Positions 1 through 64,000 of a DNA stretch of 64,000 nucleotides are shown here, in pieces (the stretch's first letter is position 1; every line of letters begins with the position of its first letter). The position numbers were made by a program, and so were the translations under genes. The notes under the pieces are model-generated. The model worked only from the letters and a program-made list of their open reading frames with translations. It ran no database searches and was not told the origin of the DNA. Origin of the DNA: Solirubrobacterales bacterium (GTDB taxonomy: Bacteria > Actinomycetota > Thermoleophilia > Solirubrobacterales > 70-9); contig JAICSS010000001.1 of the NCBI GenBank assembly GCA_025936755.1, positions 1 through 64,000 of the forward strand, in the 5' to 3' direction.

Positions 1-882
1 AGGAATGATGTCGATCTTCTCGCCGCGCAGCTCCGAGACGACCATGCGGACGCGTGAGCCGCGGGGCCCGACGCAGGCGCCCACCGGGTCGACCCCGTCG
101 GCGTGGGAGACGACGGCGATCTTCGAGCGGTAGCCGGGCTCGCGGGCGACGCCGACGATTTCGACCAGCTTGTCGGCGATCTCCGGCACCTCGAGCTCGA
201 ACAGGCTTTTGATCAGCTCCGGGCTGCGGCGGGAGACGACGATCGCCGGCCCTTTGGTCGAGTCGGACACGTCGGTGATCACGGCCTTGACCCGCATCCC
301 GTGGTCGTAGCGCTCGTTGTAGACCTGCTCGGACTTCGGCAGCAGGGCCTCGACCCGCTCGCGTAGCTGGACCAGCGTGTAGCGCTTGTCGGACTGCTGG
401 ATGATCCCGGTGATCAGCTCGCCGACGCGGTCCTGGTACTCGTCGTACATCATCTGCCGCTCGGCCTCGCGGATCCGCTGCAGGATCACCTGCTTGGCGG
501 TCTGGGCGGCGATCCGGCCGAAGTCCTCGGGGGTGACGTCCCTGGTCTCGATCTGGTCCTCGTAGGGGGCGATCATCTCCGGGTCGAGCTCGGGGTCCTC
601 CGGCTCTTTCATCTCGCCGGTCTCCGGGTCGATTTCCGGCTCCTCCTGCTGCTCGGCGGCTTCGGCTAGGAGCTTCTCCTCCAGCTCGGGCGGCAGGATG
701 AGTTCGAAGACGCGGAAGTCCCCGGTTTCGTGGTCGAGGTCGACGCGGGCGTATTTGGCGGCGCCGGGGGTCTTCTTGTAGGCCGAGAGGAGGGCGTCCT
801 CGAGGGCGTCCATCAGCTTGTCGGCGGAGATTCCCTTCTCCTGCTCAAGCGCTTTGACGGCGTCGACGATCTCTTTGGTCAC
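1..882 (-). CDS. nusA: Transcription termination/antitermination factor NusA (3' end outside window)
   Basis: NusA binds RNA polymerase and nascent RNA and controls pausing, termination and antitermination. The visible 294 codons start at GTG 882 (MTKEIVDAVKALEQEKGIS) and cover the N-terminal RNAP-binding domain, the S1 domain and the first part of the KH region (VGACVGPRGSRVRMVVSEL, the usual NusA signature). An acidic insertion rich in Glu, Asp and Pro lies near residues 70-105, within the N-terminal domain. The start codon overlaps the rimP stop as GTGA, the usual rimP-nusA coupling. The gene runs off the left edge, so the C-terminus cannot be judged. Confidence 0.95.
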   Translation of the reverse strand, partial: MTKEIVDAVKALEQEKGISADKLMDALEDALLSAYKKTPGAAKYARVDLDHETGDFRVFELILPPELEEKLLAEAAEQQEEPEIDPETGEMKEPEDPELDPEMIAPYEDQIETRDVTPEDFGRIAAQTAKQVILQRIREAERQMMYDEYQDRVGELITGIIQQSDKRYTLVQLRERVEALLPKSEQVYNERYDHGMRVKAVITDVSDSTKGPAIVVSRRSPELIKSLFELEVPEIADKLVEIVGVAREPGYRSKIAVVSHADGVDPVGACVGPRGSRVRMVVSELRGEKIDIIP

Positions 883-1142
883 TGCGGGGACTCCTTGCTC
901 TCGGAAGCGGTGGCGTTGCGGCTGTACTTCGGCCCGGGCGACGAGACCTCGAGCGAATAATCGACCAGAAGGTGCCTCAGGTGGTGCGTCACTCTTTCGC
1001 AGAGGGCGAGGTCGACTCCATCGGGAGAGTCGATGAAGAGGCGCAGCGCGTCGCCCCTCGGTTTCTCGAGGGCGACCAGCTCGACGTCGCCGTCCAGCTC
1101 GGACAGCTCCTGCCGAATCTCTTGCTCGGTGGGCTCGGTCAT
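879..1142 (-). CDS. rimP: Ribosome maturation factor RimP, N-terminal domain only
   Basis: RimP helps 30S subunit assembly. The 87-residue product has the RimP N-terminal domain, including the Cys-x-x-Val...Tyr-x-Leu-Glu-Val-Ser-Ser-Pro-Gly signature at about residues 48-74. It then ends after only about 15 unrelated residues. Family members are usually about 150 residues, with a C-terminal SH3-like domain that is absent here. nusA begins inside the stop codon, so no downstream remnant of that domain exists. I chose the ATG at 1142 because the upstream 20 codons lie within a terminator hairpin. The identification rests on the signature and the position before nusA. Confidence 0.8.
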   Translation of the reverse strand: MTEPTEQEIRQELSELDGDVELVALEKPRGDALRLFIDSPDGVDLALCERVTHHLRHLLVDYSLEVSSPGPKYSRNATASESKESPQ

Positions 1143-1168
1143 GCCTGGGTAATTCGGGGTGGAGGCGT

Positions 1169-1192
1169 AAAAAAAGTGGGCCAGGCCCACTT
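1169..1192 (-). terminator. Intrinsic terminator in the rimP leader / after coaBC
   Basis: On the minus strand a 9-base inverted repeat (AAGTGGGCC/GGCCCACTT, realistically a 7-bp stem with a 5-nt loop) is followed directly by seven T residues. It lies 46 bases past the coaBC stop and 26 bases before the rimP start. It can end coaBC transcripts. It also sits downstream of a promoter-like TATACT, so it could attenuate the rimP-nusA leader. Confidence 0.85.
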
Positions 1193-1226
1193 CTCGACAC
1201 ACCTAGGGACAAAAAAGCTTGCCGCC

Positions 1227-1232
1227 AGTATA
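1227..1232 (-). promoter_or_regulatory. Candidate -10 box (TATACT) for rimP-nusA
   Basis: The minus strand reads TATACT just past the coaBC stop, embedded in GGCTATACT, the same 9-mer found at the mIHF promoter. No clear -35 hexamer is visible at 16-18 bases. Transcription from here would start near 1220 and run through the leader terminator before reaching rimP. Confidence 0.45.
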
Positions 1233-1238
1233 GCCCGC

Positions 1239-2486
1239 TCAGGCGCTCGGTCGGCTTGCTTTCGCCCGCAAGCGGTCGACTTCGTCCAGGATCGCCTCCG
1301 CCACGGCCTCCTTGGAGTCGATCGGGACCTCGTTCTCGCCCCCCGCGGTGATCAGCGTGACCGCGTTGCGCTCGCTCTCGAAGCCGATCTCGGGGTTGGA
1401 GACGTCGTTGAGGACGATCAGGTCGGCCCCCTTGCGCTCGAGCTTGTCGCGCGCGCGTTCGATCGCCTTCCCCCCGTGCTCGGCGGCGAAGCCGACGACG
1501 GACTGGCCGTCGCGGCGACGGGAGGCGAGCGCGGCGAGGATGTCCTCGGTCGGCTCCAGGGCGAGTTCGAGCCCCTCCGACCGCCGCAGCTTGCCCGCCG
1601 CCGGCGAGGCGGCGCGGAAGTCGGCGGGGGCCGCCGCCATCAGCAGCACGTGCGCCTCGGCGAACTCCTCCCCGGCGGCGGCGGCGAGCTGGGCGGCGGT
1701 CTCGACGTCGACGCGGCGAACCCCGGCGGGAGCGGGCAGGGCGACGTTGGCGGCGAGCAGGGTCACCTCGGCCCCGCGTTTCGCCGCCGCGGCGGCGAGG
1801 GCGATTCCCATCCGGCCGCTGGAGCGGTTGCCGATGAAGCGGACCGGGTCGATCGGCTCGCGGGTGCCGCCGGCGGTGACCAGCACCCGCAGCCCGTCCC
1901 AGGGCCGGTCGCCGGCGGGCAGGGCGGCTTCGACCCGGGCCAGCAGCAGCTCGGGGTCGGGCAGGCGGCCGCGGCCGAACTCGCCGCGCGAGGCGAGCTT
2001 GCCCTCGCCGGGCTCGATCACTTCCACCCCCCGCTCCCGCAGCGTCGCCAGGTTGGCCTGCGTCGCCGCGTCGGCGTACATGCGGTCGTTCATCGCCGGG
2101 GCCAGGAGCCGCGGCGCCGTGCAGGCGAGGAAGGAGGTCGTCAGCATCGAGTCGGCGGCGCCGGCGGCGAGCTTGGAGATCGTGTTGGCCGAAGCCGGGG
2201 CGACCAGGTAGGCGTCGCAGCGTCCGGCCAGCTCCAGGTGGCCGATCGGGTCATGGCCGGGCTGCTCCTCGCCGGGGAAGGCGCCGCGCAGCGGGTCTCG
2301 CTCGAACTCGGAGGTCAGTACCGGGGCGCCGACGATGCCCTCGAAGGAGGCGGCGCCGACGAAGCGGGTCGCCGTCTCGGTCATCAGCACGCGCACGCCG
2401 TGGCCGGCCAGCGTCGCCAGCCGGGCCAGCTCGAGCGCCTTGTAAGCGGCGATGCCGCCGCTCACGCCTAGGAGAAGCCGTGCCAT
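1239..2486 (-). CDS. coaBC: Phosphopantothenoylcysteine decarboxylase / phosphopantothenate-cysteine ligase CoaBC
   Basis: This bifunctional flavoprotein makes 4'-phosphopantetheine from phosphopantothenate and cysteine for CoA synthesis. The 415-residue length is normal. The N-terminal CoaC half shows the flavin-binding GVSGGIAAYKAL (residues 7-18), the active-site His of GHLEL (about residue 83), PASANT (97-102) and PAMND (130-134). The C-terminal CoaB half, from about residue 198, shows LVTAGGTREPID, the SSGRMG nucleotide-binding motif and NDVSNPEIGFES. It is the last gene of the mIHF-gmk-rpoZ-coaBC run and is followed by an intrinsic terminator. No metK follows, unlike many actinobacteria. 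Confidence 0.95.
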   Translation of the reverse strand: MARLLLGVSGGIAAYKALELARLATLAGHGVRVLMTETATRFVGAASFEGIVGAPVLTSEFERDPLRGAFPGEEQPGHDPIGHLELAGRCDAYLVAPASANTISKLAAGAADSMLTTSFLACTAPRLLAPAMNDRMYADAATQANLATLRERGVEVIEPGEGKLASRGEFGRGRLPDPELLLARVEAALPAGDRPWDGLRVLVTAGGTREPIDPVRFIGNRSSGRMGIALAAAAAKRGAEVTLLAANVALPAPAGVRRVDVETAAQLAAAAGEEFAEAHVLLMAAAPADFRAASPAAGKLRRSEGLELALEPTEDILAALASRRRDGQSVVGFAAEHGGKAIERARDKLERKGADLIVLNDVSNPEIGFESERNAVTLITAGGENEVPIDSKEAVAEAILDEVDRLRAKASRPSA

Positions 2487-2532
2487 CGGCCCCTAATGAA
2501 AGCGCCCCGCGGCCGGCGGGGCGCTGAGGCCG

Positions 2533-2766
2533 CTAGGTGCGGTACTCGTATTTCAGTTTGCCCTCGGCGAGCTCTTCGAGCGACATCGAGAGGTAGTTCC
2601 TCTCGGCGTTGGTCTCGACCATCGGCGGCGGGTACTCCCCGAAGCCGCCCTCCCCGAGGTTGTGGAAGTAGCTGTTGATCTGACGAGCCCGCTTCGCCGA
2701 AACGACGACGGCGGCGTAATGGGAATCGGCGTGCTCCAGAAGCTTGTCTACGCGTGGTTTGATCAT
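2533..2766 (-). CDS. rpoZ: DNA-directed RNA polymerase omega subunit
   Basis: This is the small subunit that helps beta-prime fold and assemble. The 77 residues begin MIKPRVDKLLEHADSHYAAV. They contain the omega pattern of an early basic segment, Ala-Lys-Arg-Ala-Arg-Gln-Ile-Asn and the C-terminal motif Leu-Ser-x-x-Leu-Glu-Glu-Leu-Ala-x-Gly-Lys. The gene lies between gmk and coaBC, its standard actinobacterial place, with 17 bases to gmk. The omega fold is short and variable, so the synteny adds weight. Confidence 0.9.
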   Translation of the reverse strand: MIKPRVDKLLEHADSHYAAVVVSAKRARQINSYFHNLGEGGFGEYPPPMVETNAERNYLSMSLEELAEGKLKYEYRT

Positions 2767-2783
2767 CGGCCGCGCAGTCTAGA

Positions 2784-3359
2784 TCATCGGCCCGCGGGGG
2801 CTCGGCCGAGCTCGGAGCGGACGATCCCGATCAGCTCGGTCGCCGCCCGCGAGACCTCGTCGTTGACGACGCAGTGGTCGAAGTCCCCCTGCGCCGCCAG
2901 CTCCTGCTCGGCCACCTTGAGGCGCTCGTCGATCGCCTCGGCCGAGTCGGTGCCGCGCCCGGCGAGCCGCTCGCGCAGCACCGTCGGGCCGGGCGGGGCG
3001 ATGAAGATCTGCACCGACTCCAGCTCCGCCGCCCGCACCTGCTGGGCGCCCTGGACCTCGATCTCCAGGACCACCGAATGCCCCGCCGCCAGCCGCCGTT
3101 CGACCTCGCTGCGCAGCGTCCCGTAGCGGTTGCCGCTGTAGGTGGCGAACTCGAGGAAGTCCCCCTCCTCTTTGCGTCGCTCGAATTCCTCCGGGGTGAG
3201 GAAGTGGTAATCGCGCCCGTCGGTCTCTCCCTGCCGCGGCGAGCGCGTGGTCGCCGAGACCGAGAGCTCGAGGTCCGGCACCTCCTTCAGCAGCTCCCTG
3301 ATCAGGGTTCCCTTGCCGACCCCAGAGGGGCCGGTGATGACGAAGACCTTGCTGGCCAT
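2784..3359 (-). CDS. gmk: Guanylate kinase
   Basis: Gmk phosphorylates GMP (and dGMP) to the diphosphate with ATP. The 191-residue protein starts MASKVFVITGPSGVGKGTL, with the P-loop at residues 10-18. It continues with the GMP-binding segment (SATTRSPRQGETDGRDYHF), the YSGNRYGT region, EIEVQGA and the lid motif RLAGRGTDS. The frame stays open 38 codons upstream, but that extension has no homologous look and reaches the end of the mIHF gene. The internal ATG matches the family start. It sits in a nucleotide and housekeeping operon. Confidence 0.96.
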   Translation of the reverse strand: MASKVFVITGPSGVGKGTLIRELLKEVPDLELSVSATTRSPRQGETDGRDYHFLTPEEFERRKEEGDFLEFATYSGNRYGTLRSEVERRLAAGHSVVLEIEVQGAQQVRAAELESVQIFIAPPGPTVLRERLAGRGTDSAEAIDERLKVAEQELAAQGDFDHCVVNDEVSRAATELIGIVRSELGRAPAGR

Positions 3360-3391
3360 GCGGCCGCGGATGATTACCGCTGCGGCGGTCG

Positions 3392-3727
3392 CTAACGACG
3401 AAGCTGGCTGATCAGCTCGGCGCGCTGGCGCTCGGAGAGGCCGCCGATCGTCTTCGACGGCGAGATCCGGCACTGGTTGAGGATCCGGTTGGTCTTCACC
3501 CGCCCGTACTTGGGCACGGCGAGGAGCATGTCGAAGACCTTGGCGGTGAGGACGTACTCCGGTGGGTCGAGCAGGACCGTCTGGATGCTTGCCCGGTTGG
3601 CCTTCAGGTCCTTCTTCAGCTTCGCCCGCGCGGTGCGGATGTCGTTGGCCCGCTTCAGCGCCTCCATCCTCTGATCGAGGGACCGTTCGGGCGCGGCGAG
3701 CGAAGATTTGACTGAGGAGGCCGTCAT
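3392..3727 (-). CDS. mihF: Actinobacterial integration host factor (mIHF)
   Basis: This is a nucleoid-associated DNA-binding protein of the actinobacterial mIHF type, unrelated in sequence to IHF/HU. The 111 residues carry the family core: Ala-Arg-Ala-x-Leu-Lys-x-x-Leu-Lys, then a helix-two-turn-helix region with VLLDPPEYVLTAKVFDMLL and VPKYGRVKTNRILNQCRIS. This places the organism in Actinobacteria. A promoter with TTGCGC-16-TATACT lies directly upstream, leaving almost no leader. The next genes are gmk and rpoZ, the usual neighbours. Confidence 0.93.
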   Translation of the reverse strand: MTASSVKSSLAAPERSLDQRMEALKRANDIRTARAKLKKDLKANRASIQTVLLDPPEYVLTAKVFDMLLAVPKYGRVKTNRILNQCRISPSKTIGGLSERQRAELISQLRR

Positions 3728-3737
3728 GTGCGCGGCG

Positions 3738-3765
3738 AGTATAGCCGCGGCTCGGGGGCGCGCAA
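3738..3765 (-). promoter_or_regulatory. Promoter of the mIHF-gmk-rpoZ-coaBC unit
   Basis: The minus strand has TTGCGC (3765-3760), a 16-base spacer and TATACT (3743-3738). The predicted start lies about 4 bases before the mIHF ATG, so the transcript would be leaderless or nearly so. This breaks the long minus-strand block into a pyrimidine unit and a housekeeping unit. Confidence 0.6.
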
Positions 3766-3804
3766 GGTGACTTACGCGAAATCTCCCAAAATTCGTCTCA
3801 ACCT

Positions 3805-5612
3805 CTAGTCGAGGTCGAGCGCGGCTAGGCGTGGCGGCGCCTCCGACACGCTGGTTTCCAGCTCATTTGCCACCCGTGAGCCCGCCCGCGGGTCCCTGAA
3901 GTTCTCGGTTCCAACGGCCACCAGCGTCGCTCCGGCGGCCAGGAACTCCGCCGCGTCGGCCCCGCTGGACACCCCGCCCATGCCGATCAGCGGGACCTCC
4001 ACCGCAGCCCTGACCGCCCGCAGCTGCTGCAGCGCGATCGGCCTCACGGCCGGTCCCGAGAGGCCGCCGTGGCCCGCGGCCAGCGCCGGCTCCTGGGTCA
4101 GGGGATCGATCGCGCTCGCCTTCAGGGTGTTGATCAGAGACACAGCGTCCGCCCCGCCCTCCTCGGCGGCTACGGCCACCGCCTCGGGGTTGGCGACGTT
4201 CGGCGTCAGCTTCACGATCAGCGGCTTCTCGGTCAGCGGCCGCAGCGTCTCCAGCAGGGTCTCCGTCTCCTCCGGGTTCTCGCCGACGATCAGTCCCGAG
4301 TGGACGTTCGGGCATGACACGTTCAACTCGATCGCCGCCACCTCGTCCCGAGCAGCCACCTCCCGAACCAGCCGCGAGAACTCCTCCCGATTCGTAGCCA
4401 TGACCGAAACGATCAGAGGAACCGGCAGCTTCATCAGTGCAGGTAGGTCCTCCGCCAGGAACCCCTCCAAGCCCTTGTTGGGCAGCCCAATCGAGTTGAT
4501 CATCCCGGCGGGCGTCTCCCAAATCCGCTGCGGTTCATTCCCCGCCCGCGGCTCCGGCGTGATCGTCTTCGAGACGAAGGCGGAGAAGGGGAAGTCTTCG
4601 AGCAGCTCGTCGCCGAAGACCTTGCGAGCGGCAATCGCGTCGTAGGTGCCGGAGGCGTTGACGATCGGGTGGGCGAGCTCGATGCCGCAGAACTCGAGGG
4701 ACGGGGCTCGCTGGTCCGCGGGTCCTGTCACGGCAGGGGACCCCCCATGTCTTCCGGTAGCTGAAGCTTCCTCGGGCATGGTCCCCCCTACCGTGCCACC
4801 CGCGGTCGTAACGGGGCCGTCTACGCAGAGACGGATGTAGCCGTTGCCGTCGGGACGGGGGACCGCGCAGCCGAAGCAGGCGCCGAAGCCGCAGGCCATG
4901 GGGGACTCCTCGGCGAGCTGGTAGCCGACGCCTCTTTCGGCACAGAGGTCGGCCACGGCCTCGAGCATCGCCGGCGGGCCGCAGGAGTAGACAACGGCGG
5001 AGGTGGCGTCGTCGCCGGTGAGCATGGTCGCAAGGAGGTCGGTGACGTAGCCCTGGTGGCCGGCGTGGCCGTCCTCGCTGGCGAGGCGGACGTCGGGGCA
5101 GAGGGTTCCGCCGGCGCAGAAGAGCTCCTCGAGGCCGCCGGAGTGCTCCTGATTGCGGAAGCCGAGGAGGACGCGGAGTGGAATGCCCTTCTCGACCAGC
5201 CGGCGGCGCCAGATCGCCATCGGGGCGATGCCGATGCCGCCGCCGACGAGGATCGCGCCCGCCGCCTCGGGGGCGATCTGCTTCGGAGTCGAGAAGGCGT
5301 TGCCGAGGGGGCCGGTGACCCAGACGTTCTCGCCGGCCTCCAGACCACACAACCGGTCGGTGCCGGGGCCGACACCCTCGACGAGGAAGTCGAGGCGGAT
5401 GCCGTCCTTGGCCGGAGCGGTCTCGGCCACGGAGATCGCCCGTGGCAGGAAGGGCCGTCCTCCCCCCTCTCCCCAGCTCCCCTCGCTGGCGAGCATGTAG
5501 AACTGGCCCGGTTCGGGGGGTGGGCCCTCGCGGTCCACCAGGGAGAAGATCCGGTAGCCGCCGGAGGCCCGGCTCCGCGCGACCCCGCAGAGCCGGCGGC
5601 CGAACGGCGCCG

Positions 5613-5616
<4 letters not shown>
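3805..5616 (-). CDS. pyrKD: Fused dihydroorotate dehydrogenase B: PyrK electron-transfer subunit plus PyrD catalytic subunit
   Basis: Class 1B dihydroorotate dehydrogenase oxidises dihydroorotate to orotate and passes electrons to NAD+. It normally has two chains. Here one 603-residue frame holds both. Residues 1-270 are PyrK, with the flavin-binding RPFLPRAIS, the nucleotide-binding GGGIGIAP and a [2Fe-2S] site at C242, C247, C250 and C264 ([10 protein letters not shown]). Residues 306-603 are PyrD, with NASGTYD, NVSCPN (catalytic C435), the LIVKLTPN segment, HGGLSGPAV and GMGGVSSG. Residues 271-305 form a Gly/Pro-rich linker encoded by an imperfect hairpin. The start overlaps the carB stop (ATGA). 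I count no stop or frameshift at the junction. Confidence 0.92.
4726..4798. repeat. Imperfect hairpin element forming the PyrK-PyrD linker
   Basis: Positions 4726-4739 pair with 4785-4798 with 12 of 14 bases matching (TG-CACGG-AGGGG). Further G/C runs then offer more pairing towards two ATG/CAT boxes, and the centre carries GAAGCTTC. The element falls exactly on codons 273-297 of the pyrKD frame, between the two enzyme domains. Confidence 0.6.
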
Positions 5617-8729
<3,113 letters not shown>

Positions 8730-8738
8730 CTATCTCCG

Positions 8739-9848
8739 TCAGGCAGCGAGGGCAAGGAAGCGGTCGAAGAGGTGGCGGGCGTCGCGCGGGCCCGGGCCGG
8801 CCTCAGGGTGGTACTGGACGGTGGCGCCGGCGACGTCGCGGAGGACGAGGCCCTCGACGGTGCGGTCGTAGAGGTTCAGCTGCGAGAGCTCGGCGACGCC
8901 GAAGTCGGTCTCCCAGCGGACAGGTTCGTCGCCGTCGATCTTCGGCTCGCCGCCGGGGCCGACGACGGCGAAGCCGTGGTTCTGGGAGGTGATGTCGATC
9001 CGCCCCGTCTCCAGGTCCTTGACCGGGTGGTTGGCGCCGCGGTGGCCGAAGGGCAGCTTGTAGGTCTCCAGGCCGACGGCGCGGCAGAGCAGCTGGTGGC
9101 CGAGGCAGATCCCGAAGACCGGCTTGCGGCCGAGGACGCCGCGGACGGTGTCGACGACGTAGTCGAGGGCGGCGGGATCGCCGGGGCCGTTGGCGAGAAA
9201 GACGACGTCCGGGTCCTCGGCGAGCACTTCCTCCGGCGAGCTGGTGCAGGGCAGGAGCGTCAGCCGGCAGCCGTGCTCGCGCAGCTGGCGGACGATGCTG
9301 AGCTTGACGCCGGTGTCGATCCCGACCACGTGCGGCCCCTCGCCCTCGAAGCGGACCGGCTCTCCCGGGGTGACGGTGCGGGCGAAGTCGGCGCCGGCCA
9401 TCGCCGGCTCGGCGACGATCCGCTCCCGCGCCTCGGCTTCCGGCGTCGCGGCCGGGAAGATGCCGCCGCGCATCGAGCCCTTGTCGCGCAGGTGGCGGAC
9501 CAGGGCCCGGGTGTCGACGCCGCTGACCCCCGGGGTGCCGCAGTCGCCGAGCCAGTCGAGCCAGCCGCCCTCCGCGGTGGCGACGTCTTCACGGTTCTTG
9601 GCGTCGCGCATGACGACGCCGCGGGCGTGGACGCGGTCGGACTCCATCGCCGTCGCCGAGACCCCGTAGTTGCCGATCAGGGGGTAGGTGAAGACGATGA
9701 TCTGGCCGGCATAGGAGGGATCGGTGACCGACTCCTGGTAGCCGGTCATCGCCGTGTTGAAGACGACCTCGCCGATCGCGACTCCGTCGTCCCCGCAGGC
9801 GAGCCCGTCGAGGCGGGTCCCGTCCTCGAGCAGCAGGTAGGCGCTCAT
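8739..9848 (-). CDS. carA: Carbamoyl-phosphate synthase small (glutaminase) subunit
   Basis: CarA releases ammonia from glutamine and channels it to CarB. The 369-residue protein starts MSAYLLLEDGTRL at the ATG overlapping the pyrC stop. The N-terminal CPSase_sm domain includes NTAMTGYQESVTDPSYAGQI. The class I amidotransferase half carries the nucleophile C248 in GICLGHQLL, and H347 and E349 in QYHPEAGPGP. The frame is open 132 codons further upstream, but that stretch is the reverse-frame shadow of pyrC. Confidence 0.97.
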   Translation of the reverse strand: MSAYLLLEDGTRLDGLACGDDGVAIGEVVFNTAMTGYQESVTDPSYAGQIIVFTYPLIGNYGVSATAMESDRVHARGVVMRDAKNREDVATAEGGWLDWLGDCGTPGVSGVDTRALVRHLRDKGSMRGGIFPAATPEAEARERIVAEPAMAGADFARTVTPGEPVRFEGEGPHVVGIDTGVKLSIVRQLREHGCRLTLLPCTSSPEEVLAEDPDVVFLANGPGDPAALDYVVDTVRGVLGRKPVFGICLGHQLLCRAVGLETYKLPFGHRGANHPVKDLETGRIDITSQNHGFAVVGPGGEPKIDGDEPVRWETDFGVAELSQLNLYDRTVEGLVLRDVAGATVQYHPEAGPGPRDARHLFDRFLALAA

Positions 9849-11194
9849 GCGGCTACCCCGAGGCTGAAGCTGCGGAGGCGGAAGGCGACCTGGCCGGCGG
9901 CGACGGTCATCAGGACGCGGCCGGTGAGGGTCTGGCCGGCGCACCAGGAGTTGGCGGAGCGGCTCTCGTAGCCGTCCTCCCCCACCGTCCACTCGGCGCC
10001 GAGGTCGCAGAGGACGACGTTGGCTTCCGAGCCCGGCGCCAGGCTTGGCCGCTCGAGGTCGAAGGGCTCGGCGCCGCCGGCCATCCGCTCGACCAGCAGC
10101 GCGAGGTCGACGACGCCGGGCAGGACCAGTTCGGTGTGCAGCGCCGCGAAGGCGGTCTCGAGGCCGGTCACGCCCATCGCCGCCTGCTCGAAGGGCACGT
10201 CCTTTTCCTCCGGCTGGTGCGGGGCGTGGTCGGTGGCGATGCACTCGACGGTGCCGTCGCGCAGGCCCCCGATCAGCGCCTGGCGGTCGCGCTCTTCGCG
10301 CAGCGGCGGGTTCATCTTCGCCCGGTGGGGGTCGAGGCCGCGGACGGCCTCGTCGGTGAGGCAGAGATGGTGCGGGCTCGCCTCGGCGCTGATCCGGACG
10401 CCAGCGGCCTTGGCGGCGCGGACGGCCTCGACCGACTCGGCGGCGGAGAGGTGCTGGACGTGGATGCGGGCGTTCTCGTAGCCGGCCAGGGCGGCGTCGC
10501 GGGCGACCATCGTCGACTCCGAGACCGAGGGGATGCCGGCGAGGCCGAGCGCGGCGGAGACCGGTCCCTCGTGCATGGCGCCGTCGCGGGAGAGCGCCGG
10601 GTCCTCCTCGTGGAGGGCGATGTTGCCGCCGCAGAGGTGCTGGTACTGGAGGGCACGTCGCATCACCCCGGCGTCGGCGATCGGCAGGCCGTCGTCGGAG
10701 AAGCCGAGGGCGCCGGCCTCGCGCAGCTCGACCATCTCGGTCAGCTCCCCCCCCTGCATGTCTTTGGTGACCGTGGCGAGGAAGCCGACCGGGACCGAGG
10801 CGGCGGCCCGCGCCTGCTCGCGCAGAGCCGAAATGTCGGCGGCGGTGGAGACCGGCGGGGAGGTGTTGGCCATCGCGATGAGGCCGCAGTAGCCGCCGGC
10901 TGCGGCGGCGCGGGTCCCGGTTTCCACGTCCTCCTTGTGCTCCTGGCCGGGGGTGCGGAGGTGGACGTGGGGGTCGAAGAAGGCGGGGAAGGCGTGCAGG
11001 CCCTCGGCCTCGACCACCTCGGCGCCGTCGCCGTCGGCCTCGCCCGGAGAGGCGAGGGCGGCGATCTCGCCGTCGCGGACGACGACGTCGTGAACCGAGT
11101 CGATGCCGGCGACCGGGTCGAGCACCGTCGCCCGCCGCAGGATCAGGTGCGCGCTCTCGCCCGGGCGCACGTCGAGGAGATCGGTGAGGCTCAT
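9845..11194 (-). CDS. pyrC: Dihydroorotase
   Basis: PyrC closes carbamoyl aspartate to dihydroorotate. The 449-residue amidohydrolase has the metal-binding DPHVHLRTPGQEHKED (H76, H78). Later come a His in VQHLSAAESVE, ASPHHLCLTD and the catalytic Asp of CIATDHAPH, so this is an active type I dihydroorotase rather than a non-catalytic PyrC'. It overlaps pyrB and carA by 4 bases on each side, which implies tight translational coupling along the operon. Confidence 0.96.
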   Translation of the reverse strand: MSLTDLLDVRPGESAHLILRRATVLDPVAGIDSVHDVVVRDGEIAALASPGEADGDGAEVVEAEGLHAFPAFFDPHVHLRTPGQEHKEDVETGTRAAAAGGYCGLIAMANTSPPVSTAADISALREQARAAASVPVGFLATVTKDMQGGELTEMVELREAGALGFSDDGLPIADAGVMRRALQYQHLCGGNIALHEEDPALSRDGAMHEGPVSAALGLAGIPSVSESTMVARDAALAGYENARIHVQHLSAAESVEAVRAAKAAGVRISAEASPHHLCLTDEAVRGLDPHRAKMNPPLREERDRQALIGGLRDGTVECIATDHAPHQPEEKDVPFEQAAMGVTGLETAFAALHTELVLPGVVDLALLVERMAGGAEPFDLERPSLAPGSEANVVLCDLGAEWTVGEDGYESRSANSWCAGQTLTGRVLMTVAAGQVAFRLRSFSLGVAA

Positions 11195-12147
11195 GCCGGG
11201 GTCCCGATCGGAGTCGGCCTGCTGCTCTCGCCCTCGCCGCTCGGCGCTCCTTCGGCGCCGGCGAGGAGCTCGTAGAGGATCGCCATCCGCACCACCAGGC
11301 CGGCGGCGACCTGCTCGGTGATCAGCGACTGCGGCGAGTCGATCGCCTCGCCGGAGAGCTCGACGCCGCGGTTGACCGGACCGGGGTGCATCAGCAGCTG
11401 GCGCGGCTGGAGGCGGCGGCTGTCGATCTGGAAGCTGGCCGCGTACTCGCGCAGCGAGGGGACGAAGCTCTCGCTCATCCGCTCCTTCTGCATCCGCAGC
11501 GCGTAGACGACCTCGGCCTCCTCGATCCCCTCGAGGCCGTAGGCGACGTCGCAGCCGAGCTCCTCGATCCCGCGCGGGATCAGGGTCGGCGGGCCGCAGA
11601 CGGTGACCTCGGCCCCCATGCGGTTGAAGGCGATCAGGTTGGAGCGGGCGACGCGGCTGTGGAGGACGTCGCCGACGATCCAGATCCGGACTCCCTCCAG
11701 GGAACCGAGCTTGCGGCGCAGGGTGTAGACGTCGAGGAGGGCCTGGCTCGGATGCTCGTGCTTGCCGTCGCCGGCGTTGATTACCGAGGCGGCGGTCCAG
11801 CCGGCGACCATCTGGGCGGCGCCGGCGTAGGGGTGGCGGATCACGATCGCGGCCGGGTCGTAGGCGGAGAGGGTGGCGACCGTGTCCTTCAGCGACTCCC
11901 CCTTCTCGACCGAGGAGCCGGCGGCCTTGACCGAGACGACGTCGGCGGAGAGGCGCTTGGCGGCGAGGTCGAAGGAGCTGGAGGTGCGGGTGCTCGACTC
12001 GTAGAAGAGCGAGACGACGGTGCGGCCGCGCAGCGTCGGCACCTTCTTGATGTCGCGGCGACCGACCTCGGCGAAGCTCTCGGCGCGGTCGAGGATCCCC
12101 TCGATCTCCTCGCGCGAGAGCTGCTCGATCGAGAGCAGGTGCTTCAT
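11191..12147 (-). CDS. pyrB: Aspartate carbamoyltransferase catalytic subunit
   Basis: PyrB joins carbamoyl phosphate and aspartate, the first committed pyrimidine step. The 318 residues carry the carbamoyl-phosphate signature FYESSTRTSSSF (residues 48-59), HEHPSQALLDVYT and the [16 protein letters not shown] HPGPVNRGVE. No pyrI regulatory chain lies nearby, as is usual for actinobacteria. It overlaps pyrR and pyrC by 4 bases each. Confidence 0.97.
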   Translation of the reverse strand: MKHLLSIEQLSREEIEGILDRAESFAEVGRRDIKKVPTLRGRTVVSLFYESSTRTSSSFDLAAKRLSADVVSVKAAGSSVEKGESLKDTVATLSAYDPAAIVIRHPYAGAAQMVAGWTAASVINAGDGKHEHPSQALLDVYTLRRKLGSLEGVRIWIVGDVLHSRVARSNLIAFNRMGAEVTVCGPPTLIPRGIEELGCDVAYGLEGIEEAEVVYALRMQKERMSESFVPSLREYAASFQIDSRRLQPRQLLMHPGPVNRGVELSGEAIDSPQSLITEQVAAGLVVRMAILYELLAGAEGAPSGEGESSRPTPIGTPA

Positions 12148-12704
12148 CGGCCCACCTCCACGGGGTCGGGTTCGGAGATCGTGACGCCGTCTGTGCCGTC
12201 GACCTCCTCGAGGCGGACGTTGACCCGCTCCTCGCGCGCCGTCGGCAGGTTTTTGCCGACGTAGTCGGGGCGGATCGGCAGCTCGCGGTGGCCGCGGTCG
12301 CAGAGAACCGCCAACTGGACGCGCTGGGGGCGACCGTAGTCGAAGAGGGCCTCGATCGCGGCGCGGACGGTGCGGCCCGTGTAAAGGACGTCGTCGACGA
12401 GGACGACGGTGCGGCCGGAGAGGTCGAAGTCGATGTGGGAGGAGTGGACGACGGGCTGCGAGGCGGGCGACTTGGCGCCGACGTCGTCGCGGTAGAAGGA
12501 GATGTCGAGGTCGCCGATCGGCAGCTCGGCCCCGGTCAGCTCGCCGAGGAAGACGTGGAGGCGGCGGGCCAGGACGGCGCCGCGGGTGTGGATGCCGACG
12601 ACCGCCAAATGCTCCGAATCCGGGTTCTTCTCGGCGATCTCGTGGGCGATCCGCCGCAGCGTTCGCCTCAGATCGTCGTGCTCCAGCACGACCTTGTCGT
12701 TCAC
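12144..12704 (-). CDS. pyrR: PyrR, UMP-responsive RNA-binding regulator / uracil phosphoribosyltransferase
   Basis: PyrR binds the pyr leader RNA when UMP is high and also has weak uracil phosphoribosyltransferase activity. The 186 residues include the PRPP loop VVLVDDVLYTGRT (100-112) and conserved VVGIHTRGAVLARRL and PDYVGKNLPT segments. Translation starts at GTG 12704, behind GGAAGGAAG. A PyrR-binding-loop-like sequence overlaps that ribosome site, so this first gene probably controls its own operon at translation. Confidence 0.96.
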   Translation of the reverse strand: MNDKVVLEHDDLRRTLRRIAHEIAEKNPDSEHLAVVGIHTRGAVLARRLHVFLGELTGAELPIGDLDISFYRDDVGAKSPASQPVVHSSHIDFDLSGRTVVLVDDVLYTGRTVRAAIEALFDYGRPQRVQLAVLCDRGHRELPIRPDYVGKNLPTAREERVNVRLEEVDGTDGVTISEPDPVEVGR

Positions 12705-12757
12705 TTCGGTTGCTTCCTTCCTGGCCTCACGGGACCGGGTTAAAGGACGGCCTCACT
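12705..12757 (-). promoter_or_regulatory. pyr leader with PyrR-binding-loop-like element and ribosome site
   Basis: Minus-strand leader sequence includes CCCGGTCCCGTGAGGCC followed by AGGAAGGAAG. This resembles the PyrR-binding loop (a GUCC stem strand, a GAGAGG-like loop, a GGC return) found at actinobacterial pyrR genes. The purine-rich ribosome site is part of, or directly after, the loop. A weak -10-like TACAGT sits just upstream (12757-12752). No terminator follows within the leader, so translational repression fits better than attenuation. Confidence 0.5.
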
Positions 12758-12771
12758 GTAACAGCGAGGGA

Positions 12772-12839
12772 GGCGGGGACGGGTAGGCCCCTTCCTCGCA
12801 AATTGGGGAGGGCTCGTCAGGGGCCTACCCGTCCCCGCC
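12772..12839. repeat. Hairpin element A: 20-bp perfect arms, 28-nt loop
   Basis: Positions 12772-12791 and 12820-12839 are exact reverse complements, around a 28-nt loop. The right arm covers the last codons and stop of rnz. The loop matches the loop of the element at 25868-25929 at about 20 of 28 positions, while the arms differ. It separates rnz from pyrR and could act as an rnz transcript end, though it lacks a T-run. Confidence 0.75.
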
Positions 12840-13787
12840 CCGGTCCGCGGCTCCGTTCGGGATGAGATGGGGTTCGCCTCGCTCGGGGAAAGGGAGCTCG
12901 ATGAGGTCGAAGTCTTTGGGGGCGACGGTCGGCTCGAAGACCTCCTTCGCCTCCTCGATCACCTTGCCGACGTGGTAGCGGGAGGAGATGTGGACGAGGG
13001 CGAGCAGCTTGACGTGCGCCTCGGCGGCGATGCCGGCGGCCTGGGCGACGGTCGAGTGGCCGGTTTCGGCCGCGCGCCGAACCTCCTCCTCGGCGAAGGA
13101 GGCATCGTGGATCAGCAGGTCGGCGTCGGCCGCGGCGGAGACGGTGGCGGGGCTGGGGGCGGTGTCGCCGGTGATCACGATCGTGCGGCCTGGGCGGCTC
13201 GCCCCCATCACCTCATCGGGGGTGACAGTCCCTGTCTCTCCCTCCACGGTCTCCCCCCGCTGCAGGGCCGCATAGGCGGGCCCTTCCGGTACGCCCGCCG
13301 CAGCCGCCGCAGCGGGATCGAAGCGGCCGGGCCGCTCCGCCTCGACCAGCGCGTAGCCGTTGGCGCGGGTGGTGCGGTGGGAGGCTTCGAACGGCCGCAC
13401 CTCGTAGCCGTCGTGCTCGATCGCGTCGGCCGGCCCGACCTCGATCAGGTCCAGGCTGAACCCCAGCCGGCCGATCAGCGGCGAGAAGACCTGGAACAGC
13501 TCCGAGAGCCCCGGCGGCCCGTAGACCTTCAGCGGCGCCTGCCGGTCGGTCAGGTCATAGGTCTTCAACAGCCCCGGCAGCCCCAGGACGTGGTCGGCAT
13601 GGAAGTGCGTCAGGTAGATCTCGTCCGCCTGCACCAGCCCCAGCGACCGCTGCATCTGCCGCTGCGTCCCTTCCCCGCAGTCGAACAACAGCCGCTCCCC
13701 CCCACGCGCCACGAGCACGCTGGCCGTAGAACGCCGCGCCGAAGGCACCGAGCCCCCGGTCCCGAGAAAAGTCACCGCCAAATCCAT
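12825..13787 (-). CDS. rnz: Ribonuclease Z (tRNA 3' processing endonuclease)
   Basis: RNase Z trims the 3' trailers of tRNA precursors that lack encoded CCA, and is a zinc metallo-beta-lactamase. The 320 residues show the zinc motif THFHADHVLGLPG (60-72), VTFLGTGGSVPS at the N-terminus, the substrate region EASHRT, ITGDTAPS and the final zinc His in LVHISSRY. The tRNA-Arg gene divergent to it has no encoded CCA, consistent with a need for this enzyme. The C-terminal RGGDG tail is encoded by a hairpin arm. Confidence 0.93.
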   Translation of the reverse strand: MDLAVTFLGTGGSVPSARRSTASVLVARGGERLLFDCGEGTQRQMQRSLGLVQADEIYLTHFHADHVLGLPGLLKTYDLTDRQAPLKVYGPPGLSELFQVFSPLIGRLGFSLDLIEVGPADAIEHDGYEVRPFEASHRTTRANGYALVEAERPGRFDPAAAAAAGVPEGPAYAALQRGETVEGETGTVTPDEVMGASRPGRTIVITGDTAPSPATVSAAADADLLIHDASFAEEEVRRAAETGHSTVAQAAGIAAEAHVKLLALVHISSRYHVGKVIEEAKEVFEPTVAPKDFDLIELPFPERGEPHLIPNGAADRGGDG

Positions 13788-13830
13788 CGGCGGCGAGCCT
13801 ACGTCAGTTACGGGTTAATCTGCCGAGTGA

Positions 13831-13904
13831 GCGCCCGTAGCTCAGCTGGATAGAGCGACAGCCTCCGGAGCTGTAGGCCACAGGTTCGAATCCTGTCGGG
13901 CGCG
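13831..13904 (+). tRNA. tRNA-Arg (anticodon CCG)
   Basis: A full cloverleaf can be drawn: acceptor GCGCCCG/CGGGCGC, D arm GCTC...GAGC, anticodon stem ACAGC/GCTGT with loop CTCCGGA (anticodon CCG), T arm ACAGG TTCGAAT CCTGT and discriminator G. CCA is not encoded. The 74-nt length is normal. Confidence 0.97.
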
Positions 13905-13914
13905 TCCCTTGTCG

Positions 13915-13952
13915 TGTCGCCTTTTAGGTCCGTATGGACGCAAAAGGCGACA
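13915..13952. repeat. Hairpin between tRNA-Arg and a convergent hydrolase gene
   Basis: Positions 13915-13925 pair perfectly with 13942-13952 (11 bp, with TTTT/AAAA at the inner end). After a two-base mismatch, an inner GTCC/GGAC stem closes a GTAT loop, so 15 of 17 positions pair. It starts 11 bases after the tRNA and ends 4 bases from the hydrolase stop. It can serve both convergent transcripts as an RNA 3' structure, although there is no long T-run. Confidence 0.65.
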
Positions 13953-13955
13953 GGC

Positions 13956-14870
13956 CTAGCTCTCGGCGGCCTTGAACCTCGCCCGCCACTCGTCGGCGTC
14001 GAACTCGGCGGGGTCGGTTTCGGCGAGGAAGCGCTCGAGGACGGCGATGAAGCGGCCGGGACGCTCCAGCTGGGGGACGTGGCCGGTGTCGGCGAAGATC
14101 TCGAGGTGGCTGTCGGGGAGCTGGGCGTGGGTCTCGCGGGCGTGGTCGACGGGAATGATCGGGTCGTTCTCCCCCCAGACGATCAGCAGGGGCAGGGTCT
14201 CGGCGAGGTAGAGCTTGTCGAGGGCGCCGACGCGCTGTCCCTCCATGCCGACGACGGAGCGCAGGGTGGCGACGAACGCCTTGCGCCGGTCGGGGTCGGC
14301 AAGGGTCGCGTAGCCGCGCGTCACCTCGGCGAGATCGGCGTTGGGGCGGAAGCCGAGGGCGCCGAAGCCGCGACCTAGGACAGACCCGATCCGGCTGCCG
14401 ACGCCCGCGGTGGCGGAGATGAACAGCTCCGCGCCGGGCAGCGCCGCCGCCCGCAGGACCGGGCTGACGTCGGGGCCGAGGCCGCCGCTGGAGACCAGGA
14501 CGAGGCGCTCGACCATCTCCGGGAACTGGTAGGTGAACTGCATCGCCACGCCGCCGCCGAGCGAGTGGCCGACGAGAGTCGCCCGCTCGTGGCCGAGGGT
14601 CAGCATCAGGTCGCGCAGGGCGCTGGCGAGGGCGCCGAGCGAGTAGTCGCCGCCGCCCGGCGCCGAGGAGCCGTGGCCGGGGAAGTCGGGGGCGATCACG
14701 GTGTGGTTGATCGCCAGCGGCTCGATCACCGATTCCCAGTTGGCGCAGGTCCCCGCCATCCCGTGGATCAGCAGCAGAACCGGGCCCGAGCCGGCCTCGA
14801 TGAAGTTCATCGGCCGCCCGTGCACCTCGACCGCGCGCGGCCGCGCCTCGCTCATCTTCAGCCGGGTCAC
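13956..14870 (-). CDS. Alpha/beta-fold hydrolase
   Basis: The 304-residue product is a typical single-domain alpha/beta hydrolase. It has LLIHGMAGTCANWE with the oxyanion HG, the nucleophile elbow GHSLGGG, the acid region VWGENDPIIP and the catalytic His in DTGHVPQLERP. The substrate cannot be inferred; related proteins include esterases and C-C bond hydrolases. Four in-frame starts (GTG or ATG between 14921 and 14855) are possible and none has a clear ribosome site. I use GTG 14870. It is convergent with tRNA-Arg and divergent from the next gene. Confidence 0.85.
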   Translation of the reverse strand: MTRLKMSEARPRAVEVHGRPMNFIEAGSGPVLLLIHGMAGTCANWESVIEPLAINHTVIAPDFPGHGSSAPGGGDYSLGALASALRDLMLTLGHERATLVGHSLGGGVAMQFTYQFPEMVERLVLVSSGGLGPDVSPVLRAAALPGAELFISATAGVGSRIGSVLGRGFGALGFRPNADLAEVTRGYATLADPDRRKAFVATLRSVVGMEGQRVGALDKLYLAETLPLLIVWGENDPIIPVDHARETHAQLPDSHLEIFADTGHVPQLERPGRFIAVLERFLAETDPAEFDADEWRARFKAAES

Positions 14871-14959
14871 TTTGCCTGCCACGGGGGGAACGTACCCAGA
14901 TGGGCGGTCGAGGTATCGCACGAGGACGATTCCGTGACCGATTCCAATACTGTCGCCCT

Positions 14960-15775
14960 GTGAGCGCCGCCCCCCAAGGCACCTCCTCCCAGGACTCCCG
15001 CCCGCCCCGCGGCGCCCTGATCGTGGTCGCGGTCGGCCTCGTCGCCTGCGTCGTCGCCGCGCTCGCGACCACCGGCAAGGGCGAGGGAGAAGCCGCCAAC
15101 CTCGAATGGGTCCAGTCGGCGAAGGGGCCGGACTCCGGCGCGGTGCCGGTTCCCGGCGGCAAAGGCGAGATGCAGCTCGCCGACACCAACATCCGCGCCA
15201 CCGGGACCAACGTCAGCGGCTACTCGCTCTACATCGTCTCCTCGGCGCTGAACGTCTCCGCCGGCGCGCCGATCGCCGGCGGCCAGATCCTCTGCGCGAT
15301 CGAGGCTCCGAAAGGGACCGAAGTCGCCCAGAGCGGCGGCGACCTGCGGGCGACCTACCCGCGCTCCTCCGAATCCGGCATCTACAGCCAGGAAGTGCCG
15401 GAAACGGTGCTGATGGACTTCAGCTCCCACGGCGGCGAACTCGCGTCCCTGGAAGTCCCCGACCGGCCGCAGCGCTTCACCACCGAAAAGGGCGTCAAGG
15501 TCGAATGGCCCGAGTTCAAGATCGGCGAAGAGCGGATCGAATACGCGATCGCCGGCAAACCGAAGAAAGACCTCGTCCTCCCCTTCTTCACCGTCTGGCG
15601 CACCACCGACGTCCCCTCGGCGAAGATCCGCTGCACGGTGGAAACGGCCGCCGGCGAAGCCACCGCGCGGACGCAGGCGGCGCTGCCGGACCGCACGCCG
15701 CCGATCGACGAAGAAGCCGAAGAACTCAAAGCCGAAGAACGCGAAGAAGCGGAAGAAAAAGCCGAAGAAGGCTAG
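14960..15775 (+). CDS. Membrane-anchored protein of unknown function
   Basis: I do not recognise this 271-residue protein. After about 20 polar residues comes one hydrophobic helix (ALIVVAVGLVACVVAALATT), then an extracytoplasmic beta-rich domain containing VSGYSLYIVSSALNVSAG and SGIYSQEVPETV. The final 30 residues are almost all Glu, Lys and Ala and could form a charged helix. Glu is mostly GAA here, whereas neighbours prefer GAG. Start is GTG 14960. It overlaps the convergent SRAP gene by its stop codon. Confidence 0.75.
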   Translation: MSAAPQGTSSQDSRPPRGALIVVAVGLVACVVAALATTGKGEGEAANLEWVQSAKGPDSGAVPVPGGKGEMQLADTNIRATGTNVSGYSLYIVSSALNVSAGAPIAGGQILCAIEAPKGTEVAQSGGDLRATYPRSSESGIYSQEVPETVLMDFSSHGGELASLEVPDRPQRFTTEKGVKVEWPEFKIGEERIEYAIAGKPKKDLVLPFFTVWRTTDVPSAKIRCTVETAAGEATARTQAALPDRTPPIDEEAEELKAEEREEAEEKAEEG

Positions 15776-16593
15776 GCGTCGAGCGTCGCCTGCGGCGCCA
15801 CCAGCAGCTCCGGCCCCTCCGCCATCCCCTTGCCGACCTTGTTCAGGGCGGGGTTCGCCGGGGCGCTGGACATCCGCCGCGCGTCGAGCGGCCCGCACAT
15901 CGCCACCGCGTCTTCGGCGCCGAGCTTCGGATCGAGCCAGGCGGCCTCGGCCTCGGGGCTCGGCAGGATCGCCGGCATCCGGTCGTGGACCGGGGCAACG
16001 ACCTCGTTCGGCGTCGTCGTCACCAGGGTGCAGGTGTAGAGGTAGCCGTCGTCGTAGCCGCGCTCCTCGGGGTCGGACCACTCCTTGCGGGTGCAGAGGC
16101 CGGCGAAGGCGAAGGGCTCGCCGCCGTCGACCTGGAAGCGCCAGGGCTGGCGCGGCTGCTTCGGGTCCTCGGCCTTCATCCACTCGTAGAAGCCGTCGGC
16201 GACGATCAGGCAGCGGTGGCGGTACTTGCCGAGCAGCGGCCCGTAGGCGCGGCTCTTCAGCAGGTTCTCCTTTTTCGCGTTGATCATCCGGTAGCCGACT
16301 TTCAAATCCTTGGCCCAGACCGGAACCAGCCCCCAGCGCATCAGCCGCGCCTCCCGGGCGCCTTGCTCGGCCTCCTCGGGCTCGGGCGAGGCGCGGACGA
16401 CCAGCACCTCCTGGGTCGGGGCGACGTTGAAACGGCCGAACCCGGGTGGCGCTTTCGCCTCTCCCCCGTCCTTCGCGCTCTCTTTCGCCGGCGCCCCCGC
16501 CCCGCCCCGCTCGAGCGCTTTTTCCAGCTCGACCTCGAAGCGGTCGGCGATCTTCTTCGTGTCCTTGGTGGTGTTGGTGAAGCGCCCGCACAT
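15772..16593 (-). CDS. SRAP-domain protein (YedK/HMCES family, abasic-site DNA crosslinker)
   Basis: SRAP proteins form a covalent thiazolidine link between Cys2 and abasic sites in single-stranded DNA, protecting them from cleavage. The 273-residue protein begins MCGRFTNT, placing the essential Cys at position 2. It carries the other family residues: Asn and Pro-Thr in RFNVAPTQEVLVV, WGLVPVWAKD, the NAKKE segment, CLIVADGFYEW and the catalytic His in HDRMPAIL. A Lys/Glu-rich insertion near residues 25-45 is lineage specific. It may be SOS linked, but no LexA box is evident in the short upstream gap. Confidence 0.93.
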   Translation of the reverse strand: MCGRFTNTTKDTKKIADRFEVELEKALERGGAGAPAKESAKDGGEAKAPPGFGRFNVAPTQEVLVVRASPEPEEAEQGAREARLMRWGLVPVWAKDLKVGYRMINAKKENLLKSRAYGPLLGKYRHRCLIVADGFYEWMKAEDPKQPRQPWRFQVDGGEPFAFAGLCTRKEWSDPEERGYDDGYLYTCTLVTTTPNEVVAPVHDRMPAILPSPEAEAAWLDPKLGAEDAVAMCGPLDARRMSSAPANPALNKVGKGMAEGPELLVAPQATLDA

Positions 16594-16604
16594 GGGGCCT
16601 CAGC

Positions 16605-17591
16605 CTAGCCTGCCGCGCCGGTCGCCTCCGGGCGCAGCTCGGCGTGGTCCCGGTACCAGTCGAGGGTGCGGATCAGGCCGTCGCGCAGCTCTACCTCAGG
16701 CGCCCAGCCGGTGGTCTCCCGCAGCTTGGCCGAGTCGACGAACTGGCGGTCGATCTCGCCGTCGGGATTGCCGGTGCCGAGGTATTCCGGGCTCAGGTCG
16801 GCGCCCGAGACCGCGACGATCGTCTCCAGCACCTCGGCGACCGAGAAGGGCCGCTCGCCGCCGGCGTTGAACGCCTCCCCCGCCCCCGGCCCGCCGGCGC
16901 CGACCGCGCTCTCCACCGCGAGGTAGGCGGCGACCGCGTCGGCGACGTAGAGGAAGTCCCGTTCGGGGCTGCCATCGGAGCGGATCTGCGGCCGCCGGCC
17001 GTCGAGCACGGCGGCGATCGCCTCCGGGATCAGGCGCGAGAAGTTGGGGTCGCCGCCGCCGTAGATGTTGGCGAAGCGGGTCACCGCGACCGGCAGGCCA
17101 TAGGCGGGCCGGTAGCTGAGGGCGATCGCGTCGGCGGCCGCCTTGCTCGCCTCGTACGGCGAGGCCGGGTTGAGGCGCATGTCCTCGCGGTAGGGCAGCA
17201 CCTCGCTGGGGCCGTAGGCCTTGTCGGAGGAGGCGACGATCACCGCCGGGACGTCGGCGCGGCGGCAGGCCTCGAGCAGGCCCCAGGTGCCGCGGACGTT
17301 GACTTCGAAGGTCTGGGCCGGGTCCGCCATCGCCGGCCCGACCAGGGTCTGGGCGGCGAGGTGGAAGACGGCGTCGAACTCGCCGGCGGCGATCGCCGCG
17401 TCGACCGCGGCGGCGTCGCGGAGGTCGGCTTCCAGCAGCTGCACGTCGGCGGCGATTCCCTGCAGGACGAGCCCGGAGCTGGGCGGGGGCGCCAGGTCGA
17501 GGACGGTGACGGCGTCGCCGCGTTCCAGCAGCGCCCGCGCCAGGTTGGAGGCGACGAAGCCGTGGCCGCCGGTGACCAGCGAGCGCTTCAC
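16605..17591 (-). CDS. NAD-dependent sugar-nucleotide dehydratase/epimerase, RfbG-like
   Basis: An extended short-chain dehydrogenase of 328 residues. The NAD-binding GGHGFVASNLA lies near the start, HLAAQTLVGPAM follows, then the Ser-Asp-Lys-Ala-Tyr-Gly motif and catalytic YEASK. HLAAQ and SDK-x-Y are characteristic of CDP-glucose 4,6-dehydratases. The partner directly upstream is a glucose-1-phosphate cytidylyltransferase with a GTGA overlap, so the pair would make CDP-4-keto-6-deoxyglucose for cell-surface sugars. It is shorter than typical RfbG (about 360), so another NDP-hexose substrate remains possible. Confidence 0.8.
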   Translation of the reverse strand: MKRSLVTGGHGFVASNLARALLERGDAVTVLDLAPPPSSGLVLQGIAADVQLLEADLRDAAAVDAAIAAGEFDAVFHLAAQTLVGPAMADPAQTFEVNVRGTWGLLEACRRADVPAVIVASSDKAYGPSEVLPYREDMRLNPASPYEASKAAADAIALSYRPAYGLPVAVTRFANIYGGGDPNFSRLIPEAIAAVLDGRRPQIRSDGSPERDFLYVADAVAAYLAVESAVGAGGPGAGEAFNAGGERPFSVAEVLETIVAVSGADLSPEYLGTGNPDGEIDRQFVDSAKLRETTGWAPEVELRDGLIRTLDWYRDHAELRPEATGAAG

Positions 17592-18316
17592 GCGTCGACC
17601 GCCGCCGCGTCCCAGATCCGCCAGGGCGCGCGGCCGGCGGCCCAGAGGTCGTTGAGGACGACCGCGTCCTTGTAGGTGTCCATGCAGTCCCAGAAGCCCT
17701 CGTGGCGGAAGGCGCGCAGCTGCCCGTCGCCGGCCAGCCGCTCGAGCGGCTCGCGCTCGAGCGCGCTCTCGGCGTCGAGGTGGTCGAAAACGCCCGGCTC
17801 GAAGCAGAAGAAGCCGCCGTTGATCCAGTGCTCGCTGCGCGGCTTCTCGACGAAGCCGGTCACCGCCTCGCCGTCGAGCTCGGCGACCCCCCACTGCAGG
17901 TCGGGCCTGACGACGGTGACGGTGGCGAGGGCGCGGTGACGGTCGTGGAACTCGAGGAGCGCGTTGAGGTCGACGTCGGCGACGCCGTCGGCGTAGGTGG
18001 CGCAGAAGCGCTGCCCGCGCAGCCCGTCGGCCAGCGCCGCGATCCGCCCGCCCGTCGGCGTGTCGATGCCGGTGTCGACGCAGTCGACCAGGACCCCCTC
18101 CGGCCAGCGTTCGGCGGCCGCGAACTCCGCCACTGCCTCGCCCATGTAGCCGGTCGCCAAGAGGAAGCGGCCGAACCCCTGCGCGGCGTAGATCTGGATC
18201 ACGTGCCAGAGGATCGGCCGGCCCCCGATCTCGACTAGCGCCTTCGGCACCGACTCGGTCCGCTCGCGCAGCCGCGTCCCGCGGCCGCCGCAGAGAATGA
18301 CGACGGGTGGCTTCAT
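17588..18316 (-). CDS. rfbF: Glucose-1-phosphate cytidylyltransferase
   Basis: RfbF joins CTP and glucose 1-phosphate to CDP-glucose. The 242 residues show the nucleotidyltransferase signature ILCGGRGTRLRERTESVPKA, the metal-binding DG pair in TYADGVADVDL and the family segment EHWINGGFFCFEPGVFDHL. A shorter product than Escherichia/Salmonella RfbF (about 257) is plausible. The start lies in the 3' arm of a hairpin shared with the end of the sulfur-carrier gene. Confidence 0.9.
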   Translation of the reverse strand: MKPPVVILCGGRGTRLRERTESVPKALVEIGGRPILWHVIQIYAAQGFGRFLLATGYMGEAVAEFAAAERWPEGVLVDCVDTGIDTPTGGRIAALADGLRGQRFCATYADGVADVDLNALLEFHDRHRALATVTVVRPDLQWGVAELDGEAVTGFVEKPRSEHWINGGFFCFEPGVFDHLDAESALEREPLERLAGDGQLRAFRHEGFWDCMDTYKDAVVLNDLWAAGRAPWRIWDAAAVDA

Positions 18317-18364
18317 CGTTTCCAGAGTTTTAGCCCCTATAGGGGCCCCAAGGGTGGAAACGAT
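18315..18364 (-). repeat. Nested inverted repeat joining the sulfur-carrier stop and rfbF start
   Basis: Outer arms 18315-18324 and 18355-18364 are perfect 10-base reverse complements (ATCGTTTCCA/TGGAAACGAT). Inside is a perfect 14-base palindrome, GCCCCTATAGGGGC (18333-18346). In the minus-strand mRNA the outer stem takes in the last base of the upstream stop codon and the first two bases of the rfbF ATG. There is no T-run, so I do not call it a terminator. Confidence 0.65.
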
Positions 18365-18636
18365 CAGCCGCCGGCGACAGCCGGAAGGATGGTGACCTCG
18401 TCGCCGTCGTTTATCGAAGTCTCGAGGCCCTGCTGGAAGCGGATGTCCTCGCCGGAGACGTAGACGTTGACGAAGCGGCGCAGGTCGCCGTCCTGGGTGA
18501 TGCGGTCGCGCAGGCCGCCGTGGGCGTCGAAGACGGCGTCGAGCACCTCGCCGACGGTCCCTCCCTCCACCTCCAGCTCGGCCTGGCCACCGGTGGCGGC
18601 GCGCAGCTGGGTCGGGATCTTCACGGTGACGGGCAT
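18364..18636 (-). CDS. CysO/MoaD-type sulfur-carrier protein (MetO-like)
   Basis: A 90-residue ubiquitin-like sulfur carrier. It ends in the free Gly-Gly needed for adenylation and thiocarboxylation, within ILPAVAGG, the same C-terminus I recall for Mycobacterium CysO. RFVNVYVSGEDIRF and LETSINDGDEVTI are typical of that family. Its ATG follows the stop of the threonine-synthase-like gene with no gap, so the two are almost certainly co-translated. With a SAM riboswitch upstream, a role in supplying sulfur for homocysteine/methionine is more likely than molybdopterin or thiamine synthesis. The activating E1-like enzyme is not in this window. Confidence 0.9.
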   Translation of the reverse strand: MPVTVKIPTQLRAATGGQAELEVEGGTVGEVLDAVFDAHGGLRDRITQDGDLRRFVNVYVSGEDIRFQQGLETSINDGDEVTILPAVAGG

Positions 18637-19869
18637 CTAGACGGCTACCTCCTGCGGGAACTCGGCCTCGAAGCTCTCGAGGGCGGGGTCGATCTCGTGC
18701 ATCTGGAACGTATCGCGGGTGGCGTCGAGCGTCTTCAGGCCCTCGCCGGTGATGTAGACGACGACGCGCTCGCCGGCGGCGATCTCGCCCCGTTCGGCCA
18801 GCTTGCGCAGGACGCCGACGGTGACGCCGCCGGCGGTCTCGGTGAAGATCCCGGTCGTCTCGGCCAGCAGCTTGATCCCCTCGCGAATCTCCTGATCGGT
18901 GACGGAGTCGACGCCGCCGCCGCTGCGGCGCGCCTGCTCGACGGCGTAGGGACCGTCGGCGGGGTCGCCGATCGCGAGGCTCTTGGCGATCGTCTCGGGT
19001 CGCTGCGGCTTGCAGACTTCCCAGCCTTCGGCGAACGCCGTCGCCACCGGGCTGCAGCCCTCCGCCTGGGCGCCGTTGAAGGCCGGCTGCTCGCCGCAGA
19101 CCAGACCGAGGTCGAGCCACTCCTGGAAGCCGCGGGCGAGCTTGGTGAAGAGCGAGCCGGAGGCGATCGGAGAGACGACCCGGTCCGGCAGCTGCCAGCC
19201 GAGCTGCTCGACCGTCTCGTAGGCGAGGGTCTTCGAGCCCTCGGCGTAGTAGGGCCGCAGGTTGACGTTGACGAAGGCCCAGGGGTGGATCTCCGCGAGC
19301 TGGGTGCAGAGACGGTTGACGTCGTCGTAGTTGCCGCGGACGCCGACCAGGTTGGTCCCGTAGACGCCGGTCGCGAGCAGCTTCTGCTCCTCGAGGTTGG
19401 CGGGGACGAAGACGTAGGAGTCGAGGCCGGCGGCGGCGGCGTGGGCGGCGACCGCATTGGCGAGGTTGCCGGTCGAGGCGCAGGCGACGGTGTCGAAGCC
19501 GAGCTCCTTCGCTTTGGCGACGGCGACCGCGACTACCCGGTCCTTGAAGGAGTGGGTGGGGTTGGCGGCGTCGTTCTTGATCCAGATCTCGGCGTCCACC
19601 CCGAGCCGCTCGGCCAGCCGCTCCGCCTTCAGCAGCGGCGTCAGACCCGGCTCCAGCGGATCGGTCGCCCTGCCCTTGAAGGGCAGGAAGTCGCGATAGC
19701 GCCAGATCCCCTGCGACCCGGCCTGGATTCGCCGCTTGACCTCCGTCGCGTCGAGGCCGCTGAAGTCGTAGGCGACCTCCAGCGGTCCGAAGCAGTTCTC
19801 GCAGACGTAGCGGGCGTCCAGCTCATACGCGGTCCCGCACTCCTTGCACTTCAGGCTCTCTACCGGCAT
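18637..19869 (-). CDS. Threonine-synthase-like PLP enzyme under SAM control, probable O-phosphohomoserine sulfur-transfer enzyme (MetM-like)
   Basis: By fold this is fold-type II threonine synthase, 410 residues. An N-terminal zinc ribbon (C8, C11, C23, C26) precedes the PLP lysine K109 in NPTHSFKDR and the phosphate-binding STGNLANA loop. Threonine synthases turn O-phosphohomoserine into threonine. Here the gene follows a SAM-I riboswitch and is fused in expression to a CysO-like sulfur carrier. Repression by SAM fits methionine synthesis, not threonine. I infer that it makes homocysteine from O-phosphohomoserine and carrier thiocarboxylate. A MetM/MetO route of this kind has been reported in Streptomyces, as far as I recall. 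Plain threonine synthase is the alternative. The in-frame upstream extension overlaps the riboswitch and is rejected. Confidence 0.85.
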   Translation of the reverse strand: MPVESLKCKECGTAYELDARYVCENCFGPLEVAYDFSGLDATEVKRRIQAGSQGIWRYRDFLPFKGRATDPLEPGLTPLLKAERLAERLGVDAEIWIKNDAANPTHSFKDRVVAVAVAKAKELGFDTVACASTGNLANAVAAHAAAAGLDSYVFVPANLEEQKLLATGVYGTNLVGVRGNYDDVNRLCTQLAEIHPWAFVNVNLRPYYAEGSKTLAYETVEQLGWQLPDRVVSPIASGSLFTKLARGFQEWLDLGLVCGEQPAFNGAQAEGCSPVATAFAEGWEVCKPQRPETIAKSLAIGDPADGPYAVEQARRSGGGVDSVTDQEIREGIKLLAETTGIFTETAGGVTVGVLRKLAERGEIAAGERVVVYITGEGLKTLDATRDTFQMHEIDPALESFEAEFPQEVAV

Positions 19870-19890
19870 CCGATCCTCTTTTCCACTTAC

Positions 19891-19920
19891 GAAAAAACCT
19901 CGCCATCTGTGGGGCGAGGT
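19891..19920 (-). terminator. Riboswitch-controlled intrinsic terminator
   Basis: Minus-strand ACCTCGCC-8 nt-GGCGAGGT forms an 8-bp stem followed by six T. The loop side carries CCCCACA (19914-19908), which is complementary to TGTGGGG at the 3' edge of the aptamer (19941-19935). The antiterminator that competes with this hairpin is therefore visible. Confidence 0.92.
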
Positions 19921-19936
19921 CCGGATCGGACATCCC

Positions 19937-20056
19937 CCACATCTTCCAGGCCTCGAATCTTTCGACCTGCTGGAGTTGGCACCTGTCTCGGTCCTTGCGG
20001 TCCGAGTTGGTTGCCGGGGCTTCAATGGGCCAGTCCCTCCACCCCTCTAGATGTGG
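19937..20056 (-). ncRNA. SAM-I (S-box) riboswitch aptamer
   Basis: Minus-strand RNA opens and closes with P1 strands CCACAUCU and AGAUGUGG. Between them lie the class signatures in order: AGAGGGGUGGAGGGACUGG, CCCAUUGAAGCCCCGGCAACC, a G/C hairpin, then GGUGCCAACUCCAGCAG and a final small hairpin before GGAAGAUGUGG. This is the canonical S-box layout including the kink-turn GA pairs. High SAM should stabilise P1, release the terminator and switch off the downstream enzyme and sulfur carrier. Confidence 0.96.
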
Positions 20057-20072
20057 CGCTTATGTAGAGGCC

Positions 20073-20102
20073 AAGATACAGCAAAAGGCTGACGCCTGGC
20101 AA
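20073..20102 (-). promoter_or_regulatory. Promoter of the SAM-riboswitch unit
   Basis: The minus strand has TTGCCA (20102-20097), an 18-base spacer and TATCTT (20078-20073). The transcript would begin near 20066, about 10 bases before the aptamer P1 strand, which is the expected geometry. Confidence 0.65.
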
Positions 20103-20104
20103 CC

Positions 20105-20119
20105 ATTGCACGCTGCAAT
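20105..20119. promoter_or_regulatory. Perfect dyad ATTGCA-N3-TGCAAT upstream of the -35 box
   Basis: The two half sites 20105-20110 and 20114-20119 are exact reverse complements and begin 2 bases upstream of the -35 hexamer of the riboswitch promoter. The size and symmetry suit a dimeric DNA-binding regulator. It also lies about 80 bases before the divergent corA gene. No regulator can be assigned. Confidence 0.4.
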
Positions 20120-20195
20120 CCACGCATTTCCCCGGGCCCGACTAACCTAGGCGGCACGATGACTCTGCCGCACGAGATCACGAGGGGGTTGGGCG

Positions 20196-21206
20196 ATGCC
20201 GAACCTTCCGAAACCGAGGCTGCGACGGCCTCGCGGCCGACGCGGCGAGCTCGTCTCTCAGCCTGCTGCGCCTGAGCCGCAGCAGCCCAACGTCGAGCAG
20301 ATCGACTCCGACGGCCTGCGCTGGGTCAACATCGAGTGGCCGGGATCGCTGGAGCGGAGCTGGCTGGAGGAGCACTTCGAGTTCCACGCGCTCGACCTCG
20401 AGGACGTGCTCTCGCGCAACCAGCGGCCGAAGATCGACGTCTACGACGACTACCTCTTCATCGTCCTCCACCTGCCCGTCTTCGACCCCCAGGCCGGCCG
20501 CCTCGGCGCCGGCGAGCTCGACGTCTTCGTCGGCCCCGACTACGTGGTGACGATCCCGAACATGCCGCTGCAGCCGGTCGAGTACCTGTTCGAGCGCTGC
20601 CGGGCCAAGGAGGAGCTGCGCGAACAGCTCTTCTCGCGCGGCTCCGGCTACCTGCTCTACCGGCTGGTCGACGACAGCTTCGACTACTGCTTCCCGATGC
20701 TGCGCAAGATCGGCAACAAGCTCGACGCGCTCGAGGACCAGATCTTCGAAGAGCGGGCCGAGGAAGTCGTGCGGGACATCTCCAACGTCAAGCAGGAGAT
20801 CATCAACTTCCGCAAAGTGGTGCGGCCGCAGCGGCCGGTCCTGCGCGAACTGGAGAAAGTCAAGCAGCGCTATCTCGCCTCCGACCTCGACCTCGAGATC
20901 TACTTCGACGACATCGTCGACGCCCACGAGCGGATCTGGGACATGCTCGAGAACTACAAGGAGGTCGCCGAGGCGCTGGAGGAGACCAACGAGTCGGTGA
21001 TCTCGCACCGCCTCAACGACATCCTCCGGGTCCTGACCTCGATCAGCGTCGTGATCCTGCCGCTGACCCTGATCGCCAGCGTGATGGGGATGAACACCTG
21101 GGTCCCGGACGAGGGCGACGCGGCCGGGTTCTTCGTCGTCCTCGGGGTGATGGCGCTGCTGCTGGTCGGACTCATCGCTTATTTCCGCAAACGCCGCTGG
21201 CTGTAG
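20196..21206 (+). CDS. corA: CorA-family divalent cation transporter
   Basis: CorA channels import Mg2+ (sometimes Co2+ or Ni2+) as membrane pentamers. The 336-residue protein has the long soluble N-terminal domain and coiled helices. It ends with two membrane helices: SISVVILPLTLIASVMGMN carrying the signature Gly-Met-Asn at 298-300, then the loop WVPDEG and a second helix. The C-terminal KRRWL basic end is typical. GAGGGGG precedes the ATG. It starts a plus-strand series with the HIT and phosphomutase genes. Confidence 0.93.
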   Translation: MPNLPKPRLRRPRGRRGELVSQPAAPEPQQPNVEQIDSDGLRWVNIEWPGSLERSWLEEHFEFHALDLEDVLSRNQRPKIDVYDDYLFIVLHLPVFDPQAGRLGAGELDVFVGPDYVVTIPNMPLQPVEYLFERCRAKEELREQLFSRGSGYLLYRLVDDSFDYCFPMLRKIGNKLDALEDQIFEERAEEVVRDISNVKQEIINFRKVVRPQRPVLRELEKVKQRYLASDLDLEIYFDDIVDAHERIWDMLENYKEVAEALEETNESVISHRLNDILRVLTSISVVILPLTLIASVMGMNTWVPDEGDAAGFFVVLGVMALLLVGLIAYFRKRRWL

Positions 21207-21232
21207 CGCGGCTCTGCAAGGATGCGGCGCCC

Positions 21233-21721
21233 GTGGCAAATTTCCGCATCTGGGCGCCCTGGCGCCTCGCTTACGTGAAGGACGCGTCCAAGGACATCGA
21301 GGAGGAGTGCATCTTCTGCGCCAAGCCGGCGGCGGAGGACGACGAGGCGAACCTGATCGTCCACCGCGGCGAGCGCTGCTTCCTCATCCTCAACCTCTTC
21401 CCGTACACGAACGGGCACCTGATGGTGGCGCCGTACGACCACGTCGGCCGCCTGCAGGAGATCCCGGCGGAGACGCTGGTGGAGATGATGGAGCTGGCGC
21501 AGCGGGCGATGGGCCGCCTCGAGCAGGTCTACGAGCCGCACGGCTACAACGTCGGCTTCAACCAGGGCCGGGTCGCCGGCGCCGGGGTCGAGCACCACAT
21601 CCACATGCACGTCGTCCCCCGCTGGGCCGGCGACAACAACTTCATGCCAGTGATCGCCGACACGAAAGTGATGCCGCAGTCGATCGAGCAGAGCTACGAG
21701 GCGCTGAAAGGAGCGTTTTGA
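21233..21721 (+). CDS. HIT-family nucleotide hydrolase/phosphorylase
   Basis: Histidine-triad protein of 162 residues, beginning at GTG 21233 (VANFRIWAPWRLAYV) with AAGGA 10 bases upstream. The triad HIHMH is at residues 122-126. C26 and C29 form a CxxC that is often part of a zinc site in actinobacterial Ap4A-phosphorylase-like members. Relatives split Ap4A or nucleoside phosphoramidates. The WAPWR opening matches that Ap4A-phosphorylase-like group. It overlaps the next gene by TTGA. Confidence 0.9.
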   Translation: MANFRIWAPWRLAYVKDASKDIEEECIFCAKPAAEDDEANLIVHRGERCFLILNLFPYTNGHLMVAPYDHVGRLQEIPAETLVEMMELAQRAMGRLEQVYEPHGYNVGFNQGRVAGAGVEHHIHMHVVPRWAGDNNFMPVIADTKVMPQSIEQSYEALKGAF

Positions 21722-23100
21722 GCGACCAGTCCCCCCTGGCCCCCCCGGGGATCTTCAAGGCGTATGACATCCGCGGCCTCTACGGCTCGGAGATGGATGA
21801 GACGACGGCCGAGGCGATCGGGGGCGCCTTCGCCCGGGTGCTGGGGCGGCTGCGGGGGAAGGCGCCAGGCAAGCTGCGGGTCGGGCTCGGGCGCGACATG
21901 CGGCTGACCGCGCCGGCGATGGCGGGCGCGGTGCGCGACGGGCTCGTCGCCGAGGGCGCGACGGTGGTCGACGCCGGCCAGGTCGCGACCGAGATGCTCT
22001 ACCACCTGGTCGGCTCGCGCCAGCTCGACGGCGGCGCCATGGTCACCGCCTCCCACAACCCCAAGGCCTACACCGGGGTCAAGCTCGTCCGCGAGGGGGC
22101 GCTGCCGCTCTCTGGCGATGCCGGGATCGGCGACGTCAAGGCGGAGATCGAAGCCGGGCTCGGCGCGGCGCCGGGCGGCGGGAGCGTTGAAGAGGTCGAC
22201 GTCTGGGACGAGTACCGCTCGCACGCGCTCTCCTTCATCGACCCCGCGAACGTGAAGCCGATGAAGGTGGTCGTCGACGGCGGCAACGGGATGGGCGGGC
22301 CGATGGTCGGGCCGATCCTCGAGAAGCTGCCGCTGGAGCTGGAGGAGATGTACTTCGTGCCGAACGGCGAGTTCCCCGACCACGAGCCGAACCCGCTGCT
22401 GGAGGAGAACCGGCGGATGATCATCGACCGCGTCAAGTCGAGCGGCGCCGACCTCGGGATCGCCTGGGACGGCGACGCCGACCGCTGCTTCTTCATCGAC
22501 GGCGAGGGCAGCTTCTGCGACGGCGACTTCGTCTGCGCCCTGCTGGCGCGCTCGGTCCTGCAGAAGAACCCCGGCGCGACGATCCTCTACGACCCGCGCT
22601 CGAGCCGGGCGGTGCCGGACCTCGTCGCCGCCGAGGGCGGCCGCTCGGACCTCTCCCGCGTCGGCCACGCCTTCTTCAAGGCGCGGATGCGCGAGGAGGG
22701 AGCGGCCTTCGGCGGCGAGGTCTCCGGCCACTACTACTTCCGCGACTTCTGGAACGCCGACTCGGGGACGATCCCGGCGCTGCTGGTCCTGGAGCTGCTC
22801 TCGCGCGAGGGCCGCTCGCTGGCCGAGCTGATGGAGGAGTTCCGCTCGCGCTATTTCATCTCCGGCGAGATCAACTCCGAGGTCCCCGACCAGGAGGCGA
22901 AGATGCGGGAGATCGAGGAGCGGTACTCCGACGGGGAGATCACCCACCTCGACGGCGTCTCGGTCGACTACGAGGACTGGCACTTCAACGTCCGCCCCTC
23001 CAACACCGAGCCGCTGCTGCGCCTCAACCTCGAGTCGCTGGTCTCGGGCGAGGACATGGAGCGCCGGCGCGACGAAGTCCTGGGCCTGATCCGGGCGTGA
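21718..23100 (+). CDS. manB: Phosphomannomutase/phosphoglucomutase
   Basis: Alpha-D-phosphohexomutase of 460 residues that moves phosphate between C1 and C6 of mannose or glucose, feeding sugar-nucleotide synthesis. The phosphoserine loop TASHNPKAY has Ser112, the Mg2+ loop is DGDADR (251-256), the sugar-binding loop is GEVSGHYYF and the phosphate-binding loop is VRPSNTEPLLRL. Start is TTG 21718, preceded by AAAGGAG and overlapping the HIT stop. Specificity between mannose and glucose cannot be read from motifs alone. Confidence 0.92.
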   Translation: MSDQSPLAPPGIFKAYDIRGLYGSEMDETTAEAIGGAFARVLGRLRGKAPGKLRVGLGRDMRLTAPAMAGAVRDGLVAEGATVVDAGQVATEMLYHLVGSRQLDGGAMVTASHNPKAYTGVKLVREGALPLSGDAGIGDVKAEIEAGLGAAPGGGSVEEVDVWDEYRSHALSFIDPANVKPMKVVVDGGNGMGGPMVGPILEKLPLELEEMYFVPNGEFPDHEPNPLLEENRRMIIDRVKSSGADLGIAWDGDADRCFFIDGEGSFCDGDFVCALLARSVLQKNPGATILYDPRSSRAVPDLVAAEGGRSDLSRVGHAFFKARMREEGAAFGGEVSGHYYFRDFWNADSGTIPALLVLELLSREGRSLAELMEEFRSRYFISGEINSEVPDQEAKMREIEERYSDGEITHLDGVSVDYEDWHFNVRPSNTEPLLRLNLESLVSGEDMERRRDEVLGLIRA

Positions 23101-24098
23101 CGGCGACGCCGGAGCAGGCGCTCGAGCAGGCGGCGCTGGCCGGCGTCCACCGCTTCGCGATCCCAACCCCGTTCGCGGTCGGGCGGGTCAACTGCTACCT
23201 GATCGAGGACGAGCCGCTGACCCTCGTCGACACCGGCCCGAACTCGGGCAAGGCGCTCGACGAGCTGACCGCGCGGCTGGCCGAGCGCGGCCACCAGCTC
23301 TCCGACCTCGAGCTGATCGTCGTCACCCACCAGCACATCGACCACCTCGGCCTGGTCGAGATCCTGGTCGAGCACTCCGGCGCCGAGGTGGCGGCGCTGG
23401 GCGCGGCGGCGCGGCGGCTCGGCTCCTTCGAGGAGGACGCCGAGCTGGAGGACGAGTTCGCGGTCGAGGTGATGCTGCGCAACGGCATCCCCGAGGACGT
23501 CACCGTGGCCCTGCGCAGCGTCTCCCGCAGCTTCCGCGGCTGGGGCTCGCACGTGGCGGTGACGCGGCCGCTGGAGGACGGCGGCAGGCTGGAGCTCCGC
23601 GACCGCCGCCTCGAGGTCCTGCACCGGCCCGGCCACAGCCCCTCCGACACCGTCTTCTGGGACGAGGAGCGGAAGATCCTCCTCGCCGCCGACCACCTCT
23701 TGCCGAAGATCTCCTCCAACCCCCTCCTCGCCCGCCCGCTCGACGGCTCGGCAGAGCGCCCTCAGGCCCTTGTCACCTACATCGAGTCGCTGCGCAAGAC
23801 CCGCGAGATGCCGGCCGAGATCGTCCTCCCCGGACACGGCGAGCCGATCGCCGACCACGCCGAGCTGATCGATTCCCGCTTCGCCGGCTACGAGCGGCGC
23901 AAGGAGAAGATCCACCGCCTCGTCGCCGAGCGCCCGCGCAACGCCTACGAGCTGGCGCAGGCGCTCTGGGGCAACGTCGCCGTCACCCAGGCCTTCCTCA
24001 CCCTCTCCGAGGTGATCGGCCACGCCGACCTCCTCGTCAACGAGGGCCGGGTGCGGGAAGTCGAGGACGGCGCCGTGATCCGCTACGAGACGATCTAG
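23097..24098 (+). CDS. Metallo-beta-lactamase-fold hydrolase with C-terminal winged helix
   Basis: 333 residues, start GTG 23097 overlapping the mutase stop. The metal site is THQHIDHLGL, followed by HRPGHSPSD, AADHLLP and LPGHGEP, a glyoxalase II-like arrangement. About 70 residues after the last metal ligand look like the winged-helix tail seen in LACTB2-like and related hydrolases. The substrate is unknown; possible ones are thioesters or RNA. The gene is convergent with the fluC pair and the two ORFs overlap by 4 bases. Confidence 0.88.
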   Translation: MTATPEQALEQAALAGVHRFAIPTPFAVGRVNCYLIEDEPLTLVDTGPNSGKALDELTARLAERGHQLSDLELIVVTHQHIDHLGLVEILVEHSGAEVAALGAAARRLGSFEEDAELEDEFAVEVMLRNGIPEDVTVALRSVSRSFRGWGSHVAVTRPLEDGGRLELRDRRLEVLHRPGHSPSDTVFWDEERKILLAADHLLPKISSNPLLARPLDGSAERPQALVTYIESLRKTREMPAEIVLPGHGEPIADHAELIDSRFAGYERRKEKIHRLVAERPRNAYELAQALWGNVAVTQAFLTLSEVIGHADLLVNEGRVREVEDGAVIRYETI

Positions 24099-24460
24099 AG
24101 CCGGGCGCCGAGGGCGTGGCCGAGGGCGGCCGCGGCCAGGCCCAGGGCGGCGCTGAGGAGGAGGTTCGTCACCGCGATCCGCCGCCTGCCCGCCTCCTCG
24201 ATCCGCTGCGTCTCGACCATCCAGGTCGAGAAGGTGGTGTAGGCGCCGATCAAGCCGGCCCCGAACAGGAGCCGGGCGTCGCCCTGCACCGAAGCTCCCG
24301 CCAGCAGCCCCAGAAGGAAGGCGCCGCTGAGGTTGACGGCCAGCGTTCCCACCGGCAGGTGCGGATGCAGGCGGTCGGCGACGAGCAGCGTCAGCCCGAA
24401 GCGCGCCAGCGCCCCGCAGCCGCCGAGAAGGCCTACCCCGATCCAGAGGGGCCAGCTCAT
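24095..24460 (-). CDS. fluC: Fluoride exporter FluC/CrcB, second copy
   Basis: Small four-helix fluoride channel of 121 residues. It contains the family patterns GCGALARFGL at the start, VNLSGAFLLGLL with the conserved Asn, and YTTFSTWMVE, where the Thr/Ser-Phe-Ser region lines the pore. It starts MSWPLWIG with an ATGA overlap with the upstream copy. FluC works as a dual-topology dimer, so two adjacent different copies may pair as a heterodimer. Confidence 0.93.
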   Translation of the reverse strand: MSWPLWIGVGLLGGCGALARFGLTLLVADRLHPHLPVGTLAVNLSGAFLLGLLAGASVQGDARLLFGAGLIGAYTTFSTWMVETQRIEEAGRRRIAVTNLLLSAALGLAAAALGHALGARL

Positions 24461-24834
24461 CCCGCTCCCGTCCGGCGGCCCAGGGCGGTCGCCGCCTGCA
24501 CGCCCGCCAGCCCGGCGACGACGCTCAGGCCGAGGTAGGCGCAGGCAAGCGGAGCCCTGCCGGCGTCGAGCATTTCCACCAGCTCCACCTGCACGGTCGA
24601 GAAGGTCGTCAGGGCTCCGCAGAACCCGGTCGTCAGCAGCGGCCGCCGGTAGCTCGAGTGCGGCAGGGTCGTGAACCAGTAGCCGAGCAGGGCGGCGCCG
24701 GCGACGTTGACAAGGAAGGTCGCCCACGGCCACTCGGGGCCCGCGGCCGGAAGCGCTTCCGCCAGCCCCGCCCTCAGCAGCGCTCCCAGGGCCCCGCCGA
24801 GGAAGATCGCACCCAGCTCGCGTCGGTCGACCAT
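24457..24834 (-). CDS. fluC: Fluoride exporter FluC/CrcB, first copy
   Basis: 125 residues with GGALGALLRAGL, FLVNVAGAALLGYW and CGALTTFSTVQVE, all standard FluC positions including the Asn of helix 2 and the Phe-Ser-Thr stretch of helix 3. It is divergent from the lipid-kinase gene with only 46 bases between. I looked for a fluoride riboswitch in that gap and saw none. Confidence 0.93.
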   Translation of the reverse strand: MVDRRELGAIFLGGALGALLRAGLAEALPAAGPEWPWATFLVNVAGAALLGYWFTTLPHSSYRRPLLTTGFCGALTTFSTVQVELVEMLDAGRAPLACAYLGLSVVAGLAGVQAATALGRRTGAG

Positions 24835-24880
24835 CGGCGGCAGCCTAGGCGAAGCGCCCCGGCATTAGGCTGCACCGTCC

Positions 24881-25861
24881 GTGTCCGCGCAGCTTCGCTC
24901 CCTCCGCCGCCGCAAACCCGCGAAGAAGCGGATGCTGCTGATCGTCAACCCGTATGCGACCACGGTCTCCGACCGGCTGAAAAACCTGGTGGTCTACGCG
25001 CTGCAGGGGCGGTTCGACGTCGAAGCCGTCACCACGCAGGCGCAGAACCATGCGACCGAGATCGGGCGGGAGGCCAAGGACGGGGGCTATGACGTGGTCG
25101 TCGCCTTCGGCGGCGACGGGACGCTGAACGAGGTCGCCAACGGGCTTGCGGGGTCCGACCTGCCGGTGGCGATCCTGCCCGGCGGCTCGACCAACGTGGT
25201 CTGCCGAACGCTGGGGATGCCGAACGACGTCGTCGACGCGACCGAGCACCTGCTGACCCTCGCTGACGACTGGCAGCCGCGAAAGATCGACCTCGGGACG
25301 GTCGACGACCGCTACTTCGTCTTCTCCTGCGGGGTCGGCATCGACGCCAGCGTCGTCAAGCGGGTCGACCGCAACCCCACCCTGAAGGGGAACGCCGGGC
25401 CCTACTACTACAGCTGGGCCGGCGTCTCCAGCTTCTACCGCAAGTACCTCGTCAACCCGGTGCGGGTGCGGACGACGGTCGACGGCGCCGAGCCGGTCGA
25501 GGGGATTACCACGATCGTCCAGAACTCCGATCCCTTCACCTACTTCACCACCCACCCGATCCGGGTCTGCGAGGGAATCGCGATCGACGACGGCACGCTT
25601 TCGCTCGCGGTCCTGAGACGGGCGGCGCAGCGCGACATGCCGACCCTGGTCACCCGCCTCTTCAGCGAGACCAAGCCCGCCGCCCGCCACAAGCAGGTGG
25701 CCCATTTCGACGACGTCGCCCACGCGGTGGTCGAGACCGCCTCGCTGGCCAAGGACGGCGGCCCCCGCCCTTTCCCCCTCCAGGTCGACGGCGACTACAT
25801 CGGCGAGCGGGAGCGGATCGAGCTGCGGGCTGTGCCCGGCGCTTTGACGATCGTCGCCTAG
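24881..25861 (+). CDS. Diacylglycerol-kinase-family lipid kinase
   Basis: 326 residues, GTG start. The catalytic-domain signature GGDGTLNEVANGLAG lies near residue 78, and LPGGSTNVVCRTLG follows, as in DgkB/YegS lipid kinases that phosphorylate diacylglycerol or related lipids. MLLIVNPYATTVS is the usual first strand. The C-terminal domain ends IGERERIELRAVPGAL. A positively charged first 18 residues may touch the membrane. It is convergent with the epimerase gene across a long hairpin. Confidence 0.9.
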   Translation: MSAQLRSLRRRKPAKKRMLLIVNPYATTVSDRLKNLVVYALQGRFDVEAVTTQAQNHATEIGREAKDGGYDVVVAFGGDGTLNEVANGLAGSDLPVAILPGGSTNVVCRTLGMPNDVVDATEHLLTLADDWQPRKIDLGTVDDRYFVFSCGVGIDASVVKRVDRNPTLKGNAGPYYYSWAGVSSFYRKYLVNPVRVRTTVDGAEPVEGITTIVQNSDPFTYFTTHPIRVCEGIAIDDGTLSLAVLRRAAQRDMPTLVTRLFSETKPAARHKQVAHFDDVAHAVVETASLAKDGGPRPFPLQVDGDYIGERERIELRAVPGALTIVA

Positions 25862-25867
25862 TTAGAG

Positions 25868-25929
25868 AGGGAAAAGGGGGACCCTCCGTCGCAGATTTGG
25901 GGAGGCTCCTCCGGGTCCCCCTTTTCCCT
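25868..25929. repeat. Hairpin element B: 17-bp perfect arms, 28-nt loop
   Basis: Positions 25868-25884 and 25913-25929 are exact reverse complements around a 28-nt loop. The loop length equals that of the element at 12772-12839, and about 20 of 28 loop bases agree (shared TCGCA and GGGGAGG-like core), although the arms are unrelated in sequence. It lies between two convergent genes, and its right arm includes the first base of the epimerase stop region. It may end both transcripts. Confidence 0.75.
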
Positions 25930-26938
25930 ACTCCAGCAGGCCTTTGCCTTGCGCTCCGGCCACCGTTTCCTGCAGCGTCTCACGAGCTGAGTGCTGAGGT
26001 TTCCAGTCGAGGTCGCGGCGGGCCTTGGCCGCGTCCATCAGGACCGGGGTGTCGGCGGCGATCGCCCACTCGAGCTTCGCCGAGGCGAAGCTGAGGCGGC
26101 GGGCGGCGGCGGTGCCGACGCTGACAGCGGGGCGTGGGACGGGGACCCAGCGCCAGCCGAGGGCGCGGGCGAGGTCGCGGACTTGGATCTCCCCCTCGCC
26201 GGCGAGGTTGTAGACGCCGGGCGGGCCGTCGCCGCAGATCGCCGCGGCCATCGCCCGGGCGACGTCGTCGTGGTGGACGAGCTGGAAGGGGACGCCGGGG
26301 TCGGGCAGGACCGGCGCCACCAGCGGCAGCTTTTCGAGGCCCTTGCGCAGCAGCGGCACCGGGTCGCCGGCCCGGACCGCCTCGACGGTCTGCTCGACCA
26401 GCATCGTCGCCCGCGGCCCGGCGACGATGCAGGGGCGGAAGACGTAGGGCTCGACCTCGCTGCCCTCGAACAGCTCCTCGAGCAGGTCCTCCAGCTCCGC
26501 CTTCTGCGCCGAGTAGTAGAAGCTCTCCGAGCCGCGGGCGGGGACGTCCTCGCCGAGCGGCTGCGGGTTCTCGGGGTGAAAGCCGTAGGCGGCGACCGAG
26601 GAGGCGTAGACAAGCCGTTTGACGCCGGCCCGGAGCGCCGCTTCGAAGACGTTGCGGGTTCCCTGCAGGTTGACCTTTCGCGTCTCCTCGCGGCTGCCGA
26701 AGATCGCGAAGGCGAGGTGGACGGCGACGTCCACCCCATCGAACAACGCAGCGAGCGCCCCCCGGTCGAGGATGTCGCCGCGCCGGTAGGCGACCTTCTC
26801 CCAGCCCTCCTCGGAGGGATCGAAGGGCCGCCGAGCCATCCCCAGCACCTCCCCCACCTCGGGGCGGCGCTCCAGCTCCGCCATCAGCGGCTTCCCGATC
26901 TCCCCCGTGGGCCCGGTCACCGCGACGGCTAATGACAT
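25928..26938 (-). CDS. NAD-dependent epimerase/dehydratase family protein
   Basis: Extended SDR of 336 residues. The nucleotide-binding motif TGPTGEIGKPLM replaces the more usual TGxxGxxG with compatible spacing. HLAFAIFGS and ASSVAAYG follow, with catalytic YYSAQK. The C-terminal half has the substrate-binding Ala-Gly-Pro-Arg-Ala segment and a VHHDDVARAM motif common in actinobacterial sugar or steroid-like epimerases. The substrate is unknown. It stands downstream of the RelA gene on the same strand. Confidence 0.85.
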   Translation of the reverse strand: MSLAVAVTGPTGEIGKPLMAELERRPEVGEVLGMARRPFDPSEEGWEKVAYRRGDILDRGALAALFDGVDVAVHLAFAIFGSREETRKVNLQGTRNVFEAALRAGVKRLVYASSVAAYGFHPENPQPLGEDVPARGSESFYYSAQKAELEDLLEELFEGSEVEPYVFRPCIVAGPRATMLVEQTVEAVRAGDPVPLLRKGLEKLPLVAPVLPDPGVPFQLVHHDDVARAMAAAICGDGPPGVYNLAGEGEIQVRDLARALGWRWVPVPRPAVSVGTAAARRLSFASAKLEWAIAADTPVLMDAAKARRDLDWKPQHSARETLQETVAGAQGKGLLE

Positions 26939-26960
26939 CTACCCCGCCCGCTCTGCCGTC

Positions 26961-29168
26961 TCAAGCGGCCGGGGTGACCCGATACGCGTCGAACACCGAG
27001 TCGACGTTGCGAAGGCGGCCGATGCAGTGCTTGAGCTGCTCGGTGTCGCCGACCTCGACCACGAACTTGTTTTTCACCATCGGGTGGTTGGTCGTGCAGG
27101 AGGCGCCGATGATGTTGATCCCGGCCTCCGAGAAGGTCCGCGAGAGGTCCTCGAGCAGGCGGGTGCGGTCGTAGGCGTCGATCTGCAGCTCGACCCGGTA
27201 GGAAGCCTCGTTTTCGCCCTCCCATCGCACCTCGACGAAGCGCTCGGGGGCGCGTTTCAGCGCCTTCACGTTTTTGCAATCGGTGCGGTGGATCGTGATC
27301 CCGCGGCCGAGCGAGACGTAACCGGCGATCTCGTCGCCCGGCACCGGGCGGCAGCACTTGGCCAGGCGGACGGCGACGTTGTCGGCGCCCTTGACGATGA
27401 TCCCGTAGTTGGAGGCCTCCTTGGTGCGGCGGGCCTTGTCCTCGCGCCCGAGCGGCGCGCCCGCGGCCTCCTCCTCGACCCCCTCCCCCGCTTTCAGCCG
27501 CTGCATCAGCTTGTTGGCGGCGGTCTTGGCCGAGATTTTCCCCTGGCCGAGGGCGATGTAGAACTCGGTGCCTTTGCGGAAGCCCATCTCGCGGATCACG
27601 TCCGCCAGCAGGGCCGAGCCGGAGAGTTTCTGCATCGGGATGCCGCGCGTGCGCAGCGCTTCCTCGAGTTTCTCGCGGCCGTCGCGCTCGGCGTCCTCGC
27701 GGCGCTCCTCTTTGAACCAGGAACGGATCTTGTTGCGGGCGCGGTTGGTCCGCACCAGTTTCAGCCAGTCGAGCGAGGGGCCGCGCTTCTGCTTCGCGGT
27801 CAGCACCTCGACGATGTCGCCGGAGCGCAGCTGGTAGTGCAGCGGCACGATCGAGCCGTTGACCTTGGCGCCGACGCAGCTGTGACCGACGTCGGTGTGA
27901 ACGGCGTAGGCGAAGTCGAGCGGGGTCGAGCCGGCCGAGAGGTTCTTCACTTCCCCCTTCGGGGTGAAGACGAAGACCTCGTCCTCGAAGAGGTCCACCT
28001 TGAGCGATTCGAGGAACTCGGTCGGGTCCTGTTCGCCCTCGGCCTCCACCAGCTGCCGCAGCCAGGTCATCTTCTCCCGCTCCGGGTCCCCTCTGCTGCC
28101 CTCTTTGTAGGCGACGTGGGCGGCGATCCCGTACTCGGCGAGCTTGTGCATCTCCTCGGTCCGGATCTGGATCTCCAGCGGTTTGCCCTCGGGCCCGATC
28201 ACCGTCGTGTGCAGCGCCTGGTACATGTTGGCTTTCGGCATCGCGATCCAGTCCTTGAAGCGCCCCGGCAGGGGCTTCCAGAGCGAATGGATGACGCCGA
28301 TCGCGCCGTAGCAGTCCTTGACCGAGTGGACGATCACCCGCATCGCCGTCAGGTCGAAGATCTCGTTGAACTCGCGGCCCTTCTTCGCCATCTTCGTGTA
28401 GATCGAGTAGAAGTGCTTGGCGCGGCCCGAGATCTCGGCCTCGATCGCGACCTGCTCCAGCTCCGCGGCGAGGAACTCGCCCGCCTCGGAGACGAAGTTT
28501 TCGCGCTCCTCGCGCTGCTGGGCGACCAGCTGCTTGATTTCTTTGTACTTGCGCGGGTGCAGGGTCGCGAAGGCGAGGTCCTCGAGCTCCCATTTGATCG
28601 CGTGGATTCCCAGCCGGTGCGCCAGCGGGGCGTAGATCTCCAGCGTCTCGTGCGACTTCAGCGTCTGTTTCTGCTTCGGCAGGGCGCCGAGGGTGCGCAT
28701 GTTGTGGAGGCGGTCGGCCAGCTTGATCAGGATCACCCTGACGTCGGTGGCCATCGCCACCATCATCTTCCGGTAGTTCTCTGCCTGGCGCTCGTCGCGG
28801 CTCTCGAAGGTGATCCCGGTCAGCTTCGTCACCCCGTCGACCAGCTGGGCGACCTGCTCGCCGAACTCCGCCCGGATTTCGTCCAGGCTCGCGGTCGTGT
28901 CCTCGACCGTGTCGTGGAGGAGCGCGGCGCAGAGCGTCTCGGTGTCCAGACGCATGCCGGCGCAGATCTGGGCGACCCCGACCGGGTGGGTGATGAACTC
29001 GTCGCCGGAGTAGCGGCGCTGGTCGGCGTGGCGCTCGCAGGCGAAGTCGAAGGCCCGCTCGACCCTGGCGCGGTCGATCGTCGCCACCGCCACCGCGGTG
29101 CCGCCGGCCGCGGAGGCGCCGTTGCCGTTGCCCGGCTCGGTCGCAGCCGAGTCGAACTCCTCGATCAC
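26961..29168 (-). CDS. relA: Bifunctional (p)ppGpp synthetase/hydrolase Rel
   Basis: Makes and degrades the alarmone (p)ppGpp. 735 residues from GTG 29168. The HD hydrolase domain has LLHDTVED with His-Asp at about 85-86 and IKLADRLHNMRTL. The synthetase has FDLTAMRVIV and GRFKDW. The Arg-x-Lys-Asp form is that of bifunctional Rel/SpoT rather than synthetase-only RelA. TGS (VFVFTPKGEV), zinc-finger (KCCRPVPGDEIAGY) and ACT domains follow. An open frame reaches 29510, but it runs inside recJ and offers no start in the spacer. The chosen GTG lacks a good ribosome site, so the exact start is uncertain. Confidence 0.94.
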   Translation of the reverse strand: MIEEFDSAATEPGNGNGASAAGGTAVAVATIDRARVERAFDFACERHADQRRYSGDEFITHPVGVAQICAGMRLDTETLCAALLHDTVEDTTASLDEIRAEFGEQVAQLVDGVTKLTGITFESRDERQAENYRKMMVAMATDVRVILIKLADRLHNMRTLGALPKQKQTLKSHETLEIYAPLAHRLGIHAIKWELEDLAFATLHPRKYKEIKQLVAQQREERENFVSEAGEFLAAELEQVAIEAEISGRAKHFYSIYTKMAKKGREFNEIFDLTAMRVIVHSVKDCYGAIGVIHSLWKPLPGRFKDWIAMPKANMYQALHTTVIGPEGKPLEIQIRTEEMHKLAEYGIAAHVAYKEGSRGDPEREKMTWLRQLVEAEGEQDPTEFLESLKVDLFEDEVFVFTPKGEVKNLSAGSTPLDFAYAVHTDVGHSCVGAKVNGSIVPLHYQLRSGDIVEVLTAKQKRGPSLDWLKLVRTNRARNKIRSWFKEERREDAERDGREKLEEALRTRGIPMQKLSGSALLADVIREMGFRKGTEFYIALGQGKISAKTAANKLMQRLKAGEGVEEEAAGAPLGREDKARRTKEASNYGIIVKGADNVAVRLAKCCRPVPGDEIAGYVSLGRGITIHRTDCKNVKALKRAPERFVEVRWEGENEASYRVELQIDAYDRTRLLEDLSRTFSEAGINIIGASCTTNHPMVKNKFVVEVGDTEQLKHCIGRLRNVDSVFDAYRVTPAA

Positions 29169-29200
29169 CGCGAAGAGATCGGCGAGGAGCTCCTTGTGCT

Positions 29201-31759
29201 CTACGGCAGTTTGGGTCTTGCGAGAAATCGCTGGGCCTCCGAAAGATGGGCACTGTAGGCACGGAATGCAGCCGAGCGCTGCAGATCCGTCCTCACGGAG
29301 GATACGACCCGGACCACCCCTGCGCCGCCCTGCGGCGATCCCTGCAGCAGCCCCAGCTCCCGCAGCACCCGGAAACGCCGCGCGCAGGCCTCCGGGCAGA
29401 GCGGATGGCTCCCGGATCCCGCGAGCGCCTCCCGCAGCCGCTTGCCGCGGGTGTCGCCGGTCTGCCGCAGCGCCCGGTAGGCGACCGCCACCCCCTCCCG
29501 CGTCGCCCACTGCTCGGCCAGCGCCTGGCCGGCGAACTCCAGCTCCGCCTCGGTCCAGGGGGCGTGGAGGAAGCCGCCTTCCCCACAGGGTGACCCAGCT
29601 CGCGCCTGGTCCTGCTCGCTCCGGGGCGGGTCGACGAGAACCACGTGCTCGAACGCCGCGGCCAGCTCCGGCCGCCGCTCCAGCGCCGCGTAGTCGGTCA
29701 GCGCCAGGCCCGAAGGGGCACGGTTCACGAGCCGCGCGATCTCTTCGTCGCCGCAGCGATGGCAGGCGATCAGCGCCGCCCCGCCGTTGAAACGAGCGAG
29801 CCCCGTGGCTCCGTTCGCCAGCGCCGCCCGGCGCGAGGCATCCGCACAGACCGCCAGCACCCCCGCCCCACTCGAGACCAGCTCCGCCACCGCCACCGTC
29901 GCCGGCGCGTTCCCCTCCACCAACCGCCGCCCAGCTTCGCGAGTCCGCAAAACCTGACGCATATCGTCAGTTTCTGCGGACTCGGCGGCTGGGTCGGCCT
30001 CGAGCTCGGCTTCGAAGCGGGACCACCATGCCGTTTCGTCGTCCGCGCAGGCATGGGGGAGCACCGGCTCCTCGGCCTCCGGCTCCTCCAGCGGGTGCAG
30101 CTCGCGCAGGACCACCCGCGGCTCGACCGAGCCGTTCCAGTGGTTGAGCTCGAGGCGGACGCTGGCGTCGAGCAGGTCCTCGTCCTCGACCCCGAGGCTG
30201 GAGCGACCGAAGGCGACGCCGAGCGCGCGATGGGCGCCGCTGTGGAGGCTGAAGCGGGCGTGCTTGCCCTCCCCCATCGTCCGCACGTCGCTGACCCGCG
30301 CCGACGGGACCAGCAGCCGCACCCCCGGGTTGCCCATCCCGAACGGCGCCAGCTGCTTCAGCTCTTCCGCCAGCTCGAGGCCGAGGCCGACCCCGCCGAC
30401 GATCGCGTCGACCTTTTCGGTCCGCCGCAGGTCCTCGGGAGCGAGCACCTCGTTGGCATGCGCGGCGAAAGCCGCCTGGAACGCCCCCAGGTTCTCGGCC
30501 TTGATCTGCAGCCCCGCCGCGGCCCGGTGGCCGCCGAAGCCCTCCAGGTGCCCGGCGCAGGCCTGCAGGGCGGCGAGCAGGTCGAAGCCGGGGATGCTGC
30601 GGCCCGATCCGCGCCCGTTCCCCTCTTCGTCGAAGGAGATCACGACCGCCGGCCGCTGGTGCCGCTCGACCATCCGCGAAGCGACGATCCCGACCACACC
30701 CGGATGCCAGCCCTCGCCGGCGACCGCGAACCCCCGTGCCTCCTGCAGGTCCGCGGACAGCTCCCGCCACGCCGTCTCGGCCGCGGCGTCGACCTCCCGC
30801 TCCGTCGCCCGCCGCTCCGAGTTGGCCCTGCTCAACTCGATCGCGATCGCCTCGGCCCGCTTCTCGTCCTCGGTCAGGAGCAACTCGACCCCGGCGTCCG
30901 CCCGGTACAGCCGCCCGGCGGCGTTGATCCGCGGCGCCAGGCGGAACGCCAGATCGCCCTCGTCCAGCCGCTCCGGCTCGCATTTCGCCGCCCCCATCAG
31001 GGCCCGCATGCCCGGTCGGCGACCGCGCCTGATCTCCGACAGGCCGCGCTTGACGAGGGAGCGGTTCTCGCCGACCAGCGGCACCACGTCCGCGACCGTC
31101 GCCAACGCCACCAAATCCAGATCCGTCTCGAGCCCGGAGGCGGTCAATGCGCAGGCCAACTTCCAGGCCACCGCGGTCCCGCAGAGAGACTCGAAGGGAT
31201 ACCCGCTGACTTCCGGATGCAGGATCGGGCAGTCCGGCAGCCCCTCGGCCCGCTGGTGGTGATCCGTGACCACCGCCTCCACCCCCAGCTCCCGCGCCAG
31301 CCCCACCTCCTCGACCGAGGCGATCCCGCAGTCCACGGTCAGCAGCAGCCCCGTCCCCCGCTCCGCCAGCCGCCGCACGTTCTCGGCCGAGAGCCCGTAC
31401 CCGTCCTCGATCCGGTTGGGGATGAACCAGTCGACCTCGGCGCCGAGATCCCGTAGCGTCGAGACCATCAGCGCCGTGGCGCAGACCCCATCTACGTCGA
31501 AATCGCCGTGGACGGTGATCCGGCGGCCCGCCTCGATCGCGGCTCGAATCCGCTCGGTCGCCCCGTCCATGCCGGAGAAGGCGCTCGGCGGGTGCGACTC
31601 GTCAGCGGCGAGGAAGGCCCGTGCCTGCTCCGGCGTCCTGTACCCGCGCCGGACCAGCGTCACCGCGACCGGCTCGCTCACCCCCAGCTCGCCGGCGAGC
31701 GCGTGGGCCTCCGCGTAGGAGTACGGCTCGACGGCAAAGGGGCTGACGGTTTCCGGCAC
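29201..31759 (-). CDS. recJ: Single-stranded-DNA-specific exonuclease RecJ with long C-terminal domain
   Basis: RecJ degrades single-stranded DNA 5' to 3' in recombination and repair. 852 residues. DHH-domain motifs are HGDFDVDG (84-91), VDCGIAS and TDHHQ (167-169 DHH). DHHA1 has GFGGHRAAAG. An OB-like domain follows to about residue 560. The last about 280 residues match only the idea of the C-terminal domain found in large Gram-positive RecJ proteins, and are poorly conserved near residues 570-620. There, codons about 592-607 are a near-perfect palindrome. It lies 32 bases upstream of relA on the same strand. Confidence 0.93.
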   Translation of the reverse strand: MPETVSPFAVEPYSYAEAHALAGELGVSEPVAVTLVRRGYRTPEQARAFLAADESHPPSAFSGMDGATERIRAAIEAGRRITVHGDFDVDGVCATALMVSTLRDLGAEVDWFIPNRIEDGYGLSAENVRRLAERGTGLLLTVDCGIASVEEVGLARELGVEAVVTDHHQRAEGLPDCPILHPEVSGYPFESLCGTAVAWKLACALTASGLETDLDLVALATVADVVPLVGENRSLVKRGLSEIRRGRRPGMRALMGAAKCEPERLDEGDLAFRLAPRINAAGRLYRADAGVELLLTEDEKRAEAIAIELSRANSERRATEREVDAAAETAWRELSADLQEARGFAVAGEGWHPGVVGIVASRMVERHQRPAVVISFDEEGNGRGSGRSIPGFDLLAALQACAGHLEGFGGHRAAAGLQIKAENLGAFQAAFAAHANEVLAPEDLRRTEKVDAIVGGVGLGLELAEELKQLAPFGMGNPGVRLLVPSARVSDVRTMGEGKHARFSLHSGAHRALGVAFGRSSLGVEDEDLLDASVRLELNHWNGSVEPRVVLRELHPLEEPEAEEPVLPHACADDETAWWSRFEAELEADPAAESAETDDMRQVLRTREAGRRLVEGNAPATVAVAELVSSGAGVLAVCADASRRAALANGATGLARFNGGAALIACHRCGDEEIARLVNRAPSGLALTDYAALERRPELAAAFEHVVLVDPPRSEQDQARAGSPCGEGGFLHAPWTEAELEFAGQALAEQWATREGVAVAYRALRQTGDTRGKRLREALAGSGSHPLCPEACARRFRVLRELGLLQGSPQGGAGVVRVVSSVRTDLQRSAAFRAYSAHLSEAQRFLARPKLP
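29940..29984. repeat. 45-nt near-perfect palindrome inside recJ
   Basis: Positions 29940-29959 pair with 29965-29984 at 18 of 20 positions around a CATAT loop. Outer arms CGAGTCCGCA/TGCGGACTCG are perfect, and the inner CTGACG/CGTCAG is perfect. It is read through in frame in the variable hinge of the RecJ C-terminal region. Confidence 0.75.
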
Positions 31760-31836
31760 GCTTTCAGGCTAGGAAGCGCGGCGGCGGAACCCTGGGCCCG
31801 GGAATGCCCGAGGATGCGGCAAAGGGCCCGGCGGCT

Positions 31837-32103
31837 TCAGCCGAGGCGCTCTTCGGAGCGGATGCCGATCGCGTAGACGATCGCGAGGCCGATCAAGGTT
31901 CCCGGGACCGCGACCAAGGCCGTCGAGAGGTCGGTGTCGCCGAGGCTTTTGCCGCTGATCTCCTGCACGATCATGCCGAAGACGATCGAGCCCAGCACGG
32001 CACCGAGGAAGGCGCCGACGATCCCCTGCCAGAAGCGGTCGGGGAGGAAGACCGTGAAGTGCCAGAGGGCGATGCCCATCATGAAGAAGACGACCACGGC
32101 CAT
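31837..32103 (-). CDS. Small three-helix membrane protein of unknown function
   Basis: 88 residues with three hydrophobic segments: about 3-20, 25-48 with repeated small residues (GAFLGAVLGSIVFG), and 62-82. I do not recognise the family. It lies 6 bases downstream of secDF, like an accessory membrane protein such as YajC in position, but it has neither the YajC length nor topology. A role in export is only a positional guess. Confidence 0.7.
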   Translation of the reverse strand: MAVVVFFMMGIALWHFTVFLPDRFWQGIVGAFLGAVLGSIVFGMIVQEISGKSLGDTDLSTALVAVPGTLIGLAIVYAIGIRSEERLG

Positions 32104-32109
32104 CGGGAT

Positions 32110-35052
32110 CTAACGGCTCCTTCCGTGCTTGCGGCGGGCCTGACGGCGGGCGCGGCGATCGGCGTTGCGCTGGCGGCGCTCGGCCGAAGCGGTCGCGGCC
32201 GCCTCGGTGTCGCCGTTGTCCCGCGAGCTGGCGCCGTTGCCGGAGTCGTCCTCGCGCTCGACGGTGGCGACCGAGCTCGGGGCGGCCTCGGCGGCGGGCG
32301 CCTCCGTCTCCGCAGCGGCTTCCCCTTCGCGTTCGTCGTCGCGGCCCAGCTTCGCCATCTCGATCTCGTCCGCGTAGGCCGGGACCCGCCCGCCCTCGGC
32401 TTCGGCGATCCGCAGGCGGCGGCGCACGAACCCGGGCTCGCGTTCCTTCCAGGCCGTCAGGACCGGCGAGGCGATGAAGATCGAGGAATAGGTCCCGGAG
32501 GCGATCCCGACCAGCATCGCGAAGGCGAAGTCCTGCAGCGTGGCGCCGCCGAAGACGAGCAGGGAGGTGATCCCCAGCAGGGTCGAGAAGCTGGTCGCCA
32601 GCGAGCGGGTGAGGACCTCGCTCATCGAGCGGTTGACGATCTGGGAGAAGGCGGCGCGGGGCATCCGCGGCACGTTCTCGCGGATCCGGTCGAAGACGAT
32701 GATCGTGTCGTAGATCGAGTACCCCAAGATCGTCAGGAAGGCGGCGACCGTCCCGCTGCTCACCTCTTTTCCGGTCAGCGAGTAGACCCCCGCCGTGATC
32801 AAGATGTCGTGGAAGATCGCGATCAGGACCGGGATCGCGAACTTGGGGTCGAACCTCAGCGCCACGTAGCCGGCGATCACCAGCAGCGAGAAGATCAGCG
32901 CCTTCAAGGCGCTGTTGGCCACCTGCTGGCCGAAGGTCGGCCCGACGCTGGTGCTGTCGAAACCGTTTTCGACGATCCCGAATTCGGAGATCAGCGCCGT
33001 TTCGGCGTCGCGGACCTGGCTCGGTTCGAGCTGGTGGGACTGGATCTGGAAGACGTCTTTGCCGGGGAAGCTCTTGTCGCTGACCGCCTGGATCTCCTCG
33101 CCCTTGATCCCGGCTTCGTCGAGCGCCTGCCGCACGCCTTCCTCGTCGGTCTTCCCTTCGACCGCGACCGTGATCCGCGTCCCCGACTCGAAGTCGATGC
33201 CGAAGTTGAGCTGCTTGGTCGCCAGGGCCAGCCCGCCGATGATCAGGATCACGCCGGAGATCGAGAAGAACCAGCGGCTCGCGCCCATGAAGTCGAAGTG
33301 CCAGCGTTTGCCCTCGCCGGCGGCGCCGAGGAAGCTGGGCGAGCGCAGCAGCCGCGAGCGGCTCATGCTGCCGAGCAGGGCCTGGGTGAAGACGACCGCG
33401 GTCAGCAGCGAGACGATCGTGCCGACGCCGAGGGTGAAGGCGAAGCCCTTGACCCCGGCGCTCGCGAGGACGAAGAGGATGAAAGCGGTCAGCAGGGTGA
33501 CGACGTTGGCGTCGATGATCGTGCTGATCCCGCGTTTGTAGCCAGCGGCGATCGCGCTCGACATCGAGCGTCCCGCCCGCACCTCCTCCTTTATTCGCTC
33601 GAAGATGACGATGTTCGAGTCGGCCGCGACGCCGATCGTCAGCACCAGGCCCGCGATCCCCGGCAGGGTGAGGGTGATCGGGATCAGGTCGATCAGGGCG
33701 AAGAAGATCACCGCGTAGGCGCCGAGGGCGATCGAGGCGACCAGGCCGAGGAAGCGGTAGTAGAGGAGCAGGAAGACGATCACCAGCGCCAGCCCGACGA
33801 TCCCGGCTTTGACGCCCTCGTCGAGCGCTTCGCTGCCGAGGGTCGCCGAGACCTGGGTCTGGCTGATCAGCTTGAGGTTGATCGGCAGGGCGCCGATCTG
33901 CAGGGTCGTCGCCAATTCCTGGGCCTCGCCGACGCCGCTGAAGCCGCCGCCGATCTGCGCCCCGGTCCGCCCGTCGATCCCGTCCGGGTTTTCTTCGAAG
34001 TTGATGATCGGCCGGGTTTTGACTTCGTTGTCGAGGACGACGGCGAAGTGGCCGGAGAGAGCTTCGGCTTCTTCGGGGCTGACCGCACCGAACGTCCGCG
34101 CCTTGCCGCGCTGGGCGATCTGGCGGGTGACTTCCTGGAAGGCCTCGCGCCCGCTGTCGGTGAATTGGAAGCTGACGACCGGCAGGTTGTTCTGGTCGTA
34201 GGTCTGTTCGGGGTTGGTGATTTCGTTGCCGTTTAGCGCAGGGTTGTCCTTCAGCGCGTACCAGCCCGGTTCCCCGTCTTCGATCGTCTGGCCTTCTTCG
34301 TCGGTCGGAAGTTCGGAGACCACCACCGTGCCCGGCGGCACTTCGAGGACCAGCCCGTCCTTCGAGCGTTTTTCCCCGGTGGGACTGATGTAGAGGTCCT
34401 TTTTCGCGAGCTCCGGTCCGGCGATCGCTTCGCCCGGGTCGTTCTTGTCGAAGAGGTAGTAGCGGGGCTTGGCGACCGAGCAGTCCTGGCAGTTTTCGAC
34501 CGGCTTCTGTTCGGAGGCGAGCTTGACCGCGTCGTAGGCGGTCGGGTAGGCGCCGGCGAAGATCAGCCTCTGGATTTCTTTTTTATGGACGTTGCGGCCG
34601 GCTTCTTCCCAGCGTTTTTCCGAGTCTTTGAGCGCCTGTTTCGGCGGTTCGGCGCCGGGTTTGCCGCCGATCGCCTTCTCGGGGCCCAGCAGGTTCGGCT
34701 CCCAGTCGTAGTAGTAGAGCTGGGCGGTGGTGCCGACCTGCTCGGCGGCGCGGTTGGCGTCGGTGACGCCCGGGAGGCTGACGGTGATCTTGTCGCTGCC
34801 GAGCCGCGCGACTTCGGGCTCGGAGACGCCGAGCTTGTTGATCCGCTGTTCGATGATCGAGATCGACTCGTCGATGTCTTCGCCGGTGACTTCGGTGGCG
34901 GTCCCGGTCGGCTGGCCCTGGTAGACGAGCTCGAGCCCGCCCTGGAGGTCGAGGCCGAGCTTCGTTTCCTTGCTGGCGATGACGATCCCGGAGATCGCCA
35001 CCAGCCCCAGCACGAGGAGCAGGACGAGGAGGTGGCTGCGCCGCGTGCCCAT
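32110..35052 (-). CDS. secDF: Fused protein-export membrane protein SecDF
   Basis: SecD and SecF use the proton gradient to pull exported proteins out of the Sec channel. They are joined here in one 980-residue chain. The SecD part has the helix-1 motif LGLDLQGGLELVYQ, the periplasmic P1 domain with an enlarged insertion (residues about 130-300, including Cys pair CQDC) and helices with GVAADSNIVIFERIKEE. The SecF part starts near residue 590, with NFGIDFESGTRI, HDILITAGVY and YDTIIVFDRIREN. Residues after 880 form a disordered acidic then Arg-rich cytoplasmic tail. Many actinobacteria keep secD and secF separate, so the fusion is notable. Confidence 0.95.
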   Translation of the reverse strand: MGTRRSHLLVLLLVLGLVAISGIVIASKETKLGLDLQGGLELVYQGQPTGTATEVTGEDIDESISIIEQRINKLGVSEPEVARLGSDKITVSLPGVTDANRAAEQVGTTAQLYYYDWEPNLLGPEKAIGGKPGAEPPKQALKDSEKRWEEAGRNVHKKEIQRLIFAGAYPTAYDAVKLASEQKPVENCQDCSVAKPRYYLFDKNDPGEAIAGPELAKKDLYISPTGEKRSKDGLVLEVPPGTVVVSELPTDEEGQTIEDGEPGWYALKDNPALNGNEITNPEQTYDQNNLPVVSFQFTDSGREAFQEVTRQIAQRGKARTFGAVSPEEAEALSGHFAVVLDNEVKTRPIINFEENPDGIDGRTGAQIGGGFSGVGEAQELATTLQIGALPINLKLISQTQVSATLGSEALDEGVKAGIVGLALVIVFLLLYYRFLGLVASIALGAYAVIFFALIDLIPITLTLPGIAGLVLTIGVAADSNIVIFERIKEEVRAGRSMSSAIAAGYKRGISTIIDANVVTLLTAFILFVLASAGVKGFAFTLGVGTIVSLLTAVVFTQALLGSMSRSRLLRSPSFLGAAGEGKRWHFDFMGASRWFFSISGVILIIGGLALATKQLNFGIDFESGTRITVAVEGKTDEEGVRQALDEAGIKGEEIQAVSDKSFPGKDVFQIQSHQLEPSQVRDAETALISEFGIVENGFDSTSVGPTFGQQVANSALKALIFSLLVIAGYVALRFDPKFAIPVLIAIFHDILITAGVYSLTGKEVSSGTVAAFLTILGYSIYDTIIVFDRIRENVPRMPRAAFSQIVNRSMSEVLTRSLATSFSTLLGITSLLVFGGATLQDFAFAMLVGIASGTYSSIFIASPVLTAWKEREPGFVRRRLRIAEAEGGRVPAYADEIEMAKLGRDDEREGEAAAETEAPAAEAAPSSVATVEREDDSGNGASSRDNGDTEAAATASAERRQRNADRRARRQARRKHGRSR

Positions 35053-35056
35053 CCGC

Positions 35057-35545
35057 TCAACCCTCCGGCGTGAGGACGAGGAGGAGGCCGCCGTCGTCGT
35101 CGTAGGCCGGGAAGACGTCGGCGACCGCCTTCGCCGGCAGGTCCCCCTCCGCGTTCACCGAGACCCGCTTGCCGAGCGAGCGGACACCCCACTCCAGCGA
35201 GGTCTCGATCGGGTCGCTGACGCCGTCGCCGTCGGTGTCGGCCCCGGCGCCGCCGTCGCCGTTGTCGATCCAGTCGAGCCCGAGGACCTCGCGGACGGGG
35301 CGACCGATCACGTCCTCGTCGGTGAGACCGGTCAGCTCGAAGCTGCCTTTGCCGGCGTCGATCACGCGTTCCTGCTTGTCACAGACGAAAAAGGCCGCAT
35401 TAGGCGCCGGATAATAATCGTCGAGTAATTCGAAGACAAAGCCGAAGCCGCATTTCGAGCAGCCCTTCGGGCGGGTGCTGAACCCCGCGGTGCGCTCCCC
35501 GCTCACCTCCCGGTGTCCGCAGTTCGGACAGATGAAGAACGGCAT
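35057..35545 (-). CDS. Zinc-ribbon plus PAS-like protein of unknown function
   Basis: 162 residues. The first 35 carry two Cys pairs (CPNCG and CSKCG) of a zinc ribbon. Residues 45-90 (AAFFVCDKQERVIDAGKGSF... EDVIGRPVREVLG) look like the first half of a PAS sensor domain. An acidic loop DTDGDGVSDP resembles a calcium-binding repeat. I know no characterised protein with this layout. It sits 4 bases upstream of secDF and 24 bases after ruvB, in the same direction, so it may be co-expressed with both. Confidence 0.75.
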   Translation of the reverse strand: MPFFICPNCGHREVSGERTAGFSTRPKGCSKCGFGFVFELLDDYYPAPNAAFFVCDKQERVIDAGKGSFELTGLTDEDVIGRPVREVLGLDWIDNGDGGAGADTDGDGVSDPIETSLEWGVRSLGKRVSVNAEGDLPAKAVADVFPAYDDDGGLLLVLTPEG

Positions 35546-35569
35546 GATCGACAGGCTAGCTGGCGAAGC

Positions 35570-36661
35570 TCAGAAGAGGCTCGCCGCATCTTCAGGCGTC
35601 GTCAGCCCGAGATGCTCGTACGCCCGCGGGGTCAGAACCCTCCCCCGCGGGGTCCGCTTCAGCAGCCCCTGCTGGAGGAGGTAGGGCTCGAGCACGTCCT
35701 CGATCGTGTCCTGCTCCTCGCCGATCGCGATCGCCAGGGTGGAGAGGCCGACCGGCCCGCCGCCGAACTTGGTCGCGATCGTCTCCAGCAGGGCGCGGTC
35801 GCTGCGGTCGAGCCCGCCGGCGTCGACCTCGAGCATCTCCAGGGCGTCGATGGCGACCTCGACCCCGATCCGGCCGCTCCCCTTCACCTGGGCGAAGTCG
35901 CGCACCCGCTTCAGCAGCCGGTTGGCGACCCGCGGGGTGCCGCGCGAGCGCGAGGCGATCGTCTCCGCGCCGGCGGCGTCGATCTCGACCCCGAGGATGC
36001 CGGCGGAGCGCTCGACGATCAGCGCCAGGTGCTCGGTCGCGTAGTACTCGAGGCGGTGGGAGACGCCGAAGCGGTCGCGCAGCGGCGTCGTCAGGAGACC
36101 GGCCCTCGTGGTCGCGCCGACCAGCGTGAACGGAGGCAGCGGCAGCGTCACCGTGCGGGCGCCGGCGCCCTGCCCCAGCACCACCGGCAGCTCGCCGTCC
36201 TCCATCGCCGGGTAGAGCGTCTCCTCGACCGCGCGGCCGAGGCGGTGGATCTCGTCGATGAAGAAGACGCTGCCGGGCTCCAGCGCGGTGAGGAAGGAGG
36301 CGACGTCGGCCTTGCGCTCGAGCGCCGGCCCGGCCGTCTGCACCATCGGCACCCCGAGCTCGGCCGCGACGATGTGCGCGAGCGAGGTCTTGCCCAGCCC
36401 GGGCGGGCCGGCGAGGAGGACGTGGTCGAGCGGCTCCCCCCGTCGCTTCGCCGCCTCGATGAAGATCGCCAGCTGGTCGGTCGCCTGGGTCTGGTTGACG
36501 AAGTCGGTCAGGGTCGGCGGCCGCAGCGAGCGGTCGAGATCCTCGTCCCGCGCCTCGGCGCGGGCGTCGTGGACCTTGACCTCGGCGTCGACTGGGACCG
36601 GCTCGCTCTCGATCCCCGGGGTGCGGATCCTGCCGCCGCCGATGTCGGGCGGCCCGCTCAC
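35570..36661 (-). CDS. ruvB: Holliday-junction branch-migration ATPase RuvB
   Basis: RuvB is the hexameric motor that drives branch migration with RuvA. 363 residues, start GTG 36661 overlapping the ruvA stop (GTGA). It shows Walker [14 protein letters not shown], Walker [11 protein letters not shown], sensor 1 [18 protein letters not shown] and the C-terminal winged helix ending [14 protein letters not shown]. The first about 45 residues are a low-complexity acidic lead not found in all relatives. Confidence 0.96.
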
Positions 36662-37254
36662 GCCGCGTTCCTCGCCGCCGCGGCTTTGCGCAGCGCCGCC
36701 GCGACCAGGTCCTCGGCCCCCCCGCCTTCGACGCCGTCGAGCAGCTGCTCGGCTTCCAGCGGCGCGTAGCCGAGGTTGACGAGGCCGTCGCGGGCGAGCG
36801 TGCGGGGATCGTCCCCCTCGGCGCCGCCGAGAGCGACCTCTTCCTCCAGCGCCCCCGCCACCTTCTCGCGCAGCTCGACGATGATCCGCTCCGAGGTGCG
36901 CTTGCCGATGCCCGGGACCGCCTGGAAGCGTTTGGCGTCCCCCGCCGCGATCGCCCGCAGCAGGTCGCGGGCGCCGCCGCCGGAGAGGGTCGCGATCGCC
37001 ACCTTCGGGCCGACGCCGCTGACGGTGATCAGCAGCCGGAAGAGGTCCCGCTCCTCCTCGGAGGAGAAGCCGTAGAGGGAGAGCGAGTCGTCGCGGGAGA
37101 TCAGCTCGGCGTGGAGGAAGGCGTCGCGGCCCGTCGCCGGGACCGCCTTCAGCGTCTCCGAGGAGACCGCGAGCCGGTAGCCGACGCCGCCGGCGTCGAT
37201 GACCACGTGGTCGGGACGCCGCACCATCACCTCACCGCGGACCGCGGCGATCAT
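36658..37254 (-). CDS. ruvA: Holliday-junction-binding protein RuvA
   Basis: 198-residue tetrameric junction-binding protein. The N-terminal OB fold is [20 protein letters not shown]. Two helix-hairpin-helix motifs follow ([17 protein letters not shown] and [19 protein letters not shown]). The C-terminal domain III ([15 protein letters not shown]) contacts RuvB. It overlaps both ruvC and ruvB by 4 bases. Confidence 0.96.
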
Positions 37255-37787
37255 CCGGCGATCCGCTCCCCCCGCGGGGCGCCCGCTTCGCGGGCCACGG
37301 CGACCGCGCCGCGATGGCCGCTGCCGTTGCCGTGGCAGATCGCAACCGCCAGCGCGTCGGCGGCATGGTCGGGCTCGGGGGGCTCCGGGAGGCCGAGCAG
37401 GGTCCCCACCATCCGCTGGACCTGGCTCTTGCCAGCCGCCCCGGAACCGCAGACCGCCATCTTGATCGCCTGCGGCGTGTAGGCGAAGCAGCCGACCCCG
37501 CGTTCGGCGGCGGCGAGCATCGCCACGCCGCTCGCCTGGCCGACGGCCATCGCCGAGCGCACGTTCCTGCCGAAGTAGACCTCCTCGATCGCCATCGCCG
37601 CCGGCTCATGCCAGGCGAGCAGCTCCACCAGCGCCCGGTGGATCCGCTCCAGCCGCCGCTCCATCGGCTGGTCGGGGGTCGTCTCGACCACCCCGCCGTC
37701 GAGGGCGACCATGTGGCTCCCCTCGACGCGAACGATCCCAAATCCAAGATTCGCCGCCCCAGGATCGATCCCCATCACAACTTGCAT
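37251..37787 (-). CDS. ruvC: Holliday-junction resolvase RuvC
   Basis: RuvC cuts Holliday junctions symmetrically. 178 residues from ATG 37787 (MQVVMGIDPGAANLGFGIV), with the first acidic residue D8, the second in AIEEVYFGRN and the C-terminal PEPDHAADALAVAICH carrying the last two catalytic Asp residues. An upstream ATG would add 13 unconserved residues. It lies 76 bases after yebC on the same strand. Confidence 0.95.
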   Translation of the reverse strand: MQVVMGIDPGAANLGFGIVRVEGSHMVALDGGVVETTPDQPMERRLERIHRALVELLAWHEPAAMAIEEVYFGRNVRSAMAVGQASGVAMLAAAERGVGCFAYTPQAIKMAVCGSGAAGKSQVQRMVGTLLGLPEPPEPDHAADALAVAICHGNGSGHRGAVAVAREAGAPRGERIAG

Positions 37788-37863
37788 AGGGAGTGATTCT
37801 GTGGCCCGCGTCGGATGCCTTCCCACGATCGCCGGAGGGGTCGGTAGGCCCCTCCCCCACCCG

Positions 37864-38613
37864 CTACGCAGCTAGCTGTTCGAGAACCTCCGCCGGGATG
37901 TCGAAGTTCGCGTAGACCTCGTCGACGTCGTCCTGGTCGTCGAGCGCCTCGAGCAGCTTCAGCACCCGTTCGGCGTCGTGGCCCTTGAGCTCGACGCTGC
38001 TCTTCGGCTCGGTCACCAGACCGGCCGACTCGACCTCGATTCCTTCGCCCTCGATCGCTTCCCGCACGGCGGTGAGGTCGGTGGGCTCGCAGATCACCCG
38101 CAGCTTGTCCTCGTCCTCGCGCACGTCCTCCGCGCCGGCGTCGATCGCCCCGATCAGGTCGTCCTCGCCGTAGCGGCCGCCGTCGACGACGATCGCCCCC
38201 TTTTTCTCGAAGATCCAGGCGACGGAGCCCGGCTCCCCGAGGTTGCCGCCGTGCTTGGAGAAGGCGTGGCGGATCTCGGCGCTGGCGCGGTTGCGGTTGT
38301 CGGTCAGGGCCTCGACCAGGACGGCGACGCCGGCCGGCCCGTAGCCCTCGTAGACGATCCGTTCGATCGCGGCGCCATCGCTGCCGGCGCCGGTGCCGAC
38401 GTCGATCGCCTTCTGGATCTTGTCCTTCGGCATCGAGGCTTCCTTGGCCTTCTGGACCGCCGTCGCCAGGGTCGGGTTGCCGCCGGGGTCGCCGCCGCCG
38501 TCACGGGCGGCGACGGTGATCGCGCGCGCGAGCTTGCTGAAGAGCTTGCCGCGCTTGGCGTCGGCAGCGCCCTTCTTGTGTTTGATCGAGTGCCACTTGG
38601 AATGCCCGGACAT
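37864..38613 (-). CDS. yebC: YebC/PmpR family transcriptional or translational regulator
   Basis: 249 residues, the usual length, starting MSGHSKWHSIKHKKGAADAK, the family hallmark. Central VYEGYGPAGVAVLVEALTDN and FSKHGGNLGEPGSVAW are also standard. YebC proteins have been described as DNA-binding regulators and, more recently, as factors that relieve ribosome stalling. The position next to ruvC is conserved in many bacteria. A -10-like TAGAAT lies shortly upstream on the minus strand. Confidence 0.95.
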   Translation of the reverse strand: MSGHSKWHSIKHKKGAADAKRGKLFSKLARAITVAARDGGGDPGGNPTLATAVQKAKEASMPKDKIQKAIDVGTGAGSDGAAIERIVYEGYGPAGVAVLVEALTDNRNRASAEIRHAFSKHGGNLGEPGSVAWIFEKKGAIVVDGGRYGEDDLIGAIDAGAEDVREDEDKLRVICEPTDLTAVREAIEGEGIEVESAGLVTEPKSSVELKGHDAERVLKLLEALDDQDDVDEVYANFDIPAEVLEQLAA

Positions 38614-38639
38614 CGCCTGCCATTCTATGAAGTCGCCCG

Positions 38640-39074
38640 ATGGCCACGAAGGAGAGAACCTACGAAGCGGGGCGCGGACTGGCCGCGGCCCTCGTTTTCG
38701 TCGCGATGCTGCTGGCGGCGTTCTCGCTCTGGACGGCGATCCCGTTGAGCTGGGTCTACATCGCCTCGAAGCTCTCCCAGACCCAGTTCCCGAGCGGCGG
38801 GCCCTACGCGGTGGTCGCCGTCGGCATCGTCGCCTCGATCCTCGTCGTCGCCTGGCTGATCGGCCGTCTCAACAACCTCTACATCCGCATCACCGGCACC
38901 AACCGCCTCGCCCCGATCCGCCCGACCTGGCTGAAAAGCATGCGCGACACGGGGCCGATCCAGAGCTCGGTCACGGTCGTCGAGGCAGTTCTGATGGCCT
39001 CGGTGATGCTCGCGGCGCTGGCGCTCACCCTCTGGTTCTTCCTCCTCGCCGGCTCGCCGTTGCCGGATCAGTAG
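38640..39074 (+). CDS. Membrane protein with three predicted helices, function unknown
   Basis: 144 residues, ATG 38640, divergent from yebC by 26 bases. Hydrophobic segments lie at about 15-40, 55-75 and 112-138. The stretch between the second and third (LYIRITGTNRLAPIRPTWLKSMRDTG) is polar and basic and probably cytoplasmic. I recognise no family and no catalytic motif. Confidence 0.65.
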   Translation: MATKERTYEAGRGLAAALVFVAMLLAAFSLWTAIPLSWVYIASKLSQTQFPSGGPYAVVAVGIVASILVVAWLIGRLNNLYIRITGTNRLAPIRPTWLKSMRDTGPIQSSVTVVEAVLMASVMLAALALTLWFFLLAGSPLPDQ

Positions 39075-39086
39075 GGATGTTGGGGC

Positions 39087-39104
39087 GAAACTTTTACGTT
39101 TCGC
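39087..39104. repeat. Short hairpin upstream of the coiled-coil/TM gene
   Basis: CGAAAC-6 nt-GTTTCG forms a 6-bp stem, extended to 7 bp by the flanking G and C. It lies 38 bases before the next gene and 13 bases after the previous one. It could end the upstream transcript or act as an operator; there is no T-run. Confidence 0.4.
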
Positions 39105-39141
39105 GCACAACACGTTGCATCTTGCTCGCTAAGGTGGCAAC

Positions 39142-39393
39142 ATGGCCGTCATGGCACGGGAAGAGTGGAGCGACGCGAGGCTCGACGAACTGAACCGGCG
39201 TGTTGAGGAAATGCGGGTCGAGATGCGAGAGGAATTCCGAGGAATCCGCATCGAGATGCAGAGCGAGTCTCGCGCCCTTCGGGCCGAGTTCAGCGCTTTC
39301 ACGCGTACCGTTACCCAAGTCCTTTGGGCGATCGTCGGGACGATCTTCCTGGGTTTCATGGGGACGATCGCCGCCCTCGTGACGCTGGTCTGA
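39142..39393 (+). CDS. Small coiled-coil protein with a C-terminal membrane helix
   Basis: 83 residues. Residues 8-52 form a heptad-like charged coil (LDELNRRVEEMRVEMREEF), followed by one hydrophobic helix (VLWAIVGTIFLGFMGTIAALVTLV) ending at the last residue. Such tail-anchored coils are common in bacteria and often unassigned. A second ATG three codons in could be the true start. The stop abuts the stop of the convergent M29 gene with no spacer. Confidence 0.65.
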   Translation: MAVMAREEWSDARLDELNRRVEEMRVEMREEFRGIRIEMQSESRALRAEFSAFTRTVTQVLWAIVGTIFLGFMGTIAALVTLV

Positions 39394-40503
39394 TCAGACG
39401 ACGAAGCGGCCGTCTTCCTGCATGACCTTCCCGTCGACTTCGAGCTTGCCGCCGAGGCGGAGGTCGCAGACGAGGTCGGTGTGGACGGCGGACTCGTTCT
39501 CGCCGCCGGACTCCGGATAGCTGCCGCCGACCGCCATGTGGACGGTGCCGCCGATCTTCTCGTCGAGCAGGACCTCGCGGGTGCCTTTGCCGATCCCGTA
39601 GTTGGTGCCGATCCCGAGCTCCCCGAGCGTGCGGGCGCCCTCGTCGGTGTCGAGCAGCTTCAGCAGGTACTCCTCGCCGCGGTCGGCGGAGGCGTCGACG
39701 ACGCGGCCGGACTCGAAGCGCAGGCGCACCCCGGAGACCTCGCGGCCGCCGATCACCGCCGGTAGGTGGAAGCTGACTTCGCCCTCGACCGAATCCTCTA
39801 CCGGGCCGGTGAAGAACTCGCCGTCGGGCATGTTGTTGTCGCCGACGCAGGGGATGAACCTGCGGCCGGCGATCCCGAGCTTGATGTCGGTCCCCGGTGC
39901 CGTCACCCGCACCTGCTCGTGCCCCTCGATCCACTCGGCCAGCCGGGTCGTCTCCTCCGAAGCGCGCTTCCATGCGGTCAGCGGCTCGGGGTCGGTGGCC
40001 AGGCAGGCGCCGTAGTAGAAGTCTTCGTAGTCGGCGAGGCTCATCTCCGCCTCCGAGGCGTAGGCGCTGGTCGGGAAGAGCGTGTAGCACCAGCGGAACT
40101 CGCCCTCGGCGGCGCGCTTCATCGCCCGCGTCATCAGGTCCCCGGTCGCCGCCTGGCGCAGCGTCTGGCGCTCCGGCGGGACTCCCGAGAGCTCCCGCGT
40201 GTTGGTGCTGGCGCCGATCGCGATCCGCACGTCGGCGTTGTCGACCATCCACTCGGCGAAGGGCGAGATCCATTCCAGCTGCCGGTCGGAGGCGTGCTTG
40301 AAGTAGGCGGCGATCTGCCCCTCCAGCGCCACGTTCAGCATCGGGTGGCCGCCGGCCTGAAGCACCTCCTCGTAGACCGCGAGCAGCAGCGGCGCCGCCG
40401 CGCTCTCGCCGTCGATCGCGACGACGTCGTCCTCCTTCACCGCGGTCGAGTAGCCGACCAGGATCTTCGCCAGGTTCTGGACCCGGGGATCGCCAGCGCT
40501 CAT
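39394..40503 (-). CDS. M29-family metallo-aminopeptidase
   Basis: 369 residues. Family features include the conserved GDNNMPDGEFFTGPVEDSVEG metal-binding region, a run ending in LGIGTNYGIGKGTREVLLDE, and HMAVGGSYPESGGENESAVH with the last ligands. M29 (AmpS/aminopeptidase T) enzymes release N-terminal residues using two metal ions. It is the last gene of pdxS-pdxT-M29, overlapping pdxT by ATGA. The functional link to pyridoxal phosphate synthesis is unclear. Confidence 0.92.
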   Translation of the reverse strand: MSAGDPRVQNLAKILVGYSTAVKEDDVVAIDGESAAAPLLLAVYEEVLQAGGHPMLNVALEGQIAAYFKHASDRQLEWISPFAEWMVDNADVRIAIGASTNTRELSGVPPERQTLRQAATGDLMTRAMKRAAEGEFRWCYTLFPTSAYASEAEMSLADYEDFYYGACLATDPEPLTAWKRASEETTRLAEWIEGHEQVRVTAPGTDIKLGIAGRRFIPCVGDNNMPDGEFFTGPVEDSVEGEVSFHLPAVIGGREVSGVRLRFESGRVVDASADRGEEYLLKLLDTDEGARTLGELGIGTNYGIGKGTREVLLDEKIGGTVHMAVGGSYPESGGENESAVHTDLVCDLRLGGKLEVDGKVMQEDGRFVV

Positions 40504-41108
40504 CGCCCCACCTCCTCCCCCGCCCGCTCGCGGGCGCTCGTCGTCATCGCCATGAAGATCGCGTGGAAGCGGGGGTCGTCGGTCAGCTCGGGATGGAAGG
40601 CGCAGGCGAGCACGGTTCCTTCCCGGACCGCCACCGGACGACCTTCGTAGGAGGCGAGCACCTCCACCTCGGGCCCGTGCCGCTCGACCCAGGGGGCGCG
40701 GATGAAGACAGCCCGCAGCGGCTCGTCGCCCACCCCCCCGACCTCGAGGTCGGCCTCGAAGCTCTGCAGCTGGCGGCCGAAGGCGTTCCGCTTCGCGGTC
40801 ACGTCGAGGAAGCCGAGGTGGTCGGCGTCGCAGACGATCAGCCCGGCGCAGGTGCCGAGGATCGGCCGCCCCGCCTCGTGATGGGCCCGCAGCGCCGGCT
40901 CCAGCCCGGCGGAGGAGATCAGCTTGCCGATCGTCGTGCTCTCGCCGCCGGGGATGACCAGGGCGTCGAGCTCCTCGAGGTCGCCCGGGACGCGCACCTC
41001 GCGCGGCTCGGCGCCGAGCAGGCGCAGGGTCTTGGCGTGGGCCTCGAAGTCGCCCTGAAGCGCGAGGACGCCGACTCGAAGGGGGGTGCCGGCCGCGGAG
41101 GCGGCCAC
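40500..41108 (-). CDS. pdxT: Pyridoxal 5'-phosphate synthase glutaminase subunit PdxT
   Basis: PdxT supplies ammonia from glutamine to PdxS. 202 residues, class I amidotransferase, with VGVLALQGDFEAH, PGGESTTIGKL, the nucleophile C87 in GTCAGLIV, and H172 and E174 in FHPEL. It directly follows pdxS with no intergenic base. Confidence 0.96.
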   Translation of the reverse strand: MAASAAGTPLRVGVLALQGDFEAHAKTLRLLGAEPREVRVPGDLEELDALVIPGGESTTIGKLISSAGLEPALRAHHEAGRPILGTCAGLIVCDADHLGFLDVTAKRNAFGRQLQSFEADLEVGGVGDEPLRAVFIRAPWVERHGPEVEVLASYEGRPVAVREGTVLACAFHPELTDDPRFHAIFMAMTTSARERAGEEVGR

Positions 41109-41996
41109 CTACGCTCCGCGGTTCTGCAGCAGGGCGTCCTCGGCGGCGAGGCCGGCGATCTCCAGGCCGGGCATCGCCTCGCCGAGCCCGATCGAAGCCG
41201 CCGCCACGCGCTCGGGGTCGTTGAAGTGGGTGGTCGCCTCGACGATCGCCCGCGCCCGCCGGGCCGGGTCCGAGCTCTTGAAGATGCCGGAGCCGACGAA
41301 GTTGCCCTCGGCGCCGAGCTGCATCATCAGCGCCGCGTCGGCGGGGGTGGCGATGCCGCCGGCGCAGAAGAGCGGCACCGGCAGGCGACCTGCCTCGGCG
41401 ACGACCTTGACCACCTCGAGCGGGGCCTGAAGTTCTTTCGCCTCGGAGGAGAGCTCCTCCGGGCCGAGCTGCGCCAGCCGCTTGATACCCGTCGTGATCT
41501 CGCGCATGTGGCGGACCGCCTCGACCACGTTGCCGGTCCCGGCCTCGCCCTTGGAGCGGATCATCGCCGCCCCCTCGCCGAGCCGCCGCAGCGCCTCGCC
41601 GAGGTTGGTGGCACCGCAGACGAAAGGCACCTCGAAGGCGAACTTGTCGATGTGGTTGTGCTCGTCGGCCGGGGTCAGGACCTCGGACTCGTCGACGTAG
41701 TCGACTTCGAGGGACTGCAAAATCTGTGCCTCGGCGGTGTGGCCGATCCGGGCCTTCGCCATCACCGGGATCGAGACCGCCTCCTGGATCCCCTTGATCA
41801 TCGCCGGGTCCGACATCCGGGCGACGCCGCCGTCGCGGCGGATGTCGGCGGGGACGCGCTCCAGCGCCATCACCGCGCAGGCGCCCGCCTCCTCGGCGAT
41901 CTTCGCCTCCTCGGGGGTGACCACGTCCATGATCACCCCGCCTTTCAGCATCTCGGCGAGGCCGGTCTTCAGTCGAAACGTCGCGCGCTCGGTCAT
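41109..41996 (-). CDS. pdxS: Pyridoxal 5'-phosphate synthase subunit PdxS
   Basis: PdxS forms pyridoxal phosphate from ribose 5-phosphate, glyceraldehyde 3-phosphate and ammonia. 295 residues of highly conserved TIM barrel: [22 protein letters not shown] with the metal/substrate Asp, the active Lys in VMAKARIGH, and the phosphate-binding [16 protein letters not shown] and [20 protein letters not shown]. PdxS and PdxT give the window a complete de novo vitamin B6 route, relevant to the PLP enzymes nearby. Confidence 0.97.
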
Positions 41997-42053
41997 CGCG
42001 TCCAGATTACCTACCGGACGCGCGCAAGCGCCCCGCCTCTGCGGCAGACGCCG

Positions 42054-42902
42054 CTACTTCAGTTTGTACGCGCGGATGCGGTCTTTGTGCGCGGCTTCGT
42101 CGCGCGCGTAGAGACCGTGCGCCAGTCCCTGTATCAGCGCCATCAGCGCGGTGTGGCTGCGGGTGAAGCTGGGGCTGTTGGAGGAGAAGTAGAGCGTCAG
42201 CTCGGCGTGCTCCCCCACCTCCGACATCGTCGCGTCGGAGATCGCCAGGGTGCGGGCGCCGCGGTGCAGCGCCAGCTTCATCGCCCGCAGCAGCAGCGGG
42301 TGGGCACGGCCGGCGGAGAGGGTGATGACCAGCGTGTTCTCGTCGATCCGGCCGAGCCGCTGCAGCGACTCGCCGCCGGTGCTGGCGACGATTTCGGCGC
42401 GGATGTCGAGCAGGCTGAGGGTGTGGCGCAGGTAGCTGGCGAAGAAGGCCATCTGGTCGACGCCGACGATGACGATCCGCTGCGCGGTCGCCAGGGCCGC
42501 AACCGAGGCTTCGACCTGTTCGGAGGTCAGCTTGCGCGCGGTTTCCTCGAGGTTCGAGTAGTCGGCGCTCAACGATCCCTCCAGCTCGGAGTGGTCGAAG
42601 GAGAAGAGGGCGCCGCCGTTGGCGCTGCTGGCGGCGATCGTCGTCCGGTACTCCTCGATCGCGGCCTGCTGCAGCTCCGGGTACCCCTCGAAGCCGAGGG
42701 CCTGGGAGAAGCGCACCACCGTCGATGACGAGGTGCTCGCTCTCCGGGCCAGCTCCTCGGCGGTGAGGAAGGCCGCCTCGTCGAGGTGGTCGACGATGTA
42801 GCGGGCGACGTCCTTCTGGGAGCGCGAGAACTCGTCGAAGCGCTCCTGAATGTAGTCGGAAAGGCTTTTGAGCTGTGGGGTCTTCGTTGCGGTCTTGGTC
42901 AC
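42054..42902 (-). CDS. MurR/RpiR-family transcriptional regulator
   Basis: 282 residues, GTG start. The N-terminal HTH_6 domain has RSQKDVARYIVDHLDEAAFLTAEELA followed by the recognition helix ASTSSSTVVRFSQALGF. The C-terminal SIS phosphosugar-binding domain contains IVIVGVDQMAFFASYLRHTL and LVITLSAGRAHPLLLRAMKLA. Such regulators sense phosphosugars. No sugar operon adjoins it, so the target is unknown. It is divergent from a small membrane protein. Confidence 0.9.
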   Translation of the reverse strand: MTKTATKTPQLKSLSDYIQERFDEFSRSQKDVARYIVDHLDEAAFLTAEELARRASTSSSTVVRFSQALGFEGYPELQQAAIEEYRTTIAASSANGGALFSFDHSELEGSLSADYSNLEETARKLTSEQVEASVAALATAQRIVIVGVDQMAFFASYLRHTLSLLDIRAEIVASTGGESLQRLGRIDENTLVITLSAGRAHPLLLRAMKLALHRGARTLAISDATMSEVGEHAELTLYFSSNSPSFTRSHTALMALIQGLAHGLYARDEAAHKDRIRAYKLK

Positions 42903-42964
42903 GGCGGTCCATTTCGCCGAACCCGACCCTTTCCCTTCCGCCGTCTGGTTGGATTTGTCGAGTC

Positions 42965-43348
42965 ATGACCGCCGAAGAGGCCCTGCGCCTCGCCAACCGC
43001 AACATGATCGTCTTCGACCTCCTGCTCGGAAGCGCCGCGATCGCGGCGCCGGCGGCGACCCTGAAGGCGCTCGGTCACGACGAGCCCTCGCCGGACGCGA
43101 AGCACCTCTTCCGCCGCTGCGGACCGATCTGGCTGACCTTCGCCGCCGCGCACCTGGCGGCCGACCGCCGCGGCAGCGCCGCCGACTGGCAGTCGCTGGC
43201 CTGGCTGCGGGGGACGGAGATCGCCACCGACGCGCTCTGGTCGGCTTCGCCGGCCGTCACCCGGCCAGGGGCGAAGCTCGGCCTGCGGCTGGCCGGGGCC
43301 GCCAACGTCGCGATGGCCGCCGGCTTCGCCTGGATGTCGAGGCGCTGA
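42965..43348 (+). CDS. Small hypothetical membrane protein
   Basis: 127 residues from ATG 42965, with moderately hydrophobic segments near 15-33, 48-60, 75-90 and 105-122. The family is not recognised. It begins a plus-strand run of five orphans whose neighbours overlap or nearly touch, so they are probably one transcript. Confidence 0.6.
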   Translation: MTAEEALRLANRNMIVFDLLLGSAAIAAPAATLKALGHDEPSPDAKHLFRRCGPIWLTFAAAHLAADRRGSAADWQSLAWLRGTEIATDALWSASPAVTRPGAKLGLRLAGAANVAMAAGFAWMSRR

Positions 43349-43349
43349 C

Positions 43350-43685
43350 GTGAATCAGTTCGACGGCCTCCCGAGCATGCGCTGGAGCCTCACCGGGCTG
43401 AACGAAGAGGGCGACGAGACCTGGCTGATCCGCGGCATCGCCCGCAAGCGCTACCACTGCCCCGGCTGCCACGGCGACATCCCGGTCGGCGAGGAGCACA
43501 CCGTCGTCCAGTTCGTGCGCCGGCTCGGAGGCACAGACCACCACCACTGGCACCGGCGCTGCGCCGAAGAGCTGCTGGTCCCCGAGCTCGGCAACCTCCG
43601 GCGCGTGCCGGCCTCCGAGTCGAGCCAGTCGCGGCTGCGGGCGCGCGGCCGCAAGCCGGCCGGCCGCCGCGACCGACGCCGGTGA
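43350..43685 (+). CDS. Small zinc-finger-like protein
   Basis: 111 residues, GTG 43350. CPGC at about residues 37-40 and a later HHHWHRRC supply plausible zinc ligands, and the C-terminal 25 residues are strongly basic (Arg-rich), suggesting nucleic-acid binding. I recall similar short actinobacterial proteins carried under vague names, with no proven function. It overlaps the next gene by GTGA. Confidence 0.65.
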   Translation: MNQFDGLPSMRWSLTGLNEEGDETWLIRGIARKRYHCPGCHGDIPVGEEHTVVQFVRRLGGTDHHHWHRRCAEELLVPELGNLRRVPASESSQSRLRARGRKPAGRRDRRR

Positions 43686-44431
43686 GCCTCTCCCGCCGGG
43701 TCGCCTCCACCTATCGGCGCATCTGGCGCACCTACTGGGGCTGGGCGAAGTCGATCCTGCTGCTGGCGGTGATCGTCTTCGTCCCGCTCGGCCTGCTGAA
43801 CGCGCTGACGGCGAACGTCGATCTCGACTCCCTGAACATCGCCAACGGGATCAAACTGGCGGCCCTCGCCCTCGCGGTGGGCGCGATCACGCTCACCGGT
43901 TTGCTGGGAGAGGTCTTCTTCAGCGGCGCGGTCGCGATCTCGCTCACCCATCCCCACGGCGAAGAGCCGCCGCCGCTGCGGGAGATCGCCAGGCGCCTGG
44001 ATTACGGGCGCCTGATCGCCGTCGACCTGCTCTTCGTCGCGATCGTCGCCGCCGGGCTTCTGCTCGGGCTGATCCCCGGCATCCTCGCCTTCGTCTGGTT
44101 CGGCCTGGCCGGGCCGATCGTCGAGCTGGAGGAGCGGAGCACCGGCGGCGCCCTGCGGCGCAGCCTGCGGCTGGTCCGCGGCAACTTCTGGCTGGTCTTC
44201 CTCGTCCTGGCGCCGATCGAGATCGTCGGCGACGCGATCGGGAGCGGCCTGGCGGCGCTCGTGCACGAGCTCCTCGGCCACACCTTCGTCGCGAGCTGGC
44301 TGGCCGAGGCCGTGGCCGACGCCGCCCTCTCCCCCGTCTTCGCCGTCGCCGCCGTCCTCCTCACCGTCGACCTGATCGGCCGGAAGGACGGCGCCGCGCC
44401 GCCCCTGCACGCGACCGCGGTGCCGGCATGA
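43682..44431 (+). CDS. Integral membrane protein of unknown function
   Basis: 249 residues, GTG start. About six hydrophobic stretches, with the motif LVELEERSTGGALRRSLRLVRGNFW-like region near 135-165 (an E-x-x-S...ALRRS...LV-x-G-x-x-W pattern). That pattern is shared by membrane proteins of the glycerophosphoryl-diester-phosphodiesterase membrane-domain kind. No catalytic site is visible. It overlaps the next gene by ATGA. Confidence 0.65.
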   Translation: MSLSRRVASTYRRIWRTYWGWAKSILLLAVIVFVPLGLLNALTANVDLDSLNIANGIKLAALALAVGAITLTGLLGEVFFSGAVAISLTHPHGEEPPPLREIARRLDYGRLIAVDLLFVAIVAAGLLLGLIPGILAFVWFGLAGPIVELEERSTGGALRRSLRLVRGNFWLVFLVLAPIEIVGDAIGSGLAALVHELLGHTFVASWLAEAVADAALSPVFAVAAVLLTVDLIGRKDGAAPPLHATAVPA

Positions 44432-45285
44432 CGACCGCCTCGGTCTTCACCGACTTCTGGGACCGGATCTCCGAACACGAGCTGCAGGGGCTCTACCTCG
44501 TCCTCGTCGGCTTCCTCGGCTCCTTCGCCTTCATCCGCATGAGCACCCGGCTGCAGCGCAGCCCCCGGGTGCCCTGGTGGCCGGGCAGCATCGTCAGCGA
44601 CAGCGGCGTCCACCTCCACCACCTCGTCTTCGGGATCGTGACGATGATGGCCGCCGGCGCCGGCGGCTTCGCCGCCTTCGGCAACAGCCCCTGGACGGAG
44701 ATCTGCGCCCTTGCCTTCGGGGTCGGCGCCGGCCTGACGATCGACGAGTTCGCCCTCTGGGTCTACCTGGACGACGTCTACTGGGCGAAAGAGGGGCGCA
44801 GCTCGATCGACGCCACCGTGATCGCGGCGGCGCTGATGTTGCTGGCGCTGCTCGGCTTCACCCCGTTCACGATCGAAGAGGGCTCGGTCGGGGCGATCCT
44901 CGGCACCGCACTCAGCGCCCTGGTCGTCTTCGTCCTGGTCGCGATCTGCTTCGCCAAGGACCGGATCATGCACGGCTGCATCGGCTTCTTCGTCTTCCCG
45001 GTCGCCCTCTACGGCGCCTGCCGCCTCGGCAAGCCCGATTCCGCCTGGGCGCGCCGCCGCTACGGCGAGCGGCGGCCGGGAAAACAGACCCGGGCCGAAG
45101 CTCGCTTCCTCCCGGACCGACGCACCGAGCGCTTCAAGGAAGCCTTCCGCGACGTCGTCGGCGGCAAGCCGAGCGAGGGCCTGGCGGCGGCCAAGGAGGA
45201 GGCCTTCGCGGCAACGCGGGAGGCAGGCGAAGAAGTGCGCCAGCGGGCCGAACGCGTCACCCACCCCGACGACCCCGCCGACTGA
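44428..45285 (+). CDS. Multi-pass membrane protein with long charged C-terminal tail
   Basis: 285 residues. About six helices occupy residues 20-205, including a His-rich loop GVHLHHLVFGIV near 63-74 and DEFALWVYLDDVYW near 110. The last 75 residues are charged and probably cytoplasmic. The HLHH segment could bind metal. I do not recognise a characterised family. Confidence 0.65.
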   Translation: MTTASVFTDFWDRISEHELQGLYLVLVGFLGSFAFIRMSTRLQRSPRVPWWPGSIVSDSGVHLHHLVFGIVTMMAAGAGGFAAFGNSPWTEICALAFGVGAGLTIDEFALWVYLDDVYWAKEGRSSIDATVIAAALMLLALLGFTPFTIEEGSVGAILGTALSALVVFVLVAICFAKDRIMHGCIGFFVFPVALYGACRLGKPDSAWARRRYGERRPGKQTRAEARFLPDRRTERFKEAFRDVVGGKPSEGLAAAKEEAFAATREAGEEVRQRAERVTHPDDPAD

Positions 45286-45321
45286 GGCTCAACCATCGCT
45301 CAACCTGAGTCGCGGAGACGA

Positions 45322-46122
45322 GTGCCTAGACTCGCCCTCGAGAGCATGCGCCGCCGTGTGGTCACCCCGATCCTGATCGCCTTCCTCGTCATCGGCGGGG
45401 CCGCGATCGCCAGCGCCGAGACGGTCCAGGATGACGGGATACGCGTCACCTTCAACGCCGACTTCACCCCTCACAGGCTCCCCCGGGACAAGCCGGCGCC
45501 GGTCTCGGTCAAGATCGAGGGGAAGGTGGCAACGGCCGACGGCGGTCACCCGCCGGCGCTGCGCCGGCTCGAAATCAAGCTCCACCGCAACGGGCGCCTC
45601 GACGCCGAGGGCCTGCCGACCTGCTCGGCTTCGAGCCTGCAGTCGACCAGCACCGCAACCGCGCTCGAACGCTGCCGCCGCGCCCTCGTCGGGCAGGGGA
45701 GCTTCCACGCCGTGGTCTCCCTGGGGCGGGAGATCCCGACCAGCGGGAAGATTCTCGCCTTCAACAGCCGCCGCGCCGGCAGACAGGCGCTGGTCCTCCA
45801 TCTCTTCGCCGGGACGCCGGTGCGTTTCACGCTCGTAGTGCCGCTGACGATCCAGCGGCTGCAGGAGGGCCAGTTCGGCACCCTCCTGCGGGCCAAGATC
45901 CCCAAGCTCGCGGGCGGCCTCGGCTCGGTCACCGAAATCGACCTGACCATCGGCCGGCGGTACTCCTTCCGCGGGGAGCGTCGGAGCTATGTCTCGGCTG
46001 CCTGCAGCGCCCCCAAGTCCCTTCCGGGCGGCGTCTTCGACTTCGCGCGGGCGAACTTCCGGTTCGAAGGCCACAAGGCGATCGACCCGCCGGCCCTGCT
46101 CCGCGGCTGCTCGGTCCGGTAG
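45322..46122 (+). CDS. Secreted protein of unknown function
   Basis: 266 residues from GTG 45322, or 258 from ATG 45346, which gives a tighter signal peptide (MRRRVVTPILIAFLVIGGAAIASAETV, cleavage likely after ASA). The mature part is beta-rich with three or four Cys (CSASS, ERCRRAL, AACSAP, RGCSVR), likely disulfides. Exported beta-rich repeats of this kind recur in Solirubrobacter-like genomes, but the function is unknown. It ends 4 bases before a convergent gene. Confidence 0.65.
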   Translation: MPRLALESMRRRVVTPILIAFLVIGGAAIASAETVQDDGIRVTFNADFTPHRLPRDKPAPVSVKIEGKVATADGGHPPALRRLEIKLHRNGRLDAEGLPTCSASSLQSTSTATALERCRRALVGQGSFHAVVSLGREIPTSGKILAFNSRRAGRQALVLHLFAGTPVRFTLVVPLTIQRLQEGQFGTLLRAKIPKLAGGLGSVTEIDLTIGRRYSFRGERRSYVSAACSAPKSLPGGVFDFARANFRFEGHKAIDPPALLRGCSVR

Positions 46123-46126
46123 GCGC

Positions 46127-46453
46127 CTAGAGCCCGAGCCCGCCGACGCCGCCCTCGTCCCACCCGAGGTGATGGGCGAGCTCGTGGCGCAGCGTCCGCT
46201 CGACCTGCCGCGCGAGCAGATCGCGGTCGTGGCCGAAGTCGCGCTCGAGGGTGTCGCGGTAGATCACGATCCGGTCCTCGTAGCGTTCCGCTGCGACGCC
46301 GTCGCCGAAGTACTCGCCGTAGGCGCGCCGCTCGGCGCCGAGGTCGGAGACGACAACCGCAACCCGCTCCAGCAGGCGCTGGAATTCCTCCGGAAGGGAG
46401 TCGATGGCGTCGGCCACCAGGGCTTCGAAGCTGTCCGGCTCGGTCTGCTTCAC
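46127..46453 (-). CDS. Minimal zincin-type metallopeptidase
   Basis: 108 residues. The C-terminal half has the zinc motif HELAHHLGWDE (HExxH plus a downstream Asp-Glu), as in the small zincin family found across actinobacteria. YGEYFGDGVAAERYEDRIVIYRDTLER is the other conserved part. The substrate is unknown. It is divergent from a lipoprotein gene by 41 bases. Confidence 0.85.
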   Translation of the reverse strand: MKQTEPDSFEALVADAIDSLPEEFQRLLERVAVVVSDLGAERRAYGEYFGDGVAAERYEDRIVIYRDTLERDFGHDRDLLARQVERTLRHELAHHLGWDEGGVGGLGL

Positions 46454-46494
46454 TGCCGCACCACGTTAACCAGCAACCGATCTGGAGCAAGCAC

Positions 46495-46857
46495 ATGAGC
46501 AAGAAGCTGCGCACCTTCTCCCCGCTCTTCGCCGTTCTCGCAGTCGCGGTGGGGGGAGTCGTCTGGTCCGGCTGTGGCAGCAGCAACGACGAAAGCAGCA
46601 CGATCCGCGAGAAGGCCGAAAGACAGGTCCAAGAAGGCACCAAGAAGGCCGAAGAAGCGGTCGACGAAGGCGTCGAAAAGACCAAGAAAGGCCTGAAGGA
46701 AGCCCGCGAAGAAGTCGAAGAGAGCGTCCACGGGAAGGCCAAGAAGAAATTCGAAAAGGCCCGGGAAGAAGCCGAAAAGGGCATCGAAGAAGGTCAGGCC
46801 AAGGCCGAAAAAGGCCTCGAAGAAGCGAAGGAACAGGCGGAAAGGTACTTGCCCTAA
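46495..46857 (+). CDS. Coiled-coil lipoprotein
   Basis: 120 residues. A signal segment (LFAVLAVAVGGVVWSGC) ends in a lipobox with C27, so the mature protein should be lipid anchored. The rest is one long Glu/Lys/Ala helix with repeated KAEKGLEEA-like units. Glu is mainly GAA, unlike surrounding genes. GGAG precedes the ATG. A structural or envelope-spacing role is possible; nothing more is visible. Confidence 0.7.
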   Translation: MSKKLRTFSPLFAVLAVAVGGVVWSGCGSSNDESSTIREKAERQVQEGTKKAEEAVDEGVEKTKKGLKEAREEVEESVHGKAKKKFEKAREEAEKGIEEGQAKAEKGLEEAKEQAERYLP

Positions 46858-48233
46858 GAAGCCTCTCGCGAATGGAGATCTTCGGTGGCCGCGATCGCGT
46901 CGCCGAGGATCTCCACCGAGCGTCGCAGCTGCTCGTCGGAGATCGTGAACGGCGGCGCCAGGCAGAGGACGTCGTCGAGCAGCCCGCGCGTGAGCAGACC
47001 CGCTTCGCGGGCCGCGGCGGCGGCGCGGCGGCCCCGCTCCGCCTCGACCGGCCAGCGCTGACGCGTCTCCCTGTCGCAAACCAGCTCGATCCCGACCATC
47101 AGCCCGGCCTGGCGGATCTCCCCCACTTCCCGGTGGTCCCGCAGCGGAGCGATCGACGCGGCGAGCGTGCCGGCGGCGCTCTGGACCCGCTCGAGCAACC
47201 CCTCGCTTTCGATCGCGTCGATGTTGGCGAGGGCGACGGCGCAGGCGACGGGGTGACCCGAGTGGGTGAAGCCGTGCATCAGGTAACCGGGGCGCCGGGC
47301 TGGATCTCGCAGCTCGTCCCAGAGCTCGTCGGCGACGACGACTCCCCCAAGGGGGACGTAGCCGCTGGTCACCCCCTTGGCGAAGGTGAGGAGGTCGGGT
47401 ACGACGCCGTCGTGATCGCAGCCGAACCAGGTGCCGGTGCGGCCGAAGCCGGTGATCACCTCGTCGGCGATCAGCAGCACCTCGTGGCGGTCGCAGATCT
47501 CCCGCAGCCGGGCCAGGTACCCCGGCGGCGGCACGATCACGCCGCCGGAGCCGAACACCGGCTCGACGATCACCGCAGCCACCCGCTCCGCACCCAGCTC
47601 TTCGACCTTCTCCTCCAGCGCCCTGCCCTGGCAGACCGGACAGCTCCCGGGGTCGCAGGGAACCCCGGCGGGACAGCGATAGGCGTAGGGAGCGGGCACC
47701 TCGAGCACGTCGGGCGCGGCGACCCCGAACTCGGTGTGGTACGGGCCCAGCCGCGTAGCGGTGGTGGTGACGCCGGCAAGGCCGTGGTAGCCGCGGTCAT
47801 GGGCCAGGATCACCGACTTGCCCGGCTTGCCCTGCCGCACCCAGTGCCGCCGCGCGAGCTTGATCGCGGTCTCGTTCGCCTCGCTGCCGCCGCTGGCGAA
47901 GAAGACGCCGCTCAATCCCGGCGGCGCCAGCCCGGCGATCCGCTCCGCCAGCTCGATCGCCGGCGGCGAGGAGACCCCGCCGAAGGTGGCGGCGTAGGGC
48001 AGGGTCTGCAACTGGGCGTGGGCGGCGCGGACGAGGTCCTCGCGACTGTGGCCGAGGTTGACCGTCCACAATCCGGCCAGGCCGTCGATCAGCCGCTGGC
48101 CGTCCTCGGCGACCAGTTCGCAACCCTCCCCGCGCACGATCACCAGCGGTCCGGTCTCAGACAGCCGGGAATGGTCGGTCAGCGGGTGGATCAGGTGACC
48201 CAGATCCCCTGCGAGATGATCTGGAGCGGACAA
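46854..48233 (-). CDS. Class III (omega) aminotransferase
   Basis: 459 residues, TTG start. PLP fold type I, ornithine/omega-amino-acid group. It has GLAGLWTVNLGH, the substrate region FFASGGSEANETAIKLAR, the PLP Asp in IADEVITGFGRTG and the Schiff-base Lys in LTFAKGVTSGYVPLGGV. A Cys-rich insertion (CPAGVPCDPGSCPVC) near residue 190 is typical of one putrescine/beta-alanine-type subgroup. Its promoter overlaps a palindrome at the end of the TetR gene, so that TetR probably controls it. With the mutase locus upstream, an amino-acid catabolic role is likely. Confidence 0.9.
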   Translation of the reverse strand: MSAPDHLAGDLGHLIHPLTDHSRLSETGPLVIVRGEGCELVAEDGQRLIDGLAGLWTVNLGHSREDLVRAAHAQLQTLPYAATFGGVSSPPAIELAERIAGLAPPGLSGVFFASGGSEANETAIKLARRHWVRQGKPGKSVILAHDRGYHGLAGVTTTATRLGPYHTEFGVAAPDVLEVPAPYAYRCPAGVPCDPGSCPVCQGRALEEKVEELGAERVAAVIVEPVFGSGGVIVPPPGYLARLREICDRHEVLLIADEVITGFGRTGTWFGCDHDGVVPDLLTFAKGVTSGYVPLGGVVVADELWDELRDPARRPGYLMHGFTHSGHPVACAVALANIDAIESEGLLERVQSAAGTLAASIAPLRDHREVGEIRQAGLMVGIELVCDRETRQRWPVEAERGRRAAAAAREAGLLTRGLLDDVLCLAPPFTISDEQLRRSVEILGDAIAATEDLHSREAS

Positions 48234-48243
48234 CAGGCCGCCT

Positions 48244-48272
48244 ACAGTATTAGAAATTAGACAGGCTGTCTA
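48244..48272 (-). promoter_or_regulatory. Promoter with overlapping palindromic operator for the aminotransferase
   Basis: TAGACAG-G-CTGTCTA (48258-48272) is a perfect 7-base dyad. Its outer half is also a -35-like TAGACA (48272-48267), 17 bases from TACTGT (48249-48244). The predicted start is a few bases before the TTG codon. The dyad overlaps the last codons of tetR, the arrangement expected if TetR blocks RNA polymerase here. Confidence 0.6.
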
Positions 48273-48932
48273 CGGCTCTTCGTCGGCGGCGCGCCGGCCG
48301 AGCGGGCTGCGGGGAGCGTCTCCAGGGGGCACCGAGCAGATCGAGTACCAGTGCAGGAGCGCAAGCTGGTGGGCTGCCCTTTCGATCTCCTCGGGGGTGG
48401 CCGAGACGTCGAAGCTGGAAAGGATCGACTCGATCATGTTGTAGGCGGCGCGGACGCCGAATTCGAGGTCGATGTCCTCCCTGATCAGGCCCGCCTCTTC
48501 GTCGGCGGCGTGGACCGCCATGATCCAGCCGAGCATCGCGTCGTCAGCGGCTTTGTTCGCCTCCTCCCAGCCGCTGCCGCGGAGGTTCCGGGCCACCGCG
48601 ACGATCGGGCGCAGGTCGGCGTTCTTCACCCGCCAGTCGAGCGCCTCCCGCACCATCTCCTGGATCAGCTCGAAGGAAGTCTGGCCGGAGCGGGCACTTT
48701 CCCGCAGTCGTTGCGCGATCCGGGCGTAGCCGGTCATGTAGTCGCTGATGATCGCGGCGAGGATGTCCTGCTTGTCGTCGAAGTTGTTATAGACAGTCGC
48801 CCGGGCCACCTGCGCCGACCTGGCGATGTCGCCCATCGACGTCTCCGAAAAGCCCCGCCGAGCGAACAGCTTGCGACTCGCCTCGACGATCTTCGTCCTC
48901 GCCCGCGGCTCGCCCCGGCGCGGCCGGGTCAA
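48270..48932 (-). CDS. TetR-family transcriptional regulator
   Basis: 220 residues, TTG start (LTRPRRGEPRARTKIVEASRKLF). The DNA-binding domain matches TetR: ARRGFSETSMGDIARSAQVARATVYNNFDDKQDILA at about 24-60. The ligand domain is not diagnostic. Its stop codon lies within a perfect dyad in front of the aminotransferase gene. I infer direct repression of that gene, and perhaps of the wider locus. Confidence 0.93.
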   Translation of the reverse strand: MTRPRRGEPRARTKIVEASRKLFARRGFSETSMGDIARSAQVARATVYNNFDDKQDILAAIISDYMTGYARIAQRLRESARSGQTSFELIQEMVREALDWRVKNADLRPIVAVARNLRGSGWEEANKAADDAMLGWIMAVHAADEEAGLIREDIDLEFGVRAAYNMIESILSSFDVSATPEEIERAAHQLALLHWYSICSVPPGDAPRSPLGRRAADEEP

Positions 48933-49008
48933 CTTTGCCCTCGCTCGAGACGATTGGTCAGCCGGTTCACACCAGCGAGACTATCCAATAGTTGTGACAC
49001 CACAGCAG

Positions 49009-49749
49009 CTAGCGCACCTCTTCGGGAAGCTCGTACCAGCGCTTGCGATCGCCGATCCGGGATCGCAGCTTCCAGCCGCGCGTCTTGGGGACGGTGTCCA
49101 GTTCCCCGCGCAACCGTTCCAGCCGGTCCGCCACCCGCCCGGCGGCCTCGAAGTCAGGTAGGCCGCGAGCGAACCGTGCGGTCCGCTCGGCGACCATTCC
49201 CAGGGTTCGCCACAACCCCCAGTCCGCCGCCGCCAGCGCGGCGATATAGGCAGAGTTGACCCCGCCCTCGTCCTCGCTGAGGTCATGGTCGGCGAAGATC
49301 GCGCAGAGGTCGAGGTAGTCCTTGTCGTTGGTTTCCACGACCTGCAGCTTCAACACGGTCAGGTCCGCGAGCGACAAGGTCCGCGGGACGAGCTCCAGCC
49401 GCCGGCGGAAATCGATTCGGTGACAGAGGTTCGCCTCGTCGACGAAGACGTCGACCTGTCGTCGATTCGCCTCGTCCCAGAAGAGCAGCCGCCGGTGTCC
49501 GTGCAGGGTGTTGAACTCCCGGTTCGGTTCGTAGCCCAGCGACTCCAGCAGGGCGATCGCGTCCCTGCCGGCGGAACCCCTGACGGCGAGATCGACGTCC
49601 GCGTAGCCTCGCCGCAGCGGCGGCCGCCGGCTGCTCGGACACTGGACGGCCACGGCGACCCCGCCCACGAGGCGGAGGGGAATGCCCTCCCGCGCGGCGC
49701 TCTCCGCGATCCGGCTTCCCTCCGCAACCGGGTCCTCGAGCGGCCCCAT
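49009..49749 (-). CDS. Nucleotidyltransferase-fold protein
   Basis: 246 residues. RLVGGVAVAVQC followed by RGYADVDLAVRGS gives the GG...D-x-D signature of minimal nucleotidyltransferases. A C-terminal helical region with KDYLDLCAIFADHDL resembles the AbiEii-like group often annotated by homology. No AbiEi-type antitoxin partner adjoins it. It lies 10 bases downstream of the permease, suggesting it belongs to the catabolic transcript. Function is unknown. Confidence 0.75.
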   Translation of the reverse strand: MGPLEDPVAEGSRIAESAAREGIPLRLVGGVAVAVQCPSSRRPPLRRGYADVDLAVRGSAGRDAIALLESLGYEPNREFNTLHGHRRLLFWDEANRRQVDVFVDEANLCHRIDFRRRLELVPRTLSLADLTVLKLQVVETNDKDYLDLCAIFADHDLSEDEGGVNSAYIAALAAADWGLWRTLGMVAERTARFARGLPDFEAAGRVADRLERLRGELDTVPKTRGWKLRSRIGDRKRWYELPEEVR

Positions 49750-49759
49750 CCCCGCGGGC

Positions 49760-51412
49760 CTACTCCGGGGGGATCTCCGCCGCCAGCTTGTCGACGTCGA
49801 CGCCCTGCCGGCGGCGGGCCGCCCTGGCCACGAAGAACGTTACGAGCGCAGCCACGAGCACGACGGCGCAGTCGCGGAAGAAGTGACCCTTGTCTTCGAT
49901 GCCCAGCGCCGGGTAGTGCATGTAAACGAAGAACAGGGCCGCCATCAGGATCACGCTGAGACCGCCGGCGAGGCTCACCACCGGCACCCCGAGGACCCTT
50001 TGGGTCGTTGCGGACGCACGCCAGACGTCCGGTTTGCGGTAGGGAAGGAGGACCGCCGCGAGCGAGAGGAGGACCATCGTCACCAGCTGCAGCAGAACCG
50101 CCTCGTAGAGGAATTTGTTGAAGCCTTCGGTGTTGCTGGTGGCCCAGTAGAGGACGGGAACGCTGAGGACCACCACCAGCGCGATCGCGTAGTTCGGGGC
50201 GTGGGTCCGCGGTGAGACCTGCGCGAAGCGGGCGGGGAGCAGGCCGTCGAGCGCCCAGGCGAAGAAGCTGCGCACGGCGATCGTGATGTTGGGGATCACC
50301 AGGAGCGGATAGGCCACCGCGAAGGTGATCAGGATCCACCAGGCGAAGAGGGTGCTGCCGCCGGCGATCGAGGTGAGGAAGGTGTAGTACGGAGGTGCGC
50401 CGGCGAAGGGGTAGGCTTCGGTCGCGCTGAGGCCGTTGACCGCGACGAAGAAGTCGTGGCCGAACTTCCAGAAGAAGACGACCCCCAGGATCACCGCGAT
50501 CGCGATGTGGACGAGGGTCGCCAGGCTCATGATCTTCACCTGGGTCACGTCTTTCGCGCGCCGCACCTCGCCCGAGATGTAGATCGAGAGCCAGCCGTAG
50601 ATCGAGAGCCCGGCGATCGCCGCCATCGCCGGCCAGGTCTGGTCGAGGCTGAAGGCCGGCGAGGGGTCGATCCCTTCCTTCTGGGCGGCGGAGATGATCC
50701 CGTTGTAGGAGTCCGGTTCGCCGGTGATCGAACCCGCGAACTGGTTGAAGCTGTTGACGAAGCCGTGGTGGCTCTTGAAGAGGAGGAAGACGAAGATCGT
50801 CCCCAGCCCGAGGATCATCACCCCCCAGAGGCCGTTCATGATCCGGGTCGTCCAGCGCCAGCCGCCGGCGAGAAGAGCCGCGGAGAAGAGGATCACGCCG
50901 GTCCCGATCCCGAACTGCCACCATTTCCCGGTCGCCAGGTCTTCGCCGGCGGTGATCAGCGATTCGTGGCCGCCGATCAGCCCCACTGCGGTGAGCGACG
51001 GCGCCAGGGCGATGGTGACGAACGACTGGGCGACGAAGGCGAGGACGAGGATCACCCCGGCGACCCAGAAGAAGGAGGAGATGACGCCCAGCACCGGATG
51101 GGTGACCCGGCTGACGAGTACGTAGTCGCCGCCGCTGCGCGGGATCGCCGAGGTGAAGAGCCCGTAACAGAGGCAGAGCACGATGGCCAGCGCGAACGCC
51201 ATCGCGAACCCGACCCAGATCGACCCTCCCGGGAAATAGGCGAGCGGGAGGATGAAGGCGGCGGTGGCGATGAGGATCGCCGTCGGCTGCGCCGCCATGT
51301 TGAAGACGAAGGTCGAGAACGGTGAGACTTCCCGGACCAGACCCGTAGCTCTTCGCGCATAGGCGCCCGGTGAGCTCGCCGGCACCGCAGGACCCTCCCC
51401 CAACTCAGCCAT
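49760..51412 (-). CDS. APC-superfamily amino-acid permease
   Basis: 550 residues with about 12 membrane helices. It opens with GLVREVSPFSTFVFNMAAQP and IPRSGGDYVLVSRVTHPVLG, which are typical of APC transporters including the Gly-rich helix 1 and the SGG-D-Y region of helix 2-3. SIYGWLSIYISGEVRRA is the conserved segment of helix 6. Substrate unknown. The downstream catabolic genes suggest an amino acid or amine. Confidence 0.9.
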   Translation of the reverse strand: MAELGEGPAVPASSPGAYARRATGLVREVSPFSTFVFNMAAQPTAILIATAAFILPLAYFPGGSIWVGFAMAFALAIVLCLCYGLFTSAIPRSGGDYVLVSRVTHPVLGVISSFFWVAGVILVLAFVAQSFVTIALAPSLTAVGLIGGHESLITAGEDLATGKWWQFGIGTGVILFSAALLAGGWRWTTRIMNGLWGVMILGLGTIFVFLLFKSHHGFVNSFNQFAGSITGEPDSYNGIISAAQKEGIDPSPAFSLDQTWPAMAAIAGLSIYGWLSIYISGEVRRAKDVTQVKIMSLATLVHIAIAVILGVVFFWKFGHDFFVAVNGLSATEAYPFAGAPPYYTFLTSIAGGSTLFAWWILITFAVAYPLLVIPNITIAVRSFFAWALDGLLPARFAQVSPRTHAPNYAIALVVVLSVPVLYWATSNTEGFNKFLYEAVLLQLVTMVLLSLAAVLLPYRKPDVWRASATTQRVLGVPVVSLAGGLSVILMAALFFVYMHYPALGIEDKGHFFRDCAVVLVAALVTFFVARAARRRQGVDVDKLAAEIPPE

Positions 51413-51442
51413 TCCTCTCCCCTTTTCTCCCCTTGAGTCGTT

Positions 51443-52414
51443 TCATCCCGAGACCAGGTAGTGATTCACCACACGGTCAGGTTCCAGATGCACGAGGCAA
51501 CCATCCAGGTGACCGCTACCGTAATCGGAACCGGGGTTGATTGCCACCGTTCGGCCGATTTTCGTCACACCCTTGCTCTCGTGGATGTGACCGTGCAGGC
51601 TCAACAAAGGTTCCGTCTCCTCGATGATCTGCCGCACCGCGCGACTGCCGGTCGGGATCTCGTGCGGCCGCCCTCCCTTCATCACGTAGCGAAGCTCCTC
51701 GTCGACCTCGTAGGCGGTGTCGAGGCTGCTCTCGTAGGGCGGCACGTGGATGTTGAAGATCGCCCGCTCCGGCGCCTCGAGCTGGTCGACGAGCCGCTTC
51801 AGGCGCACGTAGATCTCCTCCTCGTCGAGCTCCCGGGGCGTCGCCCACGGAGTCCGGTTCGAGTAGCCGAAGGAGACGAGCTCGTGCGGGCCGAGCCGCT
51901 CCACCCGCTCGTCGCAGGGGACGACGCTCCTGCCCGAAGCGAGGACCTCGTCGATCGACCAGGGGTCGTCGTTGCCGGGGATGACGTAGGCGCGGGTGTC
52001 GGTGGCGCCGAGCCGTTCGTCGGCGAACCCGATCCAGAGGCGCAGCTCCTCGAGCAGCGCCTCCTCGAAGGCCTTCTCCCGCCGCGAAGAGTCTTCCGCC
52101 AGCGCCCGGGCCTCGTCGGGGTCGACGATCAGCGGGTACATCCCGTTGGTCGAGATCGACCTCTGCATCTCGTCCAGCTCCTCCGCCGTGCGGGCGACCC
52201 GCTGCTCGCCGATCACCCGAGCCGCATAGGAGCCGTCGCCCTCGCGGACGATCGGGACCAGGGCCTTGCCGGTCAGGTCGCCGCCCATCACCAGGGCGTC
52301 GGCGGGGTAGTGGGCGGCGGCGTTGACGAACTTCTTCCAGCAGACGCGGGAGCCGTGCACGTCCCCCGCGTAGAAGAGACGCGTGATCGGCTGCTTCTGA
52401 CGGCGTTTGAACAT
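51443..52414 (-). CDS. Metallophosphoesterase
   Basis: 323 residues of the calcineurin-like fold: YAGDVHGSRVCWKKF (GDxHG), MGGDLTG (GDxxG), VIPGNDDPW (GNxD), NIHVPP and LLSLHGHIHESKG (GHxH). A 100-residue insertion between the second and third motifs is rich in charged residues. Relatives include phosphodiesterases and protein phosphatases. It lies between the permease and the GlmL gene in the locus. Confidence 0.9.
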   Translation of the reverse strand: MFKRRQKQPITRLFYAGDVHGSRVCWKKFVNAAAHYPADALVMGGDLTGKALVPIVREGDGSYAARVIGEQRVARTAEELDEMQRSISTNGMYPLIVDPDEARALAEDSSRREKAFEEALLEELRLWIGFADERLGATDTRAYVIPGNDDPWSIDEVLASGRSVVPCDERVERLGPHELVSFGYSNRTPWATPRELDEEEIYVRLKRLVDQLEAPERAIFNIHVPPYESSLDTAYEVDEELRYVMKGGRPHEIPTGSRAVRQIIEETEPLLSLHGHIHESKGVTKIGRTVAINPGSDYGSGHLDGCLVHLEPDRVVNHYLVSG

Positions 52415-52487
52415 CGCTCCCTCTGCTCCCTCTCCGGGGATGATGCGGGATCGGCCTGACGGTCAGCGGCCCTGAGCCTATCTCCTA

Positions 52488-53861
52488 TTAGTCATGGTGT
52501 CCAGTTGAGGGCAGGTCGAGCTCGCCTTCCAGCAGACGCCGGGCGGCGGCGCGGTCCTCCGTGGCCAGGAGCCCGGCTGCCGCCAGAACGTAGTTCCGGT
52601 CGACCCGGATCGCCGGTTCCGCCGGGGCGAGAGAGCGCGGCGGCCGACGTTCCAGCACCCGCCGCAGGATCTCCTCGCCATCTTCGCGGTGGGCGAACAC
52701 ACCCCCGGTACCCAAGATCAACCCCACCTCCCGCAGGTCGGGACCGTCGCGGACCAGCGTCGGCGGGCCCTTCTCCCCCCGCGCCAGCAGCATCGTCCCG
52801 CAGTGACGGCGCAGGGCGTGGGCCCCGCAGCCGACCGCGAGCAGAGCCTCCAGCTCTTCGTCCCGCTCGTCCCCTGGCAGCCACTTGGGACTCTTCTTTC
52901 TTATCGAGACACCTTGTCGAATCGCGGCCTCCTCCGCGCCGGCCTCAGCTTCGATCCAGCGCCGGTCGGCCGCCCAGGCCCCCTCCGCGCCGGCGCGCAG
53001 GCCGAGATCCCCCTCGACCGTGCGCAGGGCCAGCGGCGGCGGCAGCAGCGGGTCCTCGATGCCGGGAGCCGCGACCTCGGCGCTGCGGCTGGAATGGACG
53101 TCGGTGGTGGCGCCGCCGACGTCGACCACGACCACGTCGTCCAGCAGCCGGGTCGCTTCGAAAACCGCCTCCGGAGTCGGCAGCTTCACCATCCGCTCGA
53201 ACTCGGGGCTGGCGCTGAGGCCCTTGCCGCCGATCACGTGGTCGAGGAAGACGCGCAAAATCGCCTCCCGCGCCGATTCGACCTCCAGGCGACCCAGCTC
53301 CGGCATCACGTTGCCGGCGACGACGGCCTCGGTGCCGGCGGCCCGCAGCGTCGCCGCCGCCTCCTCGGCTACCTCGGCGTTGCAGGCGACCACCGCGTAG
53401 CCGCCGGCGCCGCGCTCGCCGAGGCGACGGGCGTTCTCCAGCACCAGCTCCGCCTGGCCCCCGTCGGTGCCGCCGGCGAAGAGGACGATCTCCGGGCGCG
53501 CCGCCCGCAGCTGGTCCAGCTCCTCCTCCCCGAGCCTGCCCGAGAGGACCGCCTCGACCCGGGCGCCGGCGTTGAGGGCGGCCTGCCGCGCCGCCGCCGC
53601 GGTGAGGTCGGCGACCAGCCCCACCGCCGCCACCCTGAGGCCGCCGCCGGCGCTCGAGACCGCGAGCCGATGGTCGATCGCGGATGCGCCCGCGCCGGCG
53701 GACGACAGCGCCGCGCCAAGAGCATCCCCGTAGCCCTCCATCAGGTCGGTGTCGATGCTGGTCGGGGCCTCTCCCCCGCCCGCCAGCCGCCCTTCCTCGG
53801 GTTCGACCAGCCTGACCTTGGTGTAGGTGCTGCCGAAGTCTGCGAGCGCGACGAGGCCCAC
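52488..53861 (-). CDS. glmL: GlmL/MutL-type accessory protein of a cobalamin-dependent mutase
   Basis: 457 residues, GTG start. ASKHA-type ATPase related to the glutamate-mutase L protein: LADFGSTYTKVRLVE at the N-terminus (phosphate 1), LFAGGTDGGQAELVLENAR, VVDVGGATTDVHS (phosphate 2) and LGTGGVFAH. GlmL proteins accompany B12 mutases and are thought to reactivate or load the cofactor. It starts 2 bases after the mutase stop, so the pairing is clear. Confidence 0.9.
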   Translation of the reverse strand: MGLVALADFGSTYTKVRLVEPEEGRLAGGGEAPTSIDTDLMEGYGDALGAALSSAGAGASAIDHRLAVSSAGGGLRVAAVGLVADLTAAAARQAALNAGARVEAVLSGRLGEEELDQLRAARPEIVLFAGGTDGGQAELVLENARRLGERGAGGYAVVACNAEVAEEAAATLRAAGTEAVVAGNVMPELGRLEVESAREAILRVFLDHVIGGKGLSASPEFERMVKLPTPEAVFEATRLLDDVVVVDVGGATTDVHSSRSAEVAAPGIEDPLLPPPLALRTVEGDLGLRAGAEGAWAADRRWIEAEAGAEEAAIRQGVSIRKKSPKWLPGDERDEELEALLAVGCGAHALRRHCGTMLLARGEKGPPTLVRDGPDLREVGLILGTGGVFAHREDGEEILRRVLERRPPRSLAPAEPAIRVDRNYVLAAAGLLATEDRAAARRLLEGELDLPSTGHHD

Positions 53862-53863
53862 CG

Positions 53864-55642
53864 TCAGGCGACGACGGCGCCGCGCCGGCGGTCGATCAGG
53901 GCCTCGACGAGCCCGTCGATCGTCCCCGGCGTCTCGACCCCCGCGGCGTTGAGGTCGGCGCGGACGTCGATCGGGATCTCCGAGCCCTCGACGTCCTCGT
54001 TGAGGACCCCGCCCATGAAGACCGGCGCCCCGGCCGAGCCGGTCCCGCGCAGGTCCTCCATCAGCCGCCGGCCGAAGGAGCGGGCGACGCCGTTGTGGGT
54101 GGTGACGACGACGGCGTCGGCGTCGGTCTCGATCACGGCTTTGACGATGTCCTCGGGATCGCGGTTGATGCCGAAGTCGATCACCTCGGCCCCAACCGCC
54201 GCCAGCGTGGAGGCGAGCAGGAACTCGGCGAACTCGTGCACGTCGGTGGAGGTGACGAGCACCTTCATCCCGCGGATCGCCTCCTCTTCGCGGCGTCCCC
54301 GGAGCTCGGCCAGCAGCCGCTCCCGCTCTTCCATCGTGCTCCTGACCAGGTCCGTTTCGAGGACCGGGCGGCGGCCGCGCGGGAACTCGGGATCCGGCTC
54401 GCCGGCCCCGAAGAGCTCCTCGCAGCGGGTCGAGCCGAGCCGTTTCAGCACCAGCAGCAGCTGGGCCGGGTCGCGAACGTCGATGCCGGCGGCGTCAAGG
54501 CCCTTGATCGCGGCGTCGAAGAAGGCGCGGCCCCCCTGGACGAGCCGGTCCCGCATCGCCTCGATCTGGGCCCAGTCGACCACCGGCTCGACCATCGGCA
54601 CGTATTCCTCCAGCCGGCGGCTGATCGTCTGCACCGTCGCCACCTCCTGCCAGGAGGGGATCCGCTCGGTCTCGGTCACCGGGACGGCGATCGGCGCGCC
54701 GCCGAGGCGGTAGCGGCTGTCCACCATCTTCATGAAGAGGACGTCCGTGTTCAGCACCGCCATGTTGGCATCGAAATCCGCCGTATTGCCGATCGTGTCC
54801 CCCTGGACGAACCCGGCCGGCACTCCCTCGGGATTGGCGGCATGGAGGGCGAGGGTCACGGCCGACTTGACCACCGGGTTCTGGGTCAGGCCCCCCCAGG
54901 AGCAGGAATAGGCGGCGCCGATCAGCTCTTCGCTGACGTAGCGCTCGACCATCGCCCAGCCGACGTAGTTCGCGTAGTCGTGGAAGACGCCCGGGTAGCC
55001 GTCCTCCAGGTAGGAGTCGAAGCAGACGCCCTCCTCGCGGAAAGCGGCCAGCGCGCCAGCGCCCTTCAGCACCGCCATCGTCTGGCTGACGTCGTCGCTC
55101 CAGTAGGGCCACCGCCACGAGTACTGCGAGAGGACGCCGATGTGGGTGATCCCCACCCGCAGCGCGTCGAGGGCGTTTTCCACCGAGCCGGGGCCGCCGA
55201 TCATGTTGTCCGCCGCCTCCGGCTGGACCGGGACCGTGTGGGTCAGCTCCCACCAGTCCTCCTCGTCCCAGAGCGCCGGTCCCGTCTCCTGCGGCGCCTC
55301 GGCCCGCTTGTCCTTCGGCAGCCCCATCCGCCGCTCGGCGATCAGGTTGAAACGGTCCGGGGGGCGGACGCCGCGCGAGAGCGCGTCTTCGTAGATCAGC
55401 CCCAGCGCCTCGCGGGTGTCGTCCCAGGTCGCCAGGCCGACGTTCATGCAGGTGCAGGAGAAGCCCTCGCGGCGGGCGCGCTCGCGCCACTCGCGCTCGG
55501 AGCCGACCCCCTTCTCCTCGCAGAAGAGCGAGGGCGAGCGCTCCAGGCCGGCGGCCAGCTCGCGCCCTTCCTCGACGGCTTCCCTGCCGTCCGGCAGGTC
55601 GGCTGGAAGGAGCGCGCTCAGGTCGACGTCGAGATCAGCCAT
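53864..55642 (-). CDS. Cobalamin-dependent mutase, catalytic barrel and B12-binding domain in one chain, substrate unknown
   Basis: 592 residues. Residues 460-592 are a B12-binding domain: strand-loop KVLVTSTDVHEF with D467 and H469 of the DxHxxG motif (the Gly is Ala here), VVVTTHNGV where other members have Ser-x-Leu, and MGG at 543-545. Residues 1-440 should be the radical barrel, with TCMNVGLATWDD, HTVPVQPEAADNMIGGPGS and GFVQGDTIGNTADFDAN segments. Glutamate mutase and lysine/ornithine aminomutases are the nearest groups I can think of, but I cannot match any. It lies between an SDR and GlmL in one operon. Confidence 0.85.
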   Translation of the reverse strand: MADLDVDLSALLPADLPDGREAVEEGRELAAGLERSPSLFCEEKGVGSEREWRERARREGFSCTCMNVGLATWDDTREALGLIYEDALSRGVRPPDRFNLIAERRMGLPKDKRAEAPQETGPALWDEEDWWELTHTVPVQPEAADNMIGGPGSVENALDALRVGITHIGVLSQYSWRWPYWSDDVSQTMAVLKGAGALAAFREEGVCFDSYLEDGYPGVFHDYANYVGWAMVERYVSEELIGAAYSCSWGGLTQNPVVKSAVTLALHAANPEGVPAGFVQGDTIGNTADFDANMAVLNTDVLFMKMVDSRYRLGGAPIAVPVTETERIPSWQEVATVQTISRRLEEYVPMVEPVVDWAQIEAMRDRLVQGGRAFFDAAIKGLDAAGIDVRDPAQLLLVLKRLGSTRCEELFGAGEPDPEFPRGRRPVLETDLVRSTMEERERLLAELRGRREEEAIRGMKVLVTSTDVHEFAEFLLASTLAAVGAEVIDFGINRDPEDIVKAVIETDADAVVVTTHNGVARSFGRRLMEDLRGTGSAGAPVFMGGVLNEDVEGSEIPIDVRADLNAAGVETPGTIDGLVEALIDRRRGAVVA

Positions 55643-55657
55643 CCGCTCCTCCTTCGA

Positions 55658-56458
55658 TCATCCGTCGAGGATCCATCCGCCGCTGACCTCGAGCACCTGC
55701 CCGGTCGTGTACCCGCCGCCGTCGGAGGCGAGGTACAGCACCGTTTCGGCGATCTCCTCGGGCTTGCCCATCCTCCCCAGCGGCGTCATCGCCAGCGCTT
55801 CGTCGATGTGCTCCTTCGGGATCTCCCAGTCGTCCTCCCAGTTGGCCGCGATCGGGCCCGGGGCGACGGCGTTGACGCGGATCTCCGGCGCCAGGTCGCG
55901 CGCCAGCGCCGAGGTGAAGGCGCGGACGCCGCCCTTGGCGGCGCAGTAGGTGACCGCCACCGAGTTGACGACGTTCTCCTGGTCGATCCCGTTGCCGTAG
56001 GAGCCGGAGAAGTTGACGATCGCGCCGCTGCCGGTCCGCCGCAGGTGCGGTACCGCCGCCTGGCAGACCCGGAAGGTGCCGAGCAGGTCGACGTCGAGCA
56101 GGGCCGCGAAGGCCTCTTCCTCGGAGTCGGCGAAGCGGACGGCGTCGTCGGGATCGATCCGGCCGGCGGTGTTGACGACCACGTCGATGCGGCCGTAGCG
56201 CTCGGCAGCGGCGCCGACGAAGCGGCCCACCGACTCCGCCTCCGTCACCTCGAGCTGTCCGATGTGCCCCTCTGACCCCGCGCTTTCGATCTCCCGCAGC
56301 GCCGCCCCGGCCGACTCCTCCGAAGTGCGATACCCGAGGACCACCGTTGCCCCCTCGCGACCGAGCGCCCGCGCCACCGCGCCACCGAGCGCTCCTCCAG
56401 CCCCGGTGACAAGCGCGACCTTTCCCTCGAACCGTCGGCCGTCGTTCCACTTGGCCAT
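55658..56458 (-). CDS. Short-chain dehydrogenase/reductase
   Basis: 266 residues from ATG 56458 (MAKWNDGRRFEGKVALVTG). NAD(P)-binding TGAGGALGGAVA, NTAGR where NNAG is usual, Ser in NFSGSYG, and catalytic Tyr-Lys in YCAAKGG. The first gene of the mutase locus, it probably oxidises or reduces a substrate or product of the mutase. An Asp-free loop after strand 2 (LGYRTSEE) leaves the cofactor preference open. Confidence 0.9.
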   Translation of the reverse strand: MAKWNDGRRFEGKVALVTGAGGALGGAVARALGREGATVVLGYRTSEESAGAALREIESAGSEGHIGQLEVTEAESVGRFVGAAAERYGRIDVVVNTAGRIDPDDAVRFADSEEEAFAALLDVDLLGTFRVCQAAVPHLRRTGSGAIVNFSGSYGNGIDQENVVNSVAVTYCAAKGGVRAFTSALARDLAPEIRVNAVAPGPIAANWEDDWEIPKEHIDEALAMTPLGRMGKPEEIAETVLYLASDGGGYTTGQVLEVSGGWILDG

Positions 56459-56524
56459 GCCCGTAAAAACTAGCCGGTGCCGGTGCTCGGAGCGAGCCCC
56501 CGGGCGGGGGCCCGCTCGCATCCC

Positions 56525-57088
56525 TCAGGCGCGAGCCTGCTCTTTGACTTCCTGCGCGTTCTCCGCAGCGCTGTCTTTGAGCCCCTCGGCCTGCTCCTGA
56601 CCGGCCTCTTTGGCGGTCTGCACCGCTTCCTGGCCGACCTCTTTGGCGCCTTCGACCGCCTGCTCGGCGACTTGACTCGCGACCTCGCGGCCGCGGTCGA
56701 GCGCCTCCTGGCCGGTTTCGACCGCCGTTTCCTTCACCTGGTCGGCGACGGGGCCGACCTTTTCGTCCTCGATCCGGGTTGACGGGATCATCATCCCGGC
56801 GAGGAAGCCGGCGGCGAGGCCGCCTATCGCCAGCCCCAGCGGGTTTTCCTGGGCGACCCCGACGACCTGCCGGGCGCTCTCCTTGACTTCCTGCCCGTCG
56901 GGCGTCGCATCGCCGACTTTGTGGGTCGTCCCCTGGACCTGCTCGATCAGGCGCTCGCGCTTGTCCGAGATCGACTCCCTGACCCTGGTTTTGACGTCGG
57001 TCTTGTAAGCGAGCGCGTCGACGGTGTCGCCCATTTGGGCGCGCGTCTCCTCTATCTCCTCGCGGATCTGGCTTGGCTCTTGGCCCAT
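56525..57088 (-). CDS. DUF3618-type membrane stress protein
   Basis: 187 residues. The N-terminal MGQEPSQIREEIEETRAQMGDTVDAL is the DUF3618 signature. A short helix (LGLAIGGLAAGFLAGMMIP) lies near 83-101, and the C-terminal 80 residues are Glu/Ala/Gln repeats forming a charged helix. It is the last of three co-oriented envelope genes and overlaps the holin-like gene by 37 bases. Confidence 0.85.
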   Translation of the reverse strand: MGQEPSQIREEIEETRAQMGDTVDALAYKTDVKTRVRESISDKRERLIEQVQGTTHKVGDATPDGQEVKESARQVVGVAQENPLGLAIGGLAAGFLAGMMIPSTRIEDEKVGPVADQVKETAVETGQEALDRGREVASQVAEQAVEGAKEVGQEAVQTAKEAGQEQAEGLKDSAAENAQEVKEQARA

Positions 57089-57477
57089 TGCACGTCCTCC
57101 TTCACGGTTTCGACGGTTTGCTCGGGGGCGGGTGGCAGCCCCTTCTTGACTCGGTCTTTGCCGGTGAGGGCCAGGACCGCGGCGATCGCGCCGTAGACGA
57201 GGGTCACGATCAGAGCCGCGACCCAGAGGTCCATCGCCTTGCCGAGCAGGGCGAGGATCATCGTCGTCAGCGTCCCCAGCGCCAGCAGCCCGAGGACGGC
57301 GGCGCCGCCGAACATGCCGGCGCCTTCGCCCGCCACCTTGCCTTTCTGGCTCAACTCGGCTTTGGCCAGCTCGATCTCCTTGCGGACGAGCGTCGTCGTC
57401 TGCTCGGAGAGTTCCCTGACCAGCTCCCCGGTGGAGTGCGAGCGCAGCTCGTTGCCCTCGCCGTTCATGGTGCTCAT
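57052..57477 (-). CDS. Holin-X-family (phage-holin-superfamily) membrane protein
   Basis: 141 residues. STGELVRELSEQTTTLVRKEIELAKAEL is the hallmark of actinobacterial Holin-X proteins, followed by two membrane helices (about 55-80 and 85-105). The name reflects fold similarity only; there are no phage genes here. It is coupled to the 57474-58022 gene by an ATGA overlap. Confidence 0.88.
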   Translation of the reverse strand: MSTMNGEGNELRSHSTGELVRELSEQTTTLVRKEIELAKAELSQKGKVAGEGAGMFGGAAVLGLLALGTLTTMILALLGKAMDLWVAALIVTLVYGAIAAVLALTGKDRVKKGLPPAPEQTVETVKEDVQWAKSQARSARR

Positions 57478-58022
57478 GGCGCGGCGGCGGGAACGGCCGG
57501 CTGCGCGGTGGCAGGCGGCGGGGTCACGACCGGCTCCACCGCCGAGCGGCGCACCGGAACCGCGCCGCTCGCCTGCGGCACCCGGCCCGTCGGGCGCGAG
57601 CCGTTCCGCTGCTGGTAGCGGCTGCGGCTGGACGCCTTCAGGAACCTGGCGGCGAGGATGCCGACGGCCGCGCCCCCGGCGAGCACCGCCCAGGGGCGCC
57701 GGCGCCCGAAGTCCTCGACGTCTTCGAGCATCTCGTCCGGGCCCCGCTCCTTGAGGTAGGAGCCGACCTTCTCGGTCTGCTCGGCGGCACGGTCGGCGAG
57801 CTTCGCCGGCGTGTCCTTGCCCTGTTTGCGCAGCTCCTCGCCCACCGAGCGCAGGTCCTGCGCGGTGCTGCTGACCTGCTCGCCCGCGTGGGTGGAGCGG
57901 TCGTCGATCTGCCGGCGAATGCCTTCCTGCGCATCGCCCGCCGCCTCGCGCGCCTTCTCCTGCGCCTGGCCGGCGACCTCCTGCGCTTTTTCCTGCGCTT
58001 CGCCAACGCTTCCGTCAGCCAT
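57474..58022 (-). CDS. Apolipoprotein-like helical protein with one membrane segment
   Basis: 182 residues. Residues 5-35 repeat AQEKAREAAGDAQ-like units, 40-90 form more amphipathic helix, a short hydrophobic segment (WAVLAGGAAVGILAARFL) lies at 110-127, and the tail is Pro/Ala-rich. It is the first gene behind a sigma-B-like promoter. Similar proteins accompany DUF3618 and Holin-X genes in actinobacteria and are thought to respond to envelope or general stress. Confidence 0.75.
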   Translation of the reverse strand: MADGSVGEAQEKAQEVAGQAQEKAREAAGDAQEGIRRQIDDRSTHAGEQVSSTAQDLRSVGEELRKQGKDTPAKLADRAAEQTEKVGSYLKERGPDEMLEDVEDFGRRRPWAVLAGGAAVGILAARFLKASSRSRYQQRNGSRPTGRVPQASGAVPVRRSAVEPVVTPPPATAQPAVPAAAP

Positions 58023-58494
58023 CTTCGTCCTCCAATGGTCGATCTCGAATTAGGTGACCGGCGGTCAGGTCCGAGGCTCGTCAACCTCGCCACTCCGCAG
58101 TCCAGCTCCCCAAGATCGGCTCGAACCTAAGCGAGACGGCGCGACATCGGGCTCACTCTGCGGGTACCCCTCGCTGCGATGGACAAACGGCCCTTTTAGG
58201 AATCCGGCTGCGTCTTCGCCGGCTTCCCCGGTTCCAGGTCTAGCGCGTCCGCCGTCCCGCAACCGAACGTTGCCTGGCGAGTGCCTCCGAGGCGGCGCGG
58301 CCGGCTGCGGGCAGGGGACGGGCAGCCGGCCGCTGCCCCATGGCCTCGGCGGGGGAATTGCTCGTTCGCCATGCTGCCCGGCGCCAAAGGGGGCGAGGCG
58401 CCGGGTTTCCGCCACGATCGAGCACGGATAGACGATAGAACCGGAGCCCCCATCCGCTGGAATAGTTGAGCCCGCCCTGGGAGTAGTCCATGCT
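58023..58494. other. Intergenic region between the stress operon and the PAS-LuxR gene
   Basis: 472 bases without a gene I can support. It holds a sigma-B-like minus-strand promoter (58164-58188), a roughly 140-base leader for the stress operon, and upstream DNA of the plus-strand regulator. The open frames through it are GC-rich shadows with no start signals or family resemblance. Confidence 0.6.
58164..58188 (-). promoter_or_regulatory. Sigma-B-like promoter for the envelope-stress operon
   Basis: The minus strand has GTTTGT (58188-58183), a 13-base spacer and GGGTAC (58169-58164), matching the general-stress consensus GTTT-N12-15-GGGTAT of Bacillus SigB and its actinobacterial relatives. 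It points at a three-gene operon of stress-type envelope proteins about 140 bases downstream, which makes a chance match less likely. Confidence 0.5.
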
Positions 58495-58500
58495 GTGCGA

Positions 58501-59571
58501 ATGGCACAGCGGAAGGCAACCCGCGACTGGCACCGCGACCCCGCGGGATCCCCCGAGGGCATCCAGGCGATGCTGAACGCCCTGCCGGCGCTGGTCGGCT
58601 ACTGGGACAGCGACCTGCGCAACCGGATGGCGAACGACGCCTACATCGAGTTCTTCGGCGTCTCGCCGGAGGAGATGCGTGACACCCACATCCGCGAGTT
58701 GCTGGGAGCGGAGATCTACGAGCAGAGCCTGCCCTACATCGAAGGCGCCTTGGCCGGGGAGACCCAGCTCTTCCACCGAGAGCTCCCCACGCCATCCGGA
58801 GAGATCCGCTACACCCAGTCCTCCTACATCCCCGACTTCGTCGGAGGTGAGGTGCGCGGCTTCTTCGTCCTCGTCACCGACATCACCGAGCAGCGGCGGA
58901 TCGAAGAAGAGGTCGAGCGCAACCGGGCGCGCCTGGCGGAAGCCGAGCGGATCGCGCGCATGGGGAGCTGGGAGTGGGACATCCCCAGCCAGCAGATGAC
59001 CTGCTCGGAGGGGCTGTACGGGATCTACGGCATCTCCCCTGGAGAGTTCGACGGCCGCTACGAAGGAGGGTCCCAGTACGTGCACCCCGAGGACCACGAC
59101 CTCGTCGAGCGCCAGATGCGCGAAGCGGTCGAGAGCGGCGTCTCGGTCGATCTCGAGTACCGGATCATCAGGCCGGACGGCCGCGTCCGCCGCGTCCGCA
59201 GCCGCGCCGAGCTGACCGCCGACAGAGCCGGCAACGCCCTGCGCCTGGCCGGCACGGTCCAGGACGTGACCGAGCTGCACGCCGCCGCCGAGGCGCTCCA
59301 CCAGACCGCCAGCGACCTCGGCCGCCGCGCCGCCGCCCTCCACCCGTCCCGCGACCGCGCCCGCCCCACCGACCTGACCAGGAGCCTCACCGCCCGCCAG
59401 ATCGAGATCCTCGCCCTCGTCGCCGAGGGCCTCAGCAACGCCGAGATCGCCTCCCGCCTCTACCTCGCCGAGAACACCGTCAAATGGCACGTCCGCAAGA
59501 TCCTGCGAGGGCTGGGGGTGGGGAACAGGGCGCAGGCGGTGGCACGGTACCTGTCGGCCCCGGCTTCCTGA
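58501..59571 (+). CDS. PAS-PAS sensor with LuxR-type DNA-binding domain
   Basis: 356 residues from ATG 58501, or 358 from GTG 58495. PAS 1 (about 20-135) has MLNALPALVGYWDSDLRNRM and VTDITEQRRIEEEVE. PAS 2 (about 145-260) has GSWEWDIPSQQMTCSEGLYGIYG and GTVQDVTEL. A LuxR helix-turn-helix ends the protein: LTARQIEILALVAEGLSNAEIA followed by ENTVKWHVRKIL. It should sense a small cytoplasmic signal and bind DNA directly, with no kinase partner adjacent. The ATG lies in the loop of a GCTGTGC/GCACAGC hairpin. Confidence 0.9.
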   Translation: MAQRKATRDWHRDPAGSPEGIQAMLNALPALVGYWDSDLRNRMANDAYIEFFGVSPEEMRDTHIRELLGAEIYEQSLPYIEGALAGETQLFHRELPTPSGEIRYTQSSYIPDFVGGEVRGFFVLVTDITEQRRIEEEVERNRARLAEAERIARMGSWEWDIPSQQMTCSEGLYGIYGISPGEFDGRYEGGSQYVHPEDHDLVERQMREAVESGVSVDLEYRIIRPDGRVRRVRSRAELTADRAGNALRLAGTVQDVTELHAAAEALHQTASDLGRRAAALHPSRDRARPTDLTRSLTARQIEILALVAEGLSNAEIASRLYLAENTVKWHVRKILRGLGVGNRAQAVARYLSAPAS

Positions 59572-59669
59572 CGTCGTGACGCCGGAAGAAACCGCCGAGA
59601 CCGACCGATGGCAGGGCTTCCCGGCGAAAGTGCAAGCCGCGGGCGGGCGGGCGGCTGAAGCGGGGTGAG

Positions 59670-59743
<74 letters not shown>

Positions 59744-59820
59744 GCCGGCCGAGCCTAGCGCCGATCGTCGGCGCGGCCGGCTTTCGCCACAGCGGGCTGT
59801 GGCAGAAACCGGATGCGGGC

Positions 59821-60186
59821 TCAGGCGCTGAAGAGCTGGGCGAGGGAGCGGCCGACGTCCGGCGGCTCTTCTTCGCCCTTGGCGGCGGCGGCGGAGCCCT
59901 CGGCGAGGGCCTTGGCGGCGTCGGCGATCTGGTGGTCGCGGCCGCCGCGGATCGTGCCGGTCTTCTTCGCTTCGGCGAGGTCGGACTCCATCAGGCCGGC
60001 CAGCTCGGCCAGCCGGCGGAGGCCGACGACGCTGGCGGTGCCCTTCAGCGCGTGTGCTTCGGCGCGCATCGTCTCGAAGTCGCTGGAGCCGGTGGCGAGA
60101 CCGGCGGAGATGACGTCGCAGCGGCGCTTCGCCTCTTCGGCGAAGGACTGCAGGAGCCCCTCCTCGGTGGCGGCTTTCTCGTTCAC
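59821..60186 (-). CDS. Histidine phosphotransfer (Hpt) domain protein
   Basis: 121 residues, GTG start. AHALKGTASVVGLRRLAELA is the Hpt motif, with the phospho-accepting His in HALKG near residue 45. Stand-alone Hpt proteins pass phosphate between hybrid kinases and response regulators. No kinase or receiver lies next to it. The start overlaps the stop of the thioredoxin-like lipoprotein gene, so the two are likely made together. Confidence 0.9.
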   Translation of the reverse strand: MNEKAATEEGLLQSFAEEAKRRCDVISAGLATGSSDFETMRAEAHALKGTASVVGLRRLAELAGLMESDLAEAKKTGTIRGGRDHQIADAAKALAEGSAAAAKGEEEPPDVGRSLAQLFSA

Positions 60187-61271
60187 GGCGCGATCGCCCT
60201 GTCGACCGCTTCGTGCATCAGCTCGAGCCCGAAGGCCCCCTCGACCGCATCCCTGACGATCCCCCGGCGGTCGATCGTGAACAGGTAGGGCTCGCTGGGC
60301 AGGTGGAACGCCCGCACCTGTGGGCGCGCGCCCTTGGCGGGATCGTTGTCGTCGTAGATCTCCATATGGATGAAGGCCGCCTTGTCTCCGTATTCGTGCT
60401 TTGCCTGCTCCGCCACGTCGACGACGGGGCCGCAGACCCGACTCTGGCAGAACTGCGGGGTCGCAAACAAGAGGACTATCGGTTCTCTTCCTAGCGCATC
60501 CGCGTAATCGACCTTGTTCTGGCTATCCGGAGGGACGCGCGTCGTGATCTTCGACAGCTCTCCGCCGACGTCCTGCGCGGTCGGGGTGTGGATGGTCGGC
60601 GCCCGCCGCCCCACCCGCGGGATGCGGTGGAACTCGCCGACCTCGGCGCTAGGCAGGAGGCCGCCCCGAAGTTCGCCGCCGTCCTTGACGATCGCGGCGA
60701 TCCGCCAGCCGCCTTCGCGGGGGAAGTCGAGCTGGGTCGAGTAGACGACGCTGGCGGCGCCGGCGTCTTCGGCGGTCGAACGCGCGCGGAAGGCGGGCTC
60801 GGTCGCCAGGCTTTCGATCGAAGCCGGGAAGGGGCCCACGGCCGGCTGGTCGAGCGCCTGCTTTTCGGCTTTGGTCTGCAGGCCGGGATTGCCGGCCTTC
60901 GATTTCGCGCCCCGCTTGGGTTCCGGCACCTTGGCGAAGTAGAGAGCGACTTCGGCGTCTGTCACCTGTCCCCGGTCGCGGTCGAAGACGCCGAACGGGT
61001 AGCGGTTCTCGCCCCGGTAGAAAACTTCGGCGGCCGGGTCGATCACCCATTCGAGCGGCGCGTCCGCCACCTTCAGGACCTGCCGCAGGGTTCTGTTCTC
61101 GACCGTGGGGAACTCGGATTTCGGCGGGGCGGGGCGGCTTTCGGCGCTGTTCGGAGCGCCGGCGGTCGAGGCGCCCGTCCCGGAATCGCCCCCGCAGCCT
61201 GCCGATACGGCGCCGCTCGCGAGCAGGCAGAGCAGGGCTGGGAGCATGCGGGGGGCGCGCATCGGCGGCAT
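60183..61271 (-). CDS. Thioredoxin-fold lipoprotein
   Basis: 362 residues. A signal sequence ends at lipobox VSAGC with C26. Residues 40-220 are an unassigned domain, and residues 225-362 look like a thioredoxin/redoxin domain: REPIVLLFATPQFCQSRVCGPVVDV with a C-x4-C pair, then HMEIYDDNDPAKG and a cis-Pro-like SEPYLFTIDRRG. It probably acts on the outer face of the membrane in thiol chemistry. The widened active-site spacing makes reducing activity uncertain. Confidence 0.8.
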   Translation of the reverse strand: MPPMRAPRMLPALLCLLASGAVSAGCGGDSGTGASTAGAPNSAESRPAPPKSEFPTVENRTLRQVLKVADAPLEWVIDPAAEVFYRGENRYPFGVFDRDRGQVTDAEVALYFAKVPEPKRGAKSKAGNPGLQTKAEKQALDQPAVGPFPASIESLATEPAFRARSTAEDAGAASVVYSTQLDFPREGGWRIAAIVKDGGELRGGLLPSAEVGEFHRIPRVGRRAPTIHTPTAQDVGGELSKITTRVPPDSQNKVDYADALGREPIVLLFATPQFCQSRVCGPVVDVAEQAKHEYGDKAAFIHMEIYDDNDPAKGARPQVRAFHLPSEPYLFTIDRRGIVRDAVEGAFGLELMHEAVDRAIAP

Positions 61272-61320
61272 GTTATGGAGAGATAGGGTGCCCGGGGTTC
61301 TCGACGAGAAGGAGATGGAG

Positions 61321-62052
61321 ATGGCGGAGCGAGGGGCACTGGTGACCGGAGCATCGAGCGGGATCGGCCTCGCGATCGCGCGGACGCTCGGCGAAGAGGG
61401 TTACGCGCTCACCGTCTCCGCCCGCCGGCCCGAGAAGCTCGAGCAAGCCGCCGCGGGACTGCGCGAGGAGGGCTTCGAGGTCGAGGCGGTCCCGGCCAAC
61501 ATGGCCGAGGAGGACCACGTCGTCGCCATCTTCGCCGCCCATCGTGAGAGGTACGGCCGCCTCGACGTGCTGGTCAACAACGCCGGCGTCGGAATCGGGG
61601 CGCCGATGGAGGAAATCCAGACCAAGCACCTCGACATGCAACTCGCGGTCAACCTGCGGGCGCTGATCCTCGGCACCCGCGAGGGGCTGCCGATGCTGCG
61701 CGAGGCCGGGGCCGAGCACGGCAAGGCGCTGATCGTCAACACCGCTTCGATCGCCGGCAAGGGCGGCCAGGCCTGGCTCTCGATCTACGCCGCGACCAAG
61801 GCGGCGGTGATCAACTTCACCCAGTCGACGCACCGCGAGGCTGGCAACGCCGGAATCCAGTGCACGGCGCTGGCGCCGGGATTCGTCGAGACGCCGATGA
61901 CCGAGTTCGTCCAGGGCCAGATCCCGCCCGAGGAGATGATCCGGCCGGGGGACCTCGGCGAGGCGGTGCGCTTCCTGCTGCGGACCTCGCGCAACTGCCA
62001 CGTGCCGGAGATCGTGTTTACGCGTCCGGGCGAGGGACTCGATACCCCCTGA
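61321..62052 (+). CDS. Short-chain dehydrogenase/reductase
   Basis: 243 residues from ATG 61321, chosen over ATG 61315 because AAGGAG then lies at a workable distance. Classical SDR: TGASSGIGLAIA, NNAGVGIG, the Ser of NTASIAG, and catalytic YAATK. The Cys and Asn-rich end does not identify a substrate. It is divergent from the lipoprotein gene and 13 bases upstream of the glycosyltransferase. Confidence 0.9.
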   Translation: MAERGALVTGASSGIGLAIARTLGEEGYALTVSARRPEKLEQAAAGLREEGFEVEAVPANMAEEDHVVAIFAAHRERYGRLDVLVNNAGVGIGAPMEEIQTKHLDMQLAVNLRALILGTREGLPMLREAGAEHGKALIVNTASIAGKGGQAWLSIYAATKAAVINFTQSTHREAGNAGIQCTALAPGFVETPMTEFVQGQIPPEEMIRPGDLGEAVRFLLRTSRNCHVPEIVFTRPGEGLDTP

Positions 62053-62065
62053 GCACGACTCGGGC

Positions 62066-63277
62066 GTGAACCAGCGCCTGCGGGTTCTGGTCGCCGCCTT
62101 CGGCGACGCCGGTCATGTCTTCCCGGCGATAGCGCTCGGGAAGGCGCTTGCCGCGCGGGGGCACGAGGTCGTGATCGAGACCTGGGAGGAGCGGCGCGCG
62201 GCGGTCGAGGGCGAGGGATTGGGCTTTGCCGCGGCCGAGGAATACCGGATGTTCCCGCCACCGGACCCGGAGTCCGAGGAGGGCCAGCACGCGGCCGAGG
62301 CGGCGCAGGCGCTGCTGCCGCTGCTGGAGGACTTTCGGCCCCACGTCGTCGTCAGCGACATCCTCACGCTCGCCCCGACCCTGGCGGCCGAGCGGACCGG
62401 GATCCCGCTGGCGACGCTGATCCCCCACATCTACCCGGTGGTCGAGCCCGGCCTCCCATTCTTCGCGATCGGGCTGCGGCCGCCGCGGACGGGGCTGGGC
62501 CGGAGGATCTGGCGCTACGGACACGACCGGGCGCTGCGGATCGGGCTCGAACAGGGCAGGCGCGACCTCAACCTCCAGCGCGGCCGCCTGGACCTGCCGC
62601 CGATCGACCGCTTCCACGGCGGCATCAGCCCCGACCTGGCGCTGGTTGCGACCTATCCGCAGCTCGAGTACCCGCGCGCCTGGCCGTCGGGGGTGGAGAT
62701 CACCGGCCCGATGACCTTCGAGCTGCCCCATCCCGACATCGATCTGCCGCCGGGCGCGGACCCGCTGGTCCTCGTCGCCCCCAGCACCGCCCACGACTCC
62801 GACAACCACCTGGTGCGGACGGCCCTGGCGGCGCTGGCGGACGAGCCGGTGCGGGTCGTGGCCACGACCAACCGCGTCGCCCCCCAGCGTCCGATCGGGG
62901 TCCCCGCCAACGCCAGGCTGGTCGAATGGCTCAGCTACAGCCAGCTGATGCCCGCCGCCTCCCTCGTCATCTCCCACGGCGGCCACGGCACCGTCGCCCG
63001 CGCCCTCGGCGCCGGCACCCCCGTCCTCGTCTGCCCGATCATCGGCGACATGAGCGAGACCGCCATGCGCGTCGCCTGGGCCGGCGCCGGGCTCTCTCTG
63101 CCCTGGCGGCTGTGCAGGCCAGCACCGCTGCGCTGGGCGGCGCGACGGCTACTTCACGAGCGGAGCTTCGAGGCGGAGGCGGAGGAAATCGCGGCCTGGG
63201 GACGCCAGAACGACGGGGCCGCGCGGGGCGCGGAGCTAGTCGAAGAACTGGCCCTTGAGAAGGTCGCCGCCGCCTAA
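62066..63277 (+). CDS. GT1-family (MGT-type) glycosyltransferase
   Basis: 403 residues, GTG start. GT-B fold: N-terminal AAFGDAGHVFPAIALGKALAARGHEV, and a C-terminal donor-binding domain with VEWLSYSQLMPAASLVISHGGHGTVARALGAGTPVLVCP. The acceptor is unknown; relatives glycosylate macrolides, sterols or other natural products. Its stop is 4 bases before tRNA-Asn. Confidence 0.9.
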   Translation: MNQRLRVLVAAFGDAGHVFPAIALGKALAARGHEVVIETWEERRAAVEGEGLGFAAAEEYRMFPPPDPESEEGQHAAEAAQALLPLLEDFRPHVVVSDILTLAPTLAAERTGIPLATLIPHIYPVVEPGLPFFAIGLRPPRTGLGRRIWRYGHDRALRIGLEQGRRDLNLQRGRLDLPPIDRFHGGISPDLALVATYPQLEYPRAWPSGVEITGPMTFELPHPDIDLPPGADPLVLVAPSTAHDSDNHLVRTALAALADEPVRVVATTNRVAPQRPIGVPANARLVEWLSYSQLMPAASLVISHGGHGTVARALGAGTPVLVCPIIGDMSETAMRVAWAGAGLSLPWRLCRPAPLRWAARRLLHERSFEAEAEEIAAWGRQNDGAARGAELVEELALEKVAAA

Positions 63278-63281
63278 GAAG

Positions 63282-63355
63282 CTCCGGGGGTGGGACTCGA
63301 ACCCACAACCTCTCGATTAACAGTCGAGCGCATCTGCCAGTTGAGCTACCCCGGA
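63282..63355 (-). tRNA. tRNA-Asn (anticodon GTT)
   Basis: The minus strand folds with acceptor TCCGGGG/CCCCGGA, D arm GCTC AACTGGCA GATGC-type, anticodon loop with GTT, T arm GTGGG TTCGAGT CCCAC and discriminator G. No CCA is encoded. A near-copy of its first 19 bases lies just upstream. Confidence 0.95.
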
Positions 63356-63365
63356 CCGCGCTAAT

Positions 63366-63384
63366 CCAGGTGAGCTACCCCGGA
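63366..63384 (-). repeat. Partial copy of the 5' end of tRNA-Asn
   Basis: The 19 bases 63366-63384 match tRNA-Asn bases 1-19 (63337-63355) at 18 of 19 positions, offset by 29 bases. CTAATCC (63361-63367) and GGATTAG (63382-63388) form inverted repeats around it. The end of the HNH gene is encoded inside this copy. Confidence 0.85.
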
Positions 63385-64000
63385 TTAGCCTTCGATACAA
63401 AATTTAGCGGCATCGCCGTCTTTCCTGCCTCGACCTCCGCGTGGCAGTTGGCACAGAGGAGAGCGCACTTGCTGGCCTCGGCCCGGCATCGTGCCAAGGA
63501 ACGGCTTACGCCTCCCTGCCCGAGGTGAAACTCCTTCTGCCGGGGATCTAGGTGATGGAACTGCAGCGCCTCCATGTGTCTGTCGTAGCCGCACAGCACG
63601 CATTTGCCGCCGGCCTCCTTGACCAAAGTGCGCTTGATCTCCCTACGGCGACGCGCAACACGCTCCATCCGGCATCGCTTGCACCTGTAGGACCCACGAC
63701 TCTCGAGCACGAACTCCGTTCGTCCGTGACGGCGGCAGCTCAAGGTCGCCTGGCGGCTTCTGTCTTGAGGACCTCTATGCCGGTCTGGCGATGCTTTCAA
63801 CCGATATCGCTGCATCCAATGGCGCATCGTCCCGAGGCTTCGATCCATCTTCTTCGCGATCTCCCGCAGCGACATCCCCAGCTGCAGAAGCCTTTCTAGC
63901 TCCTCTTTCGGAGGTGCGCCCCTCGCAGCATGTTTCTCGGTCTTGGCAGCTTCCAGCCCGTACTTCTTCAGCCAGTGACTGACGGTCGATTCGTGCTTGC
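63375..64000 (-). CDS. HNH endonuclease with tandem helix-turn-helix segments (5' end outside window)
   Basis: At least 208 codons; the frame stays open to the right edge, so an internal ATG at 63875 is unlikely to be the true start. Two HTH-like units (ESTVSHWLKKYGLEAA and MSLREIAKKMDRSLGTMRHW) precede a Cys pair zinc ribbon (RCKRCRMERV) and a C-terminal HNH domain. That domain has CVLCGY, FHHLDP and CANCHAEVE. The base composition looks lower in GC than nearby genes. Location against tRNA-Asn and a partial tRNA copy hints at a mobile or homing history. Confidence 0.85.
   Translation of the reverse strand, partial: KHESTVSHWLKKYGLEAAKTEKHAARGAPPKEELERLLQLGMSLREIAKKMDRSLGTMRHWMQRYRLKASPDRHRGPQDRSRQATLSCRRHGRTEFVLESRGSYRCKRCRMERVARRRREIKRTLVKEAGGKCVLCGYDRHMEALQFHHLDPRQKEFHLGQGGVSRSLARCRAEASKCALLCANCHAEVEAGKTAMPLNFVSKANPG

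What the first reader, a model, noticed from the sequence alone, without database searches (positions are those of the whole stretch)
12772..12839. Family of hairpins with conserved 28-nt loops but unrelated arms (members at 12772-12839 and 25868-25929)
Both have perfect long arms (20 and 17 bp), the same loop length, and about 20 of 28 identical loop bases. Their arms share no sequence yet remain fully self-complementary. Each sits at a gene 3' end and its arm overlaps the stop codon. Selection on structure plus loop, rather than recent copying, is suggested. It could be a terminator type, an RNA-stability element or a protein site.
Basis: partly seen in the sequence, partly recalled or inferred. 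Interest (0 to 1): 0.65.

Follow-up and report, generated by a model that had tools for sequence, protein, structure and literature searches.

The report
Conserved-loop palindromic repeat with drifting arms
The two hairpins are members of a DNA repeat family with dozens of copies in one small group of soil actinobacteria; it sits after genes and even inside them in frame, and keeps its loop sequence and its perfect folding while its arm letters drift, which makes it a close analogue of the protein-coding palindromes of Rickettsia rather than a set of transcription terminators.

Summary
Both hairpins belong to a ~68-nt palindromic repeat family in one Solirubrobacterales clade. A covariance model finds 5-67 copies per genome in 13 genomes of two genera and almost none in the rest of 232 genomes of the order. 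Each copy has arms of about 17-27 bp around a 26-29 nt apical domain, usually containing AACAGCGGGGAGG. Arms covary at 22 of 23 pairs. G.T mismatches are not in excess over A.C (23 against 19), so the palindrome looks maintained as DNA, not as RNA.

Of 77 independent sites, about 15 lie in frame inside genes (CysRS, Lhr, PrmA, CofE, MMPL). The rest lie mostly just after stop codons. No T-tract follows. Both window hairpins are absent at orthologous sites in some relatives. Where copies are orthologous, the arms drift in compensation, the loop can invert or change subtype, and the closing bases are clade-specific.

Best reading: a lineage-specific non-autonomous palindromic element, like Rickettsia palindromic elements, whose arms are probably kept perfect by replication template switching. 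The arms are not entirely unrelated (GGGG/CCC inner core). The mobilising factor is unknown; no Y1/RAYT transposase was found in the genus. Terminator and RNA-element readings are not supported as the general explanation.

The parts
12772..12839 (+). Family member 1 (strand = the one that reads GGGGAGG in the loop). Arms 12772-12791 and 12820-12839 (20 bp; 21 bp if the T-A pair 12792/12819 is counted), apical domain 12792-12819 TTCCTCGCAAATTGGGGAGGGCTCGTCA.
   Evidence: covariance model R1 hit 12772-12839, E 9.6e-10, 62 bits; it was among the sequences that built the model
25868..25929 (+). Family member 2. Arms 25868-25884 and 25913-25929 (17 bp), apical domain 25885-25912 TCCGTCGCAGATTTGGGGAGGCTCCTCC.
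   Evidence: R1 hit 25865-25932, E 3.3e-9; it was among the sequences that built the model
12825..13718 (-). Metallo-beta-lactamase-fold gene (RNase Z-like). Its last codons and stop TAG (12825-12827) lie in the right arm of member 1.
   Evidence: the name RNase Z is from sequence knowledge, Pfam gives Lactamase_B_2
12144..12704 (-). Phosphoribosyltransferase gene, PyrR-like, first gene of the pyr operon downstream of member 1.
24881..25861 (+). Diacylglycerol-kinase-like gene ending 6 nt before member 2.
25928..26920 (-). NAD-dependent epimerase-like gene, convergent; its stop overlaps the last 2 nt of member 2.

Best explanation
It is a short (~60-80 bp) non-autonomous palindromic DNA repeat that spread through one clade of Solirubrobacterales and inserts where it does little harm: just after stop codons and, in frame, in indel-tolerant parts of proteins. 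SHOWN: family membership, lineage restriction, insertion-type presence/absence, in-frame sites, compensated arm drift, loop inversion, clade-wide change of the loop-closing bases. INFERRED: (1) spread depends on an unknown trans-acting activity that recognises the DNA hairpin by its apical domain, which is why that part is conserved and changes together across loci within a clade; (2) after insertion, the arms stay perfectly complementary mainly because DNA polymerase template switching between inverted repeats copies one arm onto the other (homogenisation) and sometimes flips the spacer, so arm letters drift freely while complementarity is renewed. Selection on the hairpin at DNA level may add to this. 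The 3'-end position then reflects tolerance, not a terminator function, though individual copies may have been co-opted.
For: Family: 17 copies of the type-A loop in the own genome with none for the reversed-pattern control. R1 finds 28 hits in G000, 67 in G003, 48 in G007, 36 in G001 and 34 in G011. 14 of 232 genomes of the order match: 11 of the window's own genus, 2 of genus g9 and one weak single hit elsewhere. Structure: 93.1% of cells paired, 22 of 23 pairs with double changes, covariation 0.816 against 0.219 shuffled. At orthologous sites, 67 fully compensated double changes against 28 one-sided ones. DNA rather than RNA: G.T 23 against A.C 19 among 2083 arm pairs. Insertion: clean empty site for G000:C22:7436 in G002, with G001 and G004 also empty; window 25868 absent, with 7 nt or less between convergent stops, in G004 and G001; window 12772 absent in G002, G004 and G005. 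In-frame copies: CysRS insert in all sampled carriers but not in G005 or other genera; F420 ligase match in two stretches, the first ending at the insert, and an Lhr DEAD-domain match that spans it. All three sense frames and antisense frames are used. Loop inversion with the same inner arms: prmA in G007 against G003; cysS inverted in G004. Subtype swap at the same prmA site in G011. Clade-specific closing bases: G-type in G000/G002, CTC in G010/G004/G026/G031 and in 3 of 5 copies of G001, TTC in all tabulated copies of G003/G006/G007/G008/G009/G011. Published precedent that template switching homogenises inverted-repeat arms and inverts spacers: PMC8604942 and PMC8794818.
Against: No transposase or other mobilising factor was found; Y1_Tnp/RAYT is absent from all 12 genomes of the genus. 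Target-site duplications could not be shown. Template switching is inferred from patterns, not observed. Clade-wide change of loop bases could equally be selection by a host factor. Tandem sites are biased in orientation (25.5 against 11.5), which a purely neutral repeat would not need. The one-to-one G.T/A.C ratio rests on 42 mismatches. Gene calls came from a home-made codon-usage caller.
Confidence: 0.68

Rival explanations
1. A class of transcription terminators or mRNA 3'-end stabilisers whose stem is free in sequence and whose loop is read by a protein or by the ribosome (the loop carries a Shine-Dalgarno-like GGGGAGG).
For: Intergenic copies lie a median 7 nt after the stop codon of the gene on the same strand, 36 of 44 within 30 nt; convergent sites 18.5, divergent only 3; tandem sites favour the GGGGAGG strand as RNA 25.5 to 11.5. 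Stems are very stable.
Against: About 15 of 77 independent sites are inside genes, in both orientations. T content after the stem equals background (1.29 against 1.25 per 8 nt), and the terminator scan does not pick either window hairpin. No wobble preference. REP repeats show the same positional preference without being terminators (PMC3733652).
Confidence: 0.14
2. A selected chromosomal DNA site: a host protein binds the extruded or single-stranded hairpin by its apical domain (replication, repair, chromosome organisation), and all sites coevolve with that protein.
For: Apical domain nearly invariant across loci, closing bases change together within each clade at independent orthologous sites (cysS, prmA, lhr and the L049/L122/L140/L135 site); structure maintained at DNA level at old sites.
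Against: Copy number varies from 5 to 67 between species of one genus and many sites are not shared; the genus member G005 has none; young insertions exist. No such protein identified.
Confidence: 0.13
3. Classical REP/REPIN elements mobilised by a RAYT (Y1 HUH) transposase.
For: Small palindromes after genes, some inside genes, some providing TAG stop codons, some closely spaced in inverted pairs.
Against: No Y1_Tnp domain in any of 12 genus genomes, while the control search rings in 5 of 14 known genomes. No enrichment of GTAG or CGTC at the feet: 8 and 5, 2 and 11 of 109, against background of 6% and 15%. Arms are not a shared sequence.
Confidence: 0.04

Closest known systems
Rickettsia palindromic elements (RPEs; Ogata and Claverie), described in PMC10969869
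   Same: Palindromic hairpin repeats dispersed in one bacterial lineage, found both between genes and, in frame, inside unrelated protein genes; mobilising machinery not identified here.
   Different: RPEs are ~150 bp and AT-rich hosts carry them; here ~68 bp in a GC-rich actinobacterium. Sequence families of RPEs share their stems (from memory); here mainly the apical domain and a short inner core are shared and the outer arms drift. No sequence relation was tested or is expected.
REP elements / REPINs with RAYT transposases (PMC3733652)
   Same: Size, preference for tandem and convergent 3' ends, stop codons supplied by the repeat, some copies inside ORFs, some inverted pairs.
   Different: No GTAG/CGTC tag, no RAYT in the genus, loop rather than stem is the conserved part.
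Bacterial MITEs, e.g. SPRITE (terminator-like element of pneumococcus) as listed in PMC10969869
   Same: Short, non-coding, hairpin-forming, intergenic and sometimes fused in frame.
   Different: No parent IS, no terminal inverted repeat of fixed sequence, no target duplication shown.
Quasipalindrome template switching (PMC8604942, PMC8794818)
   Same: Arm homogenisation, compensatory multi-base change and spacer inversion are exactly the patterns at orthologous sites here.
   Different: Those are mutation mechanisms at single sites; here they act on a dispersed repeat family with a shared spacer.
Intrinsic (Rho-independent) terminators
   Same: Stable GC stem after stop codons.
   Different: No T-tract, 26-29 nt conserved apical domain, copies inside genes.

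Membership tests
Rickettsia palindromic element-like repeats (by behaviour) | Dispersed palindrome in many unrelated loci of one lineage | tested here: met
Rickettsia palindromic element-like repeats (by behaviour) | In-frame insertion inside protein-coding genes | tested here: met
Rickettsia palindromic element-like repeats (by behaviour) | Homology to one of the known RPE families | not tested
   No RPE sequence was fetched; different phylum, size and base composition make homology unlikely, so membership in the RPE families themselves is not claimed.
REP / REPIN-RAYT | GTAG or CGTC tetranucleotide at the foot of the palindrome | tested here: not met
REP / REPIN-RAYT | RAYT (Y1 HUH, PF01797) in the genome | tested here: not met
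   0 of 12 genomes of the genus; control positive in 5 of 14 reference genomes
Intrinsic terminator | Run of T/U directly after a short-loop GC stem | tested here: not met
Intrinsic terminator | RNA 3' ends at the stem | not testable with these tools
   no transcriptome data
Structured RNA of Rfam | Match above the gathering score of a family | tested here: not met
   only sub-threshold matches of generic long hairpins to microRNA models
Functional RNA hairpin | G.U tolerated more than A.C on the RNA strand | tested here: not met
   23 against 19
MITE | Target-site duplication | tested here: inconclusive
   one clean empty site (G002 ttagg/cccagccgg) shows no duplication; too few sites
Template-switch-maintained inverted repeat | Compensated arm changes and spacer inversion at orthologous sites | tested here: met

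The most novel reading that the evidence does not exclude
The apical domain is the true mobile or recognised unit: a lineage-specific enzyme binds and processes the DNA hairpin by its ~28-nt head, seeds it into new sites and replaces or converts the heads of old sites, so that heads evolve in concert across the genome while each locus keeps its own arms. That would be a class of repeat defined by a shared loop and private, self-renewing stems.
Probability: 0.25. Interest if true: 0.82.

Novelty: new variant of a known kind. Interest (0 to 1): 0.6.

Why it matters
Protein-coding palindromes are best known from Rickettsia. A second large family in a distant, GC-rich phylum, with tens of copies per genome and orthologous copies across a genus, gives a comparative data set. 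It lets one ask how perfect hairpins survive while their letters change: compensatory selection or replication template switching. It also asks how loops at dozens of loci change together. It warns that strong covariation in bacterial hairpins is not by itself evidence for a functional RNA.

Tried and rejected
Terminator class: rejected as the general explanation (in-gene copies, no T-tract). PyrR RNA site, because member 1 lies upstream of a pyrR-like gene and GGGAGGCT resembles the PyrR motif as remembered: rejected, the loop motif is on the strand opposite to pyr transcription and member 2 is unrelated to pyr; a weak Rfam PyrR match lies beside the hairpin, not in it. Skipping-rope or other Rfam RNA: no match in Rfam; no paper in the held library. 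REP/RAYT. Inverted duplication of target DNA as the source of both arms: not supported at 25868, where only 7 nt or less separates the stops in empty relatives; it remains possible for the outermost pairs. Shine-Dalgarno decoy: only a resemblance, not tested. G-quadruplex: only 13 of 109 copies have four G-runs on the loop strand. Viral spread: the two viral contig matches are not hairpins. A fold of CysRS with the insert was too poor to use (mean pLDDT 39).

Full report
What was checked. In 60 Markov simulations of the window, perfect stems of 16 bp or more appear 0.017 times on average; the window has exactly two. Their 28-nt loops agree at 20 of 28 positions.

A family. A scan of 460 kb of the own genome for perfect stems showed more hairpins with long arms and a related loop, e.g. 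GCGGACAACAGCGGGGAGGGTCCGG. A pattern search of the whole 2.4-Mb genome gave 17 places against none for the reversed-pattern control, and nearly all are hairpins with 21-30 bp arms (L064 is a marginal case). Related genomes carry the same core with other closing bases. A gap-free 68-column alignment of 36 members gives 93.1% paired cells, 22 of 23 pairs with changes on both sides and a covariation score of 0.816 against 0.219 after shuffling; sliding the partners by one to three columns destroys it. This alignment was anchored on the core, and the structure was written by hand from it.

Distribution. A covariance model from that alignment (R1) finds 28 hits in the own genome, 67, 48, 36, 34, 23 and 20 in G003, G007, G001, G011, G009 and G006, and fewer in G002, G004, G008, G010, G026 and G031. 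Of 232 genomes of the order only 14 match: 11 of the own genus, 2 of genus g9 and one weak single hit. These large searches cap the number of scored candidates, so counts are lower bounds. Named public records with the loop are mostly Solirubrobacterales and other Actinomycetota MAGs (e.g. Solirubrobacterales bacterium 70-9), while matches elsewhere are scattered single records. A cysS tree places the non-carrier G005 outside the carriers, with weak support, which suggests one invasion.

Anatomy. Outer arm (variable, ~9 bp), inner arm with a G-rich core GGGG and a CCC step, left apical segment of 7-8 nt, 13-nt core (AACAGCGGGGAGG in most; ARATTTGGGGAGG-like in the window), right apical segment of 7 nt. 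The apical segments come in a paired form (GGCGGAAC/TTCCGGC) and an open form (TCTCTCAC/TTCGTTC). The window members are of the CTC type with an altered core; a third copy of this type lies at G000:C15:40044.

Position. A home-made codon-usage gene caller was used. Counting orthologous copies once, 77 sites divide into about 15.5 inside genes (9 sense, 6.5 antisense), 25.5 and 11.5 tandem (GGGGAGG strand same as or opposite to the genes), 18.5 convergent, 3 divergent and 3 at edges. For copies after a same-strand gene the median distance from its stop is 7 nt. The in-gene copies are real insertions: in CysRS the insert is shared by the carriers and absent from G005 and other genera. The position aligns with a short variable stretch of solved CysRS. 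In an F420 ligase the first Pfam stretch ends at the insert, an Lhr DEAD-domain match spans the insert, and MMPL matches in two stretches. Different reading frames and both orientations are used, so the encoded peptide is not what is conserved.

Gain. At the rnz-like locus of member 1 the relatives G002, G004 and G005 have no hairpin, while G003 and G009 have a family hairpin at about the same place with other arms (GCGGGTCAGATGATGTCC) and other loops. At the locus of member 2, G004 and G001 have at most 7 nt between the convergent stops. The clearest case is G000:C22:7436: G002 reads ttagg/cccagccgg where G000 has the 67-nt hairpin, with flanks 87% and 83% identical, and G001 and G004 are empty too.

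Drift, inversion, concert. At orthologous sites 67 arm pairs changed on both sides and still pair, against 28 one-sided changes. Arm mismatches are as often A.C as G.T (19 against 23 of 2083), which RNA-level selection would not give. At prmA, G007 and G003 share the inner arm TCTCGGGGGAGACTCG but the loop is inverted; at the same site G011 has the open loop subtype; in cysS the loop of G004 is inverted. The bases closing the core are clade-specific: G-GTC/GCC in G000 and G002, CTC in G010, G004, G026, G031 and in three of five copies of G001, TTC in all tabulated copies of G003, G006, G007, G008, G009 and G011. Published work shows that template switching homogenises inverted-repeat arms and inverts spacers (PMC8604942, PMC8794818). 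That explains arms and inversions but not the concerted change of the head, for which gene conversion, replacement by new copies or a coevolving factor are all open.

What it is not. No T-tract and copies in genes argue against terminators as the general function. No Rfam family matches above threshold. REP membership fails on the RAYT gene and on the terminal tag, though the positional habits of REPs are the same (PMC3733652). In behaviour it is closest to Rickettsia palindromic elements as summarised in PMC10969869.

Verdict. A real, unusual, lineage-specific palindromic repeat family; new variant of a known kind. The mobilising factor, the inserted unit and any function of individual copies remain to be shown.

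Noticed in passing
L148:131, L302:1959, L262:3319, L352:5237, L320:6656, L237:2803 (G006/G007/G009/G011 clade): A second set of long perfect palindromes with a shared loop (ACAGCCTGCC, reverse GGCAGGCTGT) and differing arms; the same shared-loop habit with an unrelated loop.
   Followed up: partly
G000:C6:1684, C8:1479, C22:16824 (L095-L097): A small third set in the own genome with loop CCTGCTTAGTGAGGG; the two copies whose stems were seen have unrelated arms.
   Followed up: partly
L114, L118, L239, L244, L104: Closely spaced pairs of family hairpins in inverted orientation, 70 to 490 nt apart, reminiscent of REPINs.
   Followed up: no
G001 contigs C21, C109, C235, C163, C213: Several contigs end in or within a few hundred bases of a family hairpin, so the repeats may break assemblies and copy numbers may be underestimated.
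   Followed up: no
window 12690-12771 (-): A conserved leader (TGCTACATT..GTCCTTTAACCCGGTCCCGAGAGGCCAGGAAGG in relatives) precedes the pyrR-like gene; weak sub-threshold PyrR match (24.5 of 54 bits).
   Followed up: partly
window 19936-20057 (-): SAM riboswitch upstream of a PLP-dependent (threonine synthase-like) gene 18637-19869.
   Followed up: no
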